Positions 1 to 64,000 of a stretch of DNA of 64,000 nt are shown here, in pieces. The notes beneath the pieces were generated by a model. It did not search any database and was not told the DNA's origin. It saw only the letters and a program-made list of their open reading frames with translations. Position 1 is the first letter of the stretch. Each line of letters opens with the position of its first letter. The position numbers were made by a program, and so were the translations under genes. The DNA comes from Pseudomonas sp. Irchel s3h17 (GTDB taxonomy: Bacteria; Pseudomonadota; Gammaproteobacteria; Pseudomonadales; Pseudomonadaceae). The stretch lies in contig NZ_FYDL01000003.1 of the NCBI RefSeq assembly GCF_900187505.1, forward strand, positions 186,001 to 250,000, written 5' to 3'.

Positions 1-329
1 TCAAGCAGGGGGCGGAGAATGCGGTGTCGTCGATGCAGTCCGGACAGGCCGCAACCGGCACCGGTGTCGAGTCGAGCCAGCGCACGGGCGCCTCACTGAC
101 GGCGATTACCGGGCAGGTTGAACACATCAGTGATATGAACCATCAAGTGGCGACGGCCACCGAAGAGCAGTCGGCGGTGACTGAAGAGATCAATCGCAAC
201 GTGCAGGGTATCTCCGACCTGGCACGGGCGACGACGGGGGAGGTCAGGGCTTGCCGAGAGGACTGTCAGACGTTGCAGCGGCTGGCGGATGACCTGGCGC
301 GGCAGATGGGTGGGTTCAAGCTGAGCTGA
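1..329 (+). CDS. Methyl-accepting chemotaxis protein, C-terminal fragment (5' end outside window)
   Basis: The reading frame is open from base 3 and ends at a TGA at 327-329. The visible ~109 residues are the end of the cytoplasmic helical-bundle signalling domain of a methyl-accepting chemotaxis protein: the sequence ATATEEQSAVTEEINRNVQGI is typical of the descending methylation helix, and it is followed by a short C-terminal tail. The sensor domain, HAMP domain and CheA/CheW-binding tip lie upstream of the window, so the ligand cannot be inferred. A GTG at 24 could be mistaken for a start but is internal to the domain. Confidence 0.85.
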   Translation, partial: KQGAENAVSSMQSGQAATGTGVESSQRTGASLTAITGQVEHISDMNHQVATATEEQSAVTEEINRNVQGISDLARATTGEVRACREDCQTLQRLADDLARQMGGFKLS

Positions 330-345
330 TATGGCGTCTGCGCGG

Positions 346-447
346 ACGTCTTCGCGAGCAAGCCCACACACATTTGACTCAGGGTGCTCACCGATTATGT
401 GTTCACCTTGAACCAGTGTGGGAGCGGGCTTGCTCGCGAATGGATCT
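346..447. repeat. REPIN-like inverted pair of REP sequences
   Basis: A REP-like arm (TTCGCGAGCAAGCCCACAC, about 349-367) faces an inverted arm near 418-441 containing GGGAGCGGGCTTGCTCGCGAA. The left arm lacks the GCTCCC segment found in the right arm, so the pair is imperfect. It lies between the 3' ends of the convergent chemotaxis-receptor and acyl-CoA dehydrogenase genes, a usual site for Pseudomonas REPINs. Confidence 0.6.
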
Positions 448-471
448 AAGCGGCACTACAAATACTTGGGG

Positions 472-2274
472 TCAGAACCACTCATCCTGCATGCCCAGGC
501 ACACATCATCCCGTGCCTCGAGAATCGCCAGTTCATGGTGGCAAGCCGGCACTTCCCAGGTCAGGAAGTAGCGCGCCGCTTGCAGCTTGCCTTTGTAGAA
601 GCCGGCGTCTGCGGTATTGCCCTTGGCCAGTCCTTCTTCTGCACGGATCGCCTGTTCCAGCCAGCGCCAGCCGATTACTGTGTGGCCGAACGCCTTGAGG
701 TACAGCGCCGAGTTGGCGAGGCTGCCGTTGACCTTGCCTTGGGCCAGATCGGTCAACAGGCCGATGGTCACCGTTTGCAGGCGTGCCACCAGTTTCTCCA
801 GCGGTTCGCGCAATGGGGTCAGCGATTCATGGGCGTGGGCCCGCTCAACGGTGACGGCGATCAAGCGGATCAACTGCTTGAGCCCGGCGCCGCCGTTCTG
901 CGCCAGTTTGCGCCCCAGCAAGTCCAGTGACTGAATGCCATGGGTGCCTTCGTGGATCGGGTTCAGGCGGTTGTCGCGGTAGTACTGCTCTACCGGGTAT
1001 TCGCGGGTGTAGCCGTGGCCGCCGAGGATCTGGATCGCCAGTTCGTTGGCCTTCAGGCAGAACTCCGACGGCCAGGATTTGACGATGGGGGTCAGCAAAT
1101 CCAGCAGTTCATGGGCCTGCTTGCGCCCGGCTTCGGTCTCAAGGGTGGTGGTGTCGTCGAACAATCGTGCGGCATACAGTCCCAGGTCGAACGAGCCTTC
1201 GACGTAGGCCTTCTGGGTCAGCAGCATGCGTTTGACGTCGGCGTGCTGGACGATCGACACCGGTGCGGTGTTCGGGTCCTTGCTGTCCGGCAGGCGTCCT
1301 TGCGGGCGTTCGCGGGCGTATTCCAGCGAGTGCAGGTAACCGGCGTAACCGAGCATCACCGCGCCCATGCCGACGCCGATCCGTGCCTCGTTCATCATCT
1401 GGAACATACAGCTCAGGCCTTGATGCGGCTGGCCCACCAGGTAGCCGACACACTCGCCGTTGTCGCCGAAGTTCAGCGCGGTGGAGGTGGTGCCGCGCCA
1501 GCCCATCTTGTGGAACAGCCCGGCCAGCAGCACATCGTTGCGCTGGCCCAGGCTGCCGTCGTCGTTGACCAGGAACTTGGGCACGATAAACAGGGAGATG
1601 CCCTTTACCCCGGCGGGTGCGTCCGGCAGTTTGGCCAGCACCATGTGCACGATGTTTTCCGACAGCGGATGGTCGCCGCCGGAGATGAAGATCTTGTTGC
1701 CCTTGAGTCGATAGGTGCCGTCCGCCGCGGGTTCGGCGCGGGTGCGGATGTCCGACAGCGACGAACCGGCGTGGGGCTCGGTCAGGGCCATGGTGCCGAA
1801 GAAGCGGCCGTCGATCATCGGTTGCAGGAAGCGTTGTTTCTGTTCCTCGGTGCCGAAGCTCTCGATCAGGTTGGCGGCGCCCATGGTCAGGAACGGGTAG
1901 GAAGTCGTCGCCGCGTTGGCCGCCTGGAAGTGCGCGAAGCAGGCTTGCGACAACAGCGTCGGCAACTGCATGCCGCCCGCCTCGAAACTGCGTGCAGCGT
2001 TGAGGAAACCGGCTTCGAGAAAGGCATCCACGGCAGGTTTCACTTCCGGGATCAGGATCGCCTGGCCGTCTTCATAGCGCGGTTCGTTCTCGTCGCCCTT
2101 GCGGTTGTGCGAGGCGAAGAACTTCTCGGCGATGCTGCGGGCGGTGCCAATGGCGGCGTCGAAGGTTTCGCGGTTGTGCTCGGCGAAACGCTCGCGCTGG
2201 GTCAGGCCCTCGGCATCGAGGACTTCGTACAGCTCGAAAGCCAGATTGCGGGAACTGAGCAACGTCTCGGACAT
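472..2274 (-). CDS. Acyl-CoA dehydrogenase, long form with C-terminal extension
   Basis: The 600-residue protein is an FAD-dependent acyl-CoA dehydrogenase. The order seen is an N-terminal helical domain, the FAD/substrate middle domain (MALTEPHAGSSLSDIRTRA, about residues 160-180), and a C-terminal helical domain with IHEGTHGIQSLDLLGRKL, whose Glu sits where this subfamily has its catalytic base. About 120 further residues match the C-terminal domain of the long dehydrogenases related to DmdC and phenylacyl-CoA dehydrogenases. These oxidise an acyl-CoA to a 2-enoyl-CoA and pass electrons to ETF. The substrate cannot be told from sequence. The ATG at 2274 follows AGGTAGG. The gene stands alone, convergent with the chemotaxis gene. 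Confidence 0.88.
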   Translation of the reverse strand: MSETLLSSRNLAFELYEVLDAEGLTQRERFAEHNRETFDAAIGTARSIAEKFFASHNRKGDENEPRYEDGQAILIPEVKPAVDAFLEAGFLNAARSFEAGGMQLPTLLSQACFAHFQAANAATTSYPFLTMGAANLIESFGTEEQKQRFLQPMIDGRFFGTMALTEPHAGSSLSDIRTRAEPAADGTYRLKGNKIFISGGDHPLSENIVHMVLAKLPDAPAGVKGISLFIVPKFLVNDDGSLGQRNDVLLAGLFHKMGWRGTTSTALNFGDNGECVGYLVGQPHQGLSCMFQMMNEARIGVGMGAVMLGYAGYLHSLEYARERPQGRLPDSKDPNTAPVSIVQHADVKRMLLTQKAYVEGSFDLGLYAARLFDDTTTLETEAGRKQAHELLDLLTPIVKSWPSEFCLKANELAIQILGGHGYTREYPVEQYYRDNRLNPIHEGTHGIQSLDLLGRKLAQNGGAGLKQLIRLIAVTVERAHAHESLTPLREPLEKLVARLQTVTIGLLTDLAQGKVNGSLANSALYLKAFGHTVIGWRWLEQAIRAEEGLAKGNTADAGFYKGKLQAARYFLTWEVPACHHELAILEARDDVCLGMQDEWF

Positions 2275-2396
2275 GGCGGCCTACCTGTTTTGGAATAGGC
2301 CGAGTCTAGGCGTGGGAATAGAGGCTGAACAGGATGATTGATCTGCGTGATGGAGGGGTAAAACACAACAGCGGAATGTCTGCGGCGAACATTACC

Positions 2397-2528
2397 CGTG
2401 GCGAGGGAGCTTGCTCCCGCTGGGCTGCGAAGCGGCCCTGAAAGCTGTAATCCGGTAATTTCAGATAAACCGCGCCGATCCACGGGCGGCTGCTGCGCAC
2501 CCGAGCGGGAGCAAGCTCCCTCGCCACG
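2397..2528. repeat. REPIN with perfect 25-bp inverted arms
   Basis: Arms at 2397-2421 and 2504-2528 are exact reverse complements. Each arm contains its own hairpin GGGAGCTTGCTCCC. The same arm sequence recurs at 9531-9663 and 52047-52179, and in altered form at 42216-42345, marking a dispersed family. It fills much of the gap between the acyl-CoA dehydrogenase gene and putA. Confidence 0.85.
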
Positions 2529-2548
2529 GAATCATCAGCGTCAGGCAA

Positions 2549-2577
2549 AAAAATAGGCGCCGGTGAGGGCGCCCATT
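2549..2577 (-). terminator. Rho-independent terminator of putA
   Basis: Read on the minus strand, ATGGGCGCC and GGCGCCTAT form a 9-bp stem (one G-T pair) closed by a short CTCACC-type loop and followed by seven Ts. It lies about 25 bases past the putA stop codon. Confidence 0.75.
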
Positions 2578-2600
2578 TTGTACAGCTAACGCATCGCGGT

Positions 2601-5600
2601 TTAGCCGATCGTCATCAGGCTGGCGTTACCACCGGCCGCTGCGGTGTTGACGCTCAGTGCGCGCTCGATCACCAGGCGCTCCAGCGCAATGCCGGTTTCG
2701 CCCGGCGCCTGGCCGTGAACCCCAACGATGGCGCCGGCACGGGTTGCCACTTGCTGGCAGACCGCGCGCAACTGGTCGGAGTGACCGTGATGCAGTACCG
2801 CATCGATGACCACTTCGTCCTTGGTCCAGTCAGCGACCAGCTTGATGCGTGCTTGCACATCCTTTGGCAGGCGCGCCAGCAGTGCCTTGCTCAGCTCATT
2901 CTCCGGTACGACTGCCGAGCCACCCACGGCCAGTACCGCAGCCAGTTGGGTCAGCAGGTCGCCTTCGATTTCCGCCAGGCACAGCACGTGTTCGCGCGGC
3001 AGGATGGCGTAGCTGTTGCGCTCGCCGGTCGGGCCTGCCAGGACGCGGGTGATACCGCTCTGCGATTGCACGGCGAACTTCACGCACAGGGCGCTCAGGG
3101 CGCTGAGCTTGTGGCTGTCGGCCCAGGCTTGCAGGGCAGTCAGCGGCTTGCTCATGGCATCACGCAGGCGGACGTCCGGCGCGGTTTCGGCGTCGGCACG
3201 GGCAAAGGATTGCTCGATGGCGTCGCCAGGGCGGGTCGACAGCAGGCGGTACAGGTACAGCGGACCACCGGCTTTCGGACCGGTGCCCGACAGGCCTTCG
3301 CCGCCGAACGGTTGCACGCCGACCACGGCACCCACAATGTTGCGGTTGACGTAGACGTTACCGGCGTTGACGTTGTCGATCACCTTGGCAATGGTCTCGT
3401 CGATGCGTGTGTGCACACCCAGCGTCAGGCCATAACCGGAAGCGTTGATCTGCTCGATCAGTTGATCGATCTCTTTACGCTTGTAGCGCACCACGTGCAG
3501 CACCGGACCAAAGATCTCGCGTTGCAGTTCGTCGAAGCTTTCCAGTTCGATCAGGGTGGGCATGACGAAGGTGCCGCGTTTGATTTCTTCGGCATTGGCG
3601 ATCGCGACCTGGTACACGTTGCGACCTTTGTCGCGCATGCCCTGGATGTGTTTCTCGATGCCCGCCTTGGCTTCGGCGTCGATCACCGGGCCGATGTCCA
3701 CGGACAGGCGCTCCGGGTTGCCGAGACGGCATTCAGCCATGGCGCCCTTGAGCATTTCGATCACGCGGTCTGCCGAATCTTCCTGCAGGCACAGTACGCG
3801 CAGGGCCGAGCAACGCTGGCCGGCGCTGTCGAAGGCCGACGATACGACGTCGATGACCACTTGTTCGGTCAGCGCCGAGGAGTCGACGATCATTGCGTTC
3901 TGGCCGCCGGTTTCGGCGATCAGCGGGATCGGACGGCCCTGGGAGTCCAGGCGGCCGGCGATGTTGCGTTGCAGCAGGCGCGCGACTTCGGTGGAGCCGG
4001 TGAACATCACGCCTTTGACGCGATCATCGCCCACCAGGCCAGCGCCGACGGTTTCGCCACGGCCCGGCAGCAGTTGCAGCACGCCTTCCGGGATCCCGGC
4101 CTCGAGCAGCAAGCGCACGGCTTGTGCCGCCACCAGTGGGGTCTGTTCGGCCGGTTTGGCCAGGACCGGGTTACCGGCGGCCAGTGCGGCGGCGACTTGA
4201 CCGCTGAAAATCGCCAGTGGGAAGTTCCACGGGCTGATGCACACCACTGGGCCCAGTGGGCGGTGGGCGTCGTTGGTGAAATCGTTGCGGGCCTGCACCG
4301 CGTAGTAACGCAGGAAGTCCACGGCTTCACGCACTTCGGCGATGGCGTTGGCGAAGGTCTTGCCGGCTTCGCGGGCCAGCAGGCCCATCAGCGGCTGGAT
4401 CTCGGCTTCCATCAGGTCGGCGGCACGTTCCAGGATCGCGGCGCGTTCGGCTGGCGGGGTGGCCTGCCAGATAGGAGCGGCGTTCAGGGCGCACTGGATG
4501 GCGTTGTCGACGTCTTCGACGGTCGCTTCCTGTACATGGCCGACCACGTCACGCAGGTCCGAGGGGTTCAACACCGGCGCAGGCGTTTCAGCGCTGGAGG
4601 CGCAACCGAGCATCGGCGCGGCTTTCCAGTTGTTGTGGGCGCTGGCCAGCAGGGCGCAGGACAAGGATGCCAGGCGGTGTTCGTTGGCCATGTCGATGCC
4701 GCTGGAGTTGGCGCGTTCGCTGCCGTACAGGTCGCGCGGCAGTGGAATGCGCGGGTGCGGCAGGCCGAAGCCGCCTTCCAGCGTGGCCATCTGCTCGATC
4801 TGGTTCACCGGGTCGGCTACCAGCTCCTGGATGGAGATGGACTGGTCGGCGATACGGTTGACGAACGAGGTGTTCGCGCCGTTTTCCAGCAGGCGACGTA
4901 CCAGGTACGCCAGCAGGGTTTCATGGGTGCCGACCGGTGCGTACACGCGGCACGGACGGTTCAGCTTGCCTTCGGAAACCTTGCCTACAACCTGTTCGTA
5001 CAGCGGTTCACCCATGCCGTGCAGGCACTGGAACTCGTACTGGCCCGGGTAGTAGTTCTGCCCGGCGATATGGTAGATGGCCGACAGGGTGTGGGCGTTG
5101 TGCGTGGCGAACTGCGGGTAGATGACTTCCGGTACCGACAGCAGTTTGCGCGCGCAGGCGATGTAGGACACGTCGGTGTACACCTTGCGGGTGTAGACCG
5201 GATAGCCTTCCAGGCCTTCGACCTGGGCACGCTTGATTTCGCTGTCCCAGTAGGCGCCTTTTACCAGGCGGATCATCAGGCGATGACGGCTGCGGCGAGC
5301 CAGGTCGATCACGTAGTCGATCACGTACGGGCAACGCTTCTGGTACGCCTGGATCACGAAACCGATACCGTTCCAACCGCTCAGTTGCGGCTCGAAGCAC
5401 AGGCGCTCCAGCAGGTCCAGCGACAGCTCCAGGCGGTCGGCTTCCTCGGCGTCGATGTTCAGGCCGATGTCGTATTGCTTGGCCAGCAGGGTCAGCGACA
5501 GCAGGCGCGGGTACAGCTCCTCCATCACGCGCTCGTACTGGGCACGGCTGTAACGCGGGTGCAGGGCCGACAGCTTGATCGAGATGCCCGGGCCTTCATA

Positions 5601-6554
5601 AATGCCGCGACCGTGGGACGCCTTGCCGATCGAGTGGATGGCTTGCTCGTAGGACGCGAGGTATTTCTGCGCGTCATGCTCGGTCAGTGCGGCTTCACCG
5701 AGCATGTCGTAGGAGTAGCGGAAGCCTTTGGCTTCAAACTTGCTGGCGTTGGCCAGGGCTTCGGCGATGGTTTCGCCGGTCACGAACTGCTCGCCCATCA
5801 GGCGCATGGCCATGTCGACGCCCTTGCGGATCATCGGCTCGCCGCTCTTGCCGATGATGCGGCTCAGGGACGAGGTCAAGCCTGCTTCGTTATGGGTGGA
5901 GACCAGCTTGCCGGTCAGCAGCAGGCCCCAGGTCGCGGCGTTGACGAACAGCGACGGGCTGTTGCCCAGGTGCGGCTGCCAGTTACCGGTACTGATCTTG
6001 TCGCGAATCAGGGCGTCACGAGTGCCCTTGTCCGGAATACGCAGCAGCGCTTCGGCCAGGCACATCAGTGCCACGCCTTCCTGGGACGACAGGGAGAATT
6101 CCTGCAGCAGGCCCTGCACGATGCCGGCACGGCCACCGGCGCTCTTCTGATTGCGCAGTTTTTCAGCAATCGAGGCGGCCAGTTTGTTGGTGGCCTCGGC
6201 CATCGGTGCCGGCAGGCGAGCCTGCTCCAGCAGCATGGGCACCACTTCCGGCTCCGGACGACGGTAGGCGGCGGTGATCGCGGCGCGCAGTACCGATTGC
6301 GGCAGGATGCTCTCAGCGAATTCAAGGAAGCACTGGTGCGCATGGTCGACTTGAATGTCGGCGCCTTCATCCAGCTCAGGACGGACCGAACCATTGAGTT
6401 CGGTCAGGGTTGCACCACCCTCGAGTTTTTCCAGGTAATTGAAAATCGCCTGCTTGATCAACCAGTGCGGCGTGCGATCAATCGAGGTCGCGGCGGCCTT
6501 GAGGCGTTCGCGGGTCGGGTCGTCGAGTTTGACCCCAAGGGTGGTGGTAGCCAT
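2601..6554 (-). CDS. putA: Trifunctional proline utilisation protein PutA
   Basis: PutA (1317 aa) oxidises proline to P5C with its FAD proline dehydrogenase domain (about residues 190-570) and then to glutamate with its NAD P5C dehydrogenase domain (about 650-1110). The latter shows ETGGQNAMIVD and catalytic Cys near residue 914 in SAGQRCSALRVL. A C-terminal ALDH-like domain follows. Residues 1-47 (TTTLGVKLDDPTRERLKAAA) are a ribbon-helix-helix DNA-binding domain with Lys9 placed as in E. coli PutA, so this is the trifunctional, autoregulating type. The ATG at 6554 is preferred over an upstream in-frame start at 6590 because GAGGA lies 7-8 bases before it and the RHH domain begins there. It is divergent from putP; five GTTGCA operators lie between them. 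Confidence 0.97.
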   Translation of the reverse strand: MATTTLGVKLDDPTRERLKAAATSIDRTPHWLIKQAIFNYLEKLEGGATLTELNGSVRPELDEGADIQVDHAHQCFLEFAESILPQSVLRAAITAAYRRPEPEVVPMLLEQARLPAPMAEATNKLAASIAEKLRNQKSAGGRAGIVQGLLQEFSLSSQEGVALMCLAEALLRIPDKGTRDALIRDKISTGNWQPHLGNSPSLFVNAATWGLLLTGKLVSTHNEAGLTSSLSRIIGKSGEPMIRKGVDMAMRLMGEQFVTGETIAEALANASKFEAKGFRYSYDMLGEAALTEHDAQKYLASYEQAIHSIGKASHGRGIYEGPGISIKLSALHPRYSRAQYERVMEELYPRLLSLTLLAKQYDIGLNIDAEEADRLELSLDLLERLCFEPQLSGWNGIGFVIQAYQKRCPYVIDYVIDLARRSRHRLMIRLVKGAYWDSEIKRAQVEGLEGYPVYTRKVYTDVSYIACARKLLSVPEVIYPQFATHNAHTLSAIYHIAGQNYYPGQYEFQCLHGMGEPLYEQVVGKVSEGKLNRPCRVYAPVGTHETLLAYLVRRLLENGANTSFVNRIADQSISIQELVADPVNQIEQMATLEGGFGLPHPRIPLPRDLYGSERANSSGIDMANEHRLASLSCALLASAHNNWKAAPMLGCASSAETPAPVLNPSDLRDVVGHVQEATVEDVDNAIQCALNAAPIWQATPPAERAAILERAADLMEAEIQPLMGLLAREAGKTFANAIAEVREAVDFLRYYAVQARNDFTNDAHRPLGPVVCISPWNFPLAIFSGQVAAALAAGNPVLAKPAEQTPLVAAQAVRLLLEAGIPEGVLQLLPGRGETVGAGLVGDDRVKGVMFTGSTEVARLLQRNIAGRLDSQGRPIPLIAETGGQNAMIVDSSALTEQVVIDVVSSAFDSAGQRCSALRVLCLQEDSADRVIEMLKGAMAECRLGNPERLSVDIGPVIDAEAKAGIEKHIQGMRDKGRNVYQVAIANAEEIKRGTFVMPTLIELESFDELQREIFGPVLHVVRYKRKEIDQLIEQINASGYGLTLGVHTRIDETIAKVIDNVNAGNVYVNRNIVGAVVGVQPFGGEGLSGTGPKAGGPLYLYRLLSTRPGDAIEQSFARADAETAPDVRLRDAMSKPLTALQAWADSHKLSALSALCVKFAVQSQSGITRVLAGPTGERNSYAILPREHVLCLAEIEGDLLTQLAAVLAVGGSAVVPENELSKALLARLPKDVQARIKLVADWTKDEVVIDAVLHHGHSDQLRAVCQQVATRAGAIVGVHGQAPGETGIALERLVIERALSVNTAAAGGNASLMTIG

Positions 6555-6624
6555 ATTTTTATCCTCATGTTTGCCACGACTGCGTGGCATCAGCTGGCGG
6601 CAAGATTAGCCGCGCGCCGAAAGA

Positions 6625-6643
6625 GGTGCAACCGGGTGCAACC
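6625..6643. promoter_or_regulatory. PutA operator pair (two GGTGCAACC boxes)
   Basis: GGTGCAACC occurs at 6625-6633 and again at 6635-6643, exactly 10 bases apart, which puts both on the same face of the helix. TGCAAC is the reverse complement of GTTGCA, the core bound by the E. coli PutA ribbon-helix-helix domain. The pair lies about 70-90 bases upstream of the putA start, where it could block putA transcription. Confidence 0.75.
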
Positions 6644-6790
6644 CTTTTTTTGCCGGAAAAACAGGCAACTCGTCAGGAAAAAAATTCTGGTACGCGGGTG
6701 CTGCCCCTTATTGGTGCTGTTTGTCTTGGTTGGCGATGTTTCTTGCTCCGAAAAGGAGCAAAAACCCGTACCTAAAAAATATTTCCGACT

Positions 6791-6825
6791 AGGTGCAACT
6801 TATTCGGGAGAAACAGGTTGCACCT
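6791..6825. promoter_or_regulatory. PutA operator pair (inverted GTTGCA boxes)
   Basis: AGGTGCAAC (6791-6799) and GTTGCACCT (6817-6825) are perfect 9-bp inverted repeats that both carry the PutA core. They lie in the middle of the putA-putP gap. A protein with two RHH dimers, or a bridged dimer pair, could occupy both. Confidence 0.72.
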
Positions 6826-6857
6826 TATTTGCTTTGTTGAATAGCATTCGCGCCCAA

Positions 6858-6866
6858 GGTGCAACC
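6858..6866. promoter_or_regulatory. Fifth PutA operator box
   Basis: GGTGCAACC at 6858-6866 is the fifth and last GTTGCA-type box in the putA-putP gap and the one closest to putP (about 150 bases before its start). Confidence 0.65.
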
Positions 6867-6961
6867 GTCCACGAGACTGTTCATCGGCTGATGGCTTTCC
6901 TGGGGAAACATCAGTCATAAATGCGCGGATTACCCGATCGTCTTTCAAACGTAATCGTTTG

Positions 6962-6997
6962 GCGGCGGTTCAGCAGACCGCCGCTACATAAAAACAA
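6962..6997 (+). promoter_or_regulatory. putP leader: hairpin plus Crc/Hfq-like A-rich motif
   Basis: GCGGCGGT (6962-6969) and ACCGCCGC (6977-6984) form an 8-bp stem with a 7-base loop. Directly after it, AAAAACAA (6990-6997) fits the AANAANAA consensus recognised by Hfq/Crc in Pseudomonas mRNAs. The motif ends 17 bases before the putP ATG, over or next to the ribosome-binding region, so translational catabolite control of putP is plausible. This is inferred from motif match only. Confidence 0.5.
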
Positions 6998-7014
6998 AGC
7001 CAGGGCGTAACTCA

Positions 7015-8499
7015 ATGAGTGCTAGCAATCCAACCTTGATCACGTTTGTGATCTACATCGCAGCAATGGTGCTGATCGGCTTCATGGCCTATCGCTCCAC
7101 CAACAACCTCTCCGACTACATTCTGGGTGGCCGTAGCCTGGGCAGCGTCGTGACCGCGCTCTCCGCCGGCGCTTCCGACATGAGTGGCTGGTTGTTGATG
7201 GGCCTGCCGGGCGCCATCTACATGTCTGGCCTGTCTGAAAGCTGGATCGCCATCGGCCTGATCATCGGTGCCTACCTGAACTGGCTGTTTGTAGCCGGTC
7301 GTCTGCGCGTGCAGACCGAGCACAACGGTGACGCGCTGACTCTGCCGGACTACTTCTCCAGCCGTTTTGAAGACAAGAGCGGCTTGCTGCGCATTATCTC
7401 GGCCGTCGTGATCCTGGTGTTCTTCACCATCTATTGCGCCTCCGGCATCGTGGCGGGCGCCCGTCTGTTCGAAAGCACCTTCGGCATGTCCTACGAGACC
7501 GCGCTGTGGGCCGGTGCTGCGGCAACGATTGCCTACACCTTCGTGGGTGGTTTCCTGGCGGTGAGCTGGACTGACACCGTACAAGCCACGCTGATGATCT
7601 TCGCCCTGCTGCTGACGCCGATCATCGTGCTGCTGGCCACCGGCGGCGTCGACACCACGTTCCTGGCGATCGAAGCGCAGAACCCCGACAACTTCAACAT
7701 GCTCAAAGGCACTACCTTCATCGGCATCATCTCGCTGATGGGCTGGGGCCTGGGCTACTTCGGCCAGCCGCACATCCTGGCGCGCTTCATGGCGGCGGAT
7801 TCGGTGAAGTCGATTGCCAACGCCCGTCGTATCTCCATGACCTGGATGATCCTGTGCCTGGCCGGTACCGTTGCGGTAGGCTTCTTCGGCATTGCCTACT
7901 TCTCGGCCAACCCGGCCATGGCGATGCCAGTCAGTGAGAACCACGAGCGTGTGTTCATCGAACTGGCCAAGATCCTGTTCAACCCATGGATCGCCGGTGT
8001 GCTGCTGTCGGCTATTCTGGCTGCCGTGATGAGCACCCTGAGCTGCCAGTTGCTGGTGTGCTCGAGCGCCCTGACCGAAGACTTCTACAAGGCTTTCCTG
8101 CGCAAGAACGCTTCCCAGCTTGAGCTGGTGTGGGTCGGTCGTGCCATGGTGCTGGCCGTAGCACTGGTTGCCATCGTGATGGCCGCCAACCCGGAAAACC
8201 GCGTACTGGGTCTGGTCAGCTACGCCTGGGCCGGCTTCGGTGCTGCCTTCGGTCCGGTTGTGCTGATCTCGGTACTGTGGAAAGGCATGACCCGTAACGG
8301 CGCACTGGCCGGTATCGTGGTCGGTGCCCTCACTGTGATCGTCTGGAAGCATTTCGAACTGCTGGGCCTGTACGAAATCATCCCGGGCTTCATCTTCGCC
8401 AGCCTGGCCATTTTCCTGGTCAGCAAGATGGGTGAGCCAACGGCCGGCATGCTGCAGCGTTTCGCCGCCGCCGAGAAAGATTTCCACCTGAACAAGTGA
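7015..8499 (+). CDS. putP: Sodium/proline symporter PutP
   Basis: A 494-residue inner-membrane protein of the solute:sodium symporter family, with about 13 hydrophobic segments over its whole length. SDYILGGRSLGSVVTALSAGASDMSGWL near residues 31-58 is the family signature with the sodium-site serines and aspartate, and MSTLSCQLLVCSSALTEDFYK near 340 is the conserved region of the eighth-ninth helices. It imports L-proline with sodium and supplies PutA, which is encoded divergently. The start at 7015 follows an AGGGC-type site. A strong terminator follows the gene. Confidence 0.97.
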   Translation: MSASNPTLITFVIYIAAMVLIGFMAYRSTNNLSDYILGGRSLGSVVTALSAGASDMSGWLLMGLPGAIYMSGLSESWIAIGLIIGAYLNWLFVAGRLRVQTEHNGDALTLPDYFSSRFEDKSGLLRIISAVVILVFFTIYCASGIVAGARLFESTFGMSYETALWAGAAATIAYTFVGGFLAVSWTDTVQATLMIFALLLTPIIVLLATGGVDTTFLAIEAQNPDNFNMLKGTTFIGIISLMGWGLGYFGQPHILARFMAADSVKSIANARRISMTWMILCLAGTVAVGFFGIAYFSANPAMAMPVSENHERVFIELAKILFNPWIAGVLLSAILAAVMSTLSCQLLVCSSALTEDFYKAFLRKNASQLELVWVGRAMVLAVALVAIVMAANPENRVLGLVSYAWAGFGAAFGPVVLISVLWKGMTRNGALAGIVVGALTVIVWKHFELLGLYEIIPGFIFASLAIFLVSKMGEPTAGMLQRFAAAEKDFHLNK

Positions 8500-8537
8500 T
8501 CGGAAGGGCGAATGCCCTGATCAATCACTGACAAAAG

Positions 8538-8574
8538 AACGGCCCGCAGCCTATTGGATGCGGGCCGTTTTTTT
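8538..8574 (+). terminator. Rho-independent terminator of putP
   Basis: AACGGCCCGCA (8538-8548) pairs perfectly with TGCGGGCCGTT (8559-8569) around a 10-base loop and runs into seven Ts. It lies 39 bases after the putP stop. Confidence 0.92.
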
Positions 8575-8691
8575 GTGCCAGCTCCACCCGACGGATACCG
8601 GCATGGGCGGCGTCCCGGGGGCCGCTCGGCTGCGAACCCCTGACGCTGGGCGCGGTACAGGGTAAACTTCGCCTCCTTCGCAGGAGCAGCC

Positions 8692-9528
8692 ATGAATTAT
8701 CGTCACGCCTTCCACGCCGGCAATCACGCCGACGTGTTCAAACACCTGACCTTGACCCGCCTCATCGCCCTGATGTCGCGCAAGGAACAGCCGTTTGCCT
8801 ATCTCGACACCCACGCCGGCATTGGTCTGTATGACCTGCAAGGCGACCAGGCCAGCCGTACCGGTGAATACCTGGAAGGTATCGCACGCTTGTGGGGCGA
8901 GCCGGATCTGCCGCTGCTGACGGCGGACTACATGCAGGTGCTGCATGAAATGAACCCGGATGGCCAATTGCGCTACTACCCTGGTTCGCCAGAGCTGGCA
9001 CGACGCCTGACTCGCCCGCAAGACAGGGTACTGCTCAACGAGAAACACCCGGAAGACGGCTTGCTGCTCAAGGACAATATGAAGGGCGATCGCCGGGTCA
9101 AGGTGCACCTTGGCGAAGGCTGGCATGTTCCGCGTGCATTGTTGCCGGTACCCGAGAAGCGTGGGTTGATGCTGATCGATCCGCCGTTCGAGAAGCTCGA
9201 TGAGATGCAGCGCTGCGCGGCTTCCCTGAAGGAGGCGATTAGCCGGATGCGGCAATCGGTGGTAGCGATCTGGTACCCGGTCAAGGACCAGCGCATGTTG
9301 CGCCGCTTCTATCAGGACCTGGCCGGTACGGGCGCGCCGAAGCTGTTGCGCGTGGAACTGCTGGTGCATCCGCTGGATACCCCCAACAGCCTGAATGGCT
9401 CCGGGATGGCCATTGCCAATCCGCCATGGGGGCTGGAAGAGGAGTTGCGCGAGCTGCTGCCGTGGCTGTCGAAGAAGCTCGGCCAGACCCAGGGCGGCTG
9501 GCAGATGGATTGGTTGATTGCTGAGTAA
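8692..9528 (+). CDS. rlmJ: 23S rRNA (adenine(2030)-N6)-methyltransferase RlmJ
   Basis: The 278-residue protein matches RlmJ (formerly YhiR), which methylates N6 of A2030 in 23S rRNA using S-adenosylmethionine. MNYRHAFHAGNHADVFKH at the N-terminus and DTHAGIGLYDL near 39-49 (SAM-binding region) are characteristic. The catalytic motif IV is DPPFE at residues 163-167. Length is the usual one for the family. The ATG has AGGAG 7 bases upstream. The gene is monocistronic, with a REPIN starting 2 bases after its stop. Confidence 0.95.
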   Translation: MNYRHAFHAGNHADVFKHLTLTRLIALMSRKEQPFAYLDTHAGIGLYDLQGDQASRTGEYLEGIARLWGEPDLPLLTADYMQVLHEMNPDGQLRYYPGSPELARRLTRPQDRVLLNEKHPEDGLLLKDNMKGDRRVKVHLGEGWHVPRALLPVPEKRGLMLIDPPFEKLDEMQRCAASLKEAISRMRQSVVAIWYPVKDQRMLRRFYQDLAGTGAPKLLRVELLVHPLDTPNSLNGSGMAIANPPWGLEEELRELLPWLSKKLGQTQGGWQMDWLIAE

Positions 9529-9530
9529 TG

Positions 9531-9663
9531 TGTGGCGAGGGAGCTTGCTCCCGCTCGGCTGCGAAGCAGTCGTAAAATCGGTATGTAGGTTCTATCTGAA
9601 AGAACGTTGTCGCCGATTTTAGGGCCGCTTCGCGCCCCAGCGGGAGCAAGCTCCCTCGCCACA
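9531..9663. repeat. REPIN with perfect 25-bp inverted arms between convergent genes
   Basis: Arms at 9531-9555 and 9639-9663 are exact reverse complements containing GGGAGCTTGCTCCC. The element begins 2 bases past the rlmJ stop and ends 17 bases before the msrA stop on the other strand, so it fills the convergent gap and could form a large cruciform-type RNA structure at both 3' ends. Confidence 0.88.
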
Positions 9664-9680
9664 GGTACTGTGTTCATCCA

Positions 9681-10331
9681 TTAGATCGGGCAGGTGACGC
9701 CGGTGCCGCCGATCCCGCAGTAGCCTTCTGGGTTCTTTGCCAGGTACTGCTGGTGATAGGCCTCGGCGTAGTAGAAGGTCGGGGCCTGTTCGATTTCGGT
9801 GGTGATGGTGCCCAGCCCGGCCTTGGTCAGTTCTGCCTGGAACGTTTTCTCGCTGGCCTTGGCTTCGTCCAGTTGTTCAGGTTTGACCGCATAGATCACC
9901 GAGCGGTACTGGGTGCCGATGTCGTTGCCCTGGCGCATGCCCTGCGTCGGGTTGTGCAGTTCCCAGAACATGGCCAGCAGTTCCTTGTAGCTGATCTGGT
10001 CCTGGTCATACACCACCAACACCACTTCCGTGTGGCCGGTCAGGCCCGAGCAGACTTCTTCGTAGGTCGGGTTTGGCGTGAAGCCACCGGCATAACCCAC
10101 CGCCGTGCTCACGACGCCTTCGCGCTGCCAGAACTTACGTTCCGCACCCCAGAAACAGCCCAGGCCGAAGATCGCGAACTCCACATTGCCAATGAATGGA
10201 CCGAGCATGTACTGGTCCTTATTGACGAAGTGTTTCTCCGGCACGGTGATCGGGGATTCGCGGCCAGGCAGAGCTTGTTCTTTAGTAGGGAGCACGTTTT
10301 TGTTCACCAGAATTTCCGAACGCAAGACCAT
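9681..10331 (-). CDS. msrA: Peptide-methionine (S)-S-oxide reductase MsrA
   Basis: MsrA (216 aa) reduces the S-epimer of methionine sulfoxide in proteins and free methionine, using thioredoxin. The catalytic Cys is residue 59 in [12 protein letters not shown]. The conserved region [22 protein letters not shown] follows, and the C-terminal [14 protein letters not shown] holds the two recycling cysteines. The N-terminus [12 protein letters not shown] resembles the Pseudomonas orthologue, supporting the start at 10331. It lies downstream of, and in the same direction as, the dipA-like gene, with a 70-base gap, as I recall for PA5018/PA5017. Confidence 0.95.
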
Positions 10332-10401
10332 GATCGGTCCTCCAGTCAGGTTGGGGATGTCGATAAGTAGAGTATCAGTGTGCCCGAGTGTTACAGCGCT
10401 G

Positions 10402-13095
10402 TCAGGCGTTTGGACCGCGTGGATAGCGTTTGAGCTTCTCGATCAGATCAAAGCCCGGGATCGGTCGGTCGAACAGGTAGCCCTGGCCGACGTCGCAGCG
10501 GTGGCGACGCAGGAACGCCAGCTGTTCGGCGGTCTCGATGCCTTCGGCAACCACTTTTAGCTTCAGGTTATGGGCCATGGCAATCACGGCGGAGGTGATT
10601 TCCATGTCGTCCTGGTTGTCCGGGATTTCATGAATGAAGCTGCGATCGATCTTGATGATGTCGATCGGGAATTTCTTCAGGTAGCTGAGTGACGAGTAGC
10701 CGGTGCCGAAGTCGTCCATGGCCAGGGTAAGACCCAGGCGCTTGAGTTGGTCGAGTTGCAAGTGCGTGTCTTCGGTGGCCTCCAGCAGCAGGCCTTCCGT
10801 CAGTTCCAGCTCCAGCAGCTGGGCGGGCAGTTGTTCGTCCTTGAGAATGCCGGCGATCGACGACACCAGGTCCGGGTCGGAGAATTGCTTGGGTGACAGG
10901 TTGATCGCCACCTGCAGGTTGCCCAGGCCGGCAGCGGTCAGGGCTTTGCTCATGCGGCAGGCTTGTCGGGCGATCCATTTGCCGATGGGGATGATCAGTC
11001 CGGTCTCTTCGGCGACGCTGATGAACTGATCCGGACGGATCATGCCCTTTTCCGGATGGTCCCAGCGCAACAGCGCCTCCATCCCCAGCAAGCGGCCAGT
11101 GCGCAGGCACAGCTTGGGCTGGTAGAACACGTCCAGTTCATTTTGCGTCAGGGCGCGGCGCAGGTTGTTTTCCACGAACAGCTTGTAGCTGGCCTCGGCG
11201 TTCAGCGCTTCGGTGAAGACCTGGACCTGATGCTTGCCATTGGCCTTGGCCTTGTGCAGGGCCAGCCCGGCATTGCGCATCAGGGTCTGTGGGTCGCGGC
11301 CGTGCAGTGGCGCGCAGGCCACGCCCACGGAGCCGGTGACGCTGATCAACTGGTTGTCGACGAACATCGGTTTATCCAGCGTCATCAGCAGCTGGCTGGC
11401 GATTTGTTGGCCGACATTCAGGTGGGTGTCGTCCAGTAGCACCGCAAACTCATTGCTGGCGAAACGCGCCAGGCTGCCACTCGGGCTCAGGCTGTTGCGC
11501 AAGCGTCGGGCCAGGCTGATCAGCAACTTGTCGCCGGTCTGGTGGCCGAGGCTGTCGTTGATCCGCTTGAAGTTGTCGATGTCCACCAGCAACAGGCAGA
11601 TCGGGCTGTCGCTGTCGCGGGCAAAACGCTCGTCGAGGTTGCGAATGAACGCCGGGCGATTGCCCAGGTTGGTCAGGTTGTCAGTGTAGGCCAGGCGCTC
11701 GATGCGTTGTTGAGCGAGCTTGGTCTGGGTGATGTCTTCGTAGATGCCGATGTAGTGGGTCAGTTCGCGGTTGTCGCCGTACACCTTGGAGATCGACAGC
11801 TGGCCCCAATAGGGTTCCAGGTTCTTGCGCCGGCTTCTGAACTCGCCTTGCCAGCTGTTGCTCTTGGCCAGGCTCGAGGGCGCGTCGAACAGCAGTTCGC
11901 TGAGGTTTTCCAGCGCCGGCAGTTCCGACAGGCGATGGCCGTGGACTTCTTCGGTGCTGTACTGGGTGATGGCCGTGAAACTTGGGTTGACGTACTCGAC
12001 CACACCGTCGCGGTTGACCAGCAAAAAGGCGTTGGCGCTCTGTTCCACCGCACGCTGGAACAGGTGCAGGGCGCTGGTGGCCGTGCGGCGATTGTGGTTG
12101 TTGATGACCTGGGCGAACTGGTCGGCCAGCTCCCCGGCGAAGGCAATTTCGTCCGATTGCCAGGCGCGGGTCACGCCGGTCTGTTCCAGGCAGAGCACGC
12201 CCACCACGTGGCCGTCGACGCGGATGCTGGCGTCGAGCATGGCGTTGACGTCGCGCGGGCGCAGGCTCTCGGCCATTTCCCGGGTGCGTGGGTCGCGCAT
12301 CGCATTATGGGCGTCGATGGCGCGGCTGGTGTGCAGGGCTTCCAGATAATCAGGGAAGCTGCTGACGTCGATCACCTTGGGTAGCCGGTACTCCTGGGAG
12401 GCACGGTGGTAGGCGGAAACCGGTACCAGGTGCTGGCCTTCAAGGTTCCACAGGCTTGCGCTGTCGATCTGGTAGATGTCGCAGGCACTGCGGGTGATCA
12501 GTTGGGCCGCTTCCTGCAGCGAATTGCCACTGCTGTAGCGCTGTCGTGTGAGCAGCAGGATCAAGTCCTGCTGGGCGCGTACGCGCCCCAGGTGCTGCAG
12601 TTGCTCCTGCTGGGCGCGCTGGTTCAGCTCCAGGGCGATTTGCAGGCGCGAGTTCTGGGTTTCCAGGTCGAGTGCCGACAGGAGCGTGTTGTTTTCGAAC
12701 AGACCGTCGACCACCAGCAGATAGCCGCGTAGCAGGTGACGATTGTGCTGTTTGTAGGCCTCACCCAGTTCAAGCAGGCTCAGTGAACCCTGGGCGGTGT
12801 GGAGGGTGTAGCGGATCAGGTAATGGGGGCTTTGTGTCAGTTGCTGCTGGATGGTGTCGTGCAATTGATAGCGGGCTTCGGGTTCCATCAGGCTCGCGTA
12901 GGGCGAGCCGACCAGAGCGCAGAGCTCGACAGCGGGTAAACCGAACTGGCGTTCGCAGTTGGGGTCGAGAAACAGCAGGGCCCAGCTTGCTTCATTCAGC
13001 CGTTCGAAACGCAGCATGCCGAGCCGCGAGGGCACTGGCAACTGCGTCACTACCTCGGCCACCATACGGCTGGCGGCATCGGGATGGCTTTTCAT
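10402..13095 (-). CDS. dipA: DipA-like cyclic-di-GMP phosphodiesterase (GAF-PAS-GGDEF-EAL)
   Basis: The order is an N-terminal PAS-like region, a GAF domain (about 170-330), a PAS domain with [17 protein letters not shown] (about 345-460), a GGDEF domain (about 470-625) and an EAL domain (about 640-890). The GGDEF signature is degenerate, ASNEF at about residues 546-550, so cyclase activity is unlikely. The EAL domain keeps [29 protein letters not shown] and AEGIET and should hydrolyse c-di-GMP. Domain order, the ASNEF motif and the aceEF/msrA neighbourhood fit P. aeruginosa DipA (PA5017), which promotes biofilm dispersal. The ATG at 13095 gives 897 aa, close to the length I recall for DipA; a GTG at 13137 is the alternative. 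Confidence 0.88.
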
Positions 13096-13229
13096 GGAAG
13101 AAACTCGCTTCGAAAGTGCTGAACGCGCCGGGCTCACGCCCTCTTAACTGTTGTCTGCGGCAAGGTTGCATGATGCAGCACTGACTGACAATAGAAGATG
13201 AAGGCTAAGTGCTATAGGCCTGTATCGGC

Positions 13230-13362
13230 ACAAGAGTGGATTTCTGTAGGCGCGGGTGCATGCAAATGCAGGCACCACGGTGTGGCACTCCGACTTGCCG
13301 GTGAAGGCGGGATACCTGACGGATCGCGCGGTTCTGTTCTCCAGCAAGCCGGATCCTGTAGA
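13230..13362. repeat. Degenerate REP-like inverted pair in the dipA/phoD-like gap
   Basis: The gap between the dipA-like start and the PhoD-like stop (13096-13372) holds TGTAGGCGCGGGTGCATGCA near 13246, CTTGCCGGTGAAGGCGG near 13294 and the opposed CCAGCAAGCCGGATCCTGTA near 13341. These resemble eroded arms of a second REP family. No clear promoter was seen. Confidence 0.4.
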
Positions 13363-13372
13363 GGCTCTGGCG

Positions 13373-14788
13373 CTACAGAGGAATGTGCAGTGGCAAGTTC
13401 ACTGCGGACAGATAGTCACCGTTCGGGTCCCGGTACTCCACGCGAATCTGCTCGACGTCGACCAACAGGTGGGCGAAGTTGTCCTGGCTGATCACCTTGC
13501 TCGTCAATTCAAGGCGATAGTCGCCGGAAGCGGTTTGCACCAGTGGCTGATCAAGGATGAAGTTCGACGCTTTGGCATAGGGCAGCCATGCGCTATTGCA
13601 AAAGGGTGACGAGACGATGGTGTGCACCTCGAAGTCCGGGTCTTCGCTGTGTCGCAGGCGGCTGGTCATCGAGCCGTGAACGTCACCCGATACGATGACG
13701 ACATTCTTGATTTTGTGGATGCGGATGGTCTCCAGGATTCGCAGGCGCTGCTCGGGGAAGGCTTTCCAGGCATCGCCATCATCGCTTTTACTGTCTGGGT
13801 AGAACATGACACTGGTGACCAGGAATTTGACCCGCGCCGGGCTATTGATCAGCCACTCGAGCAGGGCTTGCTCCTGGTCGGCATCGAGGATGCGTCGATC
13901 ATCGGCCGCGAGGTTGCGCCGGGTTCGGCTGTCCGTCACGAACCACTCGGTATCCCCTTGCGCAAACCGGTACCAGTAATGTTTCAGTTCGCGAGCGGGT
14001 TGCCCACTTGGGAGTAACTCATGCGCGGGGCTGTGGCTGACTTGATAGATTTCATACGCTGCCATGGCATTGCGATAAAGCTCGGCGTCATTGCTGTTGG
14101 CTTTGGCGGGCCAGTTATCTTCTATTTCATGATCGTCCAGAATCATGTAAGTCGGTACGGATGCCATTAATGCCTGGACATGCGGTTGAGAAAAGGCCGC
14201 GCGATACTTGTCGAGTATCTCGCGGTACTCGCGATCAGGGCCGACAAGGTTCATGTCATCCACGTATATCTGATCACCTGTCATGACCAGGGCACTGACT
14301 GGAGGCCAGGATTTTTGTACCAGGCGATTGATGGCAGCGAACATCTTGTCGCCCTTTGACGGTAATAACGGGACACCCAGCGTCATGCGCAAATAGCGAC
14401 AAGAGCCGACGATGTAGCTTCGAGGTGCGGTGATCTCGCTGGACGTGGTGCGAAAGCGATAAACCTCCCTGGGCCATTGCAATGGCAGTTGCCGCAGCGC
14501 TTCCGGTGACGGTTTTGTGCTGTCGGTGCCGAACCAGCCCGCTTGGTATTCATAGTGAGTGTCGGCGTGCAAGTGGTGGAGTGCGATGACATTCGACAGG
14601 TCGCGGAGTGGGTCGAGTTCGGCAAATACGCCACTGGACCACTGTGTATCGCCGATACGCCGATAGCGTATCGCGGCAAATACAGAGTCTTTTTTTTGCA
14701 GGTCCCCGCGTAAAAATATACGTGTGTGATGAGCGGTTGTATGGCCAATGATCGGGCCGACAGTAGGCTTGAACATATTCGAGTCCAT
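13373..14788 (-). CDS. PhoD-like alkaline phosphatase family protein without a visible signal peptide
   Basis: The 471-residue protein has the PhoD-type metallophosphoesterase core: GSCRY near residue 130, MTGDQIYVDD near 170, LDDHEIEDNW near 217, and SGDVHGSM near 345, which together supply the metal-binding Asp, His and Asn residues. The first ~110 residues form a beta-rich domain usual in this family (GHTTAHHTRIFLRGD). Typical PhoD is exported by Tat, but no twin-arginine or other signal peptide is visible here, so it may act in the cytoplasm or on another phosphodiester or phosphoester. ATG 14788 and ATG 14776 are both possible starts with weak ribosome-binding sites. It sits between dipA and aceF, where I remember no such gene in PAO1. 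Confidence 0.8.
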   Translation of the reverse strand: MDSNMFKPTVGPIIGHTTAHHTRIFLRGDLQKKDSVFAAIRYRRIGDTQWSSGVFAELDPLRDLSNVIALHHLHADTHYEYQAGWFGTDSTKPSPEALRQLPLQWPREVYRFRTTSSEITAPRSYIVGSCRYLRMTLGVPLLPSKGDKMFAAINRLVQKSWPPVSALVMTGDQIYVDDMNLVGPDREYREILDKYRAAFSQPHVQALMASVPTYMILDDHEIEDNWPAKANSNDAELYRNAMAAYEIYQVSHSPAHELLPSGQPARELKHYWYRFAQGDTEWFVTDSRTRRNLAADDRRILDADQEQALLEWLINSPARVKFLVTSVMFYPDSKSDDGDAWKAFPEQRLRILETIRIHKIKNVVIVSGDVHGSMTSRLRHSEDPDFEVHTIVSSPFCNSAWLPYAKASNFILDQPLVQTASGDYRLELTSKVISQDNFAHLLVDVEQIRVEYRDPNGDYLSAVNLPLHIPL

Positions 14789-15101
14789 TCGAAATGTGGC
14801 GGTGGAAGTTGGCGGCGAAAAGCGACCTCAATGTGCTTCGCCGGAGACGTATCGTAGGGCGCTCAGGAAGATAAATATTGAAGGGCGAGCAGACCTTGAA
14901 TGTGCTCTGAGTAAGCTACAGCGGTGGTCTTGAGCGCTATTGCCAGTAGGAAGAGTTGCGGATGTTTAGCGGGGGGATAGCGGGGCGGAGTGTTTCACGG
15001 GCAAAAAAAGCCCCGCCAAATTGGCGGGGTTGAGGTACGAGCGTGGCGCTCGGAAAACGTGGAACCCGAGTGGCCCTCCGTTGAGGGAGGGCCGCCCGGT
15101 C
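14789..15101. other. Intergenic region upstream of the PhoD-like gene, downstream of aceF
   Basis: The 313-base stretch carries the aceF terminator at its right end. The remainder, about 14789-15000, should contain the promoter of the PhoD-like gene; I see no convincing -10/-35 pair, operator or small gene. Confidence 0.5.
15004..15031 (-). terminator. Rho-independent terminator of the aceE-aceF operon
   Basis: On the minus strand ACCCCGCC and GGCGGGGC pair around AATTT and run into seven Ts. It lies about 70-100 bases past the aceF stop. Confidence 0.88.
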
Positions 15102-16730
15102 TTACAGCAGGATGGTGCGGATGTCGCCCAGCAGGTCGCTCAGACGCTTGGTGAAACGGGCCGCAGCGGCGCCGTTGATCACGCGGTGGTCGTAGGACAG
15201 CGACAGTGGCAGCATCAGTTTCGGCTGGAAGGCTTTACCGTCCCAGACAGGCTGGATGGTTGCCTTGGAAACACCGAGGATCGCCACTTCCGGCGCGTTG
15301 ACGATCGGCGTGAAGCCGGTGCCGCCAATGTGGCCGAGGCTGGAAATGGTGAAGCAGGCGCCTTGCATGTCGTCAGCGGTGAGCTTCTTGTCGCGGGCTT
15401 TGGCTGCCAGCGCGGCGGCTTCGGCTGCCAGTTGCAACAGGCTCTTCTGGTCGACGTTCTTGATGACCGGTACCAGCAGGCCATCCGGGGTGTCGACCGC
15501 GAAGCCGATGTTCACGTACTTCTTGCGGATGATCGCCTTGCCGCTTGGCGCCAGCGAACTGTTGAAGTCCGGCAGCTCCTTGAGCAGGTGCGCGCACGAC
15601 TTGAGCAGCAGCGGCAGGATGGTCAGCTTGACGCCAGCCTTCTCTGCAACGGCTTTCTGAGCGATGCGGAACGCTTCCAGCTCGGTGATATCAGCCGAGT
15701 CGAACTGAGTCACGTGCGGAATGTTCAACCAGCTGCGATGCAGGCTCGACGCGCCGATCTGCATCAGGCGGGTCATCGGCACTTCTTCGGTTTCACCGAA
15801 GCGGCTGAAGTCCACGACCGGGATCGGTGGAATGCCGGCACCGCCGGTTGCGCCTGCAGCCGGAGCTTCTTTGGCCTTCTGCATCATGGCTTTGACGTAA
15901 ACCTGTACGTCTTCCTTGAGCACGCGACCGTGTGGGCCGCTTGGGCTCACTGCATTCAGTTCGACGCCGAACTCGCGGGCCAGCAGGCGTACTGCCGGGC
16001 CTGCGTGCACCTTGGCGCCGCTTGGCGCAGGTGCTGCAACCGGGGCTGTCGCAGCCTCGGCTTTGACAGCCGGTGCCGGTGCCGCAGCCGGTGCTGCCGC
16101 TGGCGCGGGAGCCGCCGCTTGCGCTGGCGCAGCCGGAGCCGCAGCACCTGCCACTTTCAACTTGAGGATAAAGTCGCCAGTGCCGACTTCGTCTTCGAGT
16201 TTGACCGCGATGCTTTCCACCACGCCGGCAGCCGGCGAAGGAATTTCCATGCTGGCCTTGTCGGATTCCAGGGTGATCAGCGATTGATCAGCCTCGACGG
16301 TATCGCCGACCTTGACCAGCAGCTCGATGATCTTGGCCTTGCCCGATGAGCCGATATCCGGGACGTGGATGTCCTGGATGGTGGCGGCAGCAGGTGCTGC
16401 CGCTGGCGCTGGAGCAGCAGCCGGTGCTGGCGCAGCAGCAGGAGCCGCGGCGGCCGGAGCAGGAGCGGCGGCTGGTGCCGCGGGTGCCGCAGCGGCACCC
16501 TCGACTTCCAGTTCCATCAGTTCGTCGCCTTCTTTCAGGCGATCGCCCAGCTTCACTTTCAGGCTCTTGATGACGCCGGCCTTGGGGGCCGGAATCTCCA
16601 TGCTCGCCTTGTCCGACTCAAGTGTCAGCAGGCTCTGGTCAGCTTCGATGCGATCACCGACCTTGACCATCAGTTCAATTACTTCACCTTCACCGCTGCC
16701 GATGTCAGGTACGCGAATGAGTTCGCTCAC
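15102..16730 (-). CDS. aceF: Pyruvate dehydrogenase E2, dihydrolipoyllysine acetyltransferase
   Basis: AceF (542 aa) is the core of the pyruvate dehydrogenase complex and transfers the acetyl group from lipoamide to CoA. Two lipoyl domains are visible, each with the lipoylated Lys in ESDKASMEIP (near residues 41 and 160). They are joined by Ala/Pro-rich linkers (77-115 and 195-240). A peripheral-subunit-binding domain (about 245-285) precedes the catalytic domain, which ends with the active-site motif SYDHRVINGAAAARF. The start is GTG at 16730 with GAGGAG 9 bases upstream, inside the 11-base gap after aceE, so the two genes are one transcript. Confidence 0.97.
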   Translation of the reverse strand: MSELIRVPDIGSGEGEVIELMVKVGDRIEADQSLLTLESDKASMEIPAPKAGVIKSLKVKLGDRLKEGDELMELEVEGAAAAPAAPAAAPAPAAAAPAAAPAPAAAPAPAAAPAAATIQDIHVPDIGSSGKAKIIELLVKVGDTVEADQSLITLESDKASMEIPSPAAGVVESIAVKLEDEVGTGDFILKLKVAGAAAPAAPAQAAAPAPAAAPAAAPAPAVKAEAATAPVAAPAPSGAKVHAGPAVRLLAREFGVELNAVSPSGPHGRVLKEDVQVYVKAMMQKAKEAPAAGATGGAGIPPIPVVDFSRFGETEEVPMTRLMQIGASSLHRSWLNIPHVTQFDSADITELEAFRIAQKAVAEKAGVKLTILPLLLKSCAHLLKELPDFNSSLAPSGKAIIRKKYVNIGFAVDTPDGLLVPVIKNVDQKSLLQLAAEAAALAAKARDKKLTADDMQGACFTISSLGHIGGTGFTPIVNAPEVAILGVSKATIQPVWDGKAFQPKLMLPLSLSYDHRVINGAAAARFTKRLSDLLGDIRTILL

Positions 16731-16741
16731 AGAGTCTCTCC

Positions 16742-19387
16742 TCAGCAGTCCAGTGGGTTGCGTTTTTCCGGGTTGATACCGAACTTGGCGATGGCTTCAG
16801 CCACGACCTTGGGTTCGATGTCACCGCGATCAGCCAGTGCTTCAAGGGCTGCCAACACCACGAAATGACGGTCGACTTCGAAGAAATGACGCAGTTTCTT
16901 GCGGCTGTCGCTGCGGCCGAAACCGTCGGTGCCCAGGACTTTGAATTCCTTGGACGGTACCCACTGACGGATCTGCTCGGCGAACAGTTTCATGTAGTCG
17001 GTAGACGCGATGACCGGACCTTTGCGGCCGTTCAGGCACTCTTCCACATAGCTCAGCTTAGGCTTCTGGCCCGGGTGCAAACGGTTGGTGCGCTCGACGG
17101 CCAGGCCATCGCGACGCAGTTCGTTGAAGCTGGTAACGCTCCACACGTCAGCGCCGACGTTGAACTCTTCACGCAGGATCTTCGCCGCTTCACGGACTTC
17201 ACGCAGGATGGTGCCGGAGCCCATCAGCTGAACGTGGTGCGCCGCTTCGCGGTTGTCTTCTTCGAGCAGGTACATGCCTTTCTTGATGCCTTCTTCGGCA
17301 CCGGCCGGCATGGCTGGCTGCTGGTACGACTCGTTCATCACGGTGATGTAGTAGAAGACGTCCTGTTGCTCTTCGGTCATCTTTCGCATGCCGTCCTGAA
17401 TGATCACCGCCAGCTCGTAGCCGTAGGTCGGATCGTAGGTGCGGCAGTTCGGGATGGTGGAAGCCAGCAGGTGGCTGTGACCGTCTTCGTGTTGCAGGCC
17501 TTCACCGTTCAGGGTGGTACGGCCGGCGGTGCCGCCGATCAGGAAACCGCGGGTACGGCTGTCGCCAGCGGCCCAGGCCAGGTCGCCGATACGCTGGAAG
17601 CCGAACATCGAGTAGAAGATGTAGAACGGCAGCATCGGCTGGTTGTGGCTGGAGTACGAAGTACCGGCCGCGATGAAGGAGCTCATGGCGCCCGCTTCGT
17701 TGATGCCTTCCTCGAGGATCTGGCCCTTCTGGTCTTCCTTGTAGAACATCACCTGGTCTTTATCGACTGGCTCGTAGAGCTGGCCAACGGACGAGTAGAT
17801 GCCCAACTGACGGAACATGCCTTCCATACCGAAGGTACGGGCTTCGTCCGGGATGATCGGAACGATGCGCGGGCCGATTTCCTTGTCCTTGACCAATTGC
17901 GCGAGGATTCGCACGAAGGCCATGGTGGTGGAGATTTCACGGTCGCCCGAGCCGTCCAGGATCGCCTTGAGGGTGTCCAGTGGCGGAGTCGGGATGCTGA
18001 AGCTTTTGGCGCGACGCTGAGGCACGAAGCCGCCCAGTGCGGTACGGCGCTCGCTCAGGTAACGGGCTTCGGCGCTGCCTTCTTCCGGTTTGAAGAACGG
18101 CAGGTTTTCCAGTTCGTCGTCTTTGACCGGGATGTCGAAACGATCGCGGAACAACTTCAGGCTGTCGACATCGACCTTCTTGGTGTTGTGCGCGGTGTTC
18201 TTCGCTTCGCCTGCACCGGTGCCATAACCCTTGATGGTCTTGGCCAGGATGACAGTCGGTTGTTCTTTGTGGTTGACCGCTTCGTGGTAGGCCGCATAGA
18301 CCTTGTACGGGTCGTGGCCGCCACGGTTGAGCTTCCAGATCTCGTCGTCGGACAGGTCTTCAACCATCGCCTTGAGTTCAGGCGTGTTGAAGAAGTGTTC
18401 ACGCACGAACGCGCCGTCTTTGGCTTTGTAGTTCTGGTACTCGCCGTCGATGACTTCGTCCATGCGACGTTGCAGGATGCCGTCGACGTCCTTGGCCAGC
18501 AGTGGGTCCCAGAAACGGCCCCAGATGACTTTGGTCACGTTCCACTGAGCACCGCGGAACACGCCTTCGAGTTCCTGGATGATCTTGCCGTTGCCGCGAA
18601 CCGGGCCGTCGAGGCGCTGCAGGTTGCAGTTGATGACGAAGATCAGGTTGTCCAGCTTCTCGCGGCCGGCCAGGGAGATGGCGCCCAGGGATTCCGGCTC
18701 GTCGCACTCGCCGTCGCCCAGGAAGCACCAGACTTTCTGTTTGCCTGGCTGGATGAAGCCACGGTGCTCCAGGTACTTCATGAAGCGCGCCTGGTAGATC
18801 GCCTGGATCGGGCCCAGACCCATGGATACGGTCGGGAACTGCCAGAAGTCAGGCATCAGCCACGGGTGCGGATAGGACGACAAGCCCTGGCCGTCGACTT
18901 CCTGGCGGAAGTTGTTCATCTGGTCTTCGGTGATGCGGCCTTCCATGAACGCACGGGCGTAAACGCCTGGCGAGGTGTGGCCCTGGAAGTAGATCAGGTC
19001 GCCGCCGTGTTCGTCGGTCGGGGCCTGGAAGAAGTAGTTGAAGCCGATGTCATACAGGGTTGCGCTGGAGGCGAAGCTGGAGATGTGACCGCCCAGGTCA
19101 GAATCTTTCAGGTTCGTACGCATCACCATGGCCATCGCGTTCCAGCGTACCAACGAGCGAATGCGGCGTTCCATGAACAGGTCGCCAGGCATGCGTGCTT
19201 CGTGGGTCACGGGGATGGTGTTGCGGTACGGCGTGGTGATGGCGTAAGGGAGCTGCGAGCCGCTGCGGGTCGCAAGTTCGCCCATACGGGTCATCAGATA
19301 GTGAGCACGGTCTTCGCCTTCTTTGTCGAGAACCGATTCCAGGGCGTCCAGCCATTCCTGGGTTTCGACGGGATCGAGGTCTTGCAT
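16742..19387 (-). CDS. aceE: Pyruvate dehydrogenase E1 component (homodimeric)
   Basis: AceE (881 aa) decarboxylates pyruvate with thiamine diphosphate and acetylates the lipoyl groups of AceF. The TPP/magnesium motif is GDGECDEPESLGAIS near residue 227, followed by FVINCNLQRLDGPVRGNGKI. The N-terminus (QDLDPVETQEWLDALESVL) resembles the E2-interacting start of homodimeric E1 enzymes. The length is standard for gammaproteobacteria. The ATG at 19387 has GGAG upstream. It is divergent from glnE; two palindromic 15-bp sites upstream suggest control by RccR. Confidence 0.97.
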   Translation of the reverse strand: MQDLDPVETQEWLDALESVLDKEGEDRAHYLMTRMGELATRSGSQLPYAITTPYRNTIPVTHEARMPGDLFMERRIRSLVRWNAMAMVMRTNLKDSDLGGHISSFASSATLYDIGFNYFFQAPTDEHGGDLIYFQGHTSPGVYARAFMEGRITEDQMNNFRQEVDGQGLSSYPHPWLMPDFWQFPTVSMGLGPIQAIYQARFMKYLEHRGFIQPGKQKVWCFLGDGECDEPESLGAISLAGREKLDNLIFVINCNLQRLDGPVRGNGKIIQELEGVFRGAQWNVTKVIWGRFWDPLLAKDVDGILQRRMDEVIDGEYQNYKAKDGAFVREHFFNTPELKAMVEDLSDDEIWKLNRGGHDPYKVYAAYHEAVNHKEQPTVILAKTIKGYGTGAGEAKNTAHNTKKVDVDSLKLFRDRFDIPVKDDELENLPFFKPEEGSAEARYLSERRTALGGFVPQRRAKSFSIPTPPLDTLKAILDGSGDREISTTMAFVRILAQLVKDKEIGPRIVPIIPDEARTFGMEGMFRQLGIYSSVGQLYEPVDKDQVMFYKEDQKGQILEEGINEAGAMSSFIAAGTSYSSHNQPMLPFYIFYSMFGFQRIGDLAWAAGDSRTRGFLIGGTAGRTTLNGEGLQHEDGHSHLLASTIPNCRTYDPTYGYELAVIIQDGMRKMTEEQQDVFYYITVMNESYQQPAMPAGAEEGIKKGMYLLEEDNREAAHHVQLMGSGTILREVREAAKILREEFNVGADVWSVTSFNELRRDGLAVERTNRLHPGQKPKLSYVEECLNGRKGPVIASTDYMKLFAEQIRQWVPSKEFKVLGTDGFGRSDSRKKLRHFFEVDRHFVVLAALEALADRGDIEPKVVAEAIAKFGINPEKRNPLDC

Positions 19388-19497
19388 GGCTTGCTCCAGG
19401 GCGGAAAGGCTACCAGAATCGGTTGCCTGAGTTAGCGACTGGCCTTGTGGGCAGACGTTATGAATTCTTGGATTGCCGGTAGGTTGACTCGGCGGCG

Positions 19498-19512
19498 TGT
19501 AGTTTTACTACA
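19498..19512. promoter_or_regulatory. RccR-type 15-bp palindromic operator upstream of aceE
   Basis: TGTAGTTTTACTACA is a TGTAGT-N3-ACTACA palindrome 111 bases before the aceE start. RccR, a KDPG-responsive RpiR-family regulator of P. fluorescens, is reported to bind a 15-bp pseudo-palindrome at aceE and a longer 28-bp one at glyoxylate-shunt genes. The match to the 15-bp type is inferred from my recollection of that work. Confidence 0.7.
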
Positions 19513-19549
19513 AATCGTCGGCCATTTCAGCCTTTCGAATGTATATACG

Positions 19550-19564
19550 AGTAGTAAAACTACA
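19550..19564. promoter_or_regulatory. Second RccR-type operator upstream of aceE
   Basis: AGTAGTAAAACTACA matches the palindrome at 19498-19512 (read on the other strand) in 14 of 15 positions. The two centres are 52 bases apart, about five helical turns, which would favour cooperative binding. It could act on aceE and perhaps on divergent glnE, whose start is 206 bases away. Confidence 0.62.
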
Positions 19565-19770
19565 GAAGTACGGCTTGTGGCCTCCTGTTTCGTTGTGAGA
19601 ATAATCGTTACTCTTGGTCTTTAGCCAACCAGAAAAGGTAAAAGCTTGATGCTGGCTACCAAAAAAACAGACATTTCAGCTATTTCTAACTTTTGTTCGA
19701 CAGTCCTTTGCGTAGTGCATTTGATGCGATCACTACAGACCGCCCTTCCTACGCCGATCAAGGATAGACC

Positions 19771-22710
19771 ATGAGCCTCCCTTCGCTTGCCCCTCTGCCC
19801 GCCATTCTCCTGCCGTTTGTCAGCCGCGCCGAGCAATCCTTTCGCGCCGCCGTCGCCGCGCTGGATGACGATCATGGCCTGTCTTCCTGGACGCCTGAAC
19901 GCTGGGCGGACTTCGCCCGGGTAACGGCCGCCAGCGACTTTGTCATTGAACAGTGCGTGCGTGATCCCTTGATGCTGCTCACGCTTGCGCAGTCCGGGGA
20001 GCTGGATCGCGCCTTCGCCCCCGGCGAGCTGTGCGGGCAAATCGCCGCCGCCGCGCAAAGTGCCGCCACGGATGATGAGTTGGGCCGGGTCCTGCGTCGG
20101 CAGCGCAACCGGCAGCAGGTGCGGATTGTCTGGCGTGACCTGACCCGCCAGACCGACCTGGTCCAGACGTGTCGCGACCTGTCCGACATGGCCGATGCCT
20201 GCATCGATCAGGCCTATCAATGGTTGTACCAGCGCCACTGCCAGCAATTTGGTACGCCCATGGGCTGGCGCAGCGGCGAGCCGCAGCAGATGGTGGTTCT
20301 CGGCATGGGCAAGCTCGGTGCGGTGGAGCTCAACCTGTCCTCCGACATCGACCTGATCTTCGCCTACCCCGAGGGTGGCGAAACGGTTGGGGTGAAGCGG
20401 GCGCTGGACAACCAGGAGTTCTTCATTCGTTTGGGTCAGCGCCTGATCAAGGCCCTGGACCCGATCACCGTCGATGGTTTTGTCTTCCGCGTCGACATGC
20501 GCCTGCGTCCCTACGGTTCGTCCGGCGCACTGGTGCTCAGCTTCAATGCACTGGAACAGTATTACCAGGATCAGGGCCGCGACTGGGAACGCTACGCGAT
20601 GATCAAGGCGCGGGTGGTGGCCGGTGATCAGCAGGCGGGCGCGCAGTTGCTCGACCTGCTGCGTCCCTTCGTCTATCGGCGTTATCTGGATTTCTCGGCG
20701 ATTGAAGCGCTGCGCACCATGAAACAGCTGATCCAGCAGGAAGTGCGGCGCAAGGGCATGGCCGACAATATCAAGCTGGGGGCCGGCGGGATCCGGGAGG
20801 TCGAGTTTATTGCCCAGGCCTTCCAGCTGATTCACGGCGGCCGCGACCTGAGCCTGCAGCAGCGTCCTCTGTTAAAAGTCCTTGGCACGCTGGAGGGGCA
20901 GGGTTATTTGCCGCCGGCGGTCATCGGCGAACTGCGCGAGGGCTATGAGTTCCTGCGTTACACCGAGCACGCGATTCAGGCGATTGCCGACCGGCAAACG
21001 CAAATGCTCCCCGACAGCGAGCAGGGCCAGGCGCGTATTGCCTTTATGCTGGGGTTCGCCAATTGGACGGCGTTCCATGAGCAACTGATGTATTGGCGTG
21101 GCCGGGTCGACTGGCACTTTCGCCAAGTGATTGCCGATCCGGATGAAGAGGACGGCGAGGAAAGCGAAGTGGTGGTCGGTGGTGAGTGGCTGCCACTTTG
21201 GGAGGAGGCCCAGGACGAGGAAGCCGCTTGCCGTCAGTTGGAAGAGGGCGGCTTTGCCGATGCGTCCAAGGCGCTCAAGGCCCTCGCCGGCCTGCGTGGC
21301 AGCCCGCAGTTGCGAGCGATGCAGCGCCTGGGGCGCGAGCGTCTCGATGCCTTTATCCCCCGGTTGCTGGCCCAGGCCGTGGAGCACGCCAATCCGGACC
21401 TGGTGCTGGAGCGGGTGTTGCCACTGGTTGAAGCGGTGGCGCGGCGCTCGGCGTATCTGGTGCTGCTCACGGAAAACCCTGGCGCGCTGCGTCGATTGCT
21501 GACCTTGTGTGCGGCCAGTCCGTGGATTGCCGAGCAGATCACCCGCTTCCCGCTGCTGCTCGACGAGTTGCTCAATGAAGGCCGGCTGTTCAAACCACCG
21601 CTGGCGCCGGAACTGGCTGCCGAGCTGCGTGAGCGCCTGACGCGCATTCCCGAGGATGACCTTGAGCAGCAGATGGAAGCCTTGCGCCATTTCAAGCTGG
21701 CGCACCGCTTGCGCGTGGCGGCCTCGGAAATTGCCGGCAGCCTGCCGTTGATGAAGGTCAGCGATTACCTGACCTGGCTCGCCGAAGCGATTCTGGAACA
21801 GGTGCTGGCGCTGGCCTGGCGGCAGACGGCAGCCAAGTATGGCGCGCCACAACGCCCCGACGGCACCCTGTGTGACCCGGGCTTTGTGATTGTCGGTTAC
21901 GGCAAGGTCGGCGGGCTGGAGCTCGGACATGGTTCGGACCTGGACCTGGTGTTTATCCACGACGCAGACCCCGTGGCCGAAACCGATGGGCCCAAGCCCA
22001 TCGATGGCGCACAGTTCTTTACCCGGCTGGGCCAGCGGATCATTCATTTGCTGACCACTCAGACCAACTCCGGCCAGTTGTATGAAGTCGACATGCGCTT
22101 GCGTCCTTCGGGGGCGTCGGGGCTGCTGGTCAGTTCGCTCGGCGCGTTCGAGCGCTATCAGGAGAACGAAGCCTGGACCTGGGAGCATCAGGCACTGGTG
22201 CGGGCGCGGGTGCTGGTGGGCAGTCAGGACGTTGGGCAATCCTTCGAGAAGGTTCGCGCCAAAGTGCTGGGGCGTGCCCGGGACTTGCTCAAGCTGCGGC
22301 AGGAAGTCAGTGAGATGCGCGCCAAGATGCGCGACAACCTGGGGACCAAGAGCACCGCTGCCGGCACCGCTGCCAATGCCTTCGAAGCCACGGCGCCGTT
22401 TGATCTCAAGCAGGATGCCGGTGGTATCGTCGATATTGAATTTATGGTGCAATACGCGGCCCTGGCGTGGTCCGACACCCACCCTTCGCTGCTGCGTTAT
22501 ACGGATAACATCCGCATTCTGGAGGGGCTTGAGGAGGTCGGGTTGATGCCCGCCGAAGATGCCAGCCTGCTGCGAGAGGTCTATAAAGCCTATCGCTCCG
22601 CGGCGCACCGCCAGGCTTTGCAGAATGAAGCCGGGGTGGTGCCGGGGGATCAGTTTGCCGCCGAGCGGCGTGAGGTCCTGCGGATCTGGGCGTGGCTGGG
22701 TTTGAGCTGA
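19771..22710 (+). CDS. glnE: Glutamine synthetase adenylyltransferase/adenylyl-removing enzyme
   Basis: GlnE (979 aa) adds AMP to, and removes it from, the regulatory Tyr of glutamine synthetase in response to PII and glutamine. It has two nucleotidyltransferase domains. The N-terminal adenylyl-removing half has GMGKLGAVELNLSSDIDLIF near residue 180. The C-terminal adenylyl-transferase half has GYGKVGGLELGHGSDLDLVF near 710. A regulatory helical linker lies between. Length is in the normal range. The ATG at 19771 follows AAGGA. The gene is divergent from aceE and is followed after 136 bases by waaF. Confidence 0.97.
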   Translation: MSLPSLAPLPAILLPFVSRAEQSFRAAVAALDDDHGLSSWTPERWADFARVTAASDFVIEQCVRDPLMLLTLAQSGELDRAFAPGELCGQIAAAAQSAATDDELGRVLRRQRNRQQVRIVWRDLTRQTDLVQTCRDLSDMADACIDQAYQWLYQRHCQQFGTPMGWRSGEPQQMVVLGMGKLGAVELNLSSDIDLIFAYPEGGETVGVKRALDNQEFFIRLGQRLIKALDPITVDGFVFRVDMRLRPYGSSGALVLSFNALEQYYQDQGRDWERYAMIKARVVAGDQQAGAQLLDLLRPFVYRRYLDFSAIEALRTMKQLIQQEVRRKGMADNIKLGAGGIREVEFIAQAFQLIHGGRDLSLQQRPLLKVLGTLEGQGYLPPAVIGELREGYEFLRYTEHAIQAIADRQTQMLPDSEQGQARIAFMLGFANWTAFHEQLMYWRGRVDWHFRQVIADPDEEDGEESEVVVGGEWLPLWEEAQDEEAACRQLEEGGFADASKALKALAGLRGSPQLRAMQRLGRERLDAFIPRLLAQAVEHANPDLVLERVLPLVEAVARRSAYLVLLTENPGALRRLLTLCAASPWIAEQITRFPLLLDELLNEGRLFKPPLAPELAAELRERLTRIPEDDLEQQMEALRHFKLAHRLRVAASEIAGSLPLMKVSDYLTWLAEAILEQVLALAWRQTAAKYGAPQRPDGTLCDPGFVIVGYGKVGGLELGHGSDLDLVFIHDADPVAETDGPKPIDGAQFFTRLGQRIIHLLTTQTNSGQLYEVDMRLRPSGASGLLVSSLGAFERYQENEAWTWEHQALVRARVLVGSQDVGQSFEKVRAKVLGRARDLLKLRQEVSEMRAKMRDNLGTKSTAAGTAANAFEATAPFDLKQDAGGIVDIEFMVQYAALAWSDTHPSLLRYTDNIRILEGLEEVGLMPAEDASLLREVYKAYRSAAHRQALQNEAGVVPGDQFAAERREVLRIWAWLGLS

Positions 22711-22792
22711 CGAGGTGCCGTCAGGCGGGGCAAGCAAAATGCAGGATTGCCGAGTGGCGTACACTACTCACATAAAGCCTGGATAAATAAGA

Positions 22793-22829
22793 CGGGGAGG
22801 CCGCCAGGAAGACTGGTCATGCCTCCCCG
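22793..22829 (+). promoter_or_regulatory. Inverted repeat in the waaF leader
   Basis: CGGGGAGGC (22793-22801) and GCCTCCCCG (22821-22829) are perfect 9-bp inverted repeats with a 19-base loop, ending 17 bases before the waaF ATG. There is no T tract, so it is not an ordinary terminator; it may be a leader structure or an operator. Confidence 0.4.
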
Positions 22830-22846
22830 CTCGTTTGTGGATAACT

Positions 22847-23881
22847 ATGAGAATTCTGATCGTTGGGCCCAGTTGGGTCGGTGACATGGTGATGGCTCAG
22901 ACACTCTTCCAGTGTCTGAAGCAGCGTCACCCACAGTGCGAGATCGACGTGCTGGCCCCCGAGTGGAGTCGGCCGATCCTCGAGCGCATGCCCGAAGTCC
23001 GCCAGGCCTTGAGCTTCCCGCTCGGTCATGGCGCGCTGGAGTTGGCGACGCGGCGGCGGATCGGCAAGTCCCTGGCCGGCCAGTACGATCAGGCAATCTT
23101 GCTGCCCAACTCGCTGAAGTCGGCGTTGGTGCCGTTTTTTGCCGGTATCGCCAAGCGCACCGGTTGGCGTGGCGAGTTCCGCTACGGCCTGCTCAATGAT
23201 GTGCGCACCCTGGATAAAGACCGTTACCCGCTGATGATCGAGCGTTTCATGGCGCTGGCGTATGAGCCGGGTACCGAGTTGCCCACGCCGTACCCGCGTC
23301 CAAGCCTGCAAATCGATTCGACCAGCCGCGACGCCGCGCTGGCCAAGTTCGGCTTGACCCTTGACCGTCCGGTGCTGGCACTGTGCCCAGGCGCCGAGTT
23401 TGGCGAAGCCAAGCGCTGGCCATCCGAGCACTACGCCAAGGTCGCCGAGACGAAGATTCGCGAAGGCTGGCAAGTCTGGCTGTTCGGCTCGAAAAACGAT
23501 CACGCCGTCGGCGAAGACATCCGCGGGCGCTTGATTCCGGGCCTGCGTGAAGAGGCGACGAACCTCAGTGGCGGCACCTCGCTGGCTGAGGCCATCGACC
23601 TGATGTCCTGCGCTGACTCGGTGGTGTCCAACGACTCTGGCCTGATGCATGTGGCCGCCGCGCTGAACCGCCCGCTGGTGGCGATCTACGGTTCGACTTC
23701 GCCGGGCTTCACCCCGCCACTGGCCGAGCATGTCGAGATCGTGCGCCTGGGTATCGAGTGCAGTCCTTGTTTTGATCGCACCTGCCGCTTTGGCCATTAC
23801 AACTGCCTGCGTCAACTGACGCCGGAGCCGGTGAACGATGCCTTGCAGCGACTGCAGGGCTCTGTGGTCGAGGTTCGTTAA
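22847..23881 (+). CDS. waaF: ADP-heptose:LPS heptosyltransferase II
   Basis: WaaF (344 aa) adds the second heptose to the LPS inner core at the cytoplasmic face of the inner membrane. It is a GT9 heptosyltransferase: MRILIVGPSWVGDMVMAQTLF at the N-terminus, LCPGAEFGEAKRWP near 180, and the nucleotide-sugar site SNDSGLMHVAAALNRPLVAIYGSTSPGFTPP near 265. The ATG at 22847 is chosen over an in-frame TTG at 22835 because homologues begin MRILI. It opens the LPS-core operon, with waaC starting 1 base after its stop. Confidence 0.95.
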   Translation: MRILIVGPSWVGDMVMAQTLFQCLKQRHPQCEIDVLAPEWSRPILERMPEVRQALSFPLGHGALELATRRRIGKSLAGQYDQAILLPNSLKSALVPFFAGIAKRTGWRGEFRYGLLNDVRTLDKDRYPLMIERFMALAYEPGTELPTPYPRPSLQIDSTSRDAALAKFGLTLDRPVLALCPGAEFGEAKRWPSEHYAKVAETKIREGWQVWLFGSKNDHAVGEDIRGRLIPGLREEATNLSGGTSLAEAIDLMSCADSVVSNDSGLMHVAAALNRPLVAIYGSTSPGFTPPLAEHVEIVRLGIECSPCFDRTCRFGHYNCLRQLTPEPVNDALQRLQGSVVEVR

Positions 23882-23882
23882 G

Positions 23883-24944
23883 TTGCGGGTACTGTTGATC
23901 AAGACCTCTTCGCTGGGCGACGTGATCCATGCGTTGCCAGCGTTGACCGATGCGGCACGGGCAATCCCGGGGATCAAGTTCGACTGGGTGGTGGAAGAAG
24001 GCTTCGCCGAAATCCCGACCTGGCACCCGGCGGTGGACAAGGTGATTCCGGTGGCGATCCGTCGCTGGCGCAAGAACGTCTGGCAAACCCTCAAGAGTGG
24101 TGAGTGGAAGCGCTTCAAGCAAAGCGTGCGCGCGACCAAATACGACCTGGTGATCGATGCCCAGGGCCTGCTCAAGAGCGCCTGGCTGACACGCTATGTC
24201 AAAGCCCCGGTGGCCGGGCTGGACCAGCATTCGGCCCGTGAACCGCTGGCCGCACGCTTTTACTCGCGGCGACTGGCGGTGGCGCGCGGTCAGCATGCGG
24301 TCGAGCGCTTGCGCCAGCTGTTCGCGGTGGCGTTGGGTTACGACCTGCCGCAAGGCCTGGGTGACTATGGCCTGAACGTCGAGCGCCTGGTCGAACTGCC
24401 GCGCAAGAACCCTTATGTGCTGTTCCTGCACGGCACCACGTGGGACACCAAGCACTGGCCGGAAGCCTACTGGCGTGAACTGGCCGAGCGCATGGGGCAC
24501 ATGGGCATGGCGGTGAAGCTGCCGTGGGGCAACCCGGCGGAGAAGGCGCGTGCCGAGCGTATCGCCCAAGGCCTGCGTAACGCCGAAGTGCTGCCCAAGC
24601 TGAACCTGGCCGGTGTGGCCCGGGTGCTGGCCGGCGCGCAGGCTTGCGTGGCGGTGGATACCGGCCTTGGCCATCTGGCCGCCGCGCTGGACGTGCCGAC
24701 GGTGTCGCTGTTTGGCCCGACCAATCCGGGCCTGACGGGCGCCTATGGCAAGAGCCAGGTGCACATGGCGAGCGACTTCCCGTGTGCACCCTGCCTGCAA
24801 AAGAAATGTACTTATCAACCGACGGCTGAAGATCAGCGTCGGTTCGATCTCAAGCGCGAGTGGCCGTTGTGCTTCACTCGCCTGAATCCCGAGCGTGTCG
24901 CGAGCCGACTGAGCACGATGTTAATGGCTGAGGAGCTGCGCTGA
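23883..24944 (+). CDS. waaC: ADP-heptose:LPS heptosyltransferase I
   Basis: WaaC (353 aa) adds the first heptose to Kdo. It is a GT9 protein with LRVLLIKTSSLGDVIHALPAL at the N-terminus and VAVDTGLGHLAAALDVPTVSLFG near 258. I place the start at TTG 23883, which gives the normal MRVLLIKTSS N-terminus and has GAGG about 9 bases upstream within the waaF 3' end; an upstream in-frame ATG at 23838 would add 15 unconserved residues. Its TGA overlaps the waaG ATG by one base, implying translational coupling. Confidence 0.94.
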   Translation: MRVLLIKTSSLGDVIHALPALTDAARAIPGIKFDWVVEEGFAEIPTWHPAVDKVIPVAIRRWRKNVWQTLKSGEWKRFKQSVRATKYDLVIDAQGLLKSAWLTRYVKAPVAGLDQHSAREPLAARFYSRRLAVARGQHAVERLRQLFAVALGYDLPQGLGDYGLNVERLVELPRKNPYVLFLHGTTWDTKHWPEAYWRELAERMGHMGMAVKLPWGNPAEKARAERIAQGLRNAEVLPKLNLAGVARVLAGAQACVAVDTGLGHLAAALDVPTVSLFGPTNPGLTGAYGKSQVHMASDFPCAPCLQKKCTYQPTAEDQRRFDLKREWPLCFTRLNPERVASRLSTMLMAEELR

Positions 24945-26065
24945 TGCAATTGGCTTTTGTCCTTTATAAATATTTCCCGTTTGGCGGCTTGCAGCGTGAT
25001 TTCATGCGCATTGCGCTGGAATGTCAGCAGCGAGGGCATCAGATCCGCGTATACACGCTGATCTGGGAAGGGGACGTGCCTCCGGGTTTCGAAGTGCTGG
25101 TGGCGCCGGTCAAGGCGATCTTCAACCATCGGCGCAACGAGAAGCTCAGTGCCTGGATGGCGGCCGACCTGGCCAAGCGTCCGGTGGACCGGTTGATCGG
25201 TTTCAACAAGATGCCGGGCCTGGATGTCTACTACGCCGCCGACGGCTGCTTCGAGGACAAGGCCCAGAACCTGCGCAACTCGCTGTACCGGCGCTGGGGT
25301 CGCTACCGGCACTTCGCCGAATACGAGCGCGCGGTGTTTGCCAAAGACGCGAAAACCGAAGTGCTGATGATCTCCGAAGTGCAGCAACCGCTGTTCATCA
25401 AGCATTACGACACACCTATCGAGCGCTTCCACCTGCTGCCGCCGGGGATTGCCCAGGACCGTCGGGCGCCGCCCAACGCCGCCGAGATTCGCGCGGATTT
25501 TCGCCGCGAATTCGCCTTGGGCGACGACGAATTGCTGCTGGTGCAAATCGGCTCCGGGTTCAAGACCAAGGGCGTCGATCGCAGCCTCAAGGCACTGGCT
25601 GCACTGCCGGCGGAACTGCGTAAGCGCACCCGCTTGTTTGTCATCGGCCAGGACGACCCCAAGGTATTCCAGTTGCAGAGTGCTGCGCTGGGCCTTGGCG
25701 ACAACGTGCAATTCCTCAAGGGACGCAGCGATATCCCGCGCTTCCTGCTGGGTGCCGACCTGTTGATCCATCCGGCTTACAACGAAAACACCGGTACGGT
25801 GCTGCTTGAAGCACTGGTGGCCGGTTTGCCGGTGCTGGTGAGCGCGGTGTGCGGCTATGCGCATTACATCGCCGAGGCCGATAGCGGCCTGGTGCTGGAT
25901 GAGCCGTTCGAGCAGGCGCAGCTCACGCAGTACCTGACGACCATGTTGAGCGACAACGCAGCGCGTGCGGCCTGGAGCCGCAATGGCCTGGCGTTCGCCG
26001 ACACGGCCGACCTCTACAGCATGCCGCAACATGCGGCGGATGTGATTCTGGCGGAGCAACACTGA
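24944..26065 (+). CDS. waaG: LPS core glucosyltransferase WaaG
   Basis: The 373-residue GT4 enzyme matches WaaG, which transfers glucose from UDP-glucose to heptose II in E. coli; in Pseudomonas the core sugar at this position is galactosamine, so the donor here may differ. Visible motifs are the N-terminal FVLYKYFPFGGLQRDF, QIGSGFKTKGVDRSLKAL near 200, and the donor site HPAYNENTGTVLLEALVAGLPVL near 280 with the E-x7-E pattern. Start and stop overlap neighbours by one base each (waaC, waaP). Confidence 0.93.
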   Translation: MQLAFVLYKYFPFGGLQRDFMRIALECQQRGHQIRVYTLIWEGDVPPGFEVLVAPVKAIFNHRRNEKLSAWMAADLAKRPVDRLIGFNKMPGLDVYYAADGCFEDKAQNLRNSLYRRWGRYRHFAEYERAVFAKDAKTEVLMISEVQQPLFIKHYDTPIERFHLLPPGIAQDRRAPPNAAEIRADFRREFALGDDELLLVQIGSGFKTKGVDRSLKALAALPAELRKRTRLFVIGQDDPKVFQLQSAALGLGDNVQFLKGRSDIPRFLLGADLLIHPAYNENTGTVLLEALVAGLPVLVSAVCGYAHYIAEADSGLVLDEPFEQAQLTQYLTTMLSDNAARAAWSRNGLAFADTADLYSMPQHAADVILAEQH

Positions 26066-26871
26066 TGAAGTTGATTCTTGCCGAACCGTTCAAGAGCCTT
26101 TGGGCCGGACGCGATGCGTTCACCGAAGTCGAAGGCCTGAAGGGCGAGGTTTACCGTGAGCTCGAAGCTCGCCGTACCCTGCGCACTGAAGTGGACGGGA
26201 ACGGGTTCTTCGTGAAAATTCACCGTGGTATTGGCTGGGGTGAAATATTCAAGAACCTGCTTACCGCCAAGTTGCCGGTTCTGGGGGCAGGCCAGGAATG
26301 GCGGGCGATCCAGCGCCTGCAGGAAGCCGGCGTACCCACCATGACCGCCGTGGCTTACGGCGAGCGGGGCAGCAACCCGGCCGACCAGCACTCGTTCATC
26401 GTCACCGAAGAGCTGGCACCGACCGTCAGCCTGGAAGACTTCAGCCTCGATTGGCTCAAGCAGCCGCCTGCACCCAGGCTCAAGCGTGCGCTGATTGCTG
26501 AAGTGGCGCGCATGACCGGCATGATGCACCGCGCCGGGGTCAACCACCGCGACTGCTACATCTGCCACTTCCTGCTGCACACCGACAAGCCGGTCACGGC
26601 CGATGACTTCAAGCTTTCGCTGATCGACCTGCACCGCGCCCAGACCCGTCCGGCGATCACCAGGCGCTGGCGCAACAAGGACCTGGCGGCGCTGTACTTC
26701 TCGGCGCTGGACATTGGCCTGACGCGCCGCGACAAGTTGCGTTTCCTCAAGGGCTATTTCCTCCAGCCATTGCGCCAGATCCTGCGCGAAGAGGCGTCGT
26801 TGCTGGCCTGGCTCGACGGCAAGGCCAACAAGCTGTACGAGCGCAAGCAGCGCTATGGAGATGCACTCTGA
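26065..26871 (+). CDS. waaP: LPS core heptose I kinase WaaP
   Basis: WaaP (268 aa) phosphorylates heptose I of the inner core, a modification essential in P. aeruginosa. It has a eukaryotic-kinase-like fold. The ATP-binding Lys is in GFFVKIHRG (residue 51). The catalytic loop is HRDCYICHFLL with Asp163, the residue number of the catalytic Asp as I recall it for P. aeruginosa WaaP, and the metal-binding Asp is in LIDLHRAQ (188). The length is identical to what I recall for PAO1. The ATG overlaps the waaG stop. Confidence 0.95.
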   Translation: MKLILAEPFKSLWAGRDAFTEVEGLKGEVYRELEARRTLRTEVDGNGFFVKIHRGIGWGEIFKNLLTAKLPVLGAGQEWRAIQRLQEAGVPTMTAVAYGERGSNPADQHSFIVTEELAPTVSLEDFSLDWLKQPPAPRLKRALIAEVARMTGMMHRAGVNHRDCYICHFLLHTDKPVTADDFKLSLIDLHRAQTRPAITRRWRNKDLAALYFSALDIGLTRRDKLRFLKGYFLQPLRQILREEASLLAWLDGKANKLYERKQRYGDAL

Positions 26872-26923
26872 TGCGGGTTTCGAGCCGCAAGACGCAGGTG
26901 GTGACATTTTTCGAGAGAAGCCA

Positions 26924-27676
26924 ATGACTGACTTTCTGGCCGCTGCCGACCGTGAACTGTTTGAACGCCACGGCCTGGCCACGTTCGATGCCCTGTGGGC
27001 CCGGGAGCTTGAGGCGGTGGATGAGCCCAACACCTCGGGTGGTGGCTGGAGCAGTGTGTTCCGGTTGGACCTGGAGGGGCACGGTTATTACCTCAAGCGT
27101 CAGAGCAATTACCTGATGCGGACCTTGCACCGCCCGTTCGGTGAGCCCAGTTTCGCTCGTGAGTTTCGCAACATCAGCCGTTACCGGCAGATGGGTATCC
27201 CGGCGCTGGAGGCGGTGTTTTTTGGCGAGCGCAAAGTCGACGGCGAAGTCAGGGCGATCTTGCTGACGCGTGCGCTGGATGGCTGGGACGATCTGGATTC
27301 GCTGCTGCAACAGTGGCCGCAGCTCAGTGATCCGCAGCAGCAGGCCATCCTGCGTGCCTGCGGGGTGCTGGCGCGCCAGTTGCACGGCGCGCGCCAGGCC
27401 CATGGGTGCTTTTATCCCAAACACATCTTTTTGCAGGCGGCTGGCGACGACTACCGGGCGCAACTGATCGACCTGGAGAAAACCCGTCCCCTGCTGTTCG
27501 GTCAGCGTGATCGGGCCAAGGACCTGGAGCCATTGCTGCGGCGGGCACCGATCTGGAGTACTGGGGATGTCCGGCTGTTGCTGGCGGCCTACCTGGATCA
27601 ACCCGTCGACAGTGCCCTGGTGGATGCCTGGCTCGGGCGCTTGTCCGCTCGACGCAGTCACAAGGGAGTGCGTTGA
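26924..27676 (+). CDS. InaA-type LPS kinase-like protein
   Basis: A 250-residue protein with the fold of the WaaP/InaA group: a nucleotide-binding Lys in YYLKRQSNYL (58), a catalytic-loop region AHGCFYPKHIFL (139-150) and LIDLEKTRP (161-169). Aligned with WaaP, the catalytic Asp of HRDCY is replaced by Gly, as seems usual for InaA-like proteins, so activity is uncertain. I take ATG 26924 as the start. It probably modifies or helps phosphorylate core heptose at the inner membrane. It corresponds to one of the genes between waaP and the tandem-kinase gene in PAO1. It overlaps the next gene by one base. Confidence 0.82.
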   Translation: MTDFLAAADRELFERHGLATFDALWARELEAVDEPNTSGGGWSSVFRLDLEGHGYYLKRQSNYLMRTLHRPFGEPSFAREFRNISRYRQMGIPALEAVFFGERKVDGEVRAILLTRALDGWDDLDSLLQQWPQLSDPQQQAILRACGVLARQLHGARQAHGCFYPKHIFLQAAGDDYRAQLIDLEKTRPLLFGQRDRAKDLEPLLRRAPIWSTGDVRLLLAAYLDQPVDSALVDAWLGRLSARRSHKGVR

Positions 27677-29127
27677 TGCAGTTGTCAGGGCTGAAAGGCG
27701 CCGGGCGTACGCCAAGCCTGCCGTTGAGTGTCGAGTTGGCGGATGCCGCGGGCCCGGCGCAGCTACAGTTGCTCAGTCTGTTGCGGGTACTGCCAGGGCA
27801 GCGTTATGTCGGCGCCGGTATCTGGCGCGGGCGTCCGGTGCTGGCCAAGTTGCTGGTGGGCAGCAAGGCTGCGCGACATTTTCAGCGTGAGCTCGAGGGT
27901 GTGCGTCTGCTCGCCGCTCAAGGGCTGACGACGCCATTGCTGCTGGCCGATGGCCTGAAAGACGGTGAGGGCGGTTGGCTGCTGTTCGAGTTTCTTGAAG
28001 GCGCCGAAAGCCTCGGCGATGCCTGGCAGCAGGTTGAAGCAAGGCCCGTGCTGGCGGATGAGCAGGCAGCGGTCCTCGCCGAAGCACTGGCCGCCATCGG
28101 CCAGATGCACAGCAAGGGCCTGTGGCAGGCAGACCTGCACCTGGACAATCTGCTGCGTCACGACGGCAAGCTGTACTTGATCGACGGTGCCGGGATCCGC
28201 GTGGAGCAGGCTGGAAAGCCGCTGTCCCGGGAAAAGGTTCTGGAAAATCTTGGGGTGTTTTTCGCTCAGTTGCCCAAGTCCCTGGAGCCGTTCAGCGAAG
28301 AGTTGCTCGTGCATTACCTGTTGAGCAATAGCGAGCACGCATTGCCTTTGGAGGCGTTGCAAAAGCAGGTGCGCAAGGTTCAAGGCTGGCGACTGAAGGA
28401 CTTCCTGATCAAGGTTGGTCGCGACTGCTCGCTGTTCAGTGTGCAGCGCGGGGCGTTTGGCTTGCGCGCGATTCGCCGCGAAGAAGAAGCCGCCATGCTG
28501 CCGGTGCTGGAGCAGGCCGATGCCTTGCTGGATCAGGGGCACTTGTACAAGACCGGCGGTGCGGCGAGCGTTGGCAAAGTCGAGGTGGCGGGTCGCACGC
28601 TGGTGGTCAAACGCTACAACATCAAGGGCTTTGCCCACTGGCTCAAACGTTTCTGGCGCCCGAGCCGGGCCTGGCATTCGTGGCGCGAAGGCAATCGCCT
28701 GGCCTTCCTCGGCATTGCGACGCCCAAGCCGCTGGCGCTGCTGGAAAAGCGTTTTTACTGGTTGCGCAGCCGGGCCTATCTGATCACCGAGTACCTGCCG
28801 GGGCCGGACATCATCGAGCGCTTTGCGCCCTACGTCGAGAGTGGCGAGGCGCCTGAAGCTGAGCTGCTGGCGCTGGACAAGCTGTTCGCCGAGTTGATCG
28901 CCGAGCGGATCAGTCATGGCGACTTCAAGGGGCATAACCTGTTCTGGGACAAGGATCGCTGGTCGTTGATCGACCTGGATTCGATGTGTCAGCACCGCTC
29001 GTCCAGCAGTTTCGCCCCGGCCTATGCGCGTGATCGGGCGCGGTTCATGCGTAACTGGTCCGAGAGCTCGGCGTTGTACCGGGTGATTGATCAGCGGTTG
29101 CCCAAGCAGGTTGATAGCGCTCATTGA
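27676..29127 (+). CDS. Tandem kinase-like LPS core protein
   Basis: The 483-residue protein contains two kinase-like units. Unit 1 (about 1-240): Lys58 in VLAKLL, catalytic loop QADLHLDNLL with Asp153, and LIDGAG with Asp170. Unit 2 (about 265-483): Lys322 in LVVKRYN, SHGDFKGHNLFW with Asp406 and Asn411, and LIDLDSM with Asp423. Both units keep the residues needed for phosphotransfer. The position after waaP suggests it phosphorylates core heptose at additional sites; P. aeruginosa core is heavily phosphorylated. ATG 27676 overlaps the previous stop (ATGA) and has AGGGAG upstream. It resembles PA5006 in size and place. Confidence 0.8.
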   Translation: MQLSGLKGAGRTPSLPLSVELADAAGPAQLQLLSLLRVLPGQRYVGAGIWRGRPVLAKLLVGSKAARHFQRELEGVRLLAAQGLTTPLLLADGLKDGEGGWLLFEFLEGAESLGDAWQQVEARPVLADEQAAVLAEALAAIGQMHSKGLWQADLHLDNLLRHDGKLYLIDGAGIRVEQAGKPLSREKVLENLGVFFAQLPKSLEPFSEELLVHYLLSNSEHALPLEALQKQVRKVQGWRLKDFLIKVGRDCSLFSVQRGAFGLRAIRREEEAAMLPVLEQADALLDQGHLYKTGGAASVGKVEVAGRTLVVKRYNIKGFAHWLKRFWRPSRAWHSWREGNRLAFLGIATPKPLALLEKRFYWLRSRAYLITEYLPGPDIIERFAPYVESGEAPEAELLALDKLFAELIAERISHGDFKGHNLFWDKDRWSLIDLDSMCQHRSSSSFAPAYARDRARFMRNWSESSALYRVIDQRLPKQVDSAH

Positions 29128-29406
29128 TGCGTACCGCAACAGGGCTCGCACTGTAGGAACCGGGCTGCCAGCAAAGGCGGCCCTCACACCCCGGGCGCCG
29201 GGCCTCCCGAAGGGGTGGGTGGAGCAATAGCCCAAGCCATGGCAGCGCGCTGTCACTGGCGATGTTTGTGTGACAAACAACCTCTGGGTCACTTCCACCA
29301 TCTTTACGCTATAATCCCGCCCTTTAGCTGCTTCTTGCCTTTGTGCAGGAGCACATTATTTCCAGGCGCTTGTCGCCTGCATGCAGACTAAAGAGGCTAG
29401 ACCCCT
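29128..29406 (+). promoter_or_regulatory. Gap before the carbamoyltransferase with a candidate promoter
   Basis: This is the largest break in the LPS run (279 bases). It holds an eroded REP-like stretch (about 29150-29190), a G/C-rich inverted segment near 29195-29222, and a perfect TATAAT at 29310-29315 with no good -35 (GGTCAC at 29287-29292, 17 bases upstream). A secondary promoter for the distal genes is plausible. Confidence 0.45.
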
Positions 29407-31164
29407 GTGGCATTGACGATTCTTGGCCTGTCCGGCGCCCTTAGCCATGATCCTTCCGCAGCCCTGTACATCGACGGCAAGCTGGTCGCGGCGGCTGAAG
29501 AGGAACGCTTCGTACGCGATAAACATGCAAAGAACCGCATGCCCTACGAATCGGCAAAATTCTGCCTGGAACAGGCCGGTATCAAGCCGTCCGATGTCGA
29601 CGTGGTAGCGATCCCATTCGCACCGATCAGCCTGTTCGGCAAGGCCCGCTGGCAGTACGCCAAGCGTTACTGGTACGCCCCGGACCGTGCACTCGACGCG
29701 ATCCTGATGGGCAACCGTCGCTACAAGCGCTATCGCAACAAGATCGTCTGGTGCCTGGAGCAACTGGGTTTTGATCCGAAGAAGATCAAGATCGAGCCGG
29801 TCGAACACCACCTGGCCCACGCCTCCAGCGCTTATCACTGCTCCGGTTTCAAAGAGAAAACCGCGATCCTGGGCATCGACGGCAAGGGTGAGTACGCCAC
29901 GACCTTCTTCGGTTATGGCGAAAACGGCAAGATCCACAAGATCAAGGAATTCTTCGATCCGGACTCCCTCGGCGGCCTGTACGGCGCGATCACCGAGTTC
30001 CTCGGTTTCGATATGCTCGACGGTGAGTTCAAGGTCATGGGCATGGCGCCGTACGGCGACGCCAGCAAATACGATTTCTCGCGCCTGGCTTCGTTCGAAA
30101 ACGGCGAGCTGGTAATCAACACCGACTACGCCAACGTCATCGGCCTGCGTCGCTACAAAGAGAAGGGCAAGGGTTATTACTTCTCGCCGAAGCTGATCGA
30201 GTGGCTGGGTCCAAAGCGCGAAGGCGACATCGCCGACGAGCCTTACATCCACTACGCCGCCAGCATTCAAGCGCTGTTCGAAAAAATTTCGCTGCAGATG
30301 ATCGATTACTACCTGGGCGACGTACTCAAGGAAACCGGCAAACTGGCCTACGCCGGTGGCTGTGCGTTGAACGTCAAGCTCAACCAGAAAATCATCGCCC
30401 GCGACGACGTCAAAGAGCTGTTCGTACAGCCTGCATCCGGCGATGCCGGCACCGCGGTCGGCGCTGCTGCCTATGTGTCTCACGCCCGTGGCGTACCGGT
30501 CGAGAAGATGGAACACGTCTACCTCGGCCCGTCGTACAGCAACGAAGATGTTATCGCTGCGTGCGCCCGTCACGAGAATAAGCCAACCTGGCGCAAGCTC
30601 GACAACATGCCGGAGCAGATCGCCAAGATCATGGTCGACGGCAACCCGGTGGCCTGGTTCCAGGGCCGCATGGAGTTCGGTCCGCGTGCACTGGGTGGTC
30701 GCTCGATCATCGGTTGCCCGAGCATTGCGGGCGTGGCTGACCGGATCAACCACCAGATCAAGTTCCGCGAGCGCTGGAGGCCTTTCTGCCCGTCGATGCT
30801 CGACACCGTGGCGCCCCAGATGATCAAGATCGATCACCCGGCCCCCTTCATGACCTTCACCTTTGAAGTGTCTGAAGAGTGGAAAACCCGTGTGCCGGAA
30901 GTCGTCCACGAAGACGGTACGTCCCGTGCCCAGGTACTCAAGCGCGAATACAACCCGCGCTACTACGACATGATGAAAGCGCTGGAAGTGCTGACCGGCA
31001 ACGGCGTGTCGCTGAACACCTCGCTGAACCGCCGTGGCGAGCCGATGATCTGCTCGCCGACCGACGCCCTGAACATGTTCTTCGGTTCCGATCTACAGTA
31101 TCTGATCATGGAAGACATTCTGGTGGTCAAAGACGGCGCGGACGCTTATGACACGCTCGGCTGA
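29407..31164 (+). CDS. wapO: LPS heptose carbamoyltransferase (NodU/CmcH family)
   Basis: A 585-residue O-carbamoyltransferase: an N-terminal Kae1/TsaD-like domain making carbamoyladenylate, with the metal-binding histidines in VEHHLAHASSAYH (about 136-148), and the C-terminal acceptor domain (about 400-585) with GRMEFGPRALGGRSI and RERWRPFCPSML. Heptose II of the Pseudomonas core carries a 7-O-carbamoyl group, and the gene at this place in PAO1 (PA5005) is assigned that role, so I infer the same product. The start is GTG 29407 with AGAGGCTAG upstream. It overlaps wapH by 17 bases. Confidence 0.88.
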   Translation: MALTILGLSGALSHDPSAALYIDGKLVAAAEEERFVRDKHAKNRMPYESAKFCLEQAGIKPSDVDVVAIPFAPISLFGKARWQYAKRYWYAPDRALDAILMGNRRYKRYRNKIVWCLEQLGFDPKKIKIEPVEHHLAHASSAYHCSGFKEKTAILGIDGKGEYATTFFGYGENGKIHKIKEFFDPDSLGGLYGAITEFLGFDMLDGEFKVMGMAPYGDASKYDFSRLASFENGELVINTDYANVIGLRRYKEKGKGYYFSPKLIEWLGPKREGDIADEPYIHYAASIQALFEKISLQMIDYYLGDVLKETGKLAYAGGCALNVKLNQKIIARDDVKELFVQPASGDAGTAVGAAAYVSHARGVPVEKMEHVYLGPSYSNEDVIAACARHENKPTWRKLDNMPEQIAKIMVDGNPVAWFQGRMEFGPRALGGRSIIGCPSIAGVADRINHQIKFRERWRPFCPSMLDTVAPQMIKIDHPAPFMTFTFEVSEEWKTRVPEVVHEDGTSRAQVLKREYNPRYYDMMKALEVLTGNGVSLNTSLNRRGEPMICSPTDALNMFFGSDLQYLIMEDILVVKDGADAYDTLG

Positions 31165-32278
31165 GCGCCATGTGCTGCAGTTCTGCCACGGCTATGACGG
31201 GCCGTTCCTGGACTGCGCCCGACAGTACGCCAGCCTGTTCGCAGGGTCTGGATATCGCGTGACCACGGTGTTTCTCACCGGGGTTGCCGATGCCGACATT
31301 GCCGCAGGCTGTGCGTCTGATGAAGTGCTGTTCATGGAGTACAGCTCCAAGGCCATTCGTGGCCTGAAGCTGTCGGCGATTGCCGATCTGCGCAAGATCG
31401 CCCAGTCGCGCAATTTCAGTTTCTGTATCGCCCACCGATTCAAGCCGATCTATATCGCCTTGCTCGGTACGTCCTTGCCGGTGATCGGCGTGCATCACGC
31501 CTTTGGTGATTACCAGCGACGCACGCGTCAGCTGTTCGCCCATGTTTTTCGCAAGCGCCTGAGCCTGCTTGGGGTTTCCGATGCCGTGCGCGACGATATG
31601 CGTCGTTGCTTGCCTAAATGGCCTGCGGCGCGGATTCAAACACTCTACAACCGCATCGATGTCGACGCCTTGCAAGCCAGCCAGGTGTCGTTCGATGAGG
31701 CGCGTGACGCCCTGGGCCTGTCGCCAGACGCATGGGTAGTCGGCAACGTTGGCCGCCTGCACCCCGACAAGGACCAGGCGACCTTGCTCCATGGCTTTGC
31801 CCAGGCATTGCCGCGCTTGCCGCTCGACAGCCAACTGGCGATTCTGGGCAGCGGGCGCCTGGAACAGGACCTCAAGGAACTGGCCCGCGAGCTTGGCGTT
31901 GGCGACCGCGTGCTGTTTCTCGGCCAGGTGCCGGACGCGCGACGCTATTTCCGCGCCTTTGATGTGTTTGCCCTGAGTTCCGACCACGAACCGTTCGGCA
32001 TGGTGCTGCTCGAAGCCATGGCGGCGGGCGTGCCGTTGCTGGCCACCGCGTGCGGTGGGGCGAAGGAAGTGGTCGAAGGTGTGGGTATTCTGTTCCCCCT
32101 GGGGGATGCCGAACACCTGGCGCAAGGGCTGCAACACCTGGCCGTGATGGATCAGCGCGAGCGCCAGATATGTGCCGAGATGATGCTTGAGCGCTTGCGT
32201 GAGCGCTTTTCGGATCTTGCGGTACGCGATGCGTTCTGGCGCCTGCCGCATGTCATTGAACTGACGGCGAGGGCTTGA
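31148..32278 (+). CDS. wapH: LPS core glycosyltransferase (GT4), WapH-like
   Basis: The 376-residue protein is a GT-B glycosyltransferase of family 4: GNVGRLHPDKDQATLLHGFAQ near 198, AILGSGRLEQDLKELARELG near 230 and DVFALSSDHEPFGMVLLEAMAAGVPLLATACGGAKEVV near 275, containing the E-x7-E donor motif. In PAO1 the gene next to the carbamoyltransferase (PA5004) is wapH, an outer-core glucosyltransferase. The name here rests on synteny. The ATG lies within the end of the carbamoyltransferase gene; its TGA overlaps the next ATG. Confidence 0.82.
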   Translation: MTRSAERHVLQFCHGYDGPFLDCARQYASLFAGSGYRVTTVFLTGVADADIAAGCASDEVLFMEYSSKAIRGLKLSAIADLRKIAQSRNFSFCIAHRFKPIYIALLGTSLPVIGVHHAFGDYQRRTRQLFAHVFRKRLSLLGVSDAVRDDMRRCLPKWPAARIQTLYNRIDVDALQASQVSFDEARDALGLSPDAWVVGNVGRLHPDKDQATLLHGFAQALPRLPLDSQLAILGSGRLEQDLKELARELGVGDRVLFLGQVPDARRYFRAFDVFALSSDHEPFGMVLLEAMAAGVPLLATACGGAKEVVEGVGILFPLGDAEHLAQGLQHLAVMDQRERQICAEMMLERLRERFSDLAVRDAFWRLPHVIELTARA

Positions 32279-33174
32279 TGCTCAACCGATTTCAAGGCTG
32301 GCGCGAGCGTGGCTGGTCCGTTGTCGATGCGTCGACCTACAGCGATGCCTGGCAGCGCTTTGGTGGCAGTGTCGCGACTCATCCGCTGGTGGTCGAGCGC
32401 CTGGCTCATCTGGCCGGTATCCCGGTGCGTTACCTGGCCTGGGAGCAGGGCGGCGAGCTGAAAGCGTCGATCCCGACCTGGGGGCGCGATCTGGCACTGT
32501 CCAAGGATGTGCTCAAGCGCCACGGCAAGAAGGGTTTGTTCGATCTCGGCAATGCCGAGTTGATCCTGCCGGCGGCACCCGATACCCAGGCCATGCTGCG
32601 TCATCGTGCACGTTATCTGTCGGCGCTCAATGAAGGTCGTTTTGCCGGCCTCAAGCCGCAGGCCGAACAGTTGGCCATGGCACGCACACCCGAAGAGCTG
32701 TCGAAAAAATTCCGCTACAACCAGCGCCGTGAACTGCGCCTGCTGGAAGAAGCGGGTGGCGTCGTGCGGCCGGTCAGCGACTTCACCAGCCAGGAACTGG
32801 CGGCGATTTACTGCGATCTGTTCCAGCGTCGCTGGGGTTTCCCGGCCACTGGTGCGGCACGAATGGGCGAGGTGCTCGAGTTGCTGCGCGAGTTGCTGAT
32901 CGGCTCGGTGATCTTCCTCAACGATGCACCCATTGCGATTCAGTTGGTGTATCGGGTGGAGGCGCCGCAGTGGATCAGCATCGAGTACATCAATGGCGGC
33001 GTCGACCCCGAAACCCGTGAATTCAGCCCTGGCAGCGTGTTGAGCTTCCTCAATACCCAAAGCGCCTGGGAACAGGCAAGGTCCATCGACAAGCCACTGC
33101 GCTTCTCATTTGGTCGTGCTGACCGCGAGTACAAGGACCGTTGGTGCAACCCGGTGCCGGTCTTCACCGTATGA
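32278..33174 (+). CDS. Mig-14 family antimicrobial-peptide-resistance protein
   Basis: The 298-residue protein matches the Mig-14 family: KASIPTWGRDLALSKDVLK in the first quarter, KFRYNQRRELRLLEEAGG near 142 and ISIEYINGGVDPETREFSPGSVL near 240 are typical. It appears to have a GNAT-like acyltransferase fold (inferred from the FRYNQRRE and SPGSVL features). Salmonella and P. aeruginosa Mig-14 promote survival of cationic peptides; the reaction is unknown. ATG 32278 overlaps the preceding stop by a base. Embedded in the LPS operon, it likely acts on the envelope. Confidence 0.85.
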   Translation: MLNRFQGWRERGWSVVDASTYSDAWQRFGGSVATHPLVVERLAHLAGIPVRYLAWEQGGELKASIPTWGRDLALSKDVLKRHGKKGLFDLGNAELILPAAPDTQAMLRHRARYLSALNEGRFAGLKPQAEQLAMARTPEELSKKFRYNQRRELRLLEEAGGVVRPVSDFTSQELAAIYCDLFQRRWGFPATGAARMGEVLELLRELLIGSVIFLNDAPIAIQLVYRVEAPQWISIEYINGGVDPETREFSPGSVLSFLNTQSAWEQARSIDKPLRFSFGRADREYKDRWCNPVPVFTV

Positions 33175-34586
33175 GCCAGCCCATGAGCCGCAAACAACAA
33201 CTGCTCAAGCGTCATCGCCGCAACAAGCGCCTTGGCCTGTTGCTCGCCCTGGTGCTGCTGATCGTTGTCGGCGTACTGGTTGCCTGGTGGCTGCCGCTGG
33301 TACTGGCGGTCGTGGCCTGGGTAGCCCATGAGGCATGGTTTGCCGACCATCTGTTCTACTCTCCCAACGACGACTACCAGTACAGCTTCCCGCCGTACAC
33401 GGCGCAACCCAAGGTACGCCTGGACGGTGATCGCTTGCTGCTGGGCGACGGCGTCATGCTGGCCGATGACACCACGCTGATCCTGGCGTTGCGGGTCAAG
33501 AGCACCTGGCTGGGGCGGTTTATCGATCCGCTGGTGACGCTGGCCGGCGGTGACCTCCCGGATCGGCAAACCTTCGAGCGTGGGGTGAACGGCCTGCGTT
33601 ACCTCAACCTCAGTGGTCAGGCACGGGTGCTTTCCCAAGGGCAATTGCGGGTGCGCGGGCGTTTCTGTCGCGTGCTGGGTGAGCCGGTGCTCTGGTCATT
33701 CGAGCAACCGGACTATCGCCAGCAACGAGTGATGGTGATTGCGCCCCATGCCGACGATGCCGAACTGGCGGCATTCGGTTTGTACAGCCAGGCCGCTGAC
33801 ACCTGGATTGTCACCCTGACGGCCGGTGAAATTGAAGCCGGGCACTATCAACAGATGGGCCTGAATGCCGTCGAGGCATCGCGGCTCAAGGGCCGTCTGC
33901 GGGCCTGGGACAGTATTGCCGTGCCGCGCTGGGCCGGAGTGCCTGAGGCACAGTGCGTGCAGTTGGGCTATTTCTGCCTGCAGTTGCCGGCCATGCAGGC
34001 TGCACCGAGTCAGCCCGTCGGGTCTCGCGAAGCGGATCTGGTCGATGTTCGCCCGTTTCGTCAGCTCAACGCGTTTGCGTTGCCAGCGGACCTCGATGGC
34101 CAACCGACCTGGAACAACCTGTTGGCGGATCTGCGCGCGCTATTGCTCAAGGCGCGCCCTGAGGTGATTGTGCTGCCCCACACCTCCCTCGATCCCCATC
34201 CCGATCACATCTGTGCGCAGCAAGCCGTGCTGGAGGCCCTGAACGGTCTTGAATGGCAGCCTGCGGCCGTGCTCGGCTACGCTAACCACCTGCATGACAA
34301 TGACCGCTGGCCCATGGGCGACTCGGGGGCCGGGATAGCCTTGCCACCGGTGTTTGACCCGGCTCAGGTATGGCAGCCTTACTGTTTGTCACTGTCGATC
34401 GAGCAACAGCGTGACAAGGCGATGGCGCTGGGGATGATGCACGACTTGCAGCCCCCCGCACCCTTCAAGCGCCGTTTGCGTCGCGGGCTACAGCGGGTAT
34501 TGGCGGGGCGTTCGGGTTCGCCCTATGGCGAAAACGAGTTCTTCCGCAAGGCTGTACGCCGCCACGAGCTGTTCTGGCGCTTGTAG
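33171..34586 (+). CDS. dnpA: PIG-L family de-N-acetylase DnpA
   Basis: A 471-residue membrane-anchored protein. After a basic N-terminus (RKQQLLKRHRRNKR) residues 21-53 are strongly hydrophobic. The PIG-L/LmbE zinc hydrolase domain starts at VMVIAPHADDAELAAFG (about residue 187), with Ala in place of the usual Pro of PHPDDE, and the second motif is HTSLDPHPDHICAQQ near 342. P. aeruginosa DnpA (PA5002) affects fluoroquinolone persistence and is expected to deacetylate an LPS or surface sugar. I choose ATG 33171, which overlaps the mig-14-like stop; ATG 33183 is also possible. Confidence 0.88.
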   Translation: MSQPMSRKQQLLKRHRRNKRLGLLLALVLLIVVGVLVAWWLPLVLAVVAWVAHEAWFADHLFYSPNDDYQYSFPPYTAQPKVRLDGDRLLLGDGVMLADDTTLILALRVKSTWLGRFIDPLVTLAGGDLPDRQTFERGVNGLRYLNLSGQARVLSQGQLRVRGRFCRVLGEPVLWSFEQPDYRQQRVMVIAPHADDAELAAFGLYSQAADTWIVTLTAGEIEAGHYQQMGLNAVEASRLKGRLRAWDSIAVPRWAGVPEAQCVQLGYFCLQLPAMQAAPSQPVGSREADLVDVRPFRQLNAFALPADLDGQPTWNNLLADLRALLLKARPEVIVLPHTSLDPHPDHICAQQAVLEALNGLEWQPAAVLGYANHLHDNDRWPMGDSGAGIALPPVFDPAQVWQPYCLSLSIEQQRDKAMALGMMHDLQPPAPFKRRLRRGLQRVLAGRSGSPYGENEFFRKAVRRHELFWRL

Positions 34587-34670
34587 GTTGATAGTGCGTG
34601 AAATATTTCTACTGACACGGCAGGTGACTCCCTGCGCTCTTTTCGGCCGTTGTGCGCTGTAAGGAAGACG

Positions 34671-35627
34671 ATGAAAGTTCTGTTTCTGGTGCAGAAAGAA
34701 CAGCGGGCCATCCTGGACCGCTTGTATGAGGGTGTGGCTGCTCATTGCGAGTGTGACCTGCGCTGGCTGAGCAGTGACGAGCAGCGCAACCTGCGCCGCT
34801 ACTTCCGCCGTGAAGTAGACGTGTCGCGTTATGACCGCATCGTGTTCTTCCTGCGCTTCAAGCAGGAAATCCGCCAGGTGAGCTTTATTCGCACCCTCCC
34901 CAACCTGGTGATTCTCGAACACGATGCCTACCAGAACTACATCCCTTGCAAGTACACCGGCAAGTTCAGTGCGCACTACCGCCGGCTGCCTTGGGCACGA
35001 GTGATCAGTTCCGGCTTTGTGGTCGCCGAGCGTCTGCGCAAGGAGGGCTTCGACGCGGTGTTCGTACCCAAAGGCTATGATCAGAGCTTGTTGCAGGATC
35101 AAGGGGGCGAACGGGATATCGAGCTGGCGTTCGTCGGCAGTACCAACAGCGTCGCCTACAGCGGTCGTAAAGCACTGCTCGACGAGTTGGCGAGTGTCGA
35201 GCCCTTGGTGGTGACCCGTACCAAGTCCGGTGACGAGTATCGCGACACGCTCAACCGTATCCGGTTTTTCGTCAGTGCCGACGTGGGCATGGGCGAGTTC
35301 ATGATCAAGAATTTTGAGGCAATGGCCTGCGGTTGTGTGCTTTTGGCCTACGATCAGGGAGAGGCGGAAAGCCGCGCCCTGGGGCTGCAGGACATGCACA
35401 ACACCGTGTTCTATCGTGACATTGCGCAGTTGCAGGAAAAGCTCGCCCGGTTGCGTAGCGATCCCGAGCTGGCGGCGAGCATTGCCCGTAACGGACGGGA
35501 TCTGGCGGTCAGCCAGTTCAGCTTTGCGCGGGTTGGCCAGCGTATCGTAGAAGAGCTCCAGCCGGCGCTGAGGCCTCGAGCGCCATTGAGCCTGCTCGAG
35601 CAATGGCGCCAGAAGCTGGGCATTTGA
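34671..35627 (+). CDS. ssg: Glycosyltransferase Ssg (LPS outer core)
   Basis: A 318-residue protein of the Ssg type, named for a cell-surface sugar glycosyltransferase in fluorescent pseudomonads (PA5001 in PAO1). It begins MKVLFLVQKEQRAILDRLYEG. The C-terminal part, FFVSADVGMGEFMIKNFEAMACGCVLLAYDQGEAE near 205-240, has the donor-site pattern of GT1/GT4 enzymes. Loss in relatives alters LPS, phage sensitivity and colony form. The start at 34671 has AAGGAAG 5-6 bases upstream and gives the conserved N-terminus. An 84-base gap separates it from dnpA. Confidence 0.83.
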   Translation: MKVLFLVQKEQRAILDRLYEGVAAHCECDLRWLSSDEQRNLRRYFRREVDVSRYDRIVFFLRFKQEIRQVSFIRTLPNLVILEHDAYQNYIPCKYTGKFSAHYRRLPWARVISSGFVVAERLRKEGFDAVFVPKGYDQSLLQDQGGERDIELAFVGSTNSVAYSGRKALLDELASVEPLVVTRTKSGDEYRDTLNRIRFFVSADVGMGEFMIKNFEAMACGCVLLAYDQGEAESRALGLQDMHNTVFYRDIAQLQEKLARLRSDPELAASIARNGRDLAVSQFSFARVGQRIVEELQPALRPRAPLSLLEQWRQKLGI

Positions 35628-35736
35628 CAGGGCGTTGCCAACGATTGAAAGCACGTGTAATCAAAACGGCCAGGCATAGGGCATTGTTGAGGCTCAGCAG
35701 TGTCGCAAGCCGATGTGAAAAAGGGCTCCCCGCTCG

Positions 35737-36840
35737 ATGAGTATCCTCAATGTCATGTGGTCCGGTGGTTCAGCCTTTGCCTCGGTGCACAAGGTTCATC
35801 GGCAGATACTGGCTCAGGTGGATCCCGGCACTGCGGTCAATACCTGGCTGTTGAAGGGTGATGTGCGGGGTTGTTCCGCCGATATTGGCCAGTCCCGCGA
35901 ATGGCGCCTTTCCTCCGCCCAGCTCAAGGGCAAACATGTCTGGACGCTGTTCAAGCCATGGATGCAGCGGCGTTTCTATCAGGCCCTCAAGGGCACTGAT
36001 GTACAGGTAGTGTTGCTCGATGGCTTGGGCACGGCCCGAGCGTTGTTGCCGGTTCTGAAAAAACTGCCGCAACTGCGGGCAGTGGTGCTCTTTCACGGGG
36101 AAACCCGGATCAAGGCGGCAGATCGTACCTTGCTGCGCCAACTCCCTCCTGCGCAACTGACCGTCGCAGCGGTCTCCCAAACCTTGGCCGACGCCCTTGA
36201 GAGGGATCTGCAGGTCCCGGTCGTCACGCTACGCAGCGCGCTTGACCCGACGGCCTTCCGCTCCCGGCTGCTGTCCCGCGAACAGGCCCGTGCCCGACTG
36301 CAATTGCCCGTCGATGACACGCCAGTCGTGGGGGCGGTAGGTCGTCTGGTGGGTAACAAGGGGTTTGCGTGTTTGATCGATGCCTTTGCCAAGGCGTTGG
36401 TACAGCGTCCGCAGATGCACCTGGTGATCGTCGGCGAAGGTCAGGCGCGTACCGCGTTGCAAGAGCAGATCAGCCGGCTGGGCTTGCGTGACAGGGTTTC
36501 GATGCCGGGGCATCTGGATGATGCTGCAACGCTGTATCGGGCTTTCGACTGGGTGGCTATCCCGTCGCTGGAAGAAGGCCTTGGCCTGATTCTGCAAGAG
36601 GCGGTGCTGGCGGGTGTTCCGGTCCTGACCAGCGAGCTGGCGGTGTTTCGCGAACAGTTGGCGCAGGCGGGTTGGTACGCCACGACAGAAGATCCGGATG
36701 CCTGGAGCGCGGCGTTAATCCAGGCCTTCGACGTCGCTCCCGGGCAGGTTGCAGAGGACCAATTCGCTGTACTTTCTCCAGGCGGCGCCTGGCAGGAGTT
36801 CTGTCAGGCTGCCCGGACCCTGCTGTCATGCCGACAGTAG
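35737..36840 (+). CDS. wapR: LPS core glycosyltransferase (GT4), WapR-like
   Basis: A 367-residue GT4 protein: VGAVGRLVGNKGFACLIDAFAKAL near 200, LVIVGEGQARTALQEQISRLGL near 228 and WVAIPSLEEGLGLILQEAVLAGVPVL near 270 with E-x7-E. By position (between ssg and waaL) it corresponds to PA5000, wapR, an alpha-1,3-rhamnosyltransferase whose product is the attachment point for O-antigen. The sugar specificity is inferred from synteny only. Its 3' end overlaps the opposed kinase-like gene by 15 bases. Confidence 0.78.
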   Translation: MSILNVMWSGGSAFASVHKVHRQILAQVDPGTAVNTWLLKGDVRGCSADIGQSREWRLSSAQLKGKHVWTLFKPWMQRRFYQALKGTDVQVVLLDGLGTARALLPVLKKLPQLRAVVLFHGETRIKAADRTLLRQLPPAQLTVAAVSQTLADALERDLQVPVVTLRSALDPTAFRSRLLSREQARARLQLPVDDTPVVGAVGRLVGNKGFACLIDAFAKALVQRPQMHLVIVGEGQARTALQEQISRLGLRDRVSMPGHLDDAATLYRAFDWVAIPSLEEGLGLILQEAVLAGVPVLTSELAVFREQLAQAGWYATTEDPDAWSAALIQAFDVAPGQVAEDQFAVLSPGGAWQEFCQAARTLLSCRQ

Positions 36841-37431
36841 GGATTGTTCCAGCGACTGCATTGGAAAGCTCTTGTTCAGCTTCTCTCGGTCAATGTAGCG
36901 CGCGAAGTGCTGCAGGTTGCGCTTGACTAGATGGTGCGGCAACGGCCCGCGGAGGAAGCGCATGTCGGCGACATCGATCAGGCCGTACTGGTTGTCGGGT
37001 GTCACCACGATGTTGCCCAGGTGCAGGGAGCGGAAGTAGACCCCGGCGCTGTGCAGTTGGCGAATGAACACAGTCAGTGCAGGCAGCGACTGTTGCCACT
37101 CGAACCCGTCTTTCTCCGCGATCTGGCGCAGCGTTTCCCCTGGCAGGGGGCGGTAGAGTACGGCGGTCATGCCAGGTGTTTCCAGTTGATGGAGCTGGAG
37201 TGCCCGCAGGGTTGGAATCCCTATCTTTTCCAGCCTCACGGCATTGTCGATGAAGCGTTTGGAGTAAGGGCGAAGCAGTGCCGAGGAGAGCAGTCGCTTG
37301 CGGCGAAACAGCTTGAGGATGTTCCCGTCCGGCAAAAGGAAGACTTTTGGGCCGAAGCTGTCCGCTTCTAGTACTCTGGCGCCATCAACCAATTGATTTA
37401 AAGCGGCATTGGGAAGCCGGGAGCATTGCAT
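36826..37431 (-). CDS. Small kinase-like protein (toluene-tolerance type) in the LPS cluster
   Basis: A 201-residue protein with a kinase-like fold and Lys40 in NILKLFRRK, a catalytic-loop equivalent YFRSLHLGNIVV (132-143) and LIDVADM (151-157). The usual HGD of the loop reads FRS, so the catalytic Asp is absent while the following LHLGN is intact. Related proteins are named toluene tolerance proteins or LPS kinases. ATG 37431 is favoured (AAGG about 8 bases upstream); a TTG at 37473 would add 14 residues. It is the only minus-strand gene of the LPS region, divergent from waaL and convergent with wapR. Confidence 0.78.
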   Translation of the reverse strand: MQCSRLPNAALNQLVDGARVLEADSFGPKVFLLPDGNILKLFRRKRLLSSALLRPYSKRFIDNAVRLEKIGIPTLRALQLHQLETPGMTAVLYRPLPGETLRQIAEKDGFEWQQSLPALTVFIRQLHSAGVYFRSLHLGNIVVTPDNQYGLIDVADMRFLRGPLPHHLVKRNLQHFARYIDREKLNKSFPMQSLEQSLLSA

Positions 37432-37541
37432 TGAGTAAGCCTTGTAGAAAATATGGGGCGTATTGGCGAGCAATGATGCCGAAAAGTTGTTGTTTTCACC
37501 ATGCCATGTTGGCAGTCGGATTATTTGGCGGGAGTAGATAG

Positions 37542-38714
37542 ATGCGGGAAACGCGCTGGGCGCAGGTTTGGATGGCGACAGGCCTGTTATGGTTTTTGCT
37601 TGCTATTGCATTTGCGCCTACCAACAAGATCTATCAGCAGGGGCTGGTTGCGTTTCTCTGGCTGCCGACACTGTTCTTTGCCTGGTCGATGCGCGCCCGA
37701 TTGCTGGAGCTCTGGCAAGGGCAGCGCCTGCTATGCCTGAGTGTGCTCGGGCTGGGGTTATGGGCTTTGCTCACGCTGACCTGGACCCATGACGAGGATC
37801 CGTCACGGGGGGCCAAGCGCTCGTTGTACATCATCGTGTTCCTGTTGTTCTTTCCGCTCCTGGCCAATGCCCGTCCGGAGCGAGTGATTCGCATCATGCA
37901 GTGGGGCGGCCTGGGGTTGGCGTTGACCGCGTTGCTGGCGGCCATCAAGTTCTATGTGATCGACGGCAATGCGCTGATGGCACGCCTCGTGGGGCTGGGA
38001 GAGCTGGCTCACCCGATCCTGGGGGGGTATGTGCTGGGGCTGGCAGCTGTCTGGTTATCCCATTGGGTGCCGCGCAACCGCTGGGTACAGGTGGGCTGGG
38101 CGGTGGCGCTGGCGTTGCTTGCGGGTTTTGTCCTGCTCTCCCAGAGTCGCGGCGCTGCACTGGCCTTGCTGTTGACGATCATCGCCATGCCGATCTGGTG
38201 CCGTGACCGACAGAGCCGCATCGTCGCGGCGACCGCTTTGGCGCTGACGATGGTGGCTTTCTGGTTGCTCGAACCACTGGTGATGGCTCGCGGTGCGTCG
38301 TTCCGACCACAAATATTCATGGCCAGCCTGGACATGATTGCGCAGCATCCGTTGCGTGGCCTGGGCCTGGGGTCTGCCTACTCGGTGTCGGCTGCAGGCT
38401 TGCAGTTTGATCACTCCCACAACTTGTTCACCCATATCGCCATCGAGTTGGGGGTGCCTGGGCTATTGCTGTGGAGCGCGGTCTGGTTTGCGGTATTGCG
38501 TGAGGCCTGGCGAGCCCGCGAAACGCTCTATGGGCGGGGTGTCATCGGTATCTGGATGTTCTCGTTTCTGGCAATGCAATTCGATGCGGCCAGTATCAGT
38601 GGCACGCCGCGGGCCGAATGGTTCATCAGTTGGCTACCGGTTGGCCTGGCCACTATTTTGGTATGGACACAGGCCAAGTACAACGCCTGTGATAAAATTC
38701 CGCGTTCTACCTAA
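37542..38714 (+). CDS. waaL: O-antigen ligase WaaL
   Basis: A 390-residue polytopic inner-membrane protein with about 11-12 hydrophobic segments. The Wzy_C ligase domain lies in the middle: LLSQSRGAALALLL near 190 and the large periplasmic loop with the catalytic-type His in QFDHSHNLFTHIAIELGVPG near 288. It joins O-antigen polymer to lipid A-core on the periplasmic face. It is divergent from the kinase-like gene by a 110-base gap and precedes msbA by 15 bases. Confidence 0.92.
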   Translation: MRETRWAQVWMATGLLWFLLAIAFAPTNKIYQQGLVAFLWLPTLFFAWSMRARLLELWQGQRLLCLSVLGLGLWALLTLTWTHDEDPSRGAKRSLYIIVFLLFFPLLANARPERVIRIMQWGGLGLALTALLAAIKFYVIDGNALMARLVGLGELAHPILGGYVLGLAAVWLSHWVPRNRWVQVGWAVALALLAGFVLLSQSRGAALALLLTIIAMPIWCRDRQSRIVAATALALTMVAFWLLEPLVMARGASFRPQIFMASLDMIAQHPLRGLGLGSAYSVSAAGLQFDHSHNLFTHIAIELGVPGLLLWSAVWFAVLREAWRARETLYGRGVIGIWMFSFLAMQFDAASISGTPRAEWFISWLPVGLATILVWTQAKYNACDKIPRST

Positions 38715-38729
38715 GAAGTGAGCTCTACG

Positions 38730-40538
38730 ATGAGTGCAGCACCGCCCAAAGCGGAACAGGATTCAAGCCTGAAAATCTATTTTCGACTGTTGGGGTACGT
38801 AAAACCCTACATCGGCATTTTCCTGTTGAGTATTGTGGGCTTCGTCATATTTGCTTCCACTCAGCCAATGCTGGCGGGGATTCTCAAATATTTCGTCGAC
38901 GGCTTGAGCGACCCTGAAGCGGTGCTCTTCCCCAATGTGCCTTATCTGCAGGATTTGCAGCTGCTGGTCGCCGTGCCCCTGCTGATCATTCTGATCGCGG
39001 CGTGGCAGGGGCTTGGCTCGTTTCTGAGCAACTACTACCTGGCCAAGGTTTCCCTGGGGCTGGTCCATGACCTGCGGGTAGAGCTGTTCAACAAGCTGCT
39101 GGTGCTGCCTAACCGTTATTTCGATACCCACAATTCCGGGCATCTGATTTCGCGCATCACCTTCAACGTGACCATGGTCACCGGCGCGGCAACGGATGCC
39201 ATCAAGGTAGTGATTCGTGAAGGCCTGACAGTCATCTTCCTGTTTGCCTACCTGTTGTGGATGAACTGGAAGCTGACCCTGGTGATGCTGGCGATTCTGC
39301 CGATTATTTCCTTCATGGTCGGTAATACCAGCAAGAAATTCCGCAAGCAAAGCAAGAGGATCCAGGTAGCGATGGGGGACGTGACGCACGTGGCGTCCGA
39401 GACCATTCAGGGCTATCGGGTGGTACGCAGCTTTGGTGGTGAAAGCTACGAAGAGCAACGCTTTGCCCGCGCCAGCCAGAGCAATACCAACAAGCAGCTG
39501 CGCATGACCCGGACCAGCGCAATCTACACGCCTGCGTTGCAGTTGGTGATCTACACCGCCATGGCGTCGTTGATGTTCCTGGTGCTGTATCTGCGCGGTG
39601 ATGCGACGGCCGGTGATCTGGTGGCCTACATTACTGCCGCGGGCTTGCTGCCCAAGCCGATTCGCCAATTGTCGGAAGTCAGTTCGACCATTCAAAAGGG
39701 CGTGGCCGGCGCCGAGAGCATCTTTGAGCAACTGGATGTCGAGCCGGAAGTCGACAACGGGACGATCGAGCGTGAACGCGTCAGCGGCCGTCTGGATGTG
39801 CAAAAGCTGAGCTTCACTTACCCGGGCACCGATCGCGAAGTACTCAAGGACATCAGCTTCACGGCCGCACCGGGGCAGATGATCGCGTTGGTCGGTCGTT
39901 CGGGCAGCGGCAAGTCGACGCTGGCCAGCCTGATCCCGCGTTTCTACCATCATGAGAGCGGGAAAATACTGCTCGATGACGTGGAGATCGAAGAGTATCG
40001 CCTGCGTAACCTGCGCAAGCACGTGGCGCAGGTTACACAGCACGTGACCCTGTTCAACGACACCGTCGCCAACAACATCGCCTATGGCGACCTGGCGGGC
40101 GCACCGCGTGCAGACATCGAGAAAGCCGCTGAAGACGCTTACGCGATGGACTTCATCTCCCAGCTGCCACAAGGCCTGGATACTGAAGTCGGCGAGAACG
40201 GTGTATTGCTCTCCGGCGGGCAGCGTCAGCGCCTGGCGATCGCTCGTGCATTGTTGAAAAACGCGCCGTTGCTGATCCTCGACGAGGCGACCTCGGCACT
40301 GGACACCGAGTCCGAGCGGCATATCCAGGCTGCCCTGGATAAAGTCATGAAGGGCCGTACCACGCTGGTGATTGCGCACCGACTGTCGACCATTGAAAAG
40401 GCGGACCTGATCCTGGTGATGGATCACGGTGAGATTGTCGAGCGGGGCACTCATGCCGAACTGCTGGCGCAAGGCGGGTACTATTCCCGTCTGCATGCCA
40501 TGGGCCTGGACGAGCCCGCTCCGGTGGACATCACCTGA
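38730..40538 (+). CDS. msbA: Lipid A-core flippase MsbA (ABC exporter)
   Basis: A 602-residue half-transporter: six transmembrane segments in residues 1-330 and an ATPase domain with Walker A GRSGSGKST (near 390), Q-loop, signature LSGGQRQR (near 490), Walker B LLILDEAT and the switch His in IAHRLSTI. It flips lipid A-core to the periplasmic leaflet so that WaaL can act. ATG 38730 is preferred; GTG 38718 would add MSST-type residues. No end-of-gene terminator with a T tract is visible. Confidence 0.95.
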   Translation: MSAAPPKAEQDSSLKIYFRLLGYVKPYIGIFLLSIVGFVIFASTQPMLAGILKYFVDGLSDPEAVLFPNVPYLQDLQLLVAVPLLIILIAAWQGLGSFLSNYYLAKVSLGLVHDLRVELFNKLLVLPNRYFDTHNSGHLISRITFNVTMVTGAATDAIKVVIREGLTVIFLFAYLLWMNWKLTLVMLAILPIISFMVGNTSKKFRKQSKRIQVAMGDVTHVASETIQGYRVVRSFGGESYEEQRFARASQSNTNKQLRMTRTSAIYTPALQLVIYTAMASLMFLVLYLRGDATAGDLVAYITAAGLLPKPIRQLSEVSSTIQKGVAGAESIFEQLDVEPEVDNGTIERERVSGRLDVQKLSFTYPGTDREVLKDISFTAAPGQMIALVGRSGSGKSTLASLIPRFYHHESGKILLDDVEIEEYRLRNLRKHVAQVTQHVTLFNDTVANNIAYGDLAGAPRADIEKAAEDAYAMDFISQLPQGLDTEVGENGVLLSGGQRQRLAIARALLKNAPLLILDEATSALDTESERHIQAALDKVMKGRTTLVIAHRLSTIEKADLILVMDHGEIVERGTHAELLAQGGYYSRLHAMGLDEPAPVDIT

Positions 40539-40773
40539 TGTAAACCCGTGGGGGTGGACGTTGTTCACCCTGAAGCGTGCGGGCGTGCAATGCGCCCGTC
40601 GTCTTGCATTCGGGTGCCCTGACTCATCCTGAAAGTCTCCCTCTATTTGCATATTCTGTTTAAAAAATAACCAATGTAACGCTCGGATTCACAGTGGATG
40701 AAGCTGTCGAACTAGGCAGCGTTCACCCTGTGCTAATATCGCGCCCCTGTTCATTTTGTATGTGGGTTGCACC
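40539..40773 (+). promoter_or_regulatory. msbA-hldE gap with an extended -10 element
   Basis: TGCTAATAT at 40731-40739 fits an extended -10 box (TGn then TAATAT) 35 bases before the hldE ATG; no good -35 accompanies it. A weak hairpin (CGGGCG/CGCCCG) lies about 40579-40597. Confidence 0.35.
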
Positions 40774-42195
40774 ATGAAGTTGTCCATGCCGCGATTCGAT
40801 CAAGCCCCTGTCTTGGTGGTCGGCGATGTCATGCTCGACCGTTACTGGCATGGTGGTACCTCACGGATTTCTCCTGAGGCGCCGGTGCCAGTGGTCAAGG
40901 TCGAGCAAATCGAAGACCGCCCGGGCGGCGCCGCCAACGTTGCCTTGAACATTGCCGCGCTCGGTGCGCCGGCATCCCTGGTCGGTGTGACCGGTGATGA
41001 CGAGGCCGCCGACAGCCTGACCAACAGCCTTAAGGGCGCCGGTGTCCGTGCGTTGTTCCAGCGCATTGCGCACCAGCCGACCATCGTCAAGCTGCGGGTC
41101 ATGAGTCGTCACCAGCAATTGCTGCGTATCGACTTCGAAGAACCCTTCGCCACCGACGCGCTGGCGCTCGGTGAGCAAGTCGACAGCCTGCTGGAAGGCA
41201 TCAAGGTGCTGGTGTTGTCCGACTACGGCAAAGGCGCCCTGAGGAACCATCAGGTGCTGATTCAGGCCGCCCGTGCCCGTGGCATTCCGGTGCTGGCCGA
41301 CCCGAAGGGCAAGGATTTTTCGATCTACCGCGGTGCCAGCCTGATCACGCCGAACCTCAGCGAGTTCGAGACCATCGTCGGTGGCTGTGTCGACGAGCAC
41401 GACCTGGTGAACAAGGGCGCGAAGTTGATGCACGACCTGGACCTCGGCGCGTTGCTGGTGACCCGTGGGGAGCACGGCATGACCTTGCTGCGTCCCGATC
41501 ACCCGGCATTGCACCTGCCGGCCCGTGCCCGTGAAGTGTTCGACGTCACCGGTGCCGGCGATACGGTGATTTCCACCCTGGCCGCGGCGATTGCGGCCGG
41601 TGAGGAATTGCCCCATGCGGTGGCCCTGGCCAACCTGGCTGCGGGTATCGTGGTCGGTAAACTGGGTACGGCGGCCATCAGTGCCCCGGAACTGCGTCGT
41701 GCGATCCAGCGTGAAGAGGGTTCCGAGCGGGGTGTGCTGAGCCTCGACCAGTTGCTGCTGGCGATTGACGATGCGCGCGCGCATAACGAGTCGATCGTGT
41801 TCACCAACGGATGCTTCGACATCCTGCATGCCGGCCACGTGACCTACCTCGAGCAGGCGCGCGCGCAGGGCGACCGGTTGATCGTGGCGGTCAACGACGA
41901 TGCCTCGGTCAGCCGCTTGAAAGGCCCGGGGCGGCCGATCAACAGTGTTGACCGACGCATGGCCGTGTTGGCGGGGCTGGGGGCGGTGGACTGGGTGATC
42001 AGCTTCCCTGAAGGGACACCGGAAAACCTGCTGTCGCAGGTCAAGCCGGACGTGCTGGTCAAGGGCGGCGATTACGGCATAGACCAAGTCGTCGGCGCCG
42101 ATATCGTCAGCGCTTACGGCGGCACGGTGAAGGTGTTGGGGCTGGTGGAAAACAGCTCGACCACCGCCATTGTCGAGAAAATCCGCAAGAACTGA
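40774..42195 (+). CDS. hldE: Bifunctional heptose 7-phosphate kinase/heptose 1-phosphate adenylyltransferase
   Basis: HldE (473 aa) carries out two steps of ADP-heptose synthesis for WaaC/WaaF. Residues 1-320 are a PfkB-type kinase with [25 protein letters not shown] and the catalytic region [15 protein letters not shown]. Residues 340-473 are the nucleotidyltransferase, with [17 protein letters not shown] (HxGH) and the end motif [17 protein letters not shown] 40774 is chosen because homologues start [10 protein letters not shown]; an in-frame ATG at 40756 lacks conserved residues. A REPIN follows. Confidence 0.96.
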
Positions 42196-42215
42196 CGCGA
42201 TGGTGAGGGGTTTGT

Positions 42216-42345
42216 CGTGGCGAGGGCGCTTGCTCCCGCCAACCCCGAAGCCTCCACCGCATCGATCCAGGTACTCTCCCGGCACGGTCTACGACAGCTG
42301 CGTCCCGAACGTGGACTGGCCAAGGGGAGCAAGCTCCCTCGCCAC
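42216..42345. repeat. REPIN, imperfect arms
   Basis: A left arm at 42216-42240 (one base changed in the hairpin, GGGCGCTTGCTCCC) faces GGGGAGCAAGCTCCCTCGCC at 42324-42343. It is the same family as the copies near 2.4, 9.5 and 52.1 kb, but the central region differs. It lies between convergent hldE and the minus-strand gene at 42352. Confidence 0.75.
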
Positions 42346-42351
42346 TGGGGG

Positions 42352-43317
42352 TTAGCGTGCCGCCTTGTGCGGCACGATCTTCTTCAGCAGCTGTTTGGCC
42401 TTGCCGGTCAGGCGGCTCAAGCCCGAAGGCTTGTCCGGCTGACTCAAGCCCTGTTGCTTGAGCCAGTCCTTCCAGCGAATCCGCTCATCCCTGACCAGCC
42501 AGCCTTCCTGACGGGCAAAACTTTCCGCCAGGTACAGGCCGCGTGTGCTTGCGGGGTACAGCTGGTCTTTTTTCAGGGTGTAGAGCTCAGGCACCGGCTG
42601 GCCATCCTGAAGCGGCATCAGGTACAGGTCCGGGCGCTTGCGGTCCAGCCGTGCGACCAGTTGATCACCTTCCAGGCGCTCATCGACGTGGAACAGGCTC
42701 AAGGACTTGGCTTCCTTGGGGACCTCCAGGCGCAAATCGTAAATCAGTTGCAGCGATGCGGTAGGCAGGTGCACATAGGCGCGCGGGCGCTCGATCAATT
42801 GCAGGTTGGCGCAGCGTACGGGGCGGGCGGCACCGGATTCTGGCATCAGGCGAAACGGCATGGCTTCCCGGTAGTGCAGCGCAGTGGCATAGGGGGCCGG
42901 TAACCAAGTGTCATTGAAGCGTCCGCCGAGCCAGCCTTCCGGGGTTTCCAGCAGGCACTCCTCGGCAATCTCCTGAATGGCTGTGTGCAGCGGCAGATTG
43001 AGTTCGTGAGCGGGCACATAACCGGAAATCAGTTTCAGCACCACGTCGCCCCGATCCTGGCGGCGCTGGCGCACCAGCACCCAGTAATCGCGATTCTGCC
43101 AGCGCAGGGTCAGGCGTACCGACACGCCGAGGTTGGCCAGTTCCAGGGCAAAGTGCTCGGCATTGGCCACCGTCACCGGACGTCGGCGCTGCAGGGTCTG
43201 GGAGAAGTTGAGCGGCCTCCCGACACTCTGGTAGCTCAGGCCGTCGGGCGTCGCTTCGACATACAGTGGCAGTGTCTTGAAGTTACTAGGGTTCTTTCTG
43301 ATCAGTGTGCGTGGCAT
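42352..43317 (-). CDS. Uncharacterised protein with a Nudix-like motif
   Basis: A 321-residue protein I do not recognise with certainty. It has no signal peptide or membrane segment. Residues 99-122 (GYVPAHELNLPLHTAIQEIA then EECLL) resemble a Nudix box: G-x5-E, then QE-I-A-EE in place of REUxEE, with a loop two residues longer than standard. The C-terminal 40 residues are lysine-rich (LTGKAKQLLKKIVPHKAAR). AAGGAG precedes the ATG. It is the last of three minus-strand genes after an oxidoreductase and an aldo/keto reductase, 43 bases from the latter. Confidence 0.65.
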   Translation of the reverse strand: MPRTLIRKNPSNFKTLPLYVEATPDGLSYQSVGRPLNFSQTLQRRRPVTVANAEHFALELANLGVSVRLTLRWQNRDYWVLVRQRRQDRGDVVLKLISGYVPAHELNLPLHTAIQEIAEECLLETPEGWLGGRFNDTWLPAPYATALHYREAMPFRLMPESGAARPVRCANLQLIERPRAYVHLPTASLQLIYDLRLEVPKEAKSLSLFHVDERLEGDQLVARLDRKRPDLYLMPLQDGQPVPELYTLKKDQLYPASTRGLYLAESFARQEGWLVRDERIRWKDWLKQQGLSQPDKPSGLSRLTGKAKQLLKKIVPHKAAR

Positions 43318-43360
43318 GTCGGCTCCTTCTTGCGTCGGGGTCGGCCGCCTCGGTGGCTAG

Positions 43361-44173
43361 TCAACGGCGGGTCAGGACTTGAGCAACGGTCGCCACATTG
43401 TGGGCCAGGTGCAGCGGATTGATGGTCCCGACAATAGCACTGGCAACACCGGGTTGTGCAAACAACAACTCGAAGCTGGCACGCACCGGGTCTACGCCCG
43501 GGCTCAGGCAAACGTGACCGCTGGCCAGGGCCTTCTTGACCAGAATGGCTTTACCGTGGGCAGCAGCGTAGTCGATGACCGGCCGTTCGGCCTGTTCGTT
43601 GAGGTTGTAGGTGATCATGGCGCAATCACCCTGCTCCAGCGCCTTCAGGCCACCGTCGACGGTTTTGCCGGAAAAGCCGAAACCACGGATCTTGCCTTCG
43701 CGCTTGAGCTCGGCGAGGGTCTGGTAGACCTCGCTTTCATTGAGAATGGCCAGGTCATTGCCGTCCGAATGCACCAGCACCAGGTCGATAAAATCCGTTT
43801 CCAGGCGTTGCAGGCTGCGTTCGACTGAAAACCGCGTGTGGGCGGCACTGAAGTCATGGCGGGACTGACCGTCGACGAACTCTTCACCGACCTTGCTGAC
43901 AATCACCCAGTCATGACGCTGGCCACGCAACAGCGGGCCGAGGCGCTCTTCACTGCGGCCATAGGCCGGGGCGGTGTCGATCAGGTTGATGCCCAGGTCG
44001 CGGGTCAGCTTGAGCAGGCCGCGCGCCTCGTCATCGTCCGGGATCTGGAAGCCGTTGGGGTATTTCACCCCCTGATCGCGGCCAAGTTTCACCGTCCCCA
44101 GGCCCAGCGGCGACACCATCAACCCTGTGCTACCCAGCGGGCGGTGCAGGTCGTGCAAAGTGGCATGGCTCAT
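43361..44173 (-). CDS. Aldo/keto reductase
   Basis: A 270-residue NADPH-dependent aldo/keto reductase with the (beta/alpha)8 pattern: LGLGTVKLGRD at the N-terminus, NLIDTAPAYGRSEERLG near 59 containing the catalytic Asp and Tyr, VSKVGEE with the Lys near 93, and LVLVHSDG (usual catalytic His) near 132. The C-terminal VASAIVGTINPLHLAHNV binds the cofactor. The substrate is unknown. Its ATG overlaps the stop of the upstream oxidoreductase (ATGA), so both are co-translated. Confidence 0.9.
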   Translation of the reverse strand: MSHATLHDLHRPLGSTGLMVSPLGLGTVKLGRDQGVKYPNGFQIPDDDEARGLLKLTRDLGINLIDTAPAYGRSEERLGPLLRGQRHDWVIVSKVGEEFVDGQSRHDFSAAHTRFSVERSLQRLETDFIDLVLVHSDGNDLAILNESEVYQTLAELKREGKIRGFGFSGKTVDGGLKALEQGDCAMITYNLNEQAERPVIDYAAAHGKAILVKKALASGHVCLSPGVDPVRASFELLFAQPGVASAIVGTINPLHLAHNVATVAQVLTRR

Positions 44174-45345
44174 GGCAGCAGTTGCTCCCAGGCCGGTACA
44201 CCCATGGGCGGTTTTGGCAGGTCAGGCAACGGCGCCGGGTGGCTCGGCTGGATGGCGTCGCGTTGCAGCGCGGTGATCACCCGGTCAGCGAAGTCGGGCG
44301 CCAGTGCGAGTTTGGTCGGCCAGCCTACCAGCAGGCGATCCTGCTCGGCGAGAAAGGCATTGTCCGGGCGGGTCAGGCCCGATTGCAACGGCTCGGCGCG
44401 ATCGACCCGCAAGGTCGTCCACTGCGCCTGACTGAGGTCGACCCAGGGCAACAGGTTGCCGAGTTCCTTCTGTGCGGCGGCGATCTGCGCCGCCGGCTCC
44501 CGCGCCACACCCTCGGCTTCGGCGATATCGCCCCCCAGGTACCAGACCCATTGGCCGTCGGCTGCCGGATGAGTGGTGACAGTGATGCGCGGCTTCGGCC
44601 CGCCGCCCAGGCAGTGGGCGTACAGCGGTTTGAGGCTCGGGCCTTTGACCAGAACCATGTGCAGCGGTCGAATTTGCATGGCCGGCTGGCTCAGGCCGAG
44701 GGTCGCGAGCAATTCGGCATTACCAGCGCCGGCACTGAGGACAATGCGCTGCGCACGGATGTCCCGCTCGTCGACCCGCAGGCCGACCAGTTCGCCGTTT
44801 TCCAGCAAGGGTTCGATCTTTTGCCCGGCCAGCAGTCCGTCGCCGGCCAGTTCGGCCAGGCGTGCGATCAGGCTCGGTACATCGATGACCAGTTCGGCCA
44901 GGCGATAGACCTTGCCCTTGAAGCGCTTGTCTTGCAGGGCAGGGGGTAATTGTTCGCCCTTGACCTGGTCGACCCGGCCGCGCACGGCCTTGCTGGCGAA
45001 GAAGCTGGTGAGGTTGCCGGCCAGGGTGCCGGGCGACCAGAGGTAGTGGGCCTCGGAGAGCAGGCGCACTCCGGTCAGGTCCAGTTCGCCGTCGCCGGCC
45101 AGGGCGTCACGCCAGCGCCGTGGCATGTCGGCAATGGCTTCCGAGGCACCGGTCAGTGCGCCGTGCAGGGCGTACTTGGCACCACCGTGGATGATCCCCT
45201 GGGACTTGACGCTTTGCCCGCCGCCGAGGCTGGCGCTTTCCACCAGCACGGTCGAATAACCCTGGCGACGCAGGCGTGCATTCAGCCAGAGGCCGGCAAC
45301 ACCAGCGCCGACAATCAGCACGTCGGTGGAAATAACGGATGGCAT
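44170..45345 (-). CDS. FAD-dependent oxidoreductase (DAO/GlpD-like)
   Basis: A 391-residue flavoprotein of the D-amino-acid-oxidase group. The dinucleotide-binding start is VLIVGAGVAGLWLNARLRRQG (residues 8-28), followed by SLGGGQSVKSQGIIHGGAKY near 40, which resembles the glycerol-3-phosphate or amine oxidase flavin site. RIVLSAGAGNAEL near 204 is the second FAD motif. The substrate cannot be named. It leads the minus-strand trio and corresponds, as I recall, to PA4991. Confidence 0.88.
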   Translation of the reverse strand: MPSVISTDVLIVGAGVAGLWLNARLRRQGYSTVLVESASLGGGQSVKSQGIIHGGAKYALHGALTGASEAIADMPRRWRDALAGDGELDLTGVRLLSEAHYLWSPGTLAGNLTSFFASKAVRGRVDQVKGEQLPPALQDKRFKGKVYRLAELVIDVPSLIARLAELAGDGLLAGQKIEPLLENGELVGLRVDERDIRAQRIVLSAGAGNAELLATLGLSQPAMQIRPLHMVLVKGPSLKPLYAHCLGGGPKPRITVTTHPAADGQWVWYLGGDIAEAEGVAREPAAQIAAAQKELGNLLPWVDLSQAQWTTLRVDRAEPLQSGLTRPDNAFLAEQDRLLVGWPTKLALAPDFADRVITALQRDAIQPSHPAPLPDLPKPPMGVPAWEQLLP

Positions 45346-45433
45346 GCGCAGACCTCAGTGTTCAAGACGAGAGGCGCAGTATACAGCCTCGATGAGGAGT
45401 GGATTTGTTGCTGATCAACTGGGGGGCAGGTAA

Positions 45434-45470
45434 ACCTGTGGCCAAGGGGTGAGCACCCTCGCCACAAAGG
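45434..45470. repeat. Single degenerate REP element
   Basis: TGTGGCCAAGGGGTGAGCAC followed by CCTCGCCACA forms one eroded hairpin of the REP family seen elsewhere in the window. It lies between the SMR gene stop and the oxidoreductase start. Confidence 0.5.
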
Positions 45471-45483
45471 CGGGTGGCGTCGG

Positions 45484-45816
45484 TTAGTGCCCAGCCGTTT
45501 TCGAGAACAGCTGGATCACCACCACGCCCAGCACGATCAGCGCCATGCCCAGTATCGCCGGTACATCCAGCTTCTGGTCGTAGATAAACAGTGCGGCGAC
45601 GCTGACCATCACAATGCCCATGCCGGCCCAGACGGCATAAGCCACGCCCACGGGGACGCTGCGCACCACCAGTGTCAACATCCAGAAGGCGATGCCATAG
45701 CCGCAGATCACCAGCAGCAGGGGCAGGGGAGTGCTGAAACCTTTGACCGCTTTCATCGAAACAGTGGCGATCACTTCGGCGCAGATGGCGATGGCCAGGT
45801 AGTAGTAGGCGGTCAT
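45484..45816 (-). CDS. Small multidrug resistance (SMR) efflux transporter
   Basis: A 110-residue protein with four transmembrane helices. Glu14 in AICAEVIATVSMKAVKGF is the proton/drug-binding residue, and AYAVWAGMGIVMVSVAALF near 60 is the family signature. It works as a dimer and exports quaternary cations such as ethidium or disinfectants by proton antiport. By position it corresponds to PA4990 (EmrE-like). It is divergent from a LysR regulator across a 103-base gap that holds a long inverted repeat. Confidence 0.93.
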   Translation of the reverse strand: MTAYYYLAIAICAEVIATVSMKAVKGFSTPLPLLLVICGYGIAFWMLTLVVRSVPVGVAYAVWAGMGIVMVSVAALFIYDQKLDVPAILGMALIVLGVVVIQLFSKTAGH

Positions 45817-45870
45817 GGGTCAATCCTCGTGTGAAACGTTGCTTTCTGAGGTCGGCATTTTAGGGTTTCT

Positions 45871-45900
45871 TCAGATGGGGTAAAGTCATTACCTATCTGA
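45871..45900. promoter_or_regulatory. Inverted repeat in the SMR/lysR divergent region
   Basis: TCAGATGGGGTAA (45871-45883) and TTACCTATCTGA (45889-45900) form a near-perfect 30-base palindrome, with one base missing and one changed. It lies 20 bases before the LysR start and 55 bases before the SMR start, as expected for a LysR-type operator serving both genes. Confidence 0.6.
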
Positions 45901-45919
45901 TTTGAAGATGGGTTGAGCC

Positions 45920-46810
45920 ATGAGTATTCAATGGAATCTGGAGCAGATGCGCTTGTTCGTCAGCGTCGCCGAGCAACGTTCGTTTTCCGCCGTGGCCCGG
46001 GATCAGCGCAAGGCACAGTCGGCGGTCAGCAGTTCGATTGCCTTGCTTGAAGCCGACCTCGGCGTCAGCCTGTTTGATCGTAGCAGCGGGCGCCAGCCAC
46101 GGCTGACCGAAGCCGGTAGCGCATTGCTGGAGGAGGCGCGGGAGGTGTTGCGCCAGTGCGAGCGCCTCAATGGTCGGGCACAGGCATTGATGCGCGGACA
46201 AGAGGCGCGCTTGCGCCTGGCTCAGGACGAGGCGATGCCCTATCAGCCAGTGCTCGACAGCCTCGAAGCCCTGGCCGAGCAATTTCCCAGCCTGGAAGTG
46301 CAACTGGCCAGCGCCGCGCAGGGTGATGTGGCGCGCAAACTGGAGCAGCGTCAGGCGGACCTGGGTCTGTTGTTCTATCACGAGCAGATCCCCGAAGCCT
46401 TGGAGCGTCGCGTACTGGGCAGTGTCGAGATGGTCACGGTGTGCGGCGTCGGCCACCCGCTGGCCGTAGGCGGGCAGGTCAATTGCCAGCAAATGGCCCA
46501 GCATCGGCAATTGCTGATGGCCACCCATTCGAGTGTCTACCCGGGCAGCGAGCAGGCCAGCCCGCAAGTCTGGCGCGCCGACAGCTTCTACGTGCTGGCC
46601 GAATGGGTGATGCGGGGGCTGGGCTGGGGCTGGCTGCCCCGGCATGTGGTGCAGTACCCCGCCTATCAAGGGCAGATGGTCGAACTGGTCAGCGAGTGGA
46701 CCCCGCCGGCGTTGGTGGTGGAGTTGGTCTGGCGGCGTGATGAAACACTCGGGCCGGCGGCGCGCTGGCTGGCGGAACGATTTGCCGTGCACTTGCAGGC
46801 GATCGACTGA
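45920..46810 (+). CDS. LysR-family transcriptional regulator
   Basis: A 296-residue LysR-type regulator: a winged helix-turn-helix at residues 6-65 (LRLFVSVAEQRSFSAVARDQ then the recognition segment QSAVSSSIALLEADLG), a linker helix, and a periplasmic-binding-like effector domain from about 90. The effector is unknown. It is divergent from the SMR efflux gene, with a palindrome between them, so it probably controls that gene and itself. It is followed 23 bases later by waaA, which may share its transcript. Confidence 0.92.
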   Translation: MSIQWNLEQMRLFVSVAEQRSFSAVARDQRKAQSAVSSSIALLEADLGVSLFDRSSGRQPRLTEAGSALLEEAREVLRQCERLNGRAQALMRGQEARLRLAQDEAMPYQPVLDSLEALAEQFPSLEVQLASAAQGDVARKLEQRQADLGLLFYHEQIPEALERRVLGSVEMVTVCGVGHPLAVGGQVNCQQMAQHRQLLMATHSSVYPGSEQASPQVWRADSFYVLAEWVMRGLGWGWLPRHVVQYPAYQGQMVELVSEWTPPALVVELVWRRDETLGPAARWLAERFAVHLQAID

Positions 46811-46833
46811 AAAAGCCGATAAACTCCGGCGCC

Positions 46834-48114
46834 ATGAACAGAACCCTCTATACCGCGCTGTTTTACCTCGGGCTGCCACTGGTAGCGATTCGGCTGTGGC
46901 TGCGTTCGCGCAAGGCCCCGGCATACGCCAAGCGCATCGGTGAGCGCTTCTCCCTCGGCTTGCCGATGATGAAGCCGGGTGGCCTCTGGGTGCATGCGGT
47001 ATCGGTGGGCGAGAGCATCGCCGCGGCGCCGATGATCCGTGCACTGCTGGAGCGTTATCCAGAGCTTCCGATCACCGTGACGTGCATGACCCCGACCGGT
47101 TCGGAACGGATTCACGCAATGTTCGCCAATGAACCGCGCATCCAGCACTGCTACCTGCCTTACGACTTGCCCTGTGCGGCCGCCAGGTTCCTCGACAGGG
47201 TCCAGCCCAGACTGGCGGTGATCATGGAAACCGAGTTATGGCCCAACCACATTCATCAGTGCGCCAAGCGCGGGATTCCCGTAGCGCTGGCCAATGCCCG
47301 GCTTTCAGAGCGCTCGGCCCGAGGCTACGGCCGCTTCAGTCGCCTGACTCAGCCGATGCTGGCTGAGATGAGCCTGTTTGCCGTGCAAACCGAGGCCGAA
47401 GCCGAGCGTTTCCGGCAGCTCGGCGCACGGCCAGAGACGGTGCAGGTCACCGGCTCGATCAAGTTTGACCTGAGTATCGACCCGCAATTGCTGCAGCGCG
47501 CCGCCCGGTTGCGCGAGCAATGGCAGGCGGTCGAGCGGCCGGTGTGGATCGCCGCGAGTACCCATGAAGGCGAAGACGAGGTGGTGCTGGCCGCCCACCG
47601 GCAATTGCTTGGCAGCCACCCGGATGCGCTGCTGATTCTGGTACCGCGCCACCCCGAGCGTTTCAATTCGGTGTTCGAGCTTTGCCAGCAACAGGGTTTC
47701 AGTACGGTCCGGCGCTCGACCGACATGGCGGTCAACGCTGATACGTCGGTGTTGCTCGGCGACACCATGGGTGAACTGCTGTTTCTCTATGCGCTGGCGG
47801 ACAGTGCGTTTGTCGGCGGCAGCCTGGTGCCGAATGGCGGGCATAACCTGTTGGAGCCCGCGGCCCTGGCGAAACCGGTGCTCAGCGGCCCCCATCTGTT
47901 CAACTTCCTGGAGATCGCGGCGTTGATGCGCAGTGCCGATGCCTTGCAGGAAGTAGAGGATGCCCAAGGGTTGGCGGTCGCCGTGCAGCGGTTGTTCGAA
48001 CTGCCAACGGATGCGCAGCGCATGGCGGAGGCAGGGTTGAACGTAATGCGCGCCAACCAGGGCGCCTTGCAGCGGTTGCTCGATGGGTTGGGGCGGTTGA
48101 TCGACAAAGCCTGA
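46834..48114 (+). CDS. waaA: 3-deoxy-D-manno-octulosonic acid (Kdo) transferase
   Basis: WaaA (426 aa) transfers Kdo from CMP-Kdo to lipid IVA, the first step of core synthesis. An N-terminal anchor (TLYTALFYLGLPLVAIRLWL, about 3-22) is followed by GLWVHAVSVGESIAAAPMIRALL with the catalytic-type Glu near residue 61, GSIKFDLS near 208, and LVPNGGHNLLEPAALAKPVLSGP near 329. It is encoded away from the main LPS operon, downstream of the LysR gene. The length is standard. Confidence 0.95.
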   Translation: MNRTLYTALFYLGLPLVAIRLWLRSRKAPAYAKRIGERFSLGLPMMKPGGLWVHAVSVGESIAAAPMIRALLERYPELPITVTCMTPTGSERIHAMFANEPRIQHCYLPYDLPCAAARFLDRVQPRLAVIMETELWPNHIHQCAKRGIPVALANARLSERSARGYGRFSRLTQPMLAEMSLFAVQTEAEAERFRQLGARPETVQVTGSIKFDLSIDPQLLQRAARLREQWQAVERPVWIAASTHEGEDEVVLAAHRQLLGSHPDALLILVPRHPERFNSVFELCQQQGFSTVRRSTDMAVNADTSVLLGDTMGELLFLYALADSAFVGGSLVPNGGHNLLEPAALAKPVLSGPHLFNFLEIAALMRSADALQEVEDAQGLAVAVQRLFELPTDAQRMAEAGLNVMRANQGALQRLLDGLGRLIDKA

Positions 48115-48119
48115 GCGTT

Positions 48120-48235
48120 ACAGCGGTGGCGAGGGAGCGGTTCCCGGTCGTCATCGGGGTGATTGCGGAGTACCTGCTACAGCGCGGTGCCAGGCTTCAG
48201 GGCTGCTTCGCAGCCCAGTGCGAGCAACAGGCGCT
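48120..48235. repeat. Degenerate REPIN between waaA and the tolC-like gene
   Basis: GGTGGCGAGGGAGCGGTTCC near 48124 and GGCTGCTTCGCAGCCCAGTG near 48200 are eroded parts of the family described at 2397-2528. It fills the convergent gap. Confidence 0.45.
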
Positions 48236-49669
48236 TCAAGGGCGGGCTTTCAGTTGTTCTGCCGCGGCTTTGGCCAGGTCCGGTGGCAGGAAGTCCTTGT
48301 CCGGGTTGTAGTCGGCCTTGAGGTAGCGCTTGAGGTCTTGCAGGTCGCCGGGGCTTAAGGTGCCAGCGGCCTGTTTCAGGCGCAGGTTGTCGAGGATATA
48401 GTCGTAGCGGCTGTTGTTATAGTTGCGCACCGAGGTGTACAGCTGACGCTGGGCGTCGAGCACGTCAACGATATTGCGCGTACCCACCTGATAACCGATT
48501 TCCGTGGCTTCCACCGCGCTCTGGTTGGAGATGATCGACTGGCGGCGCGCCTGCACCTGCTCGACGTCGCTATTGACGGCGCGGTGCAGGTCACGGGTGT
48601 TTTCCACCACTTGTCGACGCAGGGATTCGCGTTGCTGTTCGCTCTGTTCCAGCTGTGAATAGGATTGGCGCACCTGGGAACTGGTCAGCCCGCCGCTGTA
48701 GATCGGAATGTTCAACTGCAGGCCGACTGAGGTCTGCGAGACGTCGCCACTGTACGGCTGGCCAAAGGCGCTCGGGTTGCTGAAGCCCAGTGCGTCGTTG
48801 TCGCCTTTTTTGTACTGCGCCACCGCGTCGACTGTCGGCGCGTGACCGGCCTTGCGCTGCTTGAGGGTTTCTTCGGCTGCGTTCACCGCGTAGTTGCTGG
48901 CCAACAGGTTGAGGTTCTGTTGCGCGGCGGTGTCGACCCAGGCTTTGGCGTCGTTAGGCGCCGGCGGCAGGATCGGCAAGGTGTGGACGATGCCCTGAAT
49001 CGAGTTGTACTCACGGTTGGTCAGGGTGACCAGCGCTTCGAACGCGTCATCCACCTGGAGCTGGGCCAGGATCCGGTTGGCGCGGGCGGTGTCATAACTG
49101 GCTTGCGATTGCAGCACGTCGGTCTTGTCCGACAGGCCCACATCGAAACGTTCGTTGGACTGGTCCAGTTGGCGTTTGAACGCGGCTTCTTCCGCTTTGG
49201 TCGACGCCAGGTTGTCCTGGGTGCGCAGTACGTTGAAGTAGTTCTCGGCGGTTTGCAGGATCAGGTTCTGCTCGGTGGCCGACAGTTGCAGTGCCGCCTG
49301 TTCATTGACGTCCTTGGCCGCCTGGAACTGGAACCAGCGGTCGGCGCGGAACAGTGGCTGGGCCAGTGTGGCCTGGTAGACGTGAGCATTACGGTTGGCG
49401 ATGGCCGACGGTGCGTCGATGTCGGTGCGCACGTTGGCGATTTCTGCACCACCCGACAGGTTCGGCAGCAGGCCTGCGCGGGCCTGGGGCACGACTTCCT
49501 TTTGCGCGCCGTATTGAGCGCGGGCTGCGGCCAGGTCGGCGTTGTTGTTGACCGCCTCTTGATAGACGCTCACCAGGTCGGTGTTGGTCGCCAGGGATGC
49601 TTGCGCTGCCCAGACCATTCCATTGGACGCACATGACACGGCGAGCGCCAGTGAGAGTTTTCGCAGCAT
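48236..49669 (-). CDS. tolC: TolC-family outer-membrane efflux protein
   Basis: A 477-residue protein with an N-terminal signal peptide (LRKLSLALAVSCASNGMVWA, cleaved near AQA). It has two OEP repeats, each with long coiled-coil segments (about 100-230 and 310-440), and the family motif GYQVGTRNIVDVLDAQRQLY near 395. It should form the trimeric outer-membrane channel for type I secretion and tripartite efflux. No inner-membrane pump is encoded beside it, as with E. coli TolC. The ATG at 49669 begins the signal peptide. Confidence 0.92.
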   Translation of the reverse strand: MLRKLSLALAVSCASNGMVWAAQASLATNTDLVSVYQEAVNNNADLAAARAQYGAQKEVVPQARAGLLPNLSGGAEIANVRTDIDAPSAIANRNAHVYQATLAQPLFRADRWFQFQAAKDVNEQAALQLSATEQNLILQTAENYFNVLRTQDNLASTKAEEAAFKRQLDQSNERFDVGLSDKTDVLQSQASYDTARANRILAQLQVDDAFEALVTLTNREYNSIQGIVHTLPILPPAPNDAKAWVDTAAQQNLNLLASNYAVNAAEETLKQRKAGHAPTVDAVAQYKKGDNDALGFSNPSAFGQPYSGDVSQTSVGLQLNIPIYSGGLTSSQVRQSYSQLEQSEQQRESLRRQVVENTRDLHRAVNSDVEQVQARRQSIISNQSAVEATEIGYQVGTRNIVDVLDAQRQLYTSVRNYNNSRYDYILDNLRLKQAAGTLSPGDLQDLKRYLKADYNPDKDFLPPDLAKAAAEQLKARP

Positions 49670-49870
49670 GAGGCGATCCCTAGCAGTGATATTACGACGA
49701 GAATTCAGGCGCCCAAACTTACGGCGCTAGCATTACAGCGTCAAGGTAACGTGCGGGGTTGTGAGTGCAGTAGTGCATGTTCTTGTTACAAATGCGGCAA
49801 TTGCGCCATTCATCACGCTGTTTACACAGGGGTTGGCGTTCTTTGCCGGTTGTGTCTAGACTGGTCGGGT

Positions 49871-52013
<2,143 letters not shown>

Positions 52014-52046
52014 TCTGACCTGATGGTTCCGGAACACCGGAGCCGT

Positions 52047-52179
52047 TGTGGCGAGGGAGCTTGCTCCCGTTCGGCTGCGCAGCAGTCGTAAATCCGTAAA
52101 CCGCGAACTGACTGTCAGAATGCGGTGGCCGGGTTTGGGTCTGCTGCGCAGCCCAGCGGGAGCAAGCTCCCTCGCCACA
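52047..52179. repeat. REPIN with perfect 23-bp inverted arms
   Basis: Arms 52047-52069 and 52157-52179 are exact reverse complements, and the pairing continues imperfectly inward through CTGCGCAGCA and TGCTGCGCAG. It is the same family as at 2.4 and 9.5 kb. It separates thiC from the permease gene. Confidence 0.87.
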
Positions 52180-52230
52180 GGAATGGTGCGTGATCGACAC
52201 AACAACAAATGTCCCTCTGAGATAACACCC

Positions 52231-53523
52231 TTGAGCATTCAACCCAGCACGTACTCACCCGACATCGCGGTGCCCACTGACAAACGAGTCTTCGGCGGCC
52301 GCGATCTGTTCTCCCTGTGGTTTTCCCTTGGTATCGGCCTGATGGTGCTGCAGACCGGTGCCTTGCTCGCACCCGGCCTGGGCCTGTCCGGCTCATTGCT
52401 GGCGATTTTCCTTGGCACGCTGGTTGGCGTGTTGCTGCTGGCGGCGGTTGGCGTGATCGGCAGCGACACCGGCCTGTCGTCGATGGCCGCGCTCAAACTC
52501 AGCCTCGGTACTCGCGGTGCGAGCCTGCCGGCGCTGTTGAACCTGTTGCAACTGATCGGCTGGGGTTCGTTCGAGATCATCGTCATGCGCGACGCGGCCA
52601 GCCTGCTGGGCGCCCGGGCGTTCAGCGAAGGCAGCCTGTGGTCGAACCCGCTGCTGTGGACGCTGTTCTTCGGTGCTCTGGCCACGTTGCTGGCAGTCAG
52701 TGGCCCGTTGACCTTCGTGCGCAAAGTGCTGCGCAAGTGGGGGATCTGGCTGCTGCTGGCCGCGTGTATCTGGCTGACCTGGAACCTGTTCGCCAAAGCC
52801 GACCTGGCCGCGCTATGGGCACAGGCCGGTGACGGTTCGATGCCGTTCGCCGTGGGTTTTGACATCGCCATCGCCATGCCGCTGTCGTGGTTGCCGCTGA
52901 TCGCCGACTACTCGCGCTTCGGCAAACGGGCCAAAAACGTCTTCGGCGGCACCGCGCTTGGTTTCTTTATCGGTAACTTCTGGCTGATGAGCCTGGGCGT
53001 GGCCTACACCCTGGCCTTCGCGCCGAGCGGCGAAGTCAACGCCTTGCTGCTGGCGCTGGCCGGTGCCGGCCTGGGGATTCCGCTGTTGTTGATCCTGCTC
53101 GACGAGTCCGAAAACGCCTTTGCCGACATTCACTCGGCGGCGGTTTCCAGCGGGATTCTGTTGCGCCTGAAGGTCGAACACCTGGCCCTGGCCATCGGGG
53201 TGATCTGCACCTTGATCGCCCTGCTGGCACCGCTGGCCCAGTACCAGAACTTCCTGCTGTTGATCGGTTCGGTGTTTGCGCCGCTGTTTGGCGTTGTGCT
53301 GGTGGATCACTTCATTCTGCGCAAGCGCAGGGCCCAGGCGGCGTTATCGGCTTTGCGCGGGACGAGCTTGCTGGCCTGGCTGGGGGGTGTAAGCACGTAT
53401 CACCTGCTGGCCAATCTCTACCCTGAAATCGGCGCAACCCTGCCGGCGTTGATACTGGCAGGGCTGCTCCAGTTGCTGCTGGGGCGTGTCGTTACGGACG
53501 GGCGGGAACCAGCTCAGGCTTGA
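52231..53523 (+). CDS. cytX: Putative hydroxymethylpyrimidine transporter CytX
   Basis: A 430-residue membrane protein of the NCS1 cytosine/purine permease family with about 11-12 hydrophobic segments. RVFGGRDLFSLWFSLGIGLMVL at the N-terminus and AMPLSWLPLIADYSRFGK near 215 are typical. CytX-type members are assigned to uptake of the thiamine pyrimidine HMP, which fits the location behind thiC. The start is uncertain: TTG 52231 gives the expected SIQPSTYSPDI N-terminus, ATG 52183 is the alternative. Its last 32 bases overlap the opposed lipoprotein gene. Confidence 0.83.
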   Translation: MSIQPSTYSPDIAVPTDKRVFGGRDLFSLWFSLGIGLMVLQTGALLAPGLGLSGSLLAIFLGTLVGVLLLAAVGVIGSDTGLSSMAALKLSLGTRGASLPALLNLLQLIGWGSFEIIVMRDAASLLGARAFSEGSLWSNPLLWTLFFGALATLLAVSGPLTFVRKVLRKWGIWLLLAACIWLTWNLFAKADLAALWAQAGDGSMPFAVGFDIAIAMPLSWLPLIADYSRFGKRAKNVFGGTALGFFIGNFWLMSLGVAYTLAFAPSGEVNALLLALAGAGLGIPLLLILLDESENAFADIHSAAVSSGILLRLKVEHLALAIGVICTLIALLAPLAQYQNFLLLIGSVFAPLFGVVLVDHFILRKRRAQAALSALRGTSLLAWLGGVSTYHLLANLYPEIGATLPALILAGLLQLLLGRVVTDGREPAQA

Positions 53524-54238
53524 GGATGCCGCCCAGGCGCGAGTAAGGGATCTTCAGTTCGACGTGGCCCAGCGCGTAAGGCGCAATCGTGGTCACGTCG
53601 TACTTGAGCATCACCCCGGCAGTGGTCAAGGCCACATTCGGGGTTTTCTTGAACGGCCAGGCTTTCATGAATTCCGGCTCCTGATCGAGCCGGGTGCTGA
53701 TCAGCCAGCTGTTATGCGCCACCTGGGCGGCTTTCCAGAATGCTTCTTCCTGCCCGGGCCGCAGCATGTCAGACAGATTCAGCACCTTGTGCTCCTGGCG
53801 CGAATAATTGATGAAGCCGCGACCCGGCGTGCCATGGGCGGTCCCGGTGTCCAGGTAGCTGGACAACTCAATGATCACCAAGCCGTCATGCTGCTCCCGT
53901 ACCTTGGCTTGCAGGTAGCTGCTGTGGCGTGGGCCGGCGTCACGCAAAAACTGATCGCGATAGGCGTTGAGCGAGGCTGGCAACGGGGCGTCGGGTGAGG
54001 TGCGGGTCATTTGCAGCAAGCGTTTTTCGATGATGCCATCCAGTTGCGGCTCGCCCGGAAAGCGCACGGTATCGATGTTCACCAGCGGGCAGTCGGCGGC
54101 CGTGCAACCTGGCTTGATGGTTTCGGCGGTGTCGCGCAGGGTTTCCAGCGGCGCCTTGTAGCTTGGCTGGAACAGGCTTTGACAGGCGCCCAGGGTCAGG
54201 GCGATACAGGCCACGGAGGCGATTTTCAAAAGTGACAT
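53492..54238 (-). CDS. RsiV-like lipoprotein (DUF3298/DUF4163 type)
   Basis: A 248-residue lipoprotein: signal peptide with lipobox LGAC at residues 16-19, so Cys19 would be lipidated. The C-terminal half (LSDMLRPGQEEAFWKAAQ, NVALTTAGVMLKYD, PYALGHVELKIPYSRLGG) matches the DUF3298/RsiV-type domain found in secreted proteins and anti-sigma factors; here there is no cytoplasmic anti-sigma part. Its function is unknown. It is convergent with cytX, sharing 32 bases, and divergent from nudF. Confidence 0.8.
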   Translation of the reverse strand: MSLLKIASVACIALTLGACQSLFQPSYKAPLETLRDTAETIKPGCTAADCPLVNIDTVRFPGEPQLDGIIEKRLLQMTRTSPDAPLPASLNAYRDQFLRDAGPRHSSYLQAKVREQHDGLVIIELSSYLDTGTAHGTPGRGFINYSRQEHKVLNLSDMLRPGQEEAFWKAAQVAHNSWLISTRLDQEPEFMKAWPFKKTPNVALTTAGVMLKYDVTTIAPYALGHVELKIPYSRLGGILKPELVPARP

Positions 54239-54462
54239 GGGCGTCCTTCATGAATCAGGGGTAGGCAAAAGTTACCGGCTTCGACTGTCAGCGGCGCAGT
54301 CAGTTCGCCACTAAGCTCAATAGTGCCAATTAGAGTTGGTTTGCCCCCCTGCCGTCTATCCCGGCGACCTCAAAGGGGCTGCATCAATCGTGACGGGCGC
54401 GTTAGGATGGCGCGAAGACTGGGGGCAGCCTCGGACGGATTTTGCAGTAGACGAGGATTGTT

Positions 54463-55080
54463 ATGACTGATTTTGCCAAGGCCACCCCGACCACCGTAGA
54501 CGTCGTGCGCACTGAAAGCTGCCATAAAGGCTTCTACCAGCTCGATCGTGTGCACCTGCGCCATGAGCTGTTCGCCGGCGGCATGAGCCGTGAAATCAAT
54601 CGTGAATTGTTCGTTCGTCATGATGCCGTGTGCGTGCTGCCTTACGATCCGCAGCGGGATGAAGTGGTGCTGATCGAGCAGTTTCGCGTGGGGGCGCTGG
54701 GCAAGACTGACAATCCCTGGTTGATCGAACTGGTCGCCGGTCTGATCGACAAGGACGAACTGCCAGAAGAAGTTGCTCACCGCGAAGCGCAGGAGGAAGC
54801 TGGGCTTGAGTTCACTGCGCTGTGGCCGATGCTCAACTACTTTCCATCGCCGGGCGGCAGTACCGAATACGTGCATTTGTATCTGGGGCGTTGTGACAGC
54901 AGCGAGGCGGGCGGCCTGCACGGGCTGGTAGAGGAGGCAGAAGATATTCGCGTCACGGCCTGGGACTTTGAAGATGCCCTGCAGGCCGTACGTGATGGGC
55001 GGATTTCCAACGCGGCGAGCATTATTGCCTTGCAATGGCTGGCTTTGAACCGCGTTGAAGTGAGGGGGCTATGGTCGTAA
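54463..55080 (+). CDS. nudF: ADP-ribose diphosphatase NudF
   Basis: A 205-residue Nudix hydrolase that cleaves ADP-ribose to AMP and ribose 5-phosphate. The Nudix box is complete: GLIDKDELPEEVAHREAQEE followed by AGL (about residues 92-114). The upstream VVLIEQFRVGA and the downstream YFPSPGGSTEYVHLYLG are ADP-ribose-specific features. ATG 54463 has GAGGA upstream. It leads the operon nudF, DUF1249, cpdA and overlaps the next gene by 10 bases. Confidence 0.95.
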   Translation: MTDFAKATPTTVDVVRTESCHKGFYQLDRVHLRHELFAGGMSREINRELFVRHDAVCVLPYDPQRDEVVLIEQFRVGALGKTDNPWLIELVAGLIDKDELPEEVAHREAQEEAGLEFTALWPMLNYFPSPGGSTEYVHLYLGRCDSSEAGGLHGLVEEAEDIRVTAWDFEDALQAVRDGRISNAASIIALQWLALNRVEVRGLWS

Positions 55081-55523
55081 TCAAACAGCGCGACCGATAT
55101 CGGGTCGACCTTGTGGGGCTGCAAAGCGCCTGCGAGGCCAACTATGCCCGGTTGTTGCGCCTGTTGCCGGATATGCGCAACCAGCCAGGGGCCCGGCGCA
55201 TTGCCATGACCCAGGGCGACCAGATGCTGGGTGTGCTGACGCTGGAGGTGTTGCGGGCCTGTCCGTACACCACGACCTTGCGCGTGCGTCAGGAGCACAG
55301 CCTGCCGTGGTTGCCGGTGCCGCAGCTGGAAGTCCAGGTCTATCACGATGCGCGCATGGCCGAGGTCATCAGCGCCGAGCATGCGCGGCGCTTCCGGGGC
55401 ATCTATCCTTACCCCAATGCGTTGATGCACCAGCCGGACGAAAAGGCCCAGCTCAACGTCTTCCTTGGCGAATGGCTGAGCCATTGCCTGGCGTGCGGGC
55501 ACGAATACGAAGTGGTGCGTTAA
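55071..55523 (+). CDS. yqiB: DUF1249 (YqiB-like) protein
   Basis: A 150-residue protein of the DUF1249/YqiB family. Typical features are YRVDLVGLQSACEANYARLLRL at the start and HEYEVV at the end, with PYPNALMHQPDEKAQLN near 116. It has no known activity. Like its E. coli counterpart it lies between nudF and cpdA; it overlaps nudF by 10 bases. Confidence 0.9.
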   Translation: MVVIKQRDRYRVDLVGLQSACEANYARLLRLLPDMRNQPGARRIAMTQGDQMLGVLTLEVLRACPYTTTLRVRQEHSLPWLPVPQLEVQVYHDARMAEVISAEHARRFRGIYPYPNALMHQPDEKAQLNVFLGEWLSHCLACGHEYEVVR

Positions 55524-55627
55524 ACCGCAGATGTGAACTGTGTCCGGTTCACAGGTTTCCTCTTCACGATTGCCCCAGCATAATTGCCCCTCCATTCCAA
55601 TCCCTGTCCACGCCCCGGGAGAACGCC

Positions 55628-56443
55628 TTGCCGAGCGTATCCACTCTGAATGCCAGCGACCCCGTGCTGTTGGTGCAGCTTTCTGACAGCCACCTGTTTG
55701 CCGAAGCTGACGGAACACTGTTGGGCATGAACACGCGCGACAGCCTGCAGCAGGTCATCGAACTGGCGTTGGCGCAGCAATCACGGATTGACCTGGTGAT
55801 TGCCAGCGGTGACCTGTCCCAGGACGGCACCCTGGAGTCGTACCAGCAGTTTCGCCAGATGAGCGGGCAAATCGATGCCCCGGCGCGCTGGATTCCGGGT
55901 AATCACGACGAGCCACGCATCATGGCCCAGGCGGCGGTGCAGAGTGCTTTTCTGGAGCCGGTGGTGGACATTGGCAACTGGCGGATTACCTTGCTGGATT
56001 CCGCTGTACCGGGGTCGGTGCCCGGTTACTTGCAGGACGAGCAGTTGCAGTTGCTGGCCCGGGCCTTGAGCGAGGCGCCGCAGCGTCATCATCTGGTGTG
56101 TTTTCACCATCATCCGGTGTCCATTGGGTGTGCCTGGATGGAGCCGATCGGTTTGCGTAATCCGGAGGCGTTGTTTGCCGTGCTTGATCGTTTTACCCAG
56201 GTGCGTGCGGTGTTGTGGGGGCATGTGCATCAGGAAATCGATCAGTTACGCAACGGGGTGCGTTTGATTGCATCGCCTTCGACCTGCATTCAGTTCGAGC
56301 CTCGTAGTGAGGATTTCAAGGTCGATACGCTGGCGCCGGGTTATCGGTGGTTGCGGTTGTTGCCTGACGGGGGGCTTGAGACTGGGGTGGAGCGGGTGAG
56401 CGGGTTTGAGTTTCAGGTGGATTACGGGTCTAACGGTTACTGA
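55628..56443 (+). CDS. cpdA: 3',5'-cyclic-AMP phosphodiesterase CpdA
   Basis: CpdA (271 aa) is a dimetal phosphoesterase that hydrolyses cAMP. All metal motifs are present: LSDSHLF (D-x-H), GDLSQDG, GNHDEP, the HHHP histidines near 159, and GHVHQE. The start is TTG 55628, with GGGAG 6-7 bases upstream, giving the N-terminus PSVSTLNASDPVLLVQLSDSH. It is the third gene of the nudF operon, with a 104-base gap after DUF1249. In Pseudomonas it sets cAMP for Vfr-type control. Confidence 0.94.
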   Translation: MPSVSTLNASDPVLLVQLSDSHLFAEADGTLLGMNTRDSLQQVIELALAQQSRIDLVIASGDLSQDGTLESYQQFRQMSGQIDAPARWIPGNHDEPRIMAQAAVQSAFLEPVVDIGNWRITLLDSAVPGSVPGYLQDEQLQLLARALSEAPQRHHLVCFHHHPVSIGCAWMEPIGLRNPEALFAVLDRFTQVRAVLWGHVHQEIDQLRNGVRLIASPSTCIQFEPRSEDFKVDTLAPGYRWLRLLPDGGLETGVERVSGFEFQVDYGSNGY

Positions 56444-57198
56444 GTGTTTCCTCGGGTCTGATAGTCGATTTGTCTCTTGCAGGTGTAGGCCTGTGGGAGC
56501 GGGCTTGCCCGAAGGCGGCCTGGAAGCCAACCCATCTCTTGCGTAGGTGCACCTGTGGGAGCGGGCTTGCCCGCGAAGGCGTCTTGGCAGCCAGCCATTC
56601 TCTTGCAGGTGCGGTGTACATATCCGTTGCTGCGGTCGTGGCGACTTATGGTTTCGCCCGACGGCGACTCACTTTTTTTACAAGCGCCTAAAAAAAGTAA
56701 GCAAAAAAACACTTCGCCCCGAGCGTCCGGCCCCTCGCCTAGGCTCGGGGTTCCTTCGCTCCGGCATCCATCCGGGGGCATTGCCCTCCGGTCTGCTGCG
56801 CGACGACCTCCATGCAATGAGTTCGACTGCGTCGAACGGCGCTGCGCGCCAATCCCCGGATGAATACCTGCGCTCAGCCTGCCGATGGGGCGGGTGGATC
56901 AAAAGCCAAAGCCAAAGCCAAAGCAAGATCAAGGGCGGCAGGCGAGCTAACGCTCGGCCTGTTGAGTGGTGGGAGGTGGCCGGTGGCGGGTGGCAGGTGG
57001 GAGAGAGCAGAGAGCAGAGAACGGGGTGGTTTTGTGGTGTGCTGGCTTGCCGGTGCTGACGCTCCGGCTGGCGGTCGTTTTCTCCTGGTGTTGGCGTGCT
57101 CGGCGGGAGCGGCTTTCATTTTGATCCATGCCAGCGCCCCAACCCCGCTCGACTCCCTGTAAACTGCGGCACTTCACCTCACTGTACAGGGTGCTTGC
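56444..57198. other. 755-base gap with hairpin-rich, repeat-rich sequence of unknown nature
   Basis: No convincing gene lies here. From left to right: a tandem REP array (56473-56606); a 10-bp inverted repeat ACTTTTTTTA/TAAAAAAAGT (56671-56698); CCCCGAGC/GCTCGGGG (56717-56750); a short GTTCGAC/GTCGAAC hairpin (56821-56837) next to GGCGC/GCGCC (56838-56850); AAAGCC tandem units (56902-56925); and a G-rich low-complexity stretch (about 56965-57035). Open frames across it look like shadows and share no family I know. Confidence 0.55.
56473..56606. repeat. Direct tandem REP array after cpdA
   Basis: Two ~62-64-base units, each with TCTCTTGC, a linker, and CTGTGGGAGCGGGCTTGCCC; TCTCTTGC recurs at 56473, 56535 and 56599. 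Unlike the REPINs elsewhere, the units are in direct orientation. Confidence 0.8.
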
Positions 57199-57807
57199 AT
57201 GTCGGGTTCGATCCTTTATATCCACGGTTTCAATAGCGCTCCTTCGTCGAAAAAGGCCTGTCAGCTGGTGGGTGTGATGGAGCGGCTCGGGCTGGGGGAT
57301 CGGTTGCGGGTTCCGGCTTTGCATCACCACCCGCGCGAGGCCATCGGTCAGCTGGAGCGGGCGATTGCCGAGCTGGGGCGGCCACTGCTGGTCGGCAGCT
57401 CACTCGGCGGCTACTATGCCACTCACCTGGCTGAGCGCCACGGCCTCAAGGCCTTGTTGATCAACCCGGCGGTCAGCCCGCACCGGATGTTCGACGGGTA
57501 CCTGGGGACACAGAAAAACCTGTATACCGAAGAGACCTGGGAGTTGACCCACGATCATGTGACGGCCCTGGCCGAGCTTGAAGTGCCGGGCCTCCAGGAT
57601 CCGCAGCGGTATCAGGTGTGGTTGCAGACCGGCGACGAAACGCTGGACTACCGCCTCGCCCAGCAGTATTACCGAGCCTGTGCCTTGCGCATCCAGGCCG
57701 GCGGCGACCATGGTTTCCAGGGGTTTGCCGGGCGATTGCCGGCGCTGTTGAGCTTTGCCGGCATTGGCGCAGATGTGTACCAGGCGATTGATTTCACGGC
57801 ACTGTGA
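57199..57807 (+). CDS. yqiA: YqiA/YcfP-family alpha/beta hydrolase (esterase)
   Basis: A 202-residue hydrolase: ILYIHGFNSAPSSKK at the N-terminus, nucleophile elbow GSSLGG near residue 68, catalytic Asp in QTGDETLDY near 140 and His in GGDHGF near 172. E. coli YqiA cleaves short-chain acyl-CoA and palmitoyl esters. As in E. coli it lies between cpdA and parE. ATG 57199. Confidence 0.93.
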   Translation: MSGSILYIHGFNSAPSSKKACQLVGVMERLGLGDRLRVPALHHHPREAIGQLERAIAELGRPLLVGSSLGGYYATHLAERHGLKALLINPAVSPHRMFDGYLGTQKNLYTEETWELTHDHVTALAELEVPGLQDPQRYQVWLQTGDETLDYRLAQQYYRACALRIQAGGDHGFQGFAGRLPALLSFAGIGADVYQAIDFTAL

Positions 57808-57849
57808 AGCCTTGCCCCTATTTTCATGAATGACTGACGACGAGACCCC

Positions 57850-59754
57850 ATGGCCACTCCCAGCGCTAGCTCTTATAACGCAGACGCCATCGAAGTCCTC
57901 TCGGGCCTCGACCCGGTGCGTAAACGCCCCGGCATGTACACCGACACCAGTCGGCCGAACCACCTCGCCCAGGAAGTCATCGACAACAGTGTCGACGAAG
58001 CCTTGGCCGGGCACGCCAAATCGGTGCAGGTCATCCTCCACGCCGACCACTCCCTGGAAGTCAGCGATGACGGCCGTGGCATGCCGGTGGACATCCACCC
58101 GGAAGAAGGCGTTTCGGGCGTCGAGCTGATCCTCACCAAGCTCCATGCGGGCGGCAAGTTCTCCAACAAGAACTACCAGTTCTCCGGCGGTTTGCACGGG
58201 GTGGGTATTTCGGTGGTCAACGCCCTGTCGACCCAGGTGCGTGTGCGCGTCAAGCGTGACGGCAACGAATACCAGATGACCTTCGCCGATGGCTACAAAG
58301 CCACCGAGCTGGAAGTGATCGGCACCGTTGGCAAGCGCAACACTGGCACCAGCGTGTTTTTCGCGCCGGACCCGAAATACTTCGACTCGCCGAAGTTCTC
58401 CATCAGCCGCCTCAAGCATGTGCTCAAGGCCAAGGCCGTGTTGTGCCCGGGGTTGCTGGTCAGCTTTGAAGACAAAGGCACCGGCGAAAAGGTCGAGTGG
58501 CATTACGAAGACGGCCTGCGTTCCTACCTGGTCGATGCGGTCAGCGAGTTCGAGCGCCTGCCGGACGAGCCGTTCTGCGGCAGCCTGGCCGGTAACAAGG
58601 AAGCCGTCGACTGGGCGCTGTTGTGGTTGCCGGAAGGCGGCGACAGCGTGCAGGAAAGCTACGTCAACCTGATCCCGACAGCCCAGGGCGGCACCCATGT
58701 CAACGGCCTGCGCCAGGGCTTGCTCGATGCCATGCGCGAATTCTGTGAGTTCCGCAGCCTCCTGCCCCGTGGTGTGAAGCTGGCGCCGGAAGACGTCTGG
58801 GAACGCATTGCTTTCGTGCTGTCGATGAAGATGCAGGAACCGCAATTCTCCGGCCAGACCAAGGAGCGCCTGTCGTCCCGTGAAGCGGCAGCGTTTGTCT
58901 CGGGTGTGGTCAAGGACGCCTTCAGCCTGTGGCTCAATGCAAACCCTGAGACCGGCATGCTGCTGGCGGAACTGGCGATCAACAACGCCGGTCGTCGTCT
59001 GAAGGCGAGCAAGAAGGTCGAGCGCAAGCGCATTACCCAAGGGCCGGCGTTGCCGGGCAAGCTTGCCGATTGTGCCGGGCAGGACCCGATGCGCTCCGAG
59101 CTGTTCCTGGTGGAGGGTGACTCCGCCGGTGGATCGGCCAAACAGGCGCGGGACAAGGAGTTCCAGGCGATCCTGCCGTTGCGCGGCAAGATCCTCAACA
59201 CCTGGGAAGTCGACGGCAGCGAAGTGCTGGCCAGCCAGGAAGTGCACAACATCGCCGTGGCCATCGGTGTCGATCCGGGCGCAGCGGACATGACCCAGCT
59301 GCGTTACGGCAAGATCTGCATCCTCGCCGACGCCGACTCCGACGGTCTGCACATTGCAACCCTGCTCTGCGCCTTGTTCCTCCAGCACTTCCGCCCGTTG
59401 GTGGATGCCGGTCACGTCTATGTGGCGATGCCGCCGCTGTACCGCATCGACCTGGGCAAAGAGATTTACTACGCCCTCGATGACGCCGAGCGTGACGGTA
59501 TTCTCGACCGCCTGGTGGCCGAGAAGAAGCGCGGCAAGCCGCAGGTCACCCGATTCAAGGGCCTGGGCGAGATGAACCCGCCGCAGTTGCGTGAAACCAC
59601 CATGGACCCGAATACGCGACGTCTGGTACAGCTGACACTGGATGATTTCGAGGCCACGTCGGAAATGATGGACATGCTGCTGGCGAAAAAACGTGCCGGC
59701 GATCGCAAGTCCTGGCTGGAATCCAAGGGCAACCTGGCCGAGGTTCTGGCTTGA
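57850..59754 (+). CDS. parE: DNA topoisomerase IV subunit B
   Basis: ParE (634 aa) is the ATPase subunit of topoisomerase IV, which decatenates daughter chromosomes. The GHKL ATPase domain has VIDNSVDEALAG (Glu/Asn), DDGRGMPVDIH and GGLHGVGISVVNAL. The TOPRIM domain starts near 415 with ELFLVEGDSAGGSAKQARD and includes DADSDGLHI. The end RVxxLGEMNP-type FKGLGEMNPPQL matches ParE. Its stop overlaps the next start by one base. Confidence 0.97.
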   Translation: MATPSASSYNADAIEVLSGLDPVRKRPGMYTDTSRPNHLAQEVIDNSVDEALAGHAKSVQVILHADHSLEVSDDGRGMPVDIHPEEGVSGVELILTKLHAGGKFSNKNYQFSGGLHGVGISVVNALSTQVRVRVKRDGNEYQMTFADGYKATELEVIGTVGKRNTGTSVFFAPDPKYFDSPKFSISRLKHVLKAKAVLCPGLLVSFEDKGTGEKVEWHYEDGLRSYLVDAVSEFERLPDEPFCGSLAGNKEAVDWALLWLPEGGDSVQESYVNLIPTAQGGTHVNGLRQGLLDAMREFCEFRSLLPRGVKLAPEDVWERIAFVLSMKMQEPQFSGQTKERLSSREAAAFVSGVVKDAFSLWLNANPETGMLLAELAINNAGRRLKASKKVERKRITQGPALPGKLADCAGQDPMRSELFLVEGDSAGGSAKQARDKEFQAILPLRGKILNTWEVDGSEVLASQEVHNIAVAIGVDPGAADMTQLRYGKICILADADSDGLHIATLLCALFLQHFRPLVDAGHVYVAMPPLYRIDLGKEIYYALDDAERDGILDRLVAEKKRGKPQVTRFKGLGEMNPPQLRETTMDPNTRRLVQLTLDDFEATSEMMDMLLAKKRAGDRKSWLESKGNLAEVLA

Positions 59755-60737
59755 TGCGGAGCGGTTTCGCCCTTGCATTACTGTTCCTGGCCAGCGCGGT
59801 GTTCGCGCAGCCGGCGCCTGAACTGACACTGCTGTCCGAGCATGCCGTGCAAGGCATGCGCGGCGGCAACCTGTCGGGACTGGCGCAATGTGGTGGCAAC
59901 CTGTGGACGGTGTCTGATCGCGACGACGAGCAGATCTATCGCCTCGATACCCGCCAGAACGTCTGGCAGGCTGAAGCCGTGTCCATCGATGTGCCGCCGG
60001 TACCTGAAAGCGGCTTGCCCTGGGGGCTGAGTTCGCGGGCCTGGGCGGCGTCGTTCATTCGTGGTGGTGATCTGGATTTTGAAGGGATCACCTGCGATCA
60101 GGCGGGCAATCGCTACATCGTCAGCGAGTCTCATGCGGCGGTGTTGCAAGTCCCTGTGACGGGGCCCGCCCAGTGGCTGAAAATCTCCCCGAGCATGATC
60201 CGCGAAGCGCGGGCCAGCGGGATGTTACTGCGATTCAATGGGTTGTTCGAAGGCATTGCCGTCGACCCGGAAGGCAGTCAGTTATGGCTGGCGGCCGAGC
60301 GGGAACGGCGCGGACTGTTACGGATCAAGCGCCAGCAATCGGTCTGGGATTGCGACGGAGGGTGCGTGCTGCTGAGTGAGGCGGGTATGCAAATGCAACC
60401 GGAGCAGTTCCCCAATGCAAAGCCGGTTCCCCGGGACTTTGCCGACCTGTCGTGGTTCGACGGTAAGCTATTCACGCTGGAGCGCAATGCGTTCGAAATT
60501 TGTCGTCGCGATGCAGTGAGTGCCAAGGTCGAGCAATGTTGGTCGTTTGCCGAGCAAGCCTTGCAGGCTCATCGCCGTTATCCACAGGCCTATGGCCTTA
60601 CCGAGGCCCTGGTGGTCGACGCCGACGGTGCCTGGGTCGGCATTGACAACAACAACGGTGCTCGCGCCGATGGTGAATTCAGGCCGATTGTCTGGCGCTT
60701 TGCCGCGCCGCAAGGCGGCTGGAGCGCCCGGCCATGA
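59754..60737 (+). CDS. Esterase-like activity of phytase family protein (secreted)
   Basis: A 327-residue protein with a signal peptide (RSGFALALLFLASAVFA, cleaved near AQP). The mature part is a beta-propeller-like protein with blade motifs LSGLAQCGGNLWTVSDRDD, DFEGITCD, LFEGIAVDPEGSQLWLAAER and DLSWFDGKLFTLERN, as in the phytase-like esterase family. It presumably hydrolyses a phosphoester in the periplasm; its substrate is unknown. ATG 59754 overlaps the parE stop; it overlaps the protease gene by 4 bases. Confidence 0.85.
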   Translation: MRSGFALALLFLASAVFAQPAPELTLLSEHAVQGMRGGNLSGLAQCGGNLWTVSDRDDEQIYRLDTRQNVWQAEAVSIDVPPVPESGLPWGLSSRAWAASFIRGGDLDFEGITCDQAGNRYIVSESHAAVLQVPVTGPAQWLKISPSMIREARASGMLLRFNGLFEGIAVDPEGSQLWLAAERERRGLLRIKRQQSVWDCDGGCVLLSEAGMQMQPEQFPNAKPVPRDFADLSWFDGKLFTLERNAFEICRRDAVSAKVEQCWSFAEQALQAHRRYPQAYGLTEALVVDADGAWVGIDNNNGARADGEFRPIVWRFAAPQGGWSARP

Positions 60738-61255
60738 CCCAGCAGGCTCCCGGCAAACGCGCCGGTCGTGTGCTGCTGGTGCTGGCCTGGTGCGCCGGGC
60801 TGTTTCTGGCGACACGGTTCTTCGGGGCCTGGGAGCAGCGCCTGGAAAACCCCAACACCCAGGTCAGCTCGCAACAGGGTGACGGTTTTATTGAAGTGAA
60901 ACTGGTCAGCAATGGCCAGGGGCATTTCGTTGCCGATGGCCAGATCAACGGTCAACCGGTGAATTTCATGCTCGATACCGGGGCGACCGATGTGTCGATC
61001 CCGTCCAGGCTGGCCGAGCGCCTGAATCTGGAAAAAGGGGCGCCGGTCACCCTGAGCACGGCCAACGGTCGCAGCCAGGGTTACCGGACCCGGCTTGAAC
61101 AACTGAAACTGGGCGACATCGTCCTGCACGATGTACGTGCCCTGGTGGCGCCAGGCCTGGGCGGCGAGCAAGTGCTGCTGGGCATGAGCGCCCTGAAACA
61201 ACTTGAATTTACCCAGCGCGGCGGCACCATGCTGCTGCGCCAGACAACGAATTGA
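60734..61255 (+). CDS. Retropepsin-like aspartic protease (TIGR02281 type)
   Basis: A 173-residue protein with one transmembrane segment (residues 12-32) and a periplasmic single-domain aspartic protease fold. The catalytic motif is [20 protein letters not shown] near residue 77, followed by the usual loops [16 protein letters not shown] and [12 protein letters not shown]. Such proteins act as dimers. It lies between parE and parC in a four-gene overlapping run. Confidence 0.88.
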
Positions 61256-61265
61256 TGAGGCCCGC

Positions 61266-63530
61266 ATGAGCGATATCCTTGCAGACAGCTTAGATGGCGT
61301 AGAACGCCGATCGCTGGCTGACTTCACCGAAAATGCCTACCTCAACTACTCCATGTACGTGATCATGGACCGGGCCTTGCCGCACATCGGCGACGGCCTG
61401 AAACCGGTACAGCGGCGCATCATCTATGCGATGAGCGAGTTGGGGCTGGACGCCGATTCCAAGCACAAGAAATCCGCGCGTACCGTCGGTGACGTGCTCG
61501 GCAAGTTTCACCCCCACGGCGACTCGGCCTGCTACGAAGCCATGGTGTTGATGGCCCAGCCATTCAGCTACCGCTACACCCTGGTGGACGGTCAGGGTAA
61601 CTGGGGTGCGCCGGACGATCCGAAGTCCTTCGCCGCCATGCGTTACACCGAGGCGCGCCTGTCGCGTTATTCCGAAGTGCTGCTCAGCGAACTGGGCCAG
61701 GGCACCGCGGACTGGGGGCCGAACTTCGACGGTACGCTCGACGAGCCGCTGGTACTGCCGGCACGCTTGCCGAATATCCTGCTCAACGGCACCACCGGCA
61801 TTGCCGTGGGCATGGCCACCGACGTTCCGCCGCACAACCTGCGGGAAGTCGCGACCGCCTGCGTGCGTTTGCTCGATGAGCCAAAAGCCACGGTCGAACA
61901 ACTCTGTGAGCACATCCAGGGCCCGGACTATCCGACCGAAGCGGAAATCATCACGCCGCGCGCCGACCTGATGAAAATCTACGAAACCGGTCGTGGTTCG
62001 GTGCGCATGCGCGCCGTTTACCACGTCGAAGACGGCGACATCATCGTCACTGCGCTGCCTCATCAGGTCTCCGGCGCCAAGGTGCTCGAGCAGATTGCCG
62101 CCATGATGCAGGCCAAGCCGTCCAAGGCCCCGCAAATCGCCGACTTGCGCGACGAGTCCGATCATGAGAACCCATGCCGGATCGTGATCATCCCGGTCAA
62201 CAGCCGGGTCGATCACGAAGCGTTGATGCAGCATCTGTTCGCCAGCACCGAGCTTGAGTCCACCTACCGGGTGAACATCAACATCATCGGCCTGGACGGC
62301 AAGCCGCAGCTGAAAAACCTGCGCGCGCTGTTGGTCGAGTGGCTGGAGTTCCGGGTTCAGACGGTCCGTCGTCGCCTGCAGTTCCGCCTGGACAAGGTCG
62401 AGCGTCGCCTGCACCTGTTGGACGGTTTGTTGATCGCCTACCTCAACCTGGATGAAGTGATCCACATCATCCGTACCGAGGAACACCCGAAAGCCAGGCT
62501 GATCGAGCGTTTTGCCCTGAGCGAAATCCAGGCCGACTACATCCTCGACACGCGCCTGCGTCAGTTGGCACGCCTGGAAGAGATGAAGCTGCGCGACGAG
62601 CAGGACGAGTTGCTCAAGGAGCAAGCCAAGCTGCAAGCGCTGCTGGGCAGTGAAGCCAAGCTCAAGAAGCTGGTGCGCAGTGAGCTGATCAAGGATGCCG
62701 AAACCTACGGCGACGACCGTCGTTCGCCGATTGTCGAGCGCGCCGAAGCCAAGGCGTTGACCGAGCACGATCTGCTGCCGAACGAAAAAGTGACAGTCGT
62801 TCTGTCGGAAAAAGGCTGGGTGCGTTCGGCCAAGGGGCACGACATCGACGCCACGGGCCTTTCCTACAAGGCTGGGGACGGTTTCAAGACGGCGGCTGCC
62901 GGTCGTTCCAACCAGTTCGCGGTGTTTATCGACTCCACCGGCCGTAGCTACTCGGTGCCGGCCCACACCTTGCCTTCGGCCCGTGGCCAGGGTGAACCGC
63001 TGACCGGTCGCCTGGCACCGCCGCCCGGGGCAACTTTCGAATGCGTGCTGATGCCTGAGGACGATGGCCTCTACGTCATTGCCTCCGACGCCGGTTACGG
63101 CTTCGTGGTCAAGGGTGAAGACCTGCAAGCCAAGAACAAGGCCGGCAAGGCGCTGGTGAGCCTGCCGAACAACGCCAAGGTGATCTTGCCGCGTCCGGTC
63201 GCTGATCGTGAGCAGAACTGGCTGGCCTCGGTGACCACCGAAGGCCGCCTGCTGATTTTCAAAATCAGCGACTTGCCACAGTTGGGCAAGGGCAAAGGCA
63301 ATAAAATCATAGGTATCTCCGGCGAACGTGTAGCCAGTCGCGAGGAATACGTCACCGATATCGCGGTATTGCCGGACGGTGCGACGCTGGTGTTGCAGGC
63401 CGGTAAACGCACGCTGTCGCTGAAGGCCGATGACCTGGAGCACTACAAGGGTGAACGTGGACGTCGAGGCAATAAGCTGCCACGGGGCTTCCAGCGGGTG
63501 GATGCGTTGTTGGTAGAAGCTCTGGATTAA
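61266..63530 (+). CDS. parC: DNA topoisomerase IV subunit A
   Basis: ParC (754 aa) is the DNA-cleaving subunit of topoisomerase IV. The winged-helix region [16 protein letters not shown] contains the quinolone-resistance positions downstream in [14 protein letters not shown] (Ser and Glu equivalents S-x3-E intact as sensitive types). The catalytic Tyr is in [11 protein letters not shown] near residue 122. The C-terminal pinwheel begins about 500. ATG 61266 gives the normal start [16 protein letters not shown]; in-frame upstream sequence to 61203 belongs to the protease gene. Confidence 0.97.
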
Positions 63531-63704
63531 GTGCCTTAGGGCGCTCAATCTACGATTTAACGCGTAGATCGGTACTTTCGCGCTGGAGTCGAACGGCATA
63601 TTCACGGATGATATGGCCTTTCAAGCGCCGGCGTGGTCGAGCGTTCGTTATATTGTTAGAGTATTTTTCACTGTGAGCGGCCGTGTGGCCGCCACCTGGA
63701 TGGG
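63531..63704 (+). promoter_or_regulatory. parC-lipoprotein gap with two inverted repeats
   Basis: ATCTACG (63548-63554) with CGTAGAT (63563-63569), and GCGGCC (63677-63682) with GGCCGC (63687-63692). The second hairpin lies in the probable leader of the next gene. TATATT at 63649-63654 is a possible -10 without a clear -35. Confidence 0.35.
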
Positions 63705-64000
63705 ATGATGACTGTTCTGCGCCTTCCTCTTTTTTTGTTGCTCGCAGGCTTTCTTGGCCTGGCGGGTTGCAGCGTTCACCAGCCGGTGTCGCTGTATCAA
63801 CTGGACAGCGGCAGCCCTGCTCAGCCTGCGCAAAGCGCCGGCATGGCGGTGTTACTGGGTCCGGTTCTGATTGCTGATTACCTGCAACGTGAAACCCTGT
63901 TGCAGCGTCAACCCGACGGCAGCCTGCAAGCGTCCACCGATGGTCGTTGGGCGGGCAGCCTGTCTTCTGATATCAATCAGTTGCTGCTGCGGCAAGTGGC
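63705..64000 (+). CDS. PqiC/YmbA-type lipoprotein, N-terminal part (3' end outside window)
   Basis: An open frame runs from ATG 63705/63708 to the window end (about 97 residues). It starts with a signal peptide and lipobox, LFLLLAGFLGLAGC, with Cys at residue 21 or 22, followed by QPVSLYQLDSG and MAVLLGPVLIADYLQRETLL, then RWAGSLSSDINQLLL. This pattern matches the ABC-type transport auxiliary lipoproteins (PqiC/YmbA), which partner with MCE-domain lipid transporters at the outer membrane. A pqiAB-like operon would usually lie next to it; it is not in the window. Confidence 0.82.
   Translation, partial: MMTVLRLPLFLLLAGFLGLAGCSVHQPVSLYQLDSGSPAQPAQSAGMAVLLGPVLIADYLQRETLLQRQPDGSLQASTDGRWAGSLSSDINQLLLRQV

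Follow-up and report, generated by a model that had tools for sequence, protein, structure and literature searches.

A conserved pair of RccR operators upstream of aceE and a candidate long-linker RccR site before divergent glnE in a Pseudomonas genome

Repression of aceE by RccR and its release by KDPG are established in P. fluorescens SBW25 and in PAO1 (PMC5489143, PMC10810197). For SBW25, Campilongo 2017 (PMC5489143) describes two 15-bp sequences upstream of aceE, a double ChIP-seq peak at this gene, and two DNase footprints with apparent cooperativity that flank hypersensitive DNA, suggesting bending. The same paper reports that the stretch bound by RccR takes in the verified start of p-aceE, that the affinity of RccR for aceE lies above that for the aceA site, and that KDPG lowers the affinity at aceE while raising it at the 28-bp aceA site; pckA, with what is called a 29-bp site, is bound more weakly than the other targets. 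In PAO1, studied by EMSA and RNA-seq, the aceE promoter is likewise bound by RccR, and KDPG relieves the binding; the PAO1 protein shows the same opposite responses to KDPG, and the crystal structure of RccR with KDPG is tetrameric (PMC10810197). The main text of that paper contains none of the words ‘motif’, ‘palindrom’ or ‘consensus’. HexR belongs to the same regulator family and responds to the same ligand, and its operator consensus is quoted as TTGT-N7-8-ACAA (PMC5489143).

The paired 15-bp sites and the regulator

We analysed a 64-kb stretch of Pseudomonas sp. Irchel s3h17 DNA (64,000 nt, hereafter the window, whose positions are used below), in which aceE and glnE are divergent and separated by an intergenic region of 383 bp (19388-19770). 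The features considered here are the following:

15102..16730, minus strand: aceF, dihydrolipoyllysine-residue acetyltransferase (TIGR01348, 783 bits)
16742..19387, minus strand: aceE, pyruvate dehydrogenase E1 (TIGR00759, 1487 bits)
19498..19512, minus strand: aceE-proximal 15-bp RccR operator, TGTAGTAAAACTACA on the aceE strand, probably including the aceE -10
19502..19507, minus strand: candidate aceE -10, TAAAAC on the aceE strand, predicted, within the proximal operator
19525..19530, minus strand: candidate aceE -35, CTGAAA on the aceE strand, predicted from genus-weighted conservation
19550..19564, minus strand: aceE-distal 15-bp RccR operator, TGTAGTTTTACTACT on the aceE strand
19711..19737, plus strand: candidate third RccR site with a long linker, CGTAGTG-N13-CACTACA, 33 bp before the glnE start
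19771..22710, plus strand: glnE, glutamine synthetase adenylyltransferase / deadenylylase (NF008292, 1299 bits)

The original prediction placed two 15-bp palindromes 52 bp apart upstream of aceE, and both are there: the proximal site (19498-19512) has no mismatch and the distal site (19550-19564) one mismatch to TGTAGT-N3-ACTACA (TGTAGTNNNACTACA), and no other place in the window comes within one mismatch. Their predicted match in 14 of 15 bases holds once one site is reverse-complemented but not on direct comparison, where 11 of 15 bases are equal; the two copies are thus inverted relative to each other. Measured from start to start or from centre to centre, the spacing of 52 bp corresponds to 4.95 turns at 10.5 bp per turn, with a gap of 37 bp and an outer span of 67 bp. 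SBW25 carries the same two sequences next to the same glnE neighbour (PFLU0461 beside PFLU0460); the separation printed for its sites is 68 bp as opposed to 52 bp here, and we take the printed value to be about the outer span (PMC5489143). The aceE pair is therefore already known, as the published model site of RccR.

The bare number of matches is weak evidence, since three places in the window lie within two mismatches against a shuffle mean of 0.47, and three of 100 shuffles also gave three. Nor is a single site unusual, the whole genome (5.5 Mb) having eight places with at most one mismatch as compared to 16 for the backwards pattern. Two such sites within the 383-bp intergenic region, by contrast, have an expectation of ~5e-7 under the local base composition. 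The motif search of Pseudomonas aceE promoters that had been proposed as a check found an exact GTAGT-N3-ACTAC core pair, 22-52 bp apart, in 364 of 398 genus genomes, against seven with the backwards pattern (these seven were counted by eye). The HexR consensus, on the other hand, has no match with one mismatch or fewer across 19388-19770.

The genome encodes a 288-aa RccR, whose own gene has an exact TGTAGT-N3-ACTACA site upstream. Its closest solved chains are 8k3b, an entry named once in PMC10810197, and 8ju9; it is a close homologue of PAO1 RccR, and all nine residues reported in that paper to contact KDPG are kept. These residues, together with the identity of both sites to those published for SBW25, bear out the RccR-type assignment made from the window. 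A second RpiR-family protein in the genome, 44% identical to RccR, is presumably HexR. Across the family, RccR was matched in 54 of the 58 genomes searched, out of 59 in total (G447, which has no aceE match, was left out). One genus, represented by three genomes, has neither RccR nor the proximal aceE site, and genome G439 has the proximal site and no RccR match at E 1e-30, perhaps due to a draft gap.

Identical site sequences, conserved spacing and an RccR gene in the same genome are what the present analysis establishes for the aceE pair, which is very probably the RccR operator of aceEF. That two copies would make a cooperative target was also correctly predicted, and had already been reported from the SBW25 footprints (PMC5489143).

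Conservation of the spacing and the core promoter

We followed the pair through three sets of loci. The first comprised 80 named loci chosen by 100% identity over 50 residues, that is, close relatives. Here 79 have an exact proximal site, the contig of the 80th beginning too near aceE; in 75 of these 79 a distal site (at most two mismatches) sits 52 bp away and in one 53 bp away, and three have none. The second set came from the 34 genus genomes without the strict core pair, 33 of which have aceE; in the 30 loci read, the proximal site is exact in 29, while the distal site is decayed (2-3 mismatches) at exactly 52 bp in 24 and absent in six. The third was a family set of 57 loci from 19 genera, excluding eight paralogue loci and the locus of the window itself (L131). 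In this set the proximal site is exact in 52 loci and within one mismatch in 54, at about 100 to 184 bp from the ATG, and a distal site with at most two mismatches is found in 33, at 51 bp in nine, 52 bp in 22, 53 bp in one and 48 bp in one. Hence 32 of the 33 paired loci are spaced at 51-53 bp. Eleven of the 19 genera show such a pair; in the other eight, sampled with one to five genomes each, none was found, suggesting that the distal site is dispensable there.

On the aceE tree, the distal site stayed unchanged in 34 species in which the DNA between the sites changed ~1.2 times per column, and the proximal site is unchanged in either of the two clades tested. Divergent glnE accompanies aceE in all 109 genus loci and in 45 of 54 family loci; of the nine in which it was not seen, several had just 442-600 bp of upstream sequence.

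Two loci of genus g7 (L187 and L189) have no site at 52 bp; a weak distal one with three mismatches occurs at 62-63 bp, close to six turns of the helix, which may be chance. Second aceE-like copies, namely that of the genome under study (L196, C32:218042; 50% identical over the N-terminal 150 residues) and those of genus g9 (L177, L179, L181 and L185; 84-85% identical), have no RccR site with up to three mismatches in the 600 bp upstream.

The distal site could in principle be a conserved leftover without a role, with only the proximal site at work. The eight genera lacking the pair fit this idea, as do the genus loci in which the distal site is decayed or gone and the proximal one nearly always exact; against it stand the SBW25 footprints, where both sites are bound with apparent cooperativity (PMC5489143), and the absence of any change at the distal site in 34 species whose intervening DNA did change. 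We consider a role-less distal site very improbable. A related objection concerns the spacing, which might be fixed at 52 bp by the rarity of base gains and losses between the sites rather than by helical phase, just as the glnE side of the region has stayed at 206 bp in 69 of 80 tree rows. Across genera, however, the intervening sequence has been rewritten and the distance from site to ATG varies, yet nearly all pairs stay at 51-53 bp, and we regard an explanation by rare length changes as rather unlikely. The conserved five-turn spacing is an addition beyond the published pair.

Genus-weighted column conservation, with the proximal site as anchor, further revealed what may be the aceE core promoter. 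Outside the proximal site, conservation is strongest at a TGA at -17 to -15 and a G at -19, followed by TT at -2 and -1. The TGA falls into a -35-like hexamer, CTGAAA (19525-19530), whose T, G and A are conserved at 0.92, 0.95 and 0.83 (genus-weighted), and which is followed after 17 bp by TAAAAC (19502-19507) within the operator. The TGTAGT/ACTACA consensus leaves the central triplet open. In the family set, 52 of 54 proximal sites carry AAA here; among the 33 distal sites TTT prevails (27), and the others show five different triplets. We conclude that the proximal operator probably holds the aceE -10, in agreement with the reported RccR binding across the verified p-aceE start (PMC5489143). 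TAAAAC is a weak -10, and a TATACAT between the two sites, present in the window and in many relatives, competes with it; a consensus scan for sigma-70 promoters and terminators found nothing. The likely overlap of operator and -10 is a further addition to what is published on the pair.

Long-linker sites and the palindrome before glnE

The original prediction also held that the pair, lying upstream of divergent glnE, would couple this gene to pyruvate flux. This coupling through the two aceE sites is not supported. In SBW25, the divergent genes were tested by qRT-PCR in glycerol—the only medium used for this test, and one with little aceE control—and at this locus only PFLU0460 (aceE) responded (PMC5489143); PFLU0461 is glnE (PMC5210274). 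The pair itself therefore does not appear to control glnE, which is also missing from the published RccR regulon (Table 1 of PMC5489143). Our literature search found no paper naming both glnE and RccR, and among papers on RccR, Pseudomonas and binding site, none had glnE in its title. The idea of glnE control may nonetheless be partly right for another reason: in this lineage, a distinct RccR-like palindrome with a long linker lies a short way ahead of glnE.

For comparison, we located the long sites at known RccR targets in the same genome. Its aceA site reads TGTAGTG-N12-CACTACA, which amounts to an N14 linker between TGTAGT and ACTACA, and lies ~440 bp upstream of aceA; such a site was not seen within 350 bp upstream in any of six aceA loci scanned. 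The glcB site is TGTAGT-N14-ACTACA, with N14 in all six loci read (of 10 genomes found), and the pckA site, close upstream of its gene, has N15 in all 30 loci read (of 40 genomes found), its first base being G in 22 and T in eight. With real long sites at N14 or N15, the published length of 28 bp probably includes a flanking base at either end. TGTAGT-N16-ACTACA was tried as the long-site form and discarded: the window has no place within three mismatches, the genome has 32 at two mismatches compared to 225 for the backwards pattern, and the genes checked at two of its ten loci were not known RccR targets.

Loose matches to the long forms show no enrichment in the genome. At N14, the genome has 81 places with at most two mismatches versus 87 for the backwards pattern; three are exact, at aceA, at glcB and at C14:33121. 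At N15 the figures are 83 and 334, and among the six places with one mismatch are pckA and glnE, the genes at the other four suggesting no targets.

In three known targets, the ACTACA half is followed by a AAAACGTT-like tail that points towards the gene (AAAACGTTT at aceA and pckA, TAACGTTGG at glcB); this tail is possibly a hitherto undescribed part of the long RccR site. It does not occur at the rccR and pyruvate kinase sites. The exact N14 site on contig C14 (33121-33146; L229 1501-1526) lies between a DNA polymerase II gene on the minus strand and a short hypothetical gene on the plus strand, with a AAAACCGTT tail pointing to the plus-strand side; it is perhaps the PFLU2154 target. A further N14-type site with one mismatch, AGTAGTG...GACTACA, precedes a pyruvate kinase gene by ~50 bp (C37:351296-351321; L234 1501-1526); neither ‘pyk’ nor ‘pyruvate kinase’ appears in PMC5489143.

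The palindrome before glnE (19711-19737) is TGTAGT-N15-ACTACA with one mismatch and thus has the half-sites and linker of a long RccR operator. Its GTAGTG/CACTAC halves are the same as in the TGTAGTG/CACTACA of the genome's own aceA site, and its N15 linker and non-T first base are the format of pckA: the first base is G or C, and the consensus T is found in none of 31 unique glnE elements. GTAGTG-N13-CACTAC has 64 loose matches in the genome, against 581 for the backwards pattern, and one exact copy, which is the glnE element. Unlike the sites at aceA, pckA, glcB and C14, the element carries no AAAACGTT-like tail, a feature that is not a published criterion. It also differs from the 28/29-bp sites of the published regulon in being clade-specific and in standing before a gene outside that regulon. 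The case for the element comes from its position and conservation and not from the genome-wide rarity of loose matches.

Constraint on the element was assessed on a FastTree aceE tree of 80 rows, with clades read off the tree. Counting mismatches over the 12 half-site bases, the rows fall into 36 with 0-1 and 44 with 3-6, none having two, and presence and absence of the element require four changes on the tree. The counts of change cover 34 species with the element, being 28/28 and 6/6 rows of two clades (L095 and, on a suspiciously long branch, L023 also have the element and were left out). In these species, the 12 half-site columns underwent four changes in all, every one at 19716, as compared to 7.2 per column in the linker, 4.3 per column in the following flank and 1.7 per column in the preceding 19565-19710. 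In a 20-row sister clade without the element, half-site columns changed ~3.2 times per column and the linker 3.4 times. Judged only by how often the halves changed, nine of 180 offsets perform equally well; when the linker is set against the halves, offset 19712 comes first among all 180. The half-sites of the third palindrome are under constraint. The sister clade includes P. marginalis, P. rhodesiae, P. brenneri and P. costantinii. SBW25, which we take to be a member of the P. marginalis/P. rhodesiae subgroup, would then belong to the clade without the element, in keeping with its negative glnE result.

The stretch from the distal site to the glnE element (19565-19710) holds several other strongly conserved blocks, for instance at ~19678-19705, and an Rfam search of it gave no match.

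Whether RccR is what binds the palindrome has to be weighed against two other accounts of it. Another regulator might bind there, or the palindrome might act as an RNA hairpin in the glnE leader, and the non-consensus first base and missing tail speak for such readings. So does folding up to a point: the stem reaches -7.1 kcal/mol in the window, and the element of one relative folds more stably than the majority of its shuffles (z -1.9; 11 of 200 as good). The stem in the window, however, does not outperform shuffles (z -0.8); in seven of 31 unique elements (four changes on the tree), a C at 19716 disrupts a pair with no compensating change; and Rfam returned no match for the element, all of which makes a hairpin less likely. 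As for another regulator, the intergenic region holds no HexR consensus within one mismatch, and the shared halves with aceA and the shared format with pckA fit RccR. Taken together, we judge a different regulator or a hairpin to be less likely than not. The long palindrome could also be a remote third operator for aceE rather than one for glnE, given that it shares the intergenic region with the pair and lies 219 bp, centre to centre, from the proximal aceE site. Its place 33 bp from the glnE start, comparable to pckA sites adjoining pckA, argues otherwise, as do the species that lack the element and still keep the aceE pair; a remote aceE operator is thus quite unlikely. In our judgement, the chances are evenly balanced that the 19711-19737 palindrome serves glnE as a long-linker RccR site of its own in this lineage. 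The missing tail lowered this estimate from slightly above even, and likewise moved the reading with two kinds of operator, described below, from a little short of even to somewhat further below it. The candidate operator at glnE is an addition of this analysis, in contrast to the aceE pair, which is not new.

A proposed switch between aceEF and glnE

According to the proposed mechanism, RccR without KDPG would bind both 15-bp aceE sites, the proximal one covering the aceE core promoter. Five turns of the helix further upstream and on the same DNA face, the distal site would be auxiliary and strengthen binding, with the DNA between the sites bent; one RccR tetramer could bridge both. KDPG would weaken the binding, and aceEF would then be expressed. 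KDPG-bound RccR, in turn, would prefer the long-linker site at glnE, so that the divergent genes might respond to it in opposite ways.

We tentatively suggest, at somewhat less than even confidence, that part of the P. fluorescens complex has two kinds of RccR operator between these opposite genes: a 15-bp aceE pair that would be emptied by KDPG and a long-linker glnE site that would be filled by it. If so, pyruvate dehydrogenase and glutamine synthetase adenylyltransferase would answer to a single metabolite in opposite senses, one being turned on as the other is turned off, and the glnE half of this control would be missing from the very lineage in which RccR was first studied, presumably that of SBW25. 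Should RccR bind the glnE element, the absence of the site from that lineage would explain the negative glnE result in SBW25, and KDPG would be a direct carbon-to-nitrogen signal in many plant-associated pseudomonads.
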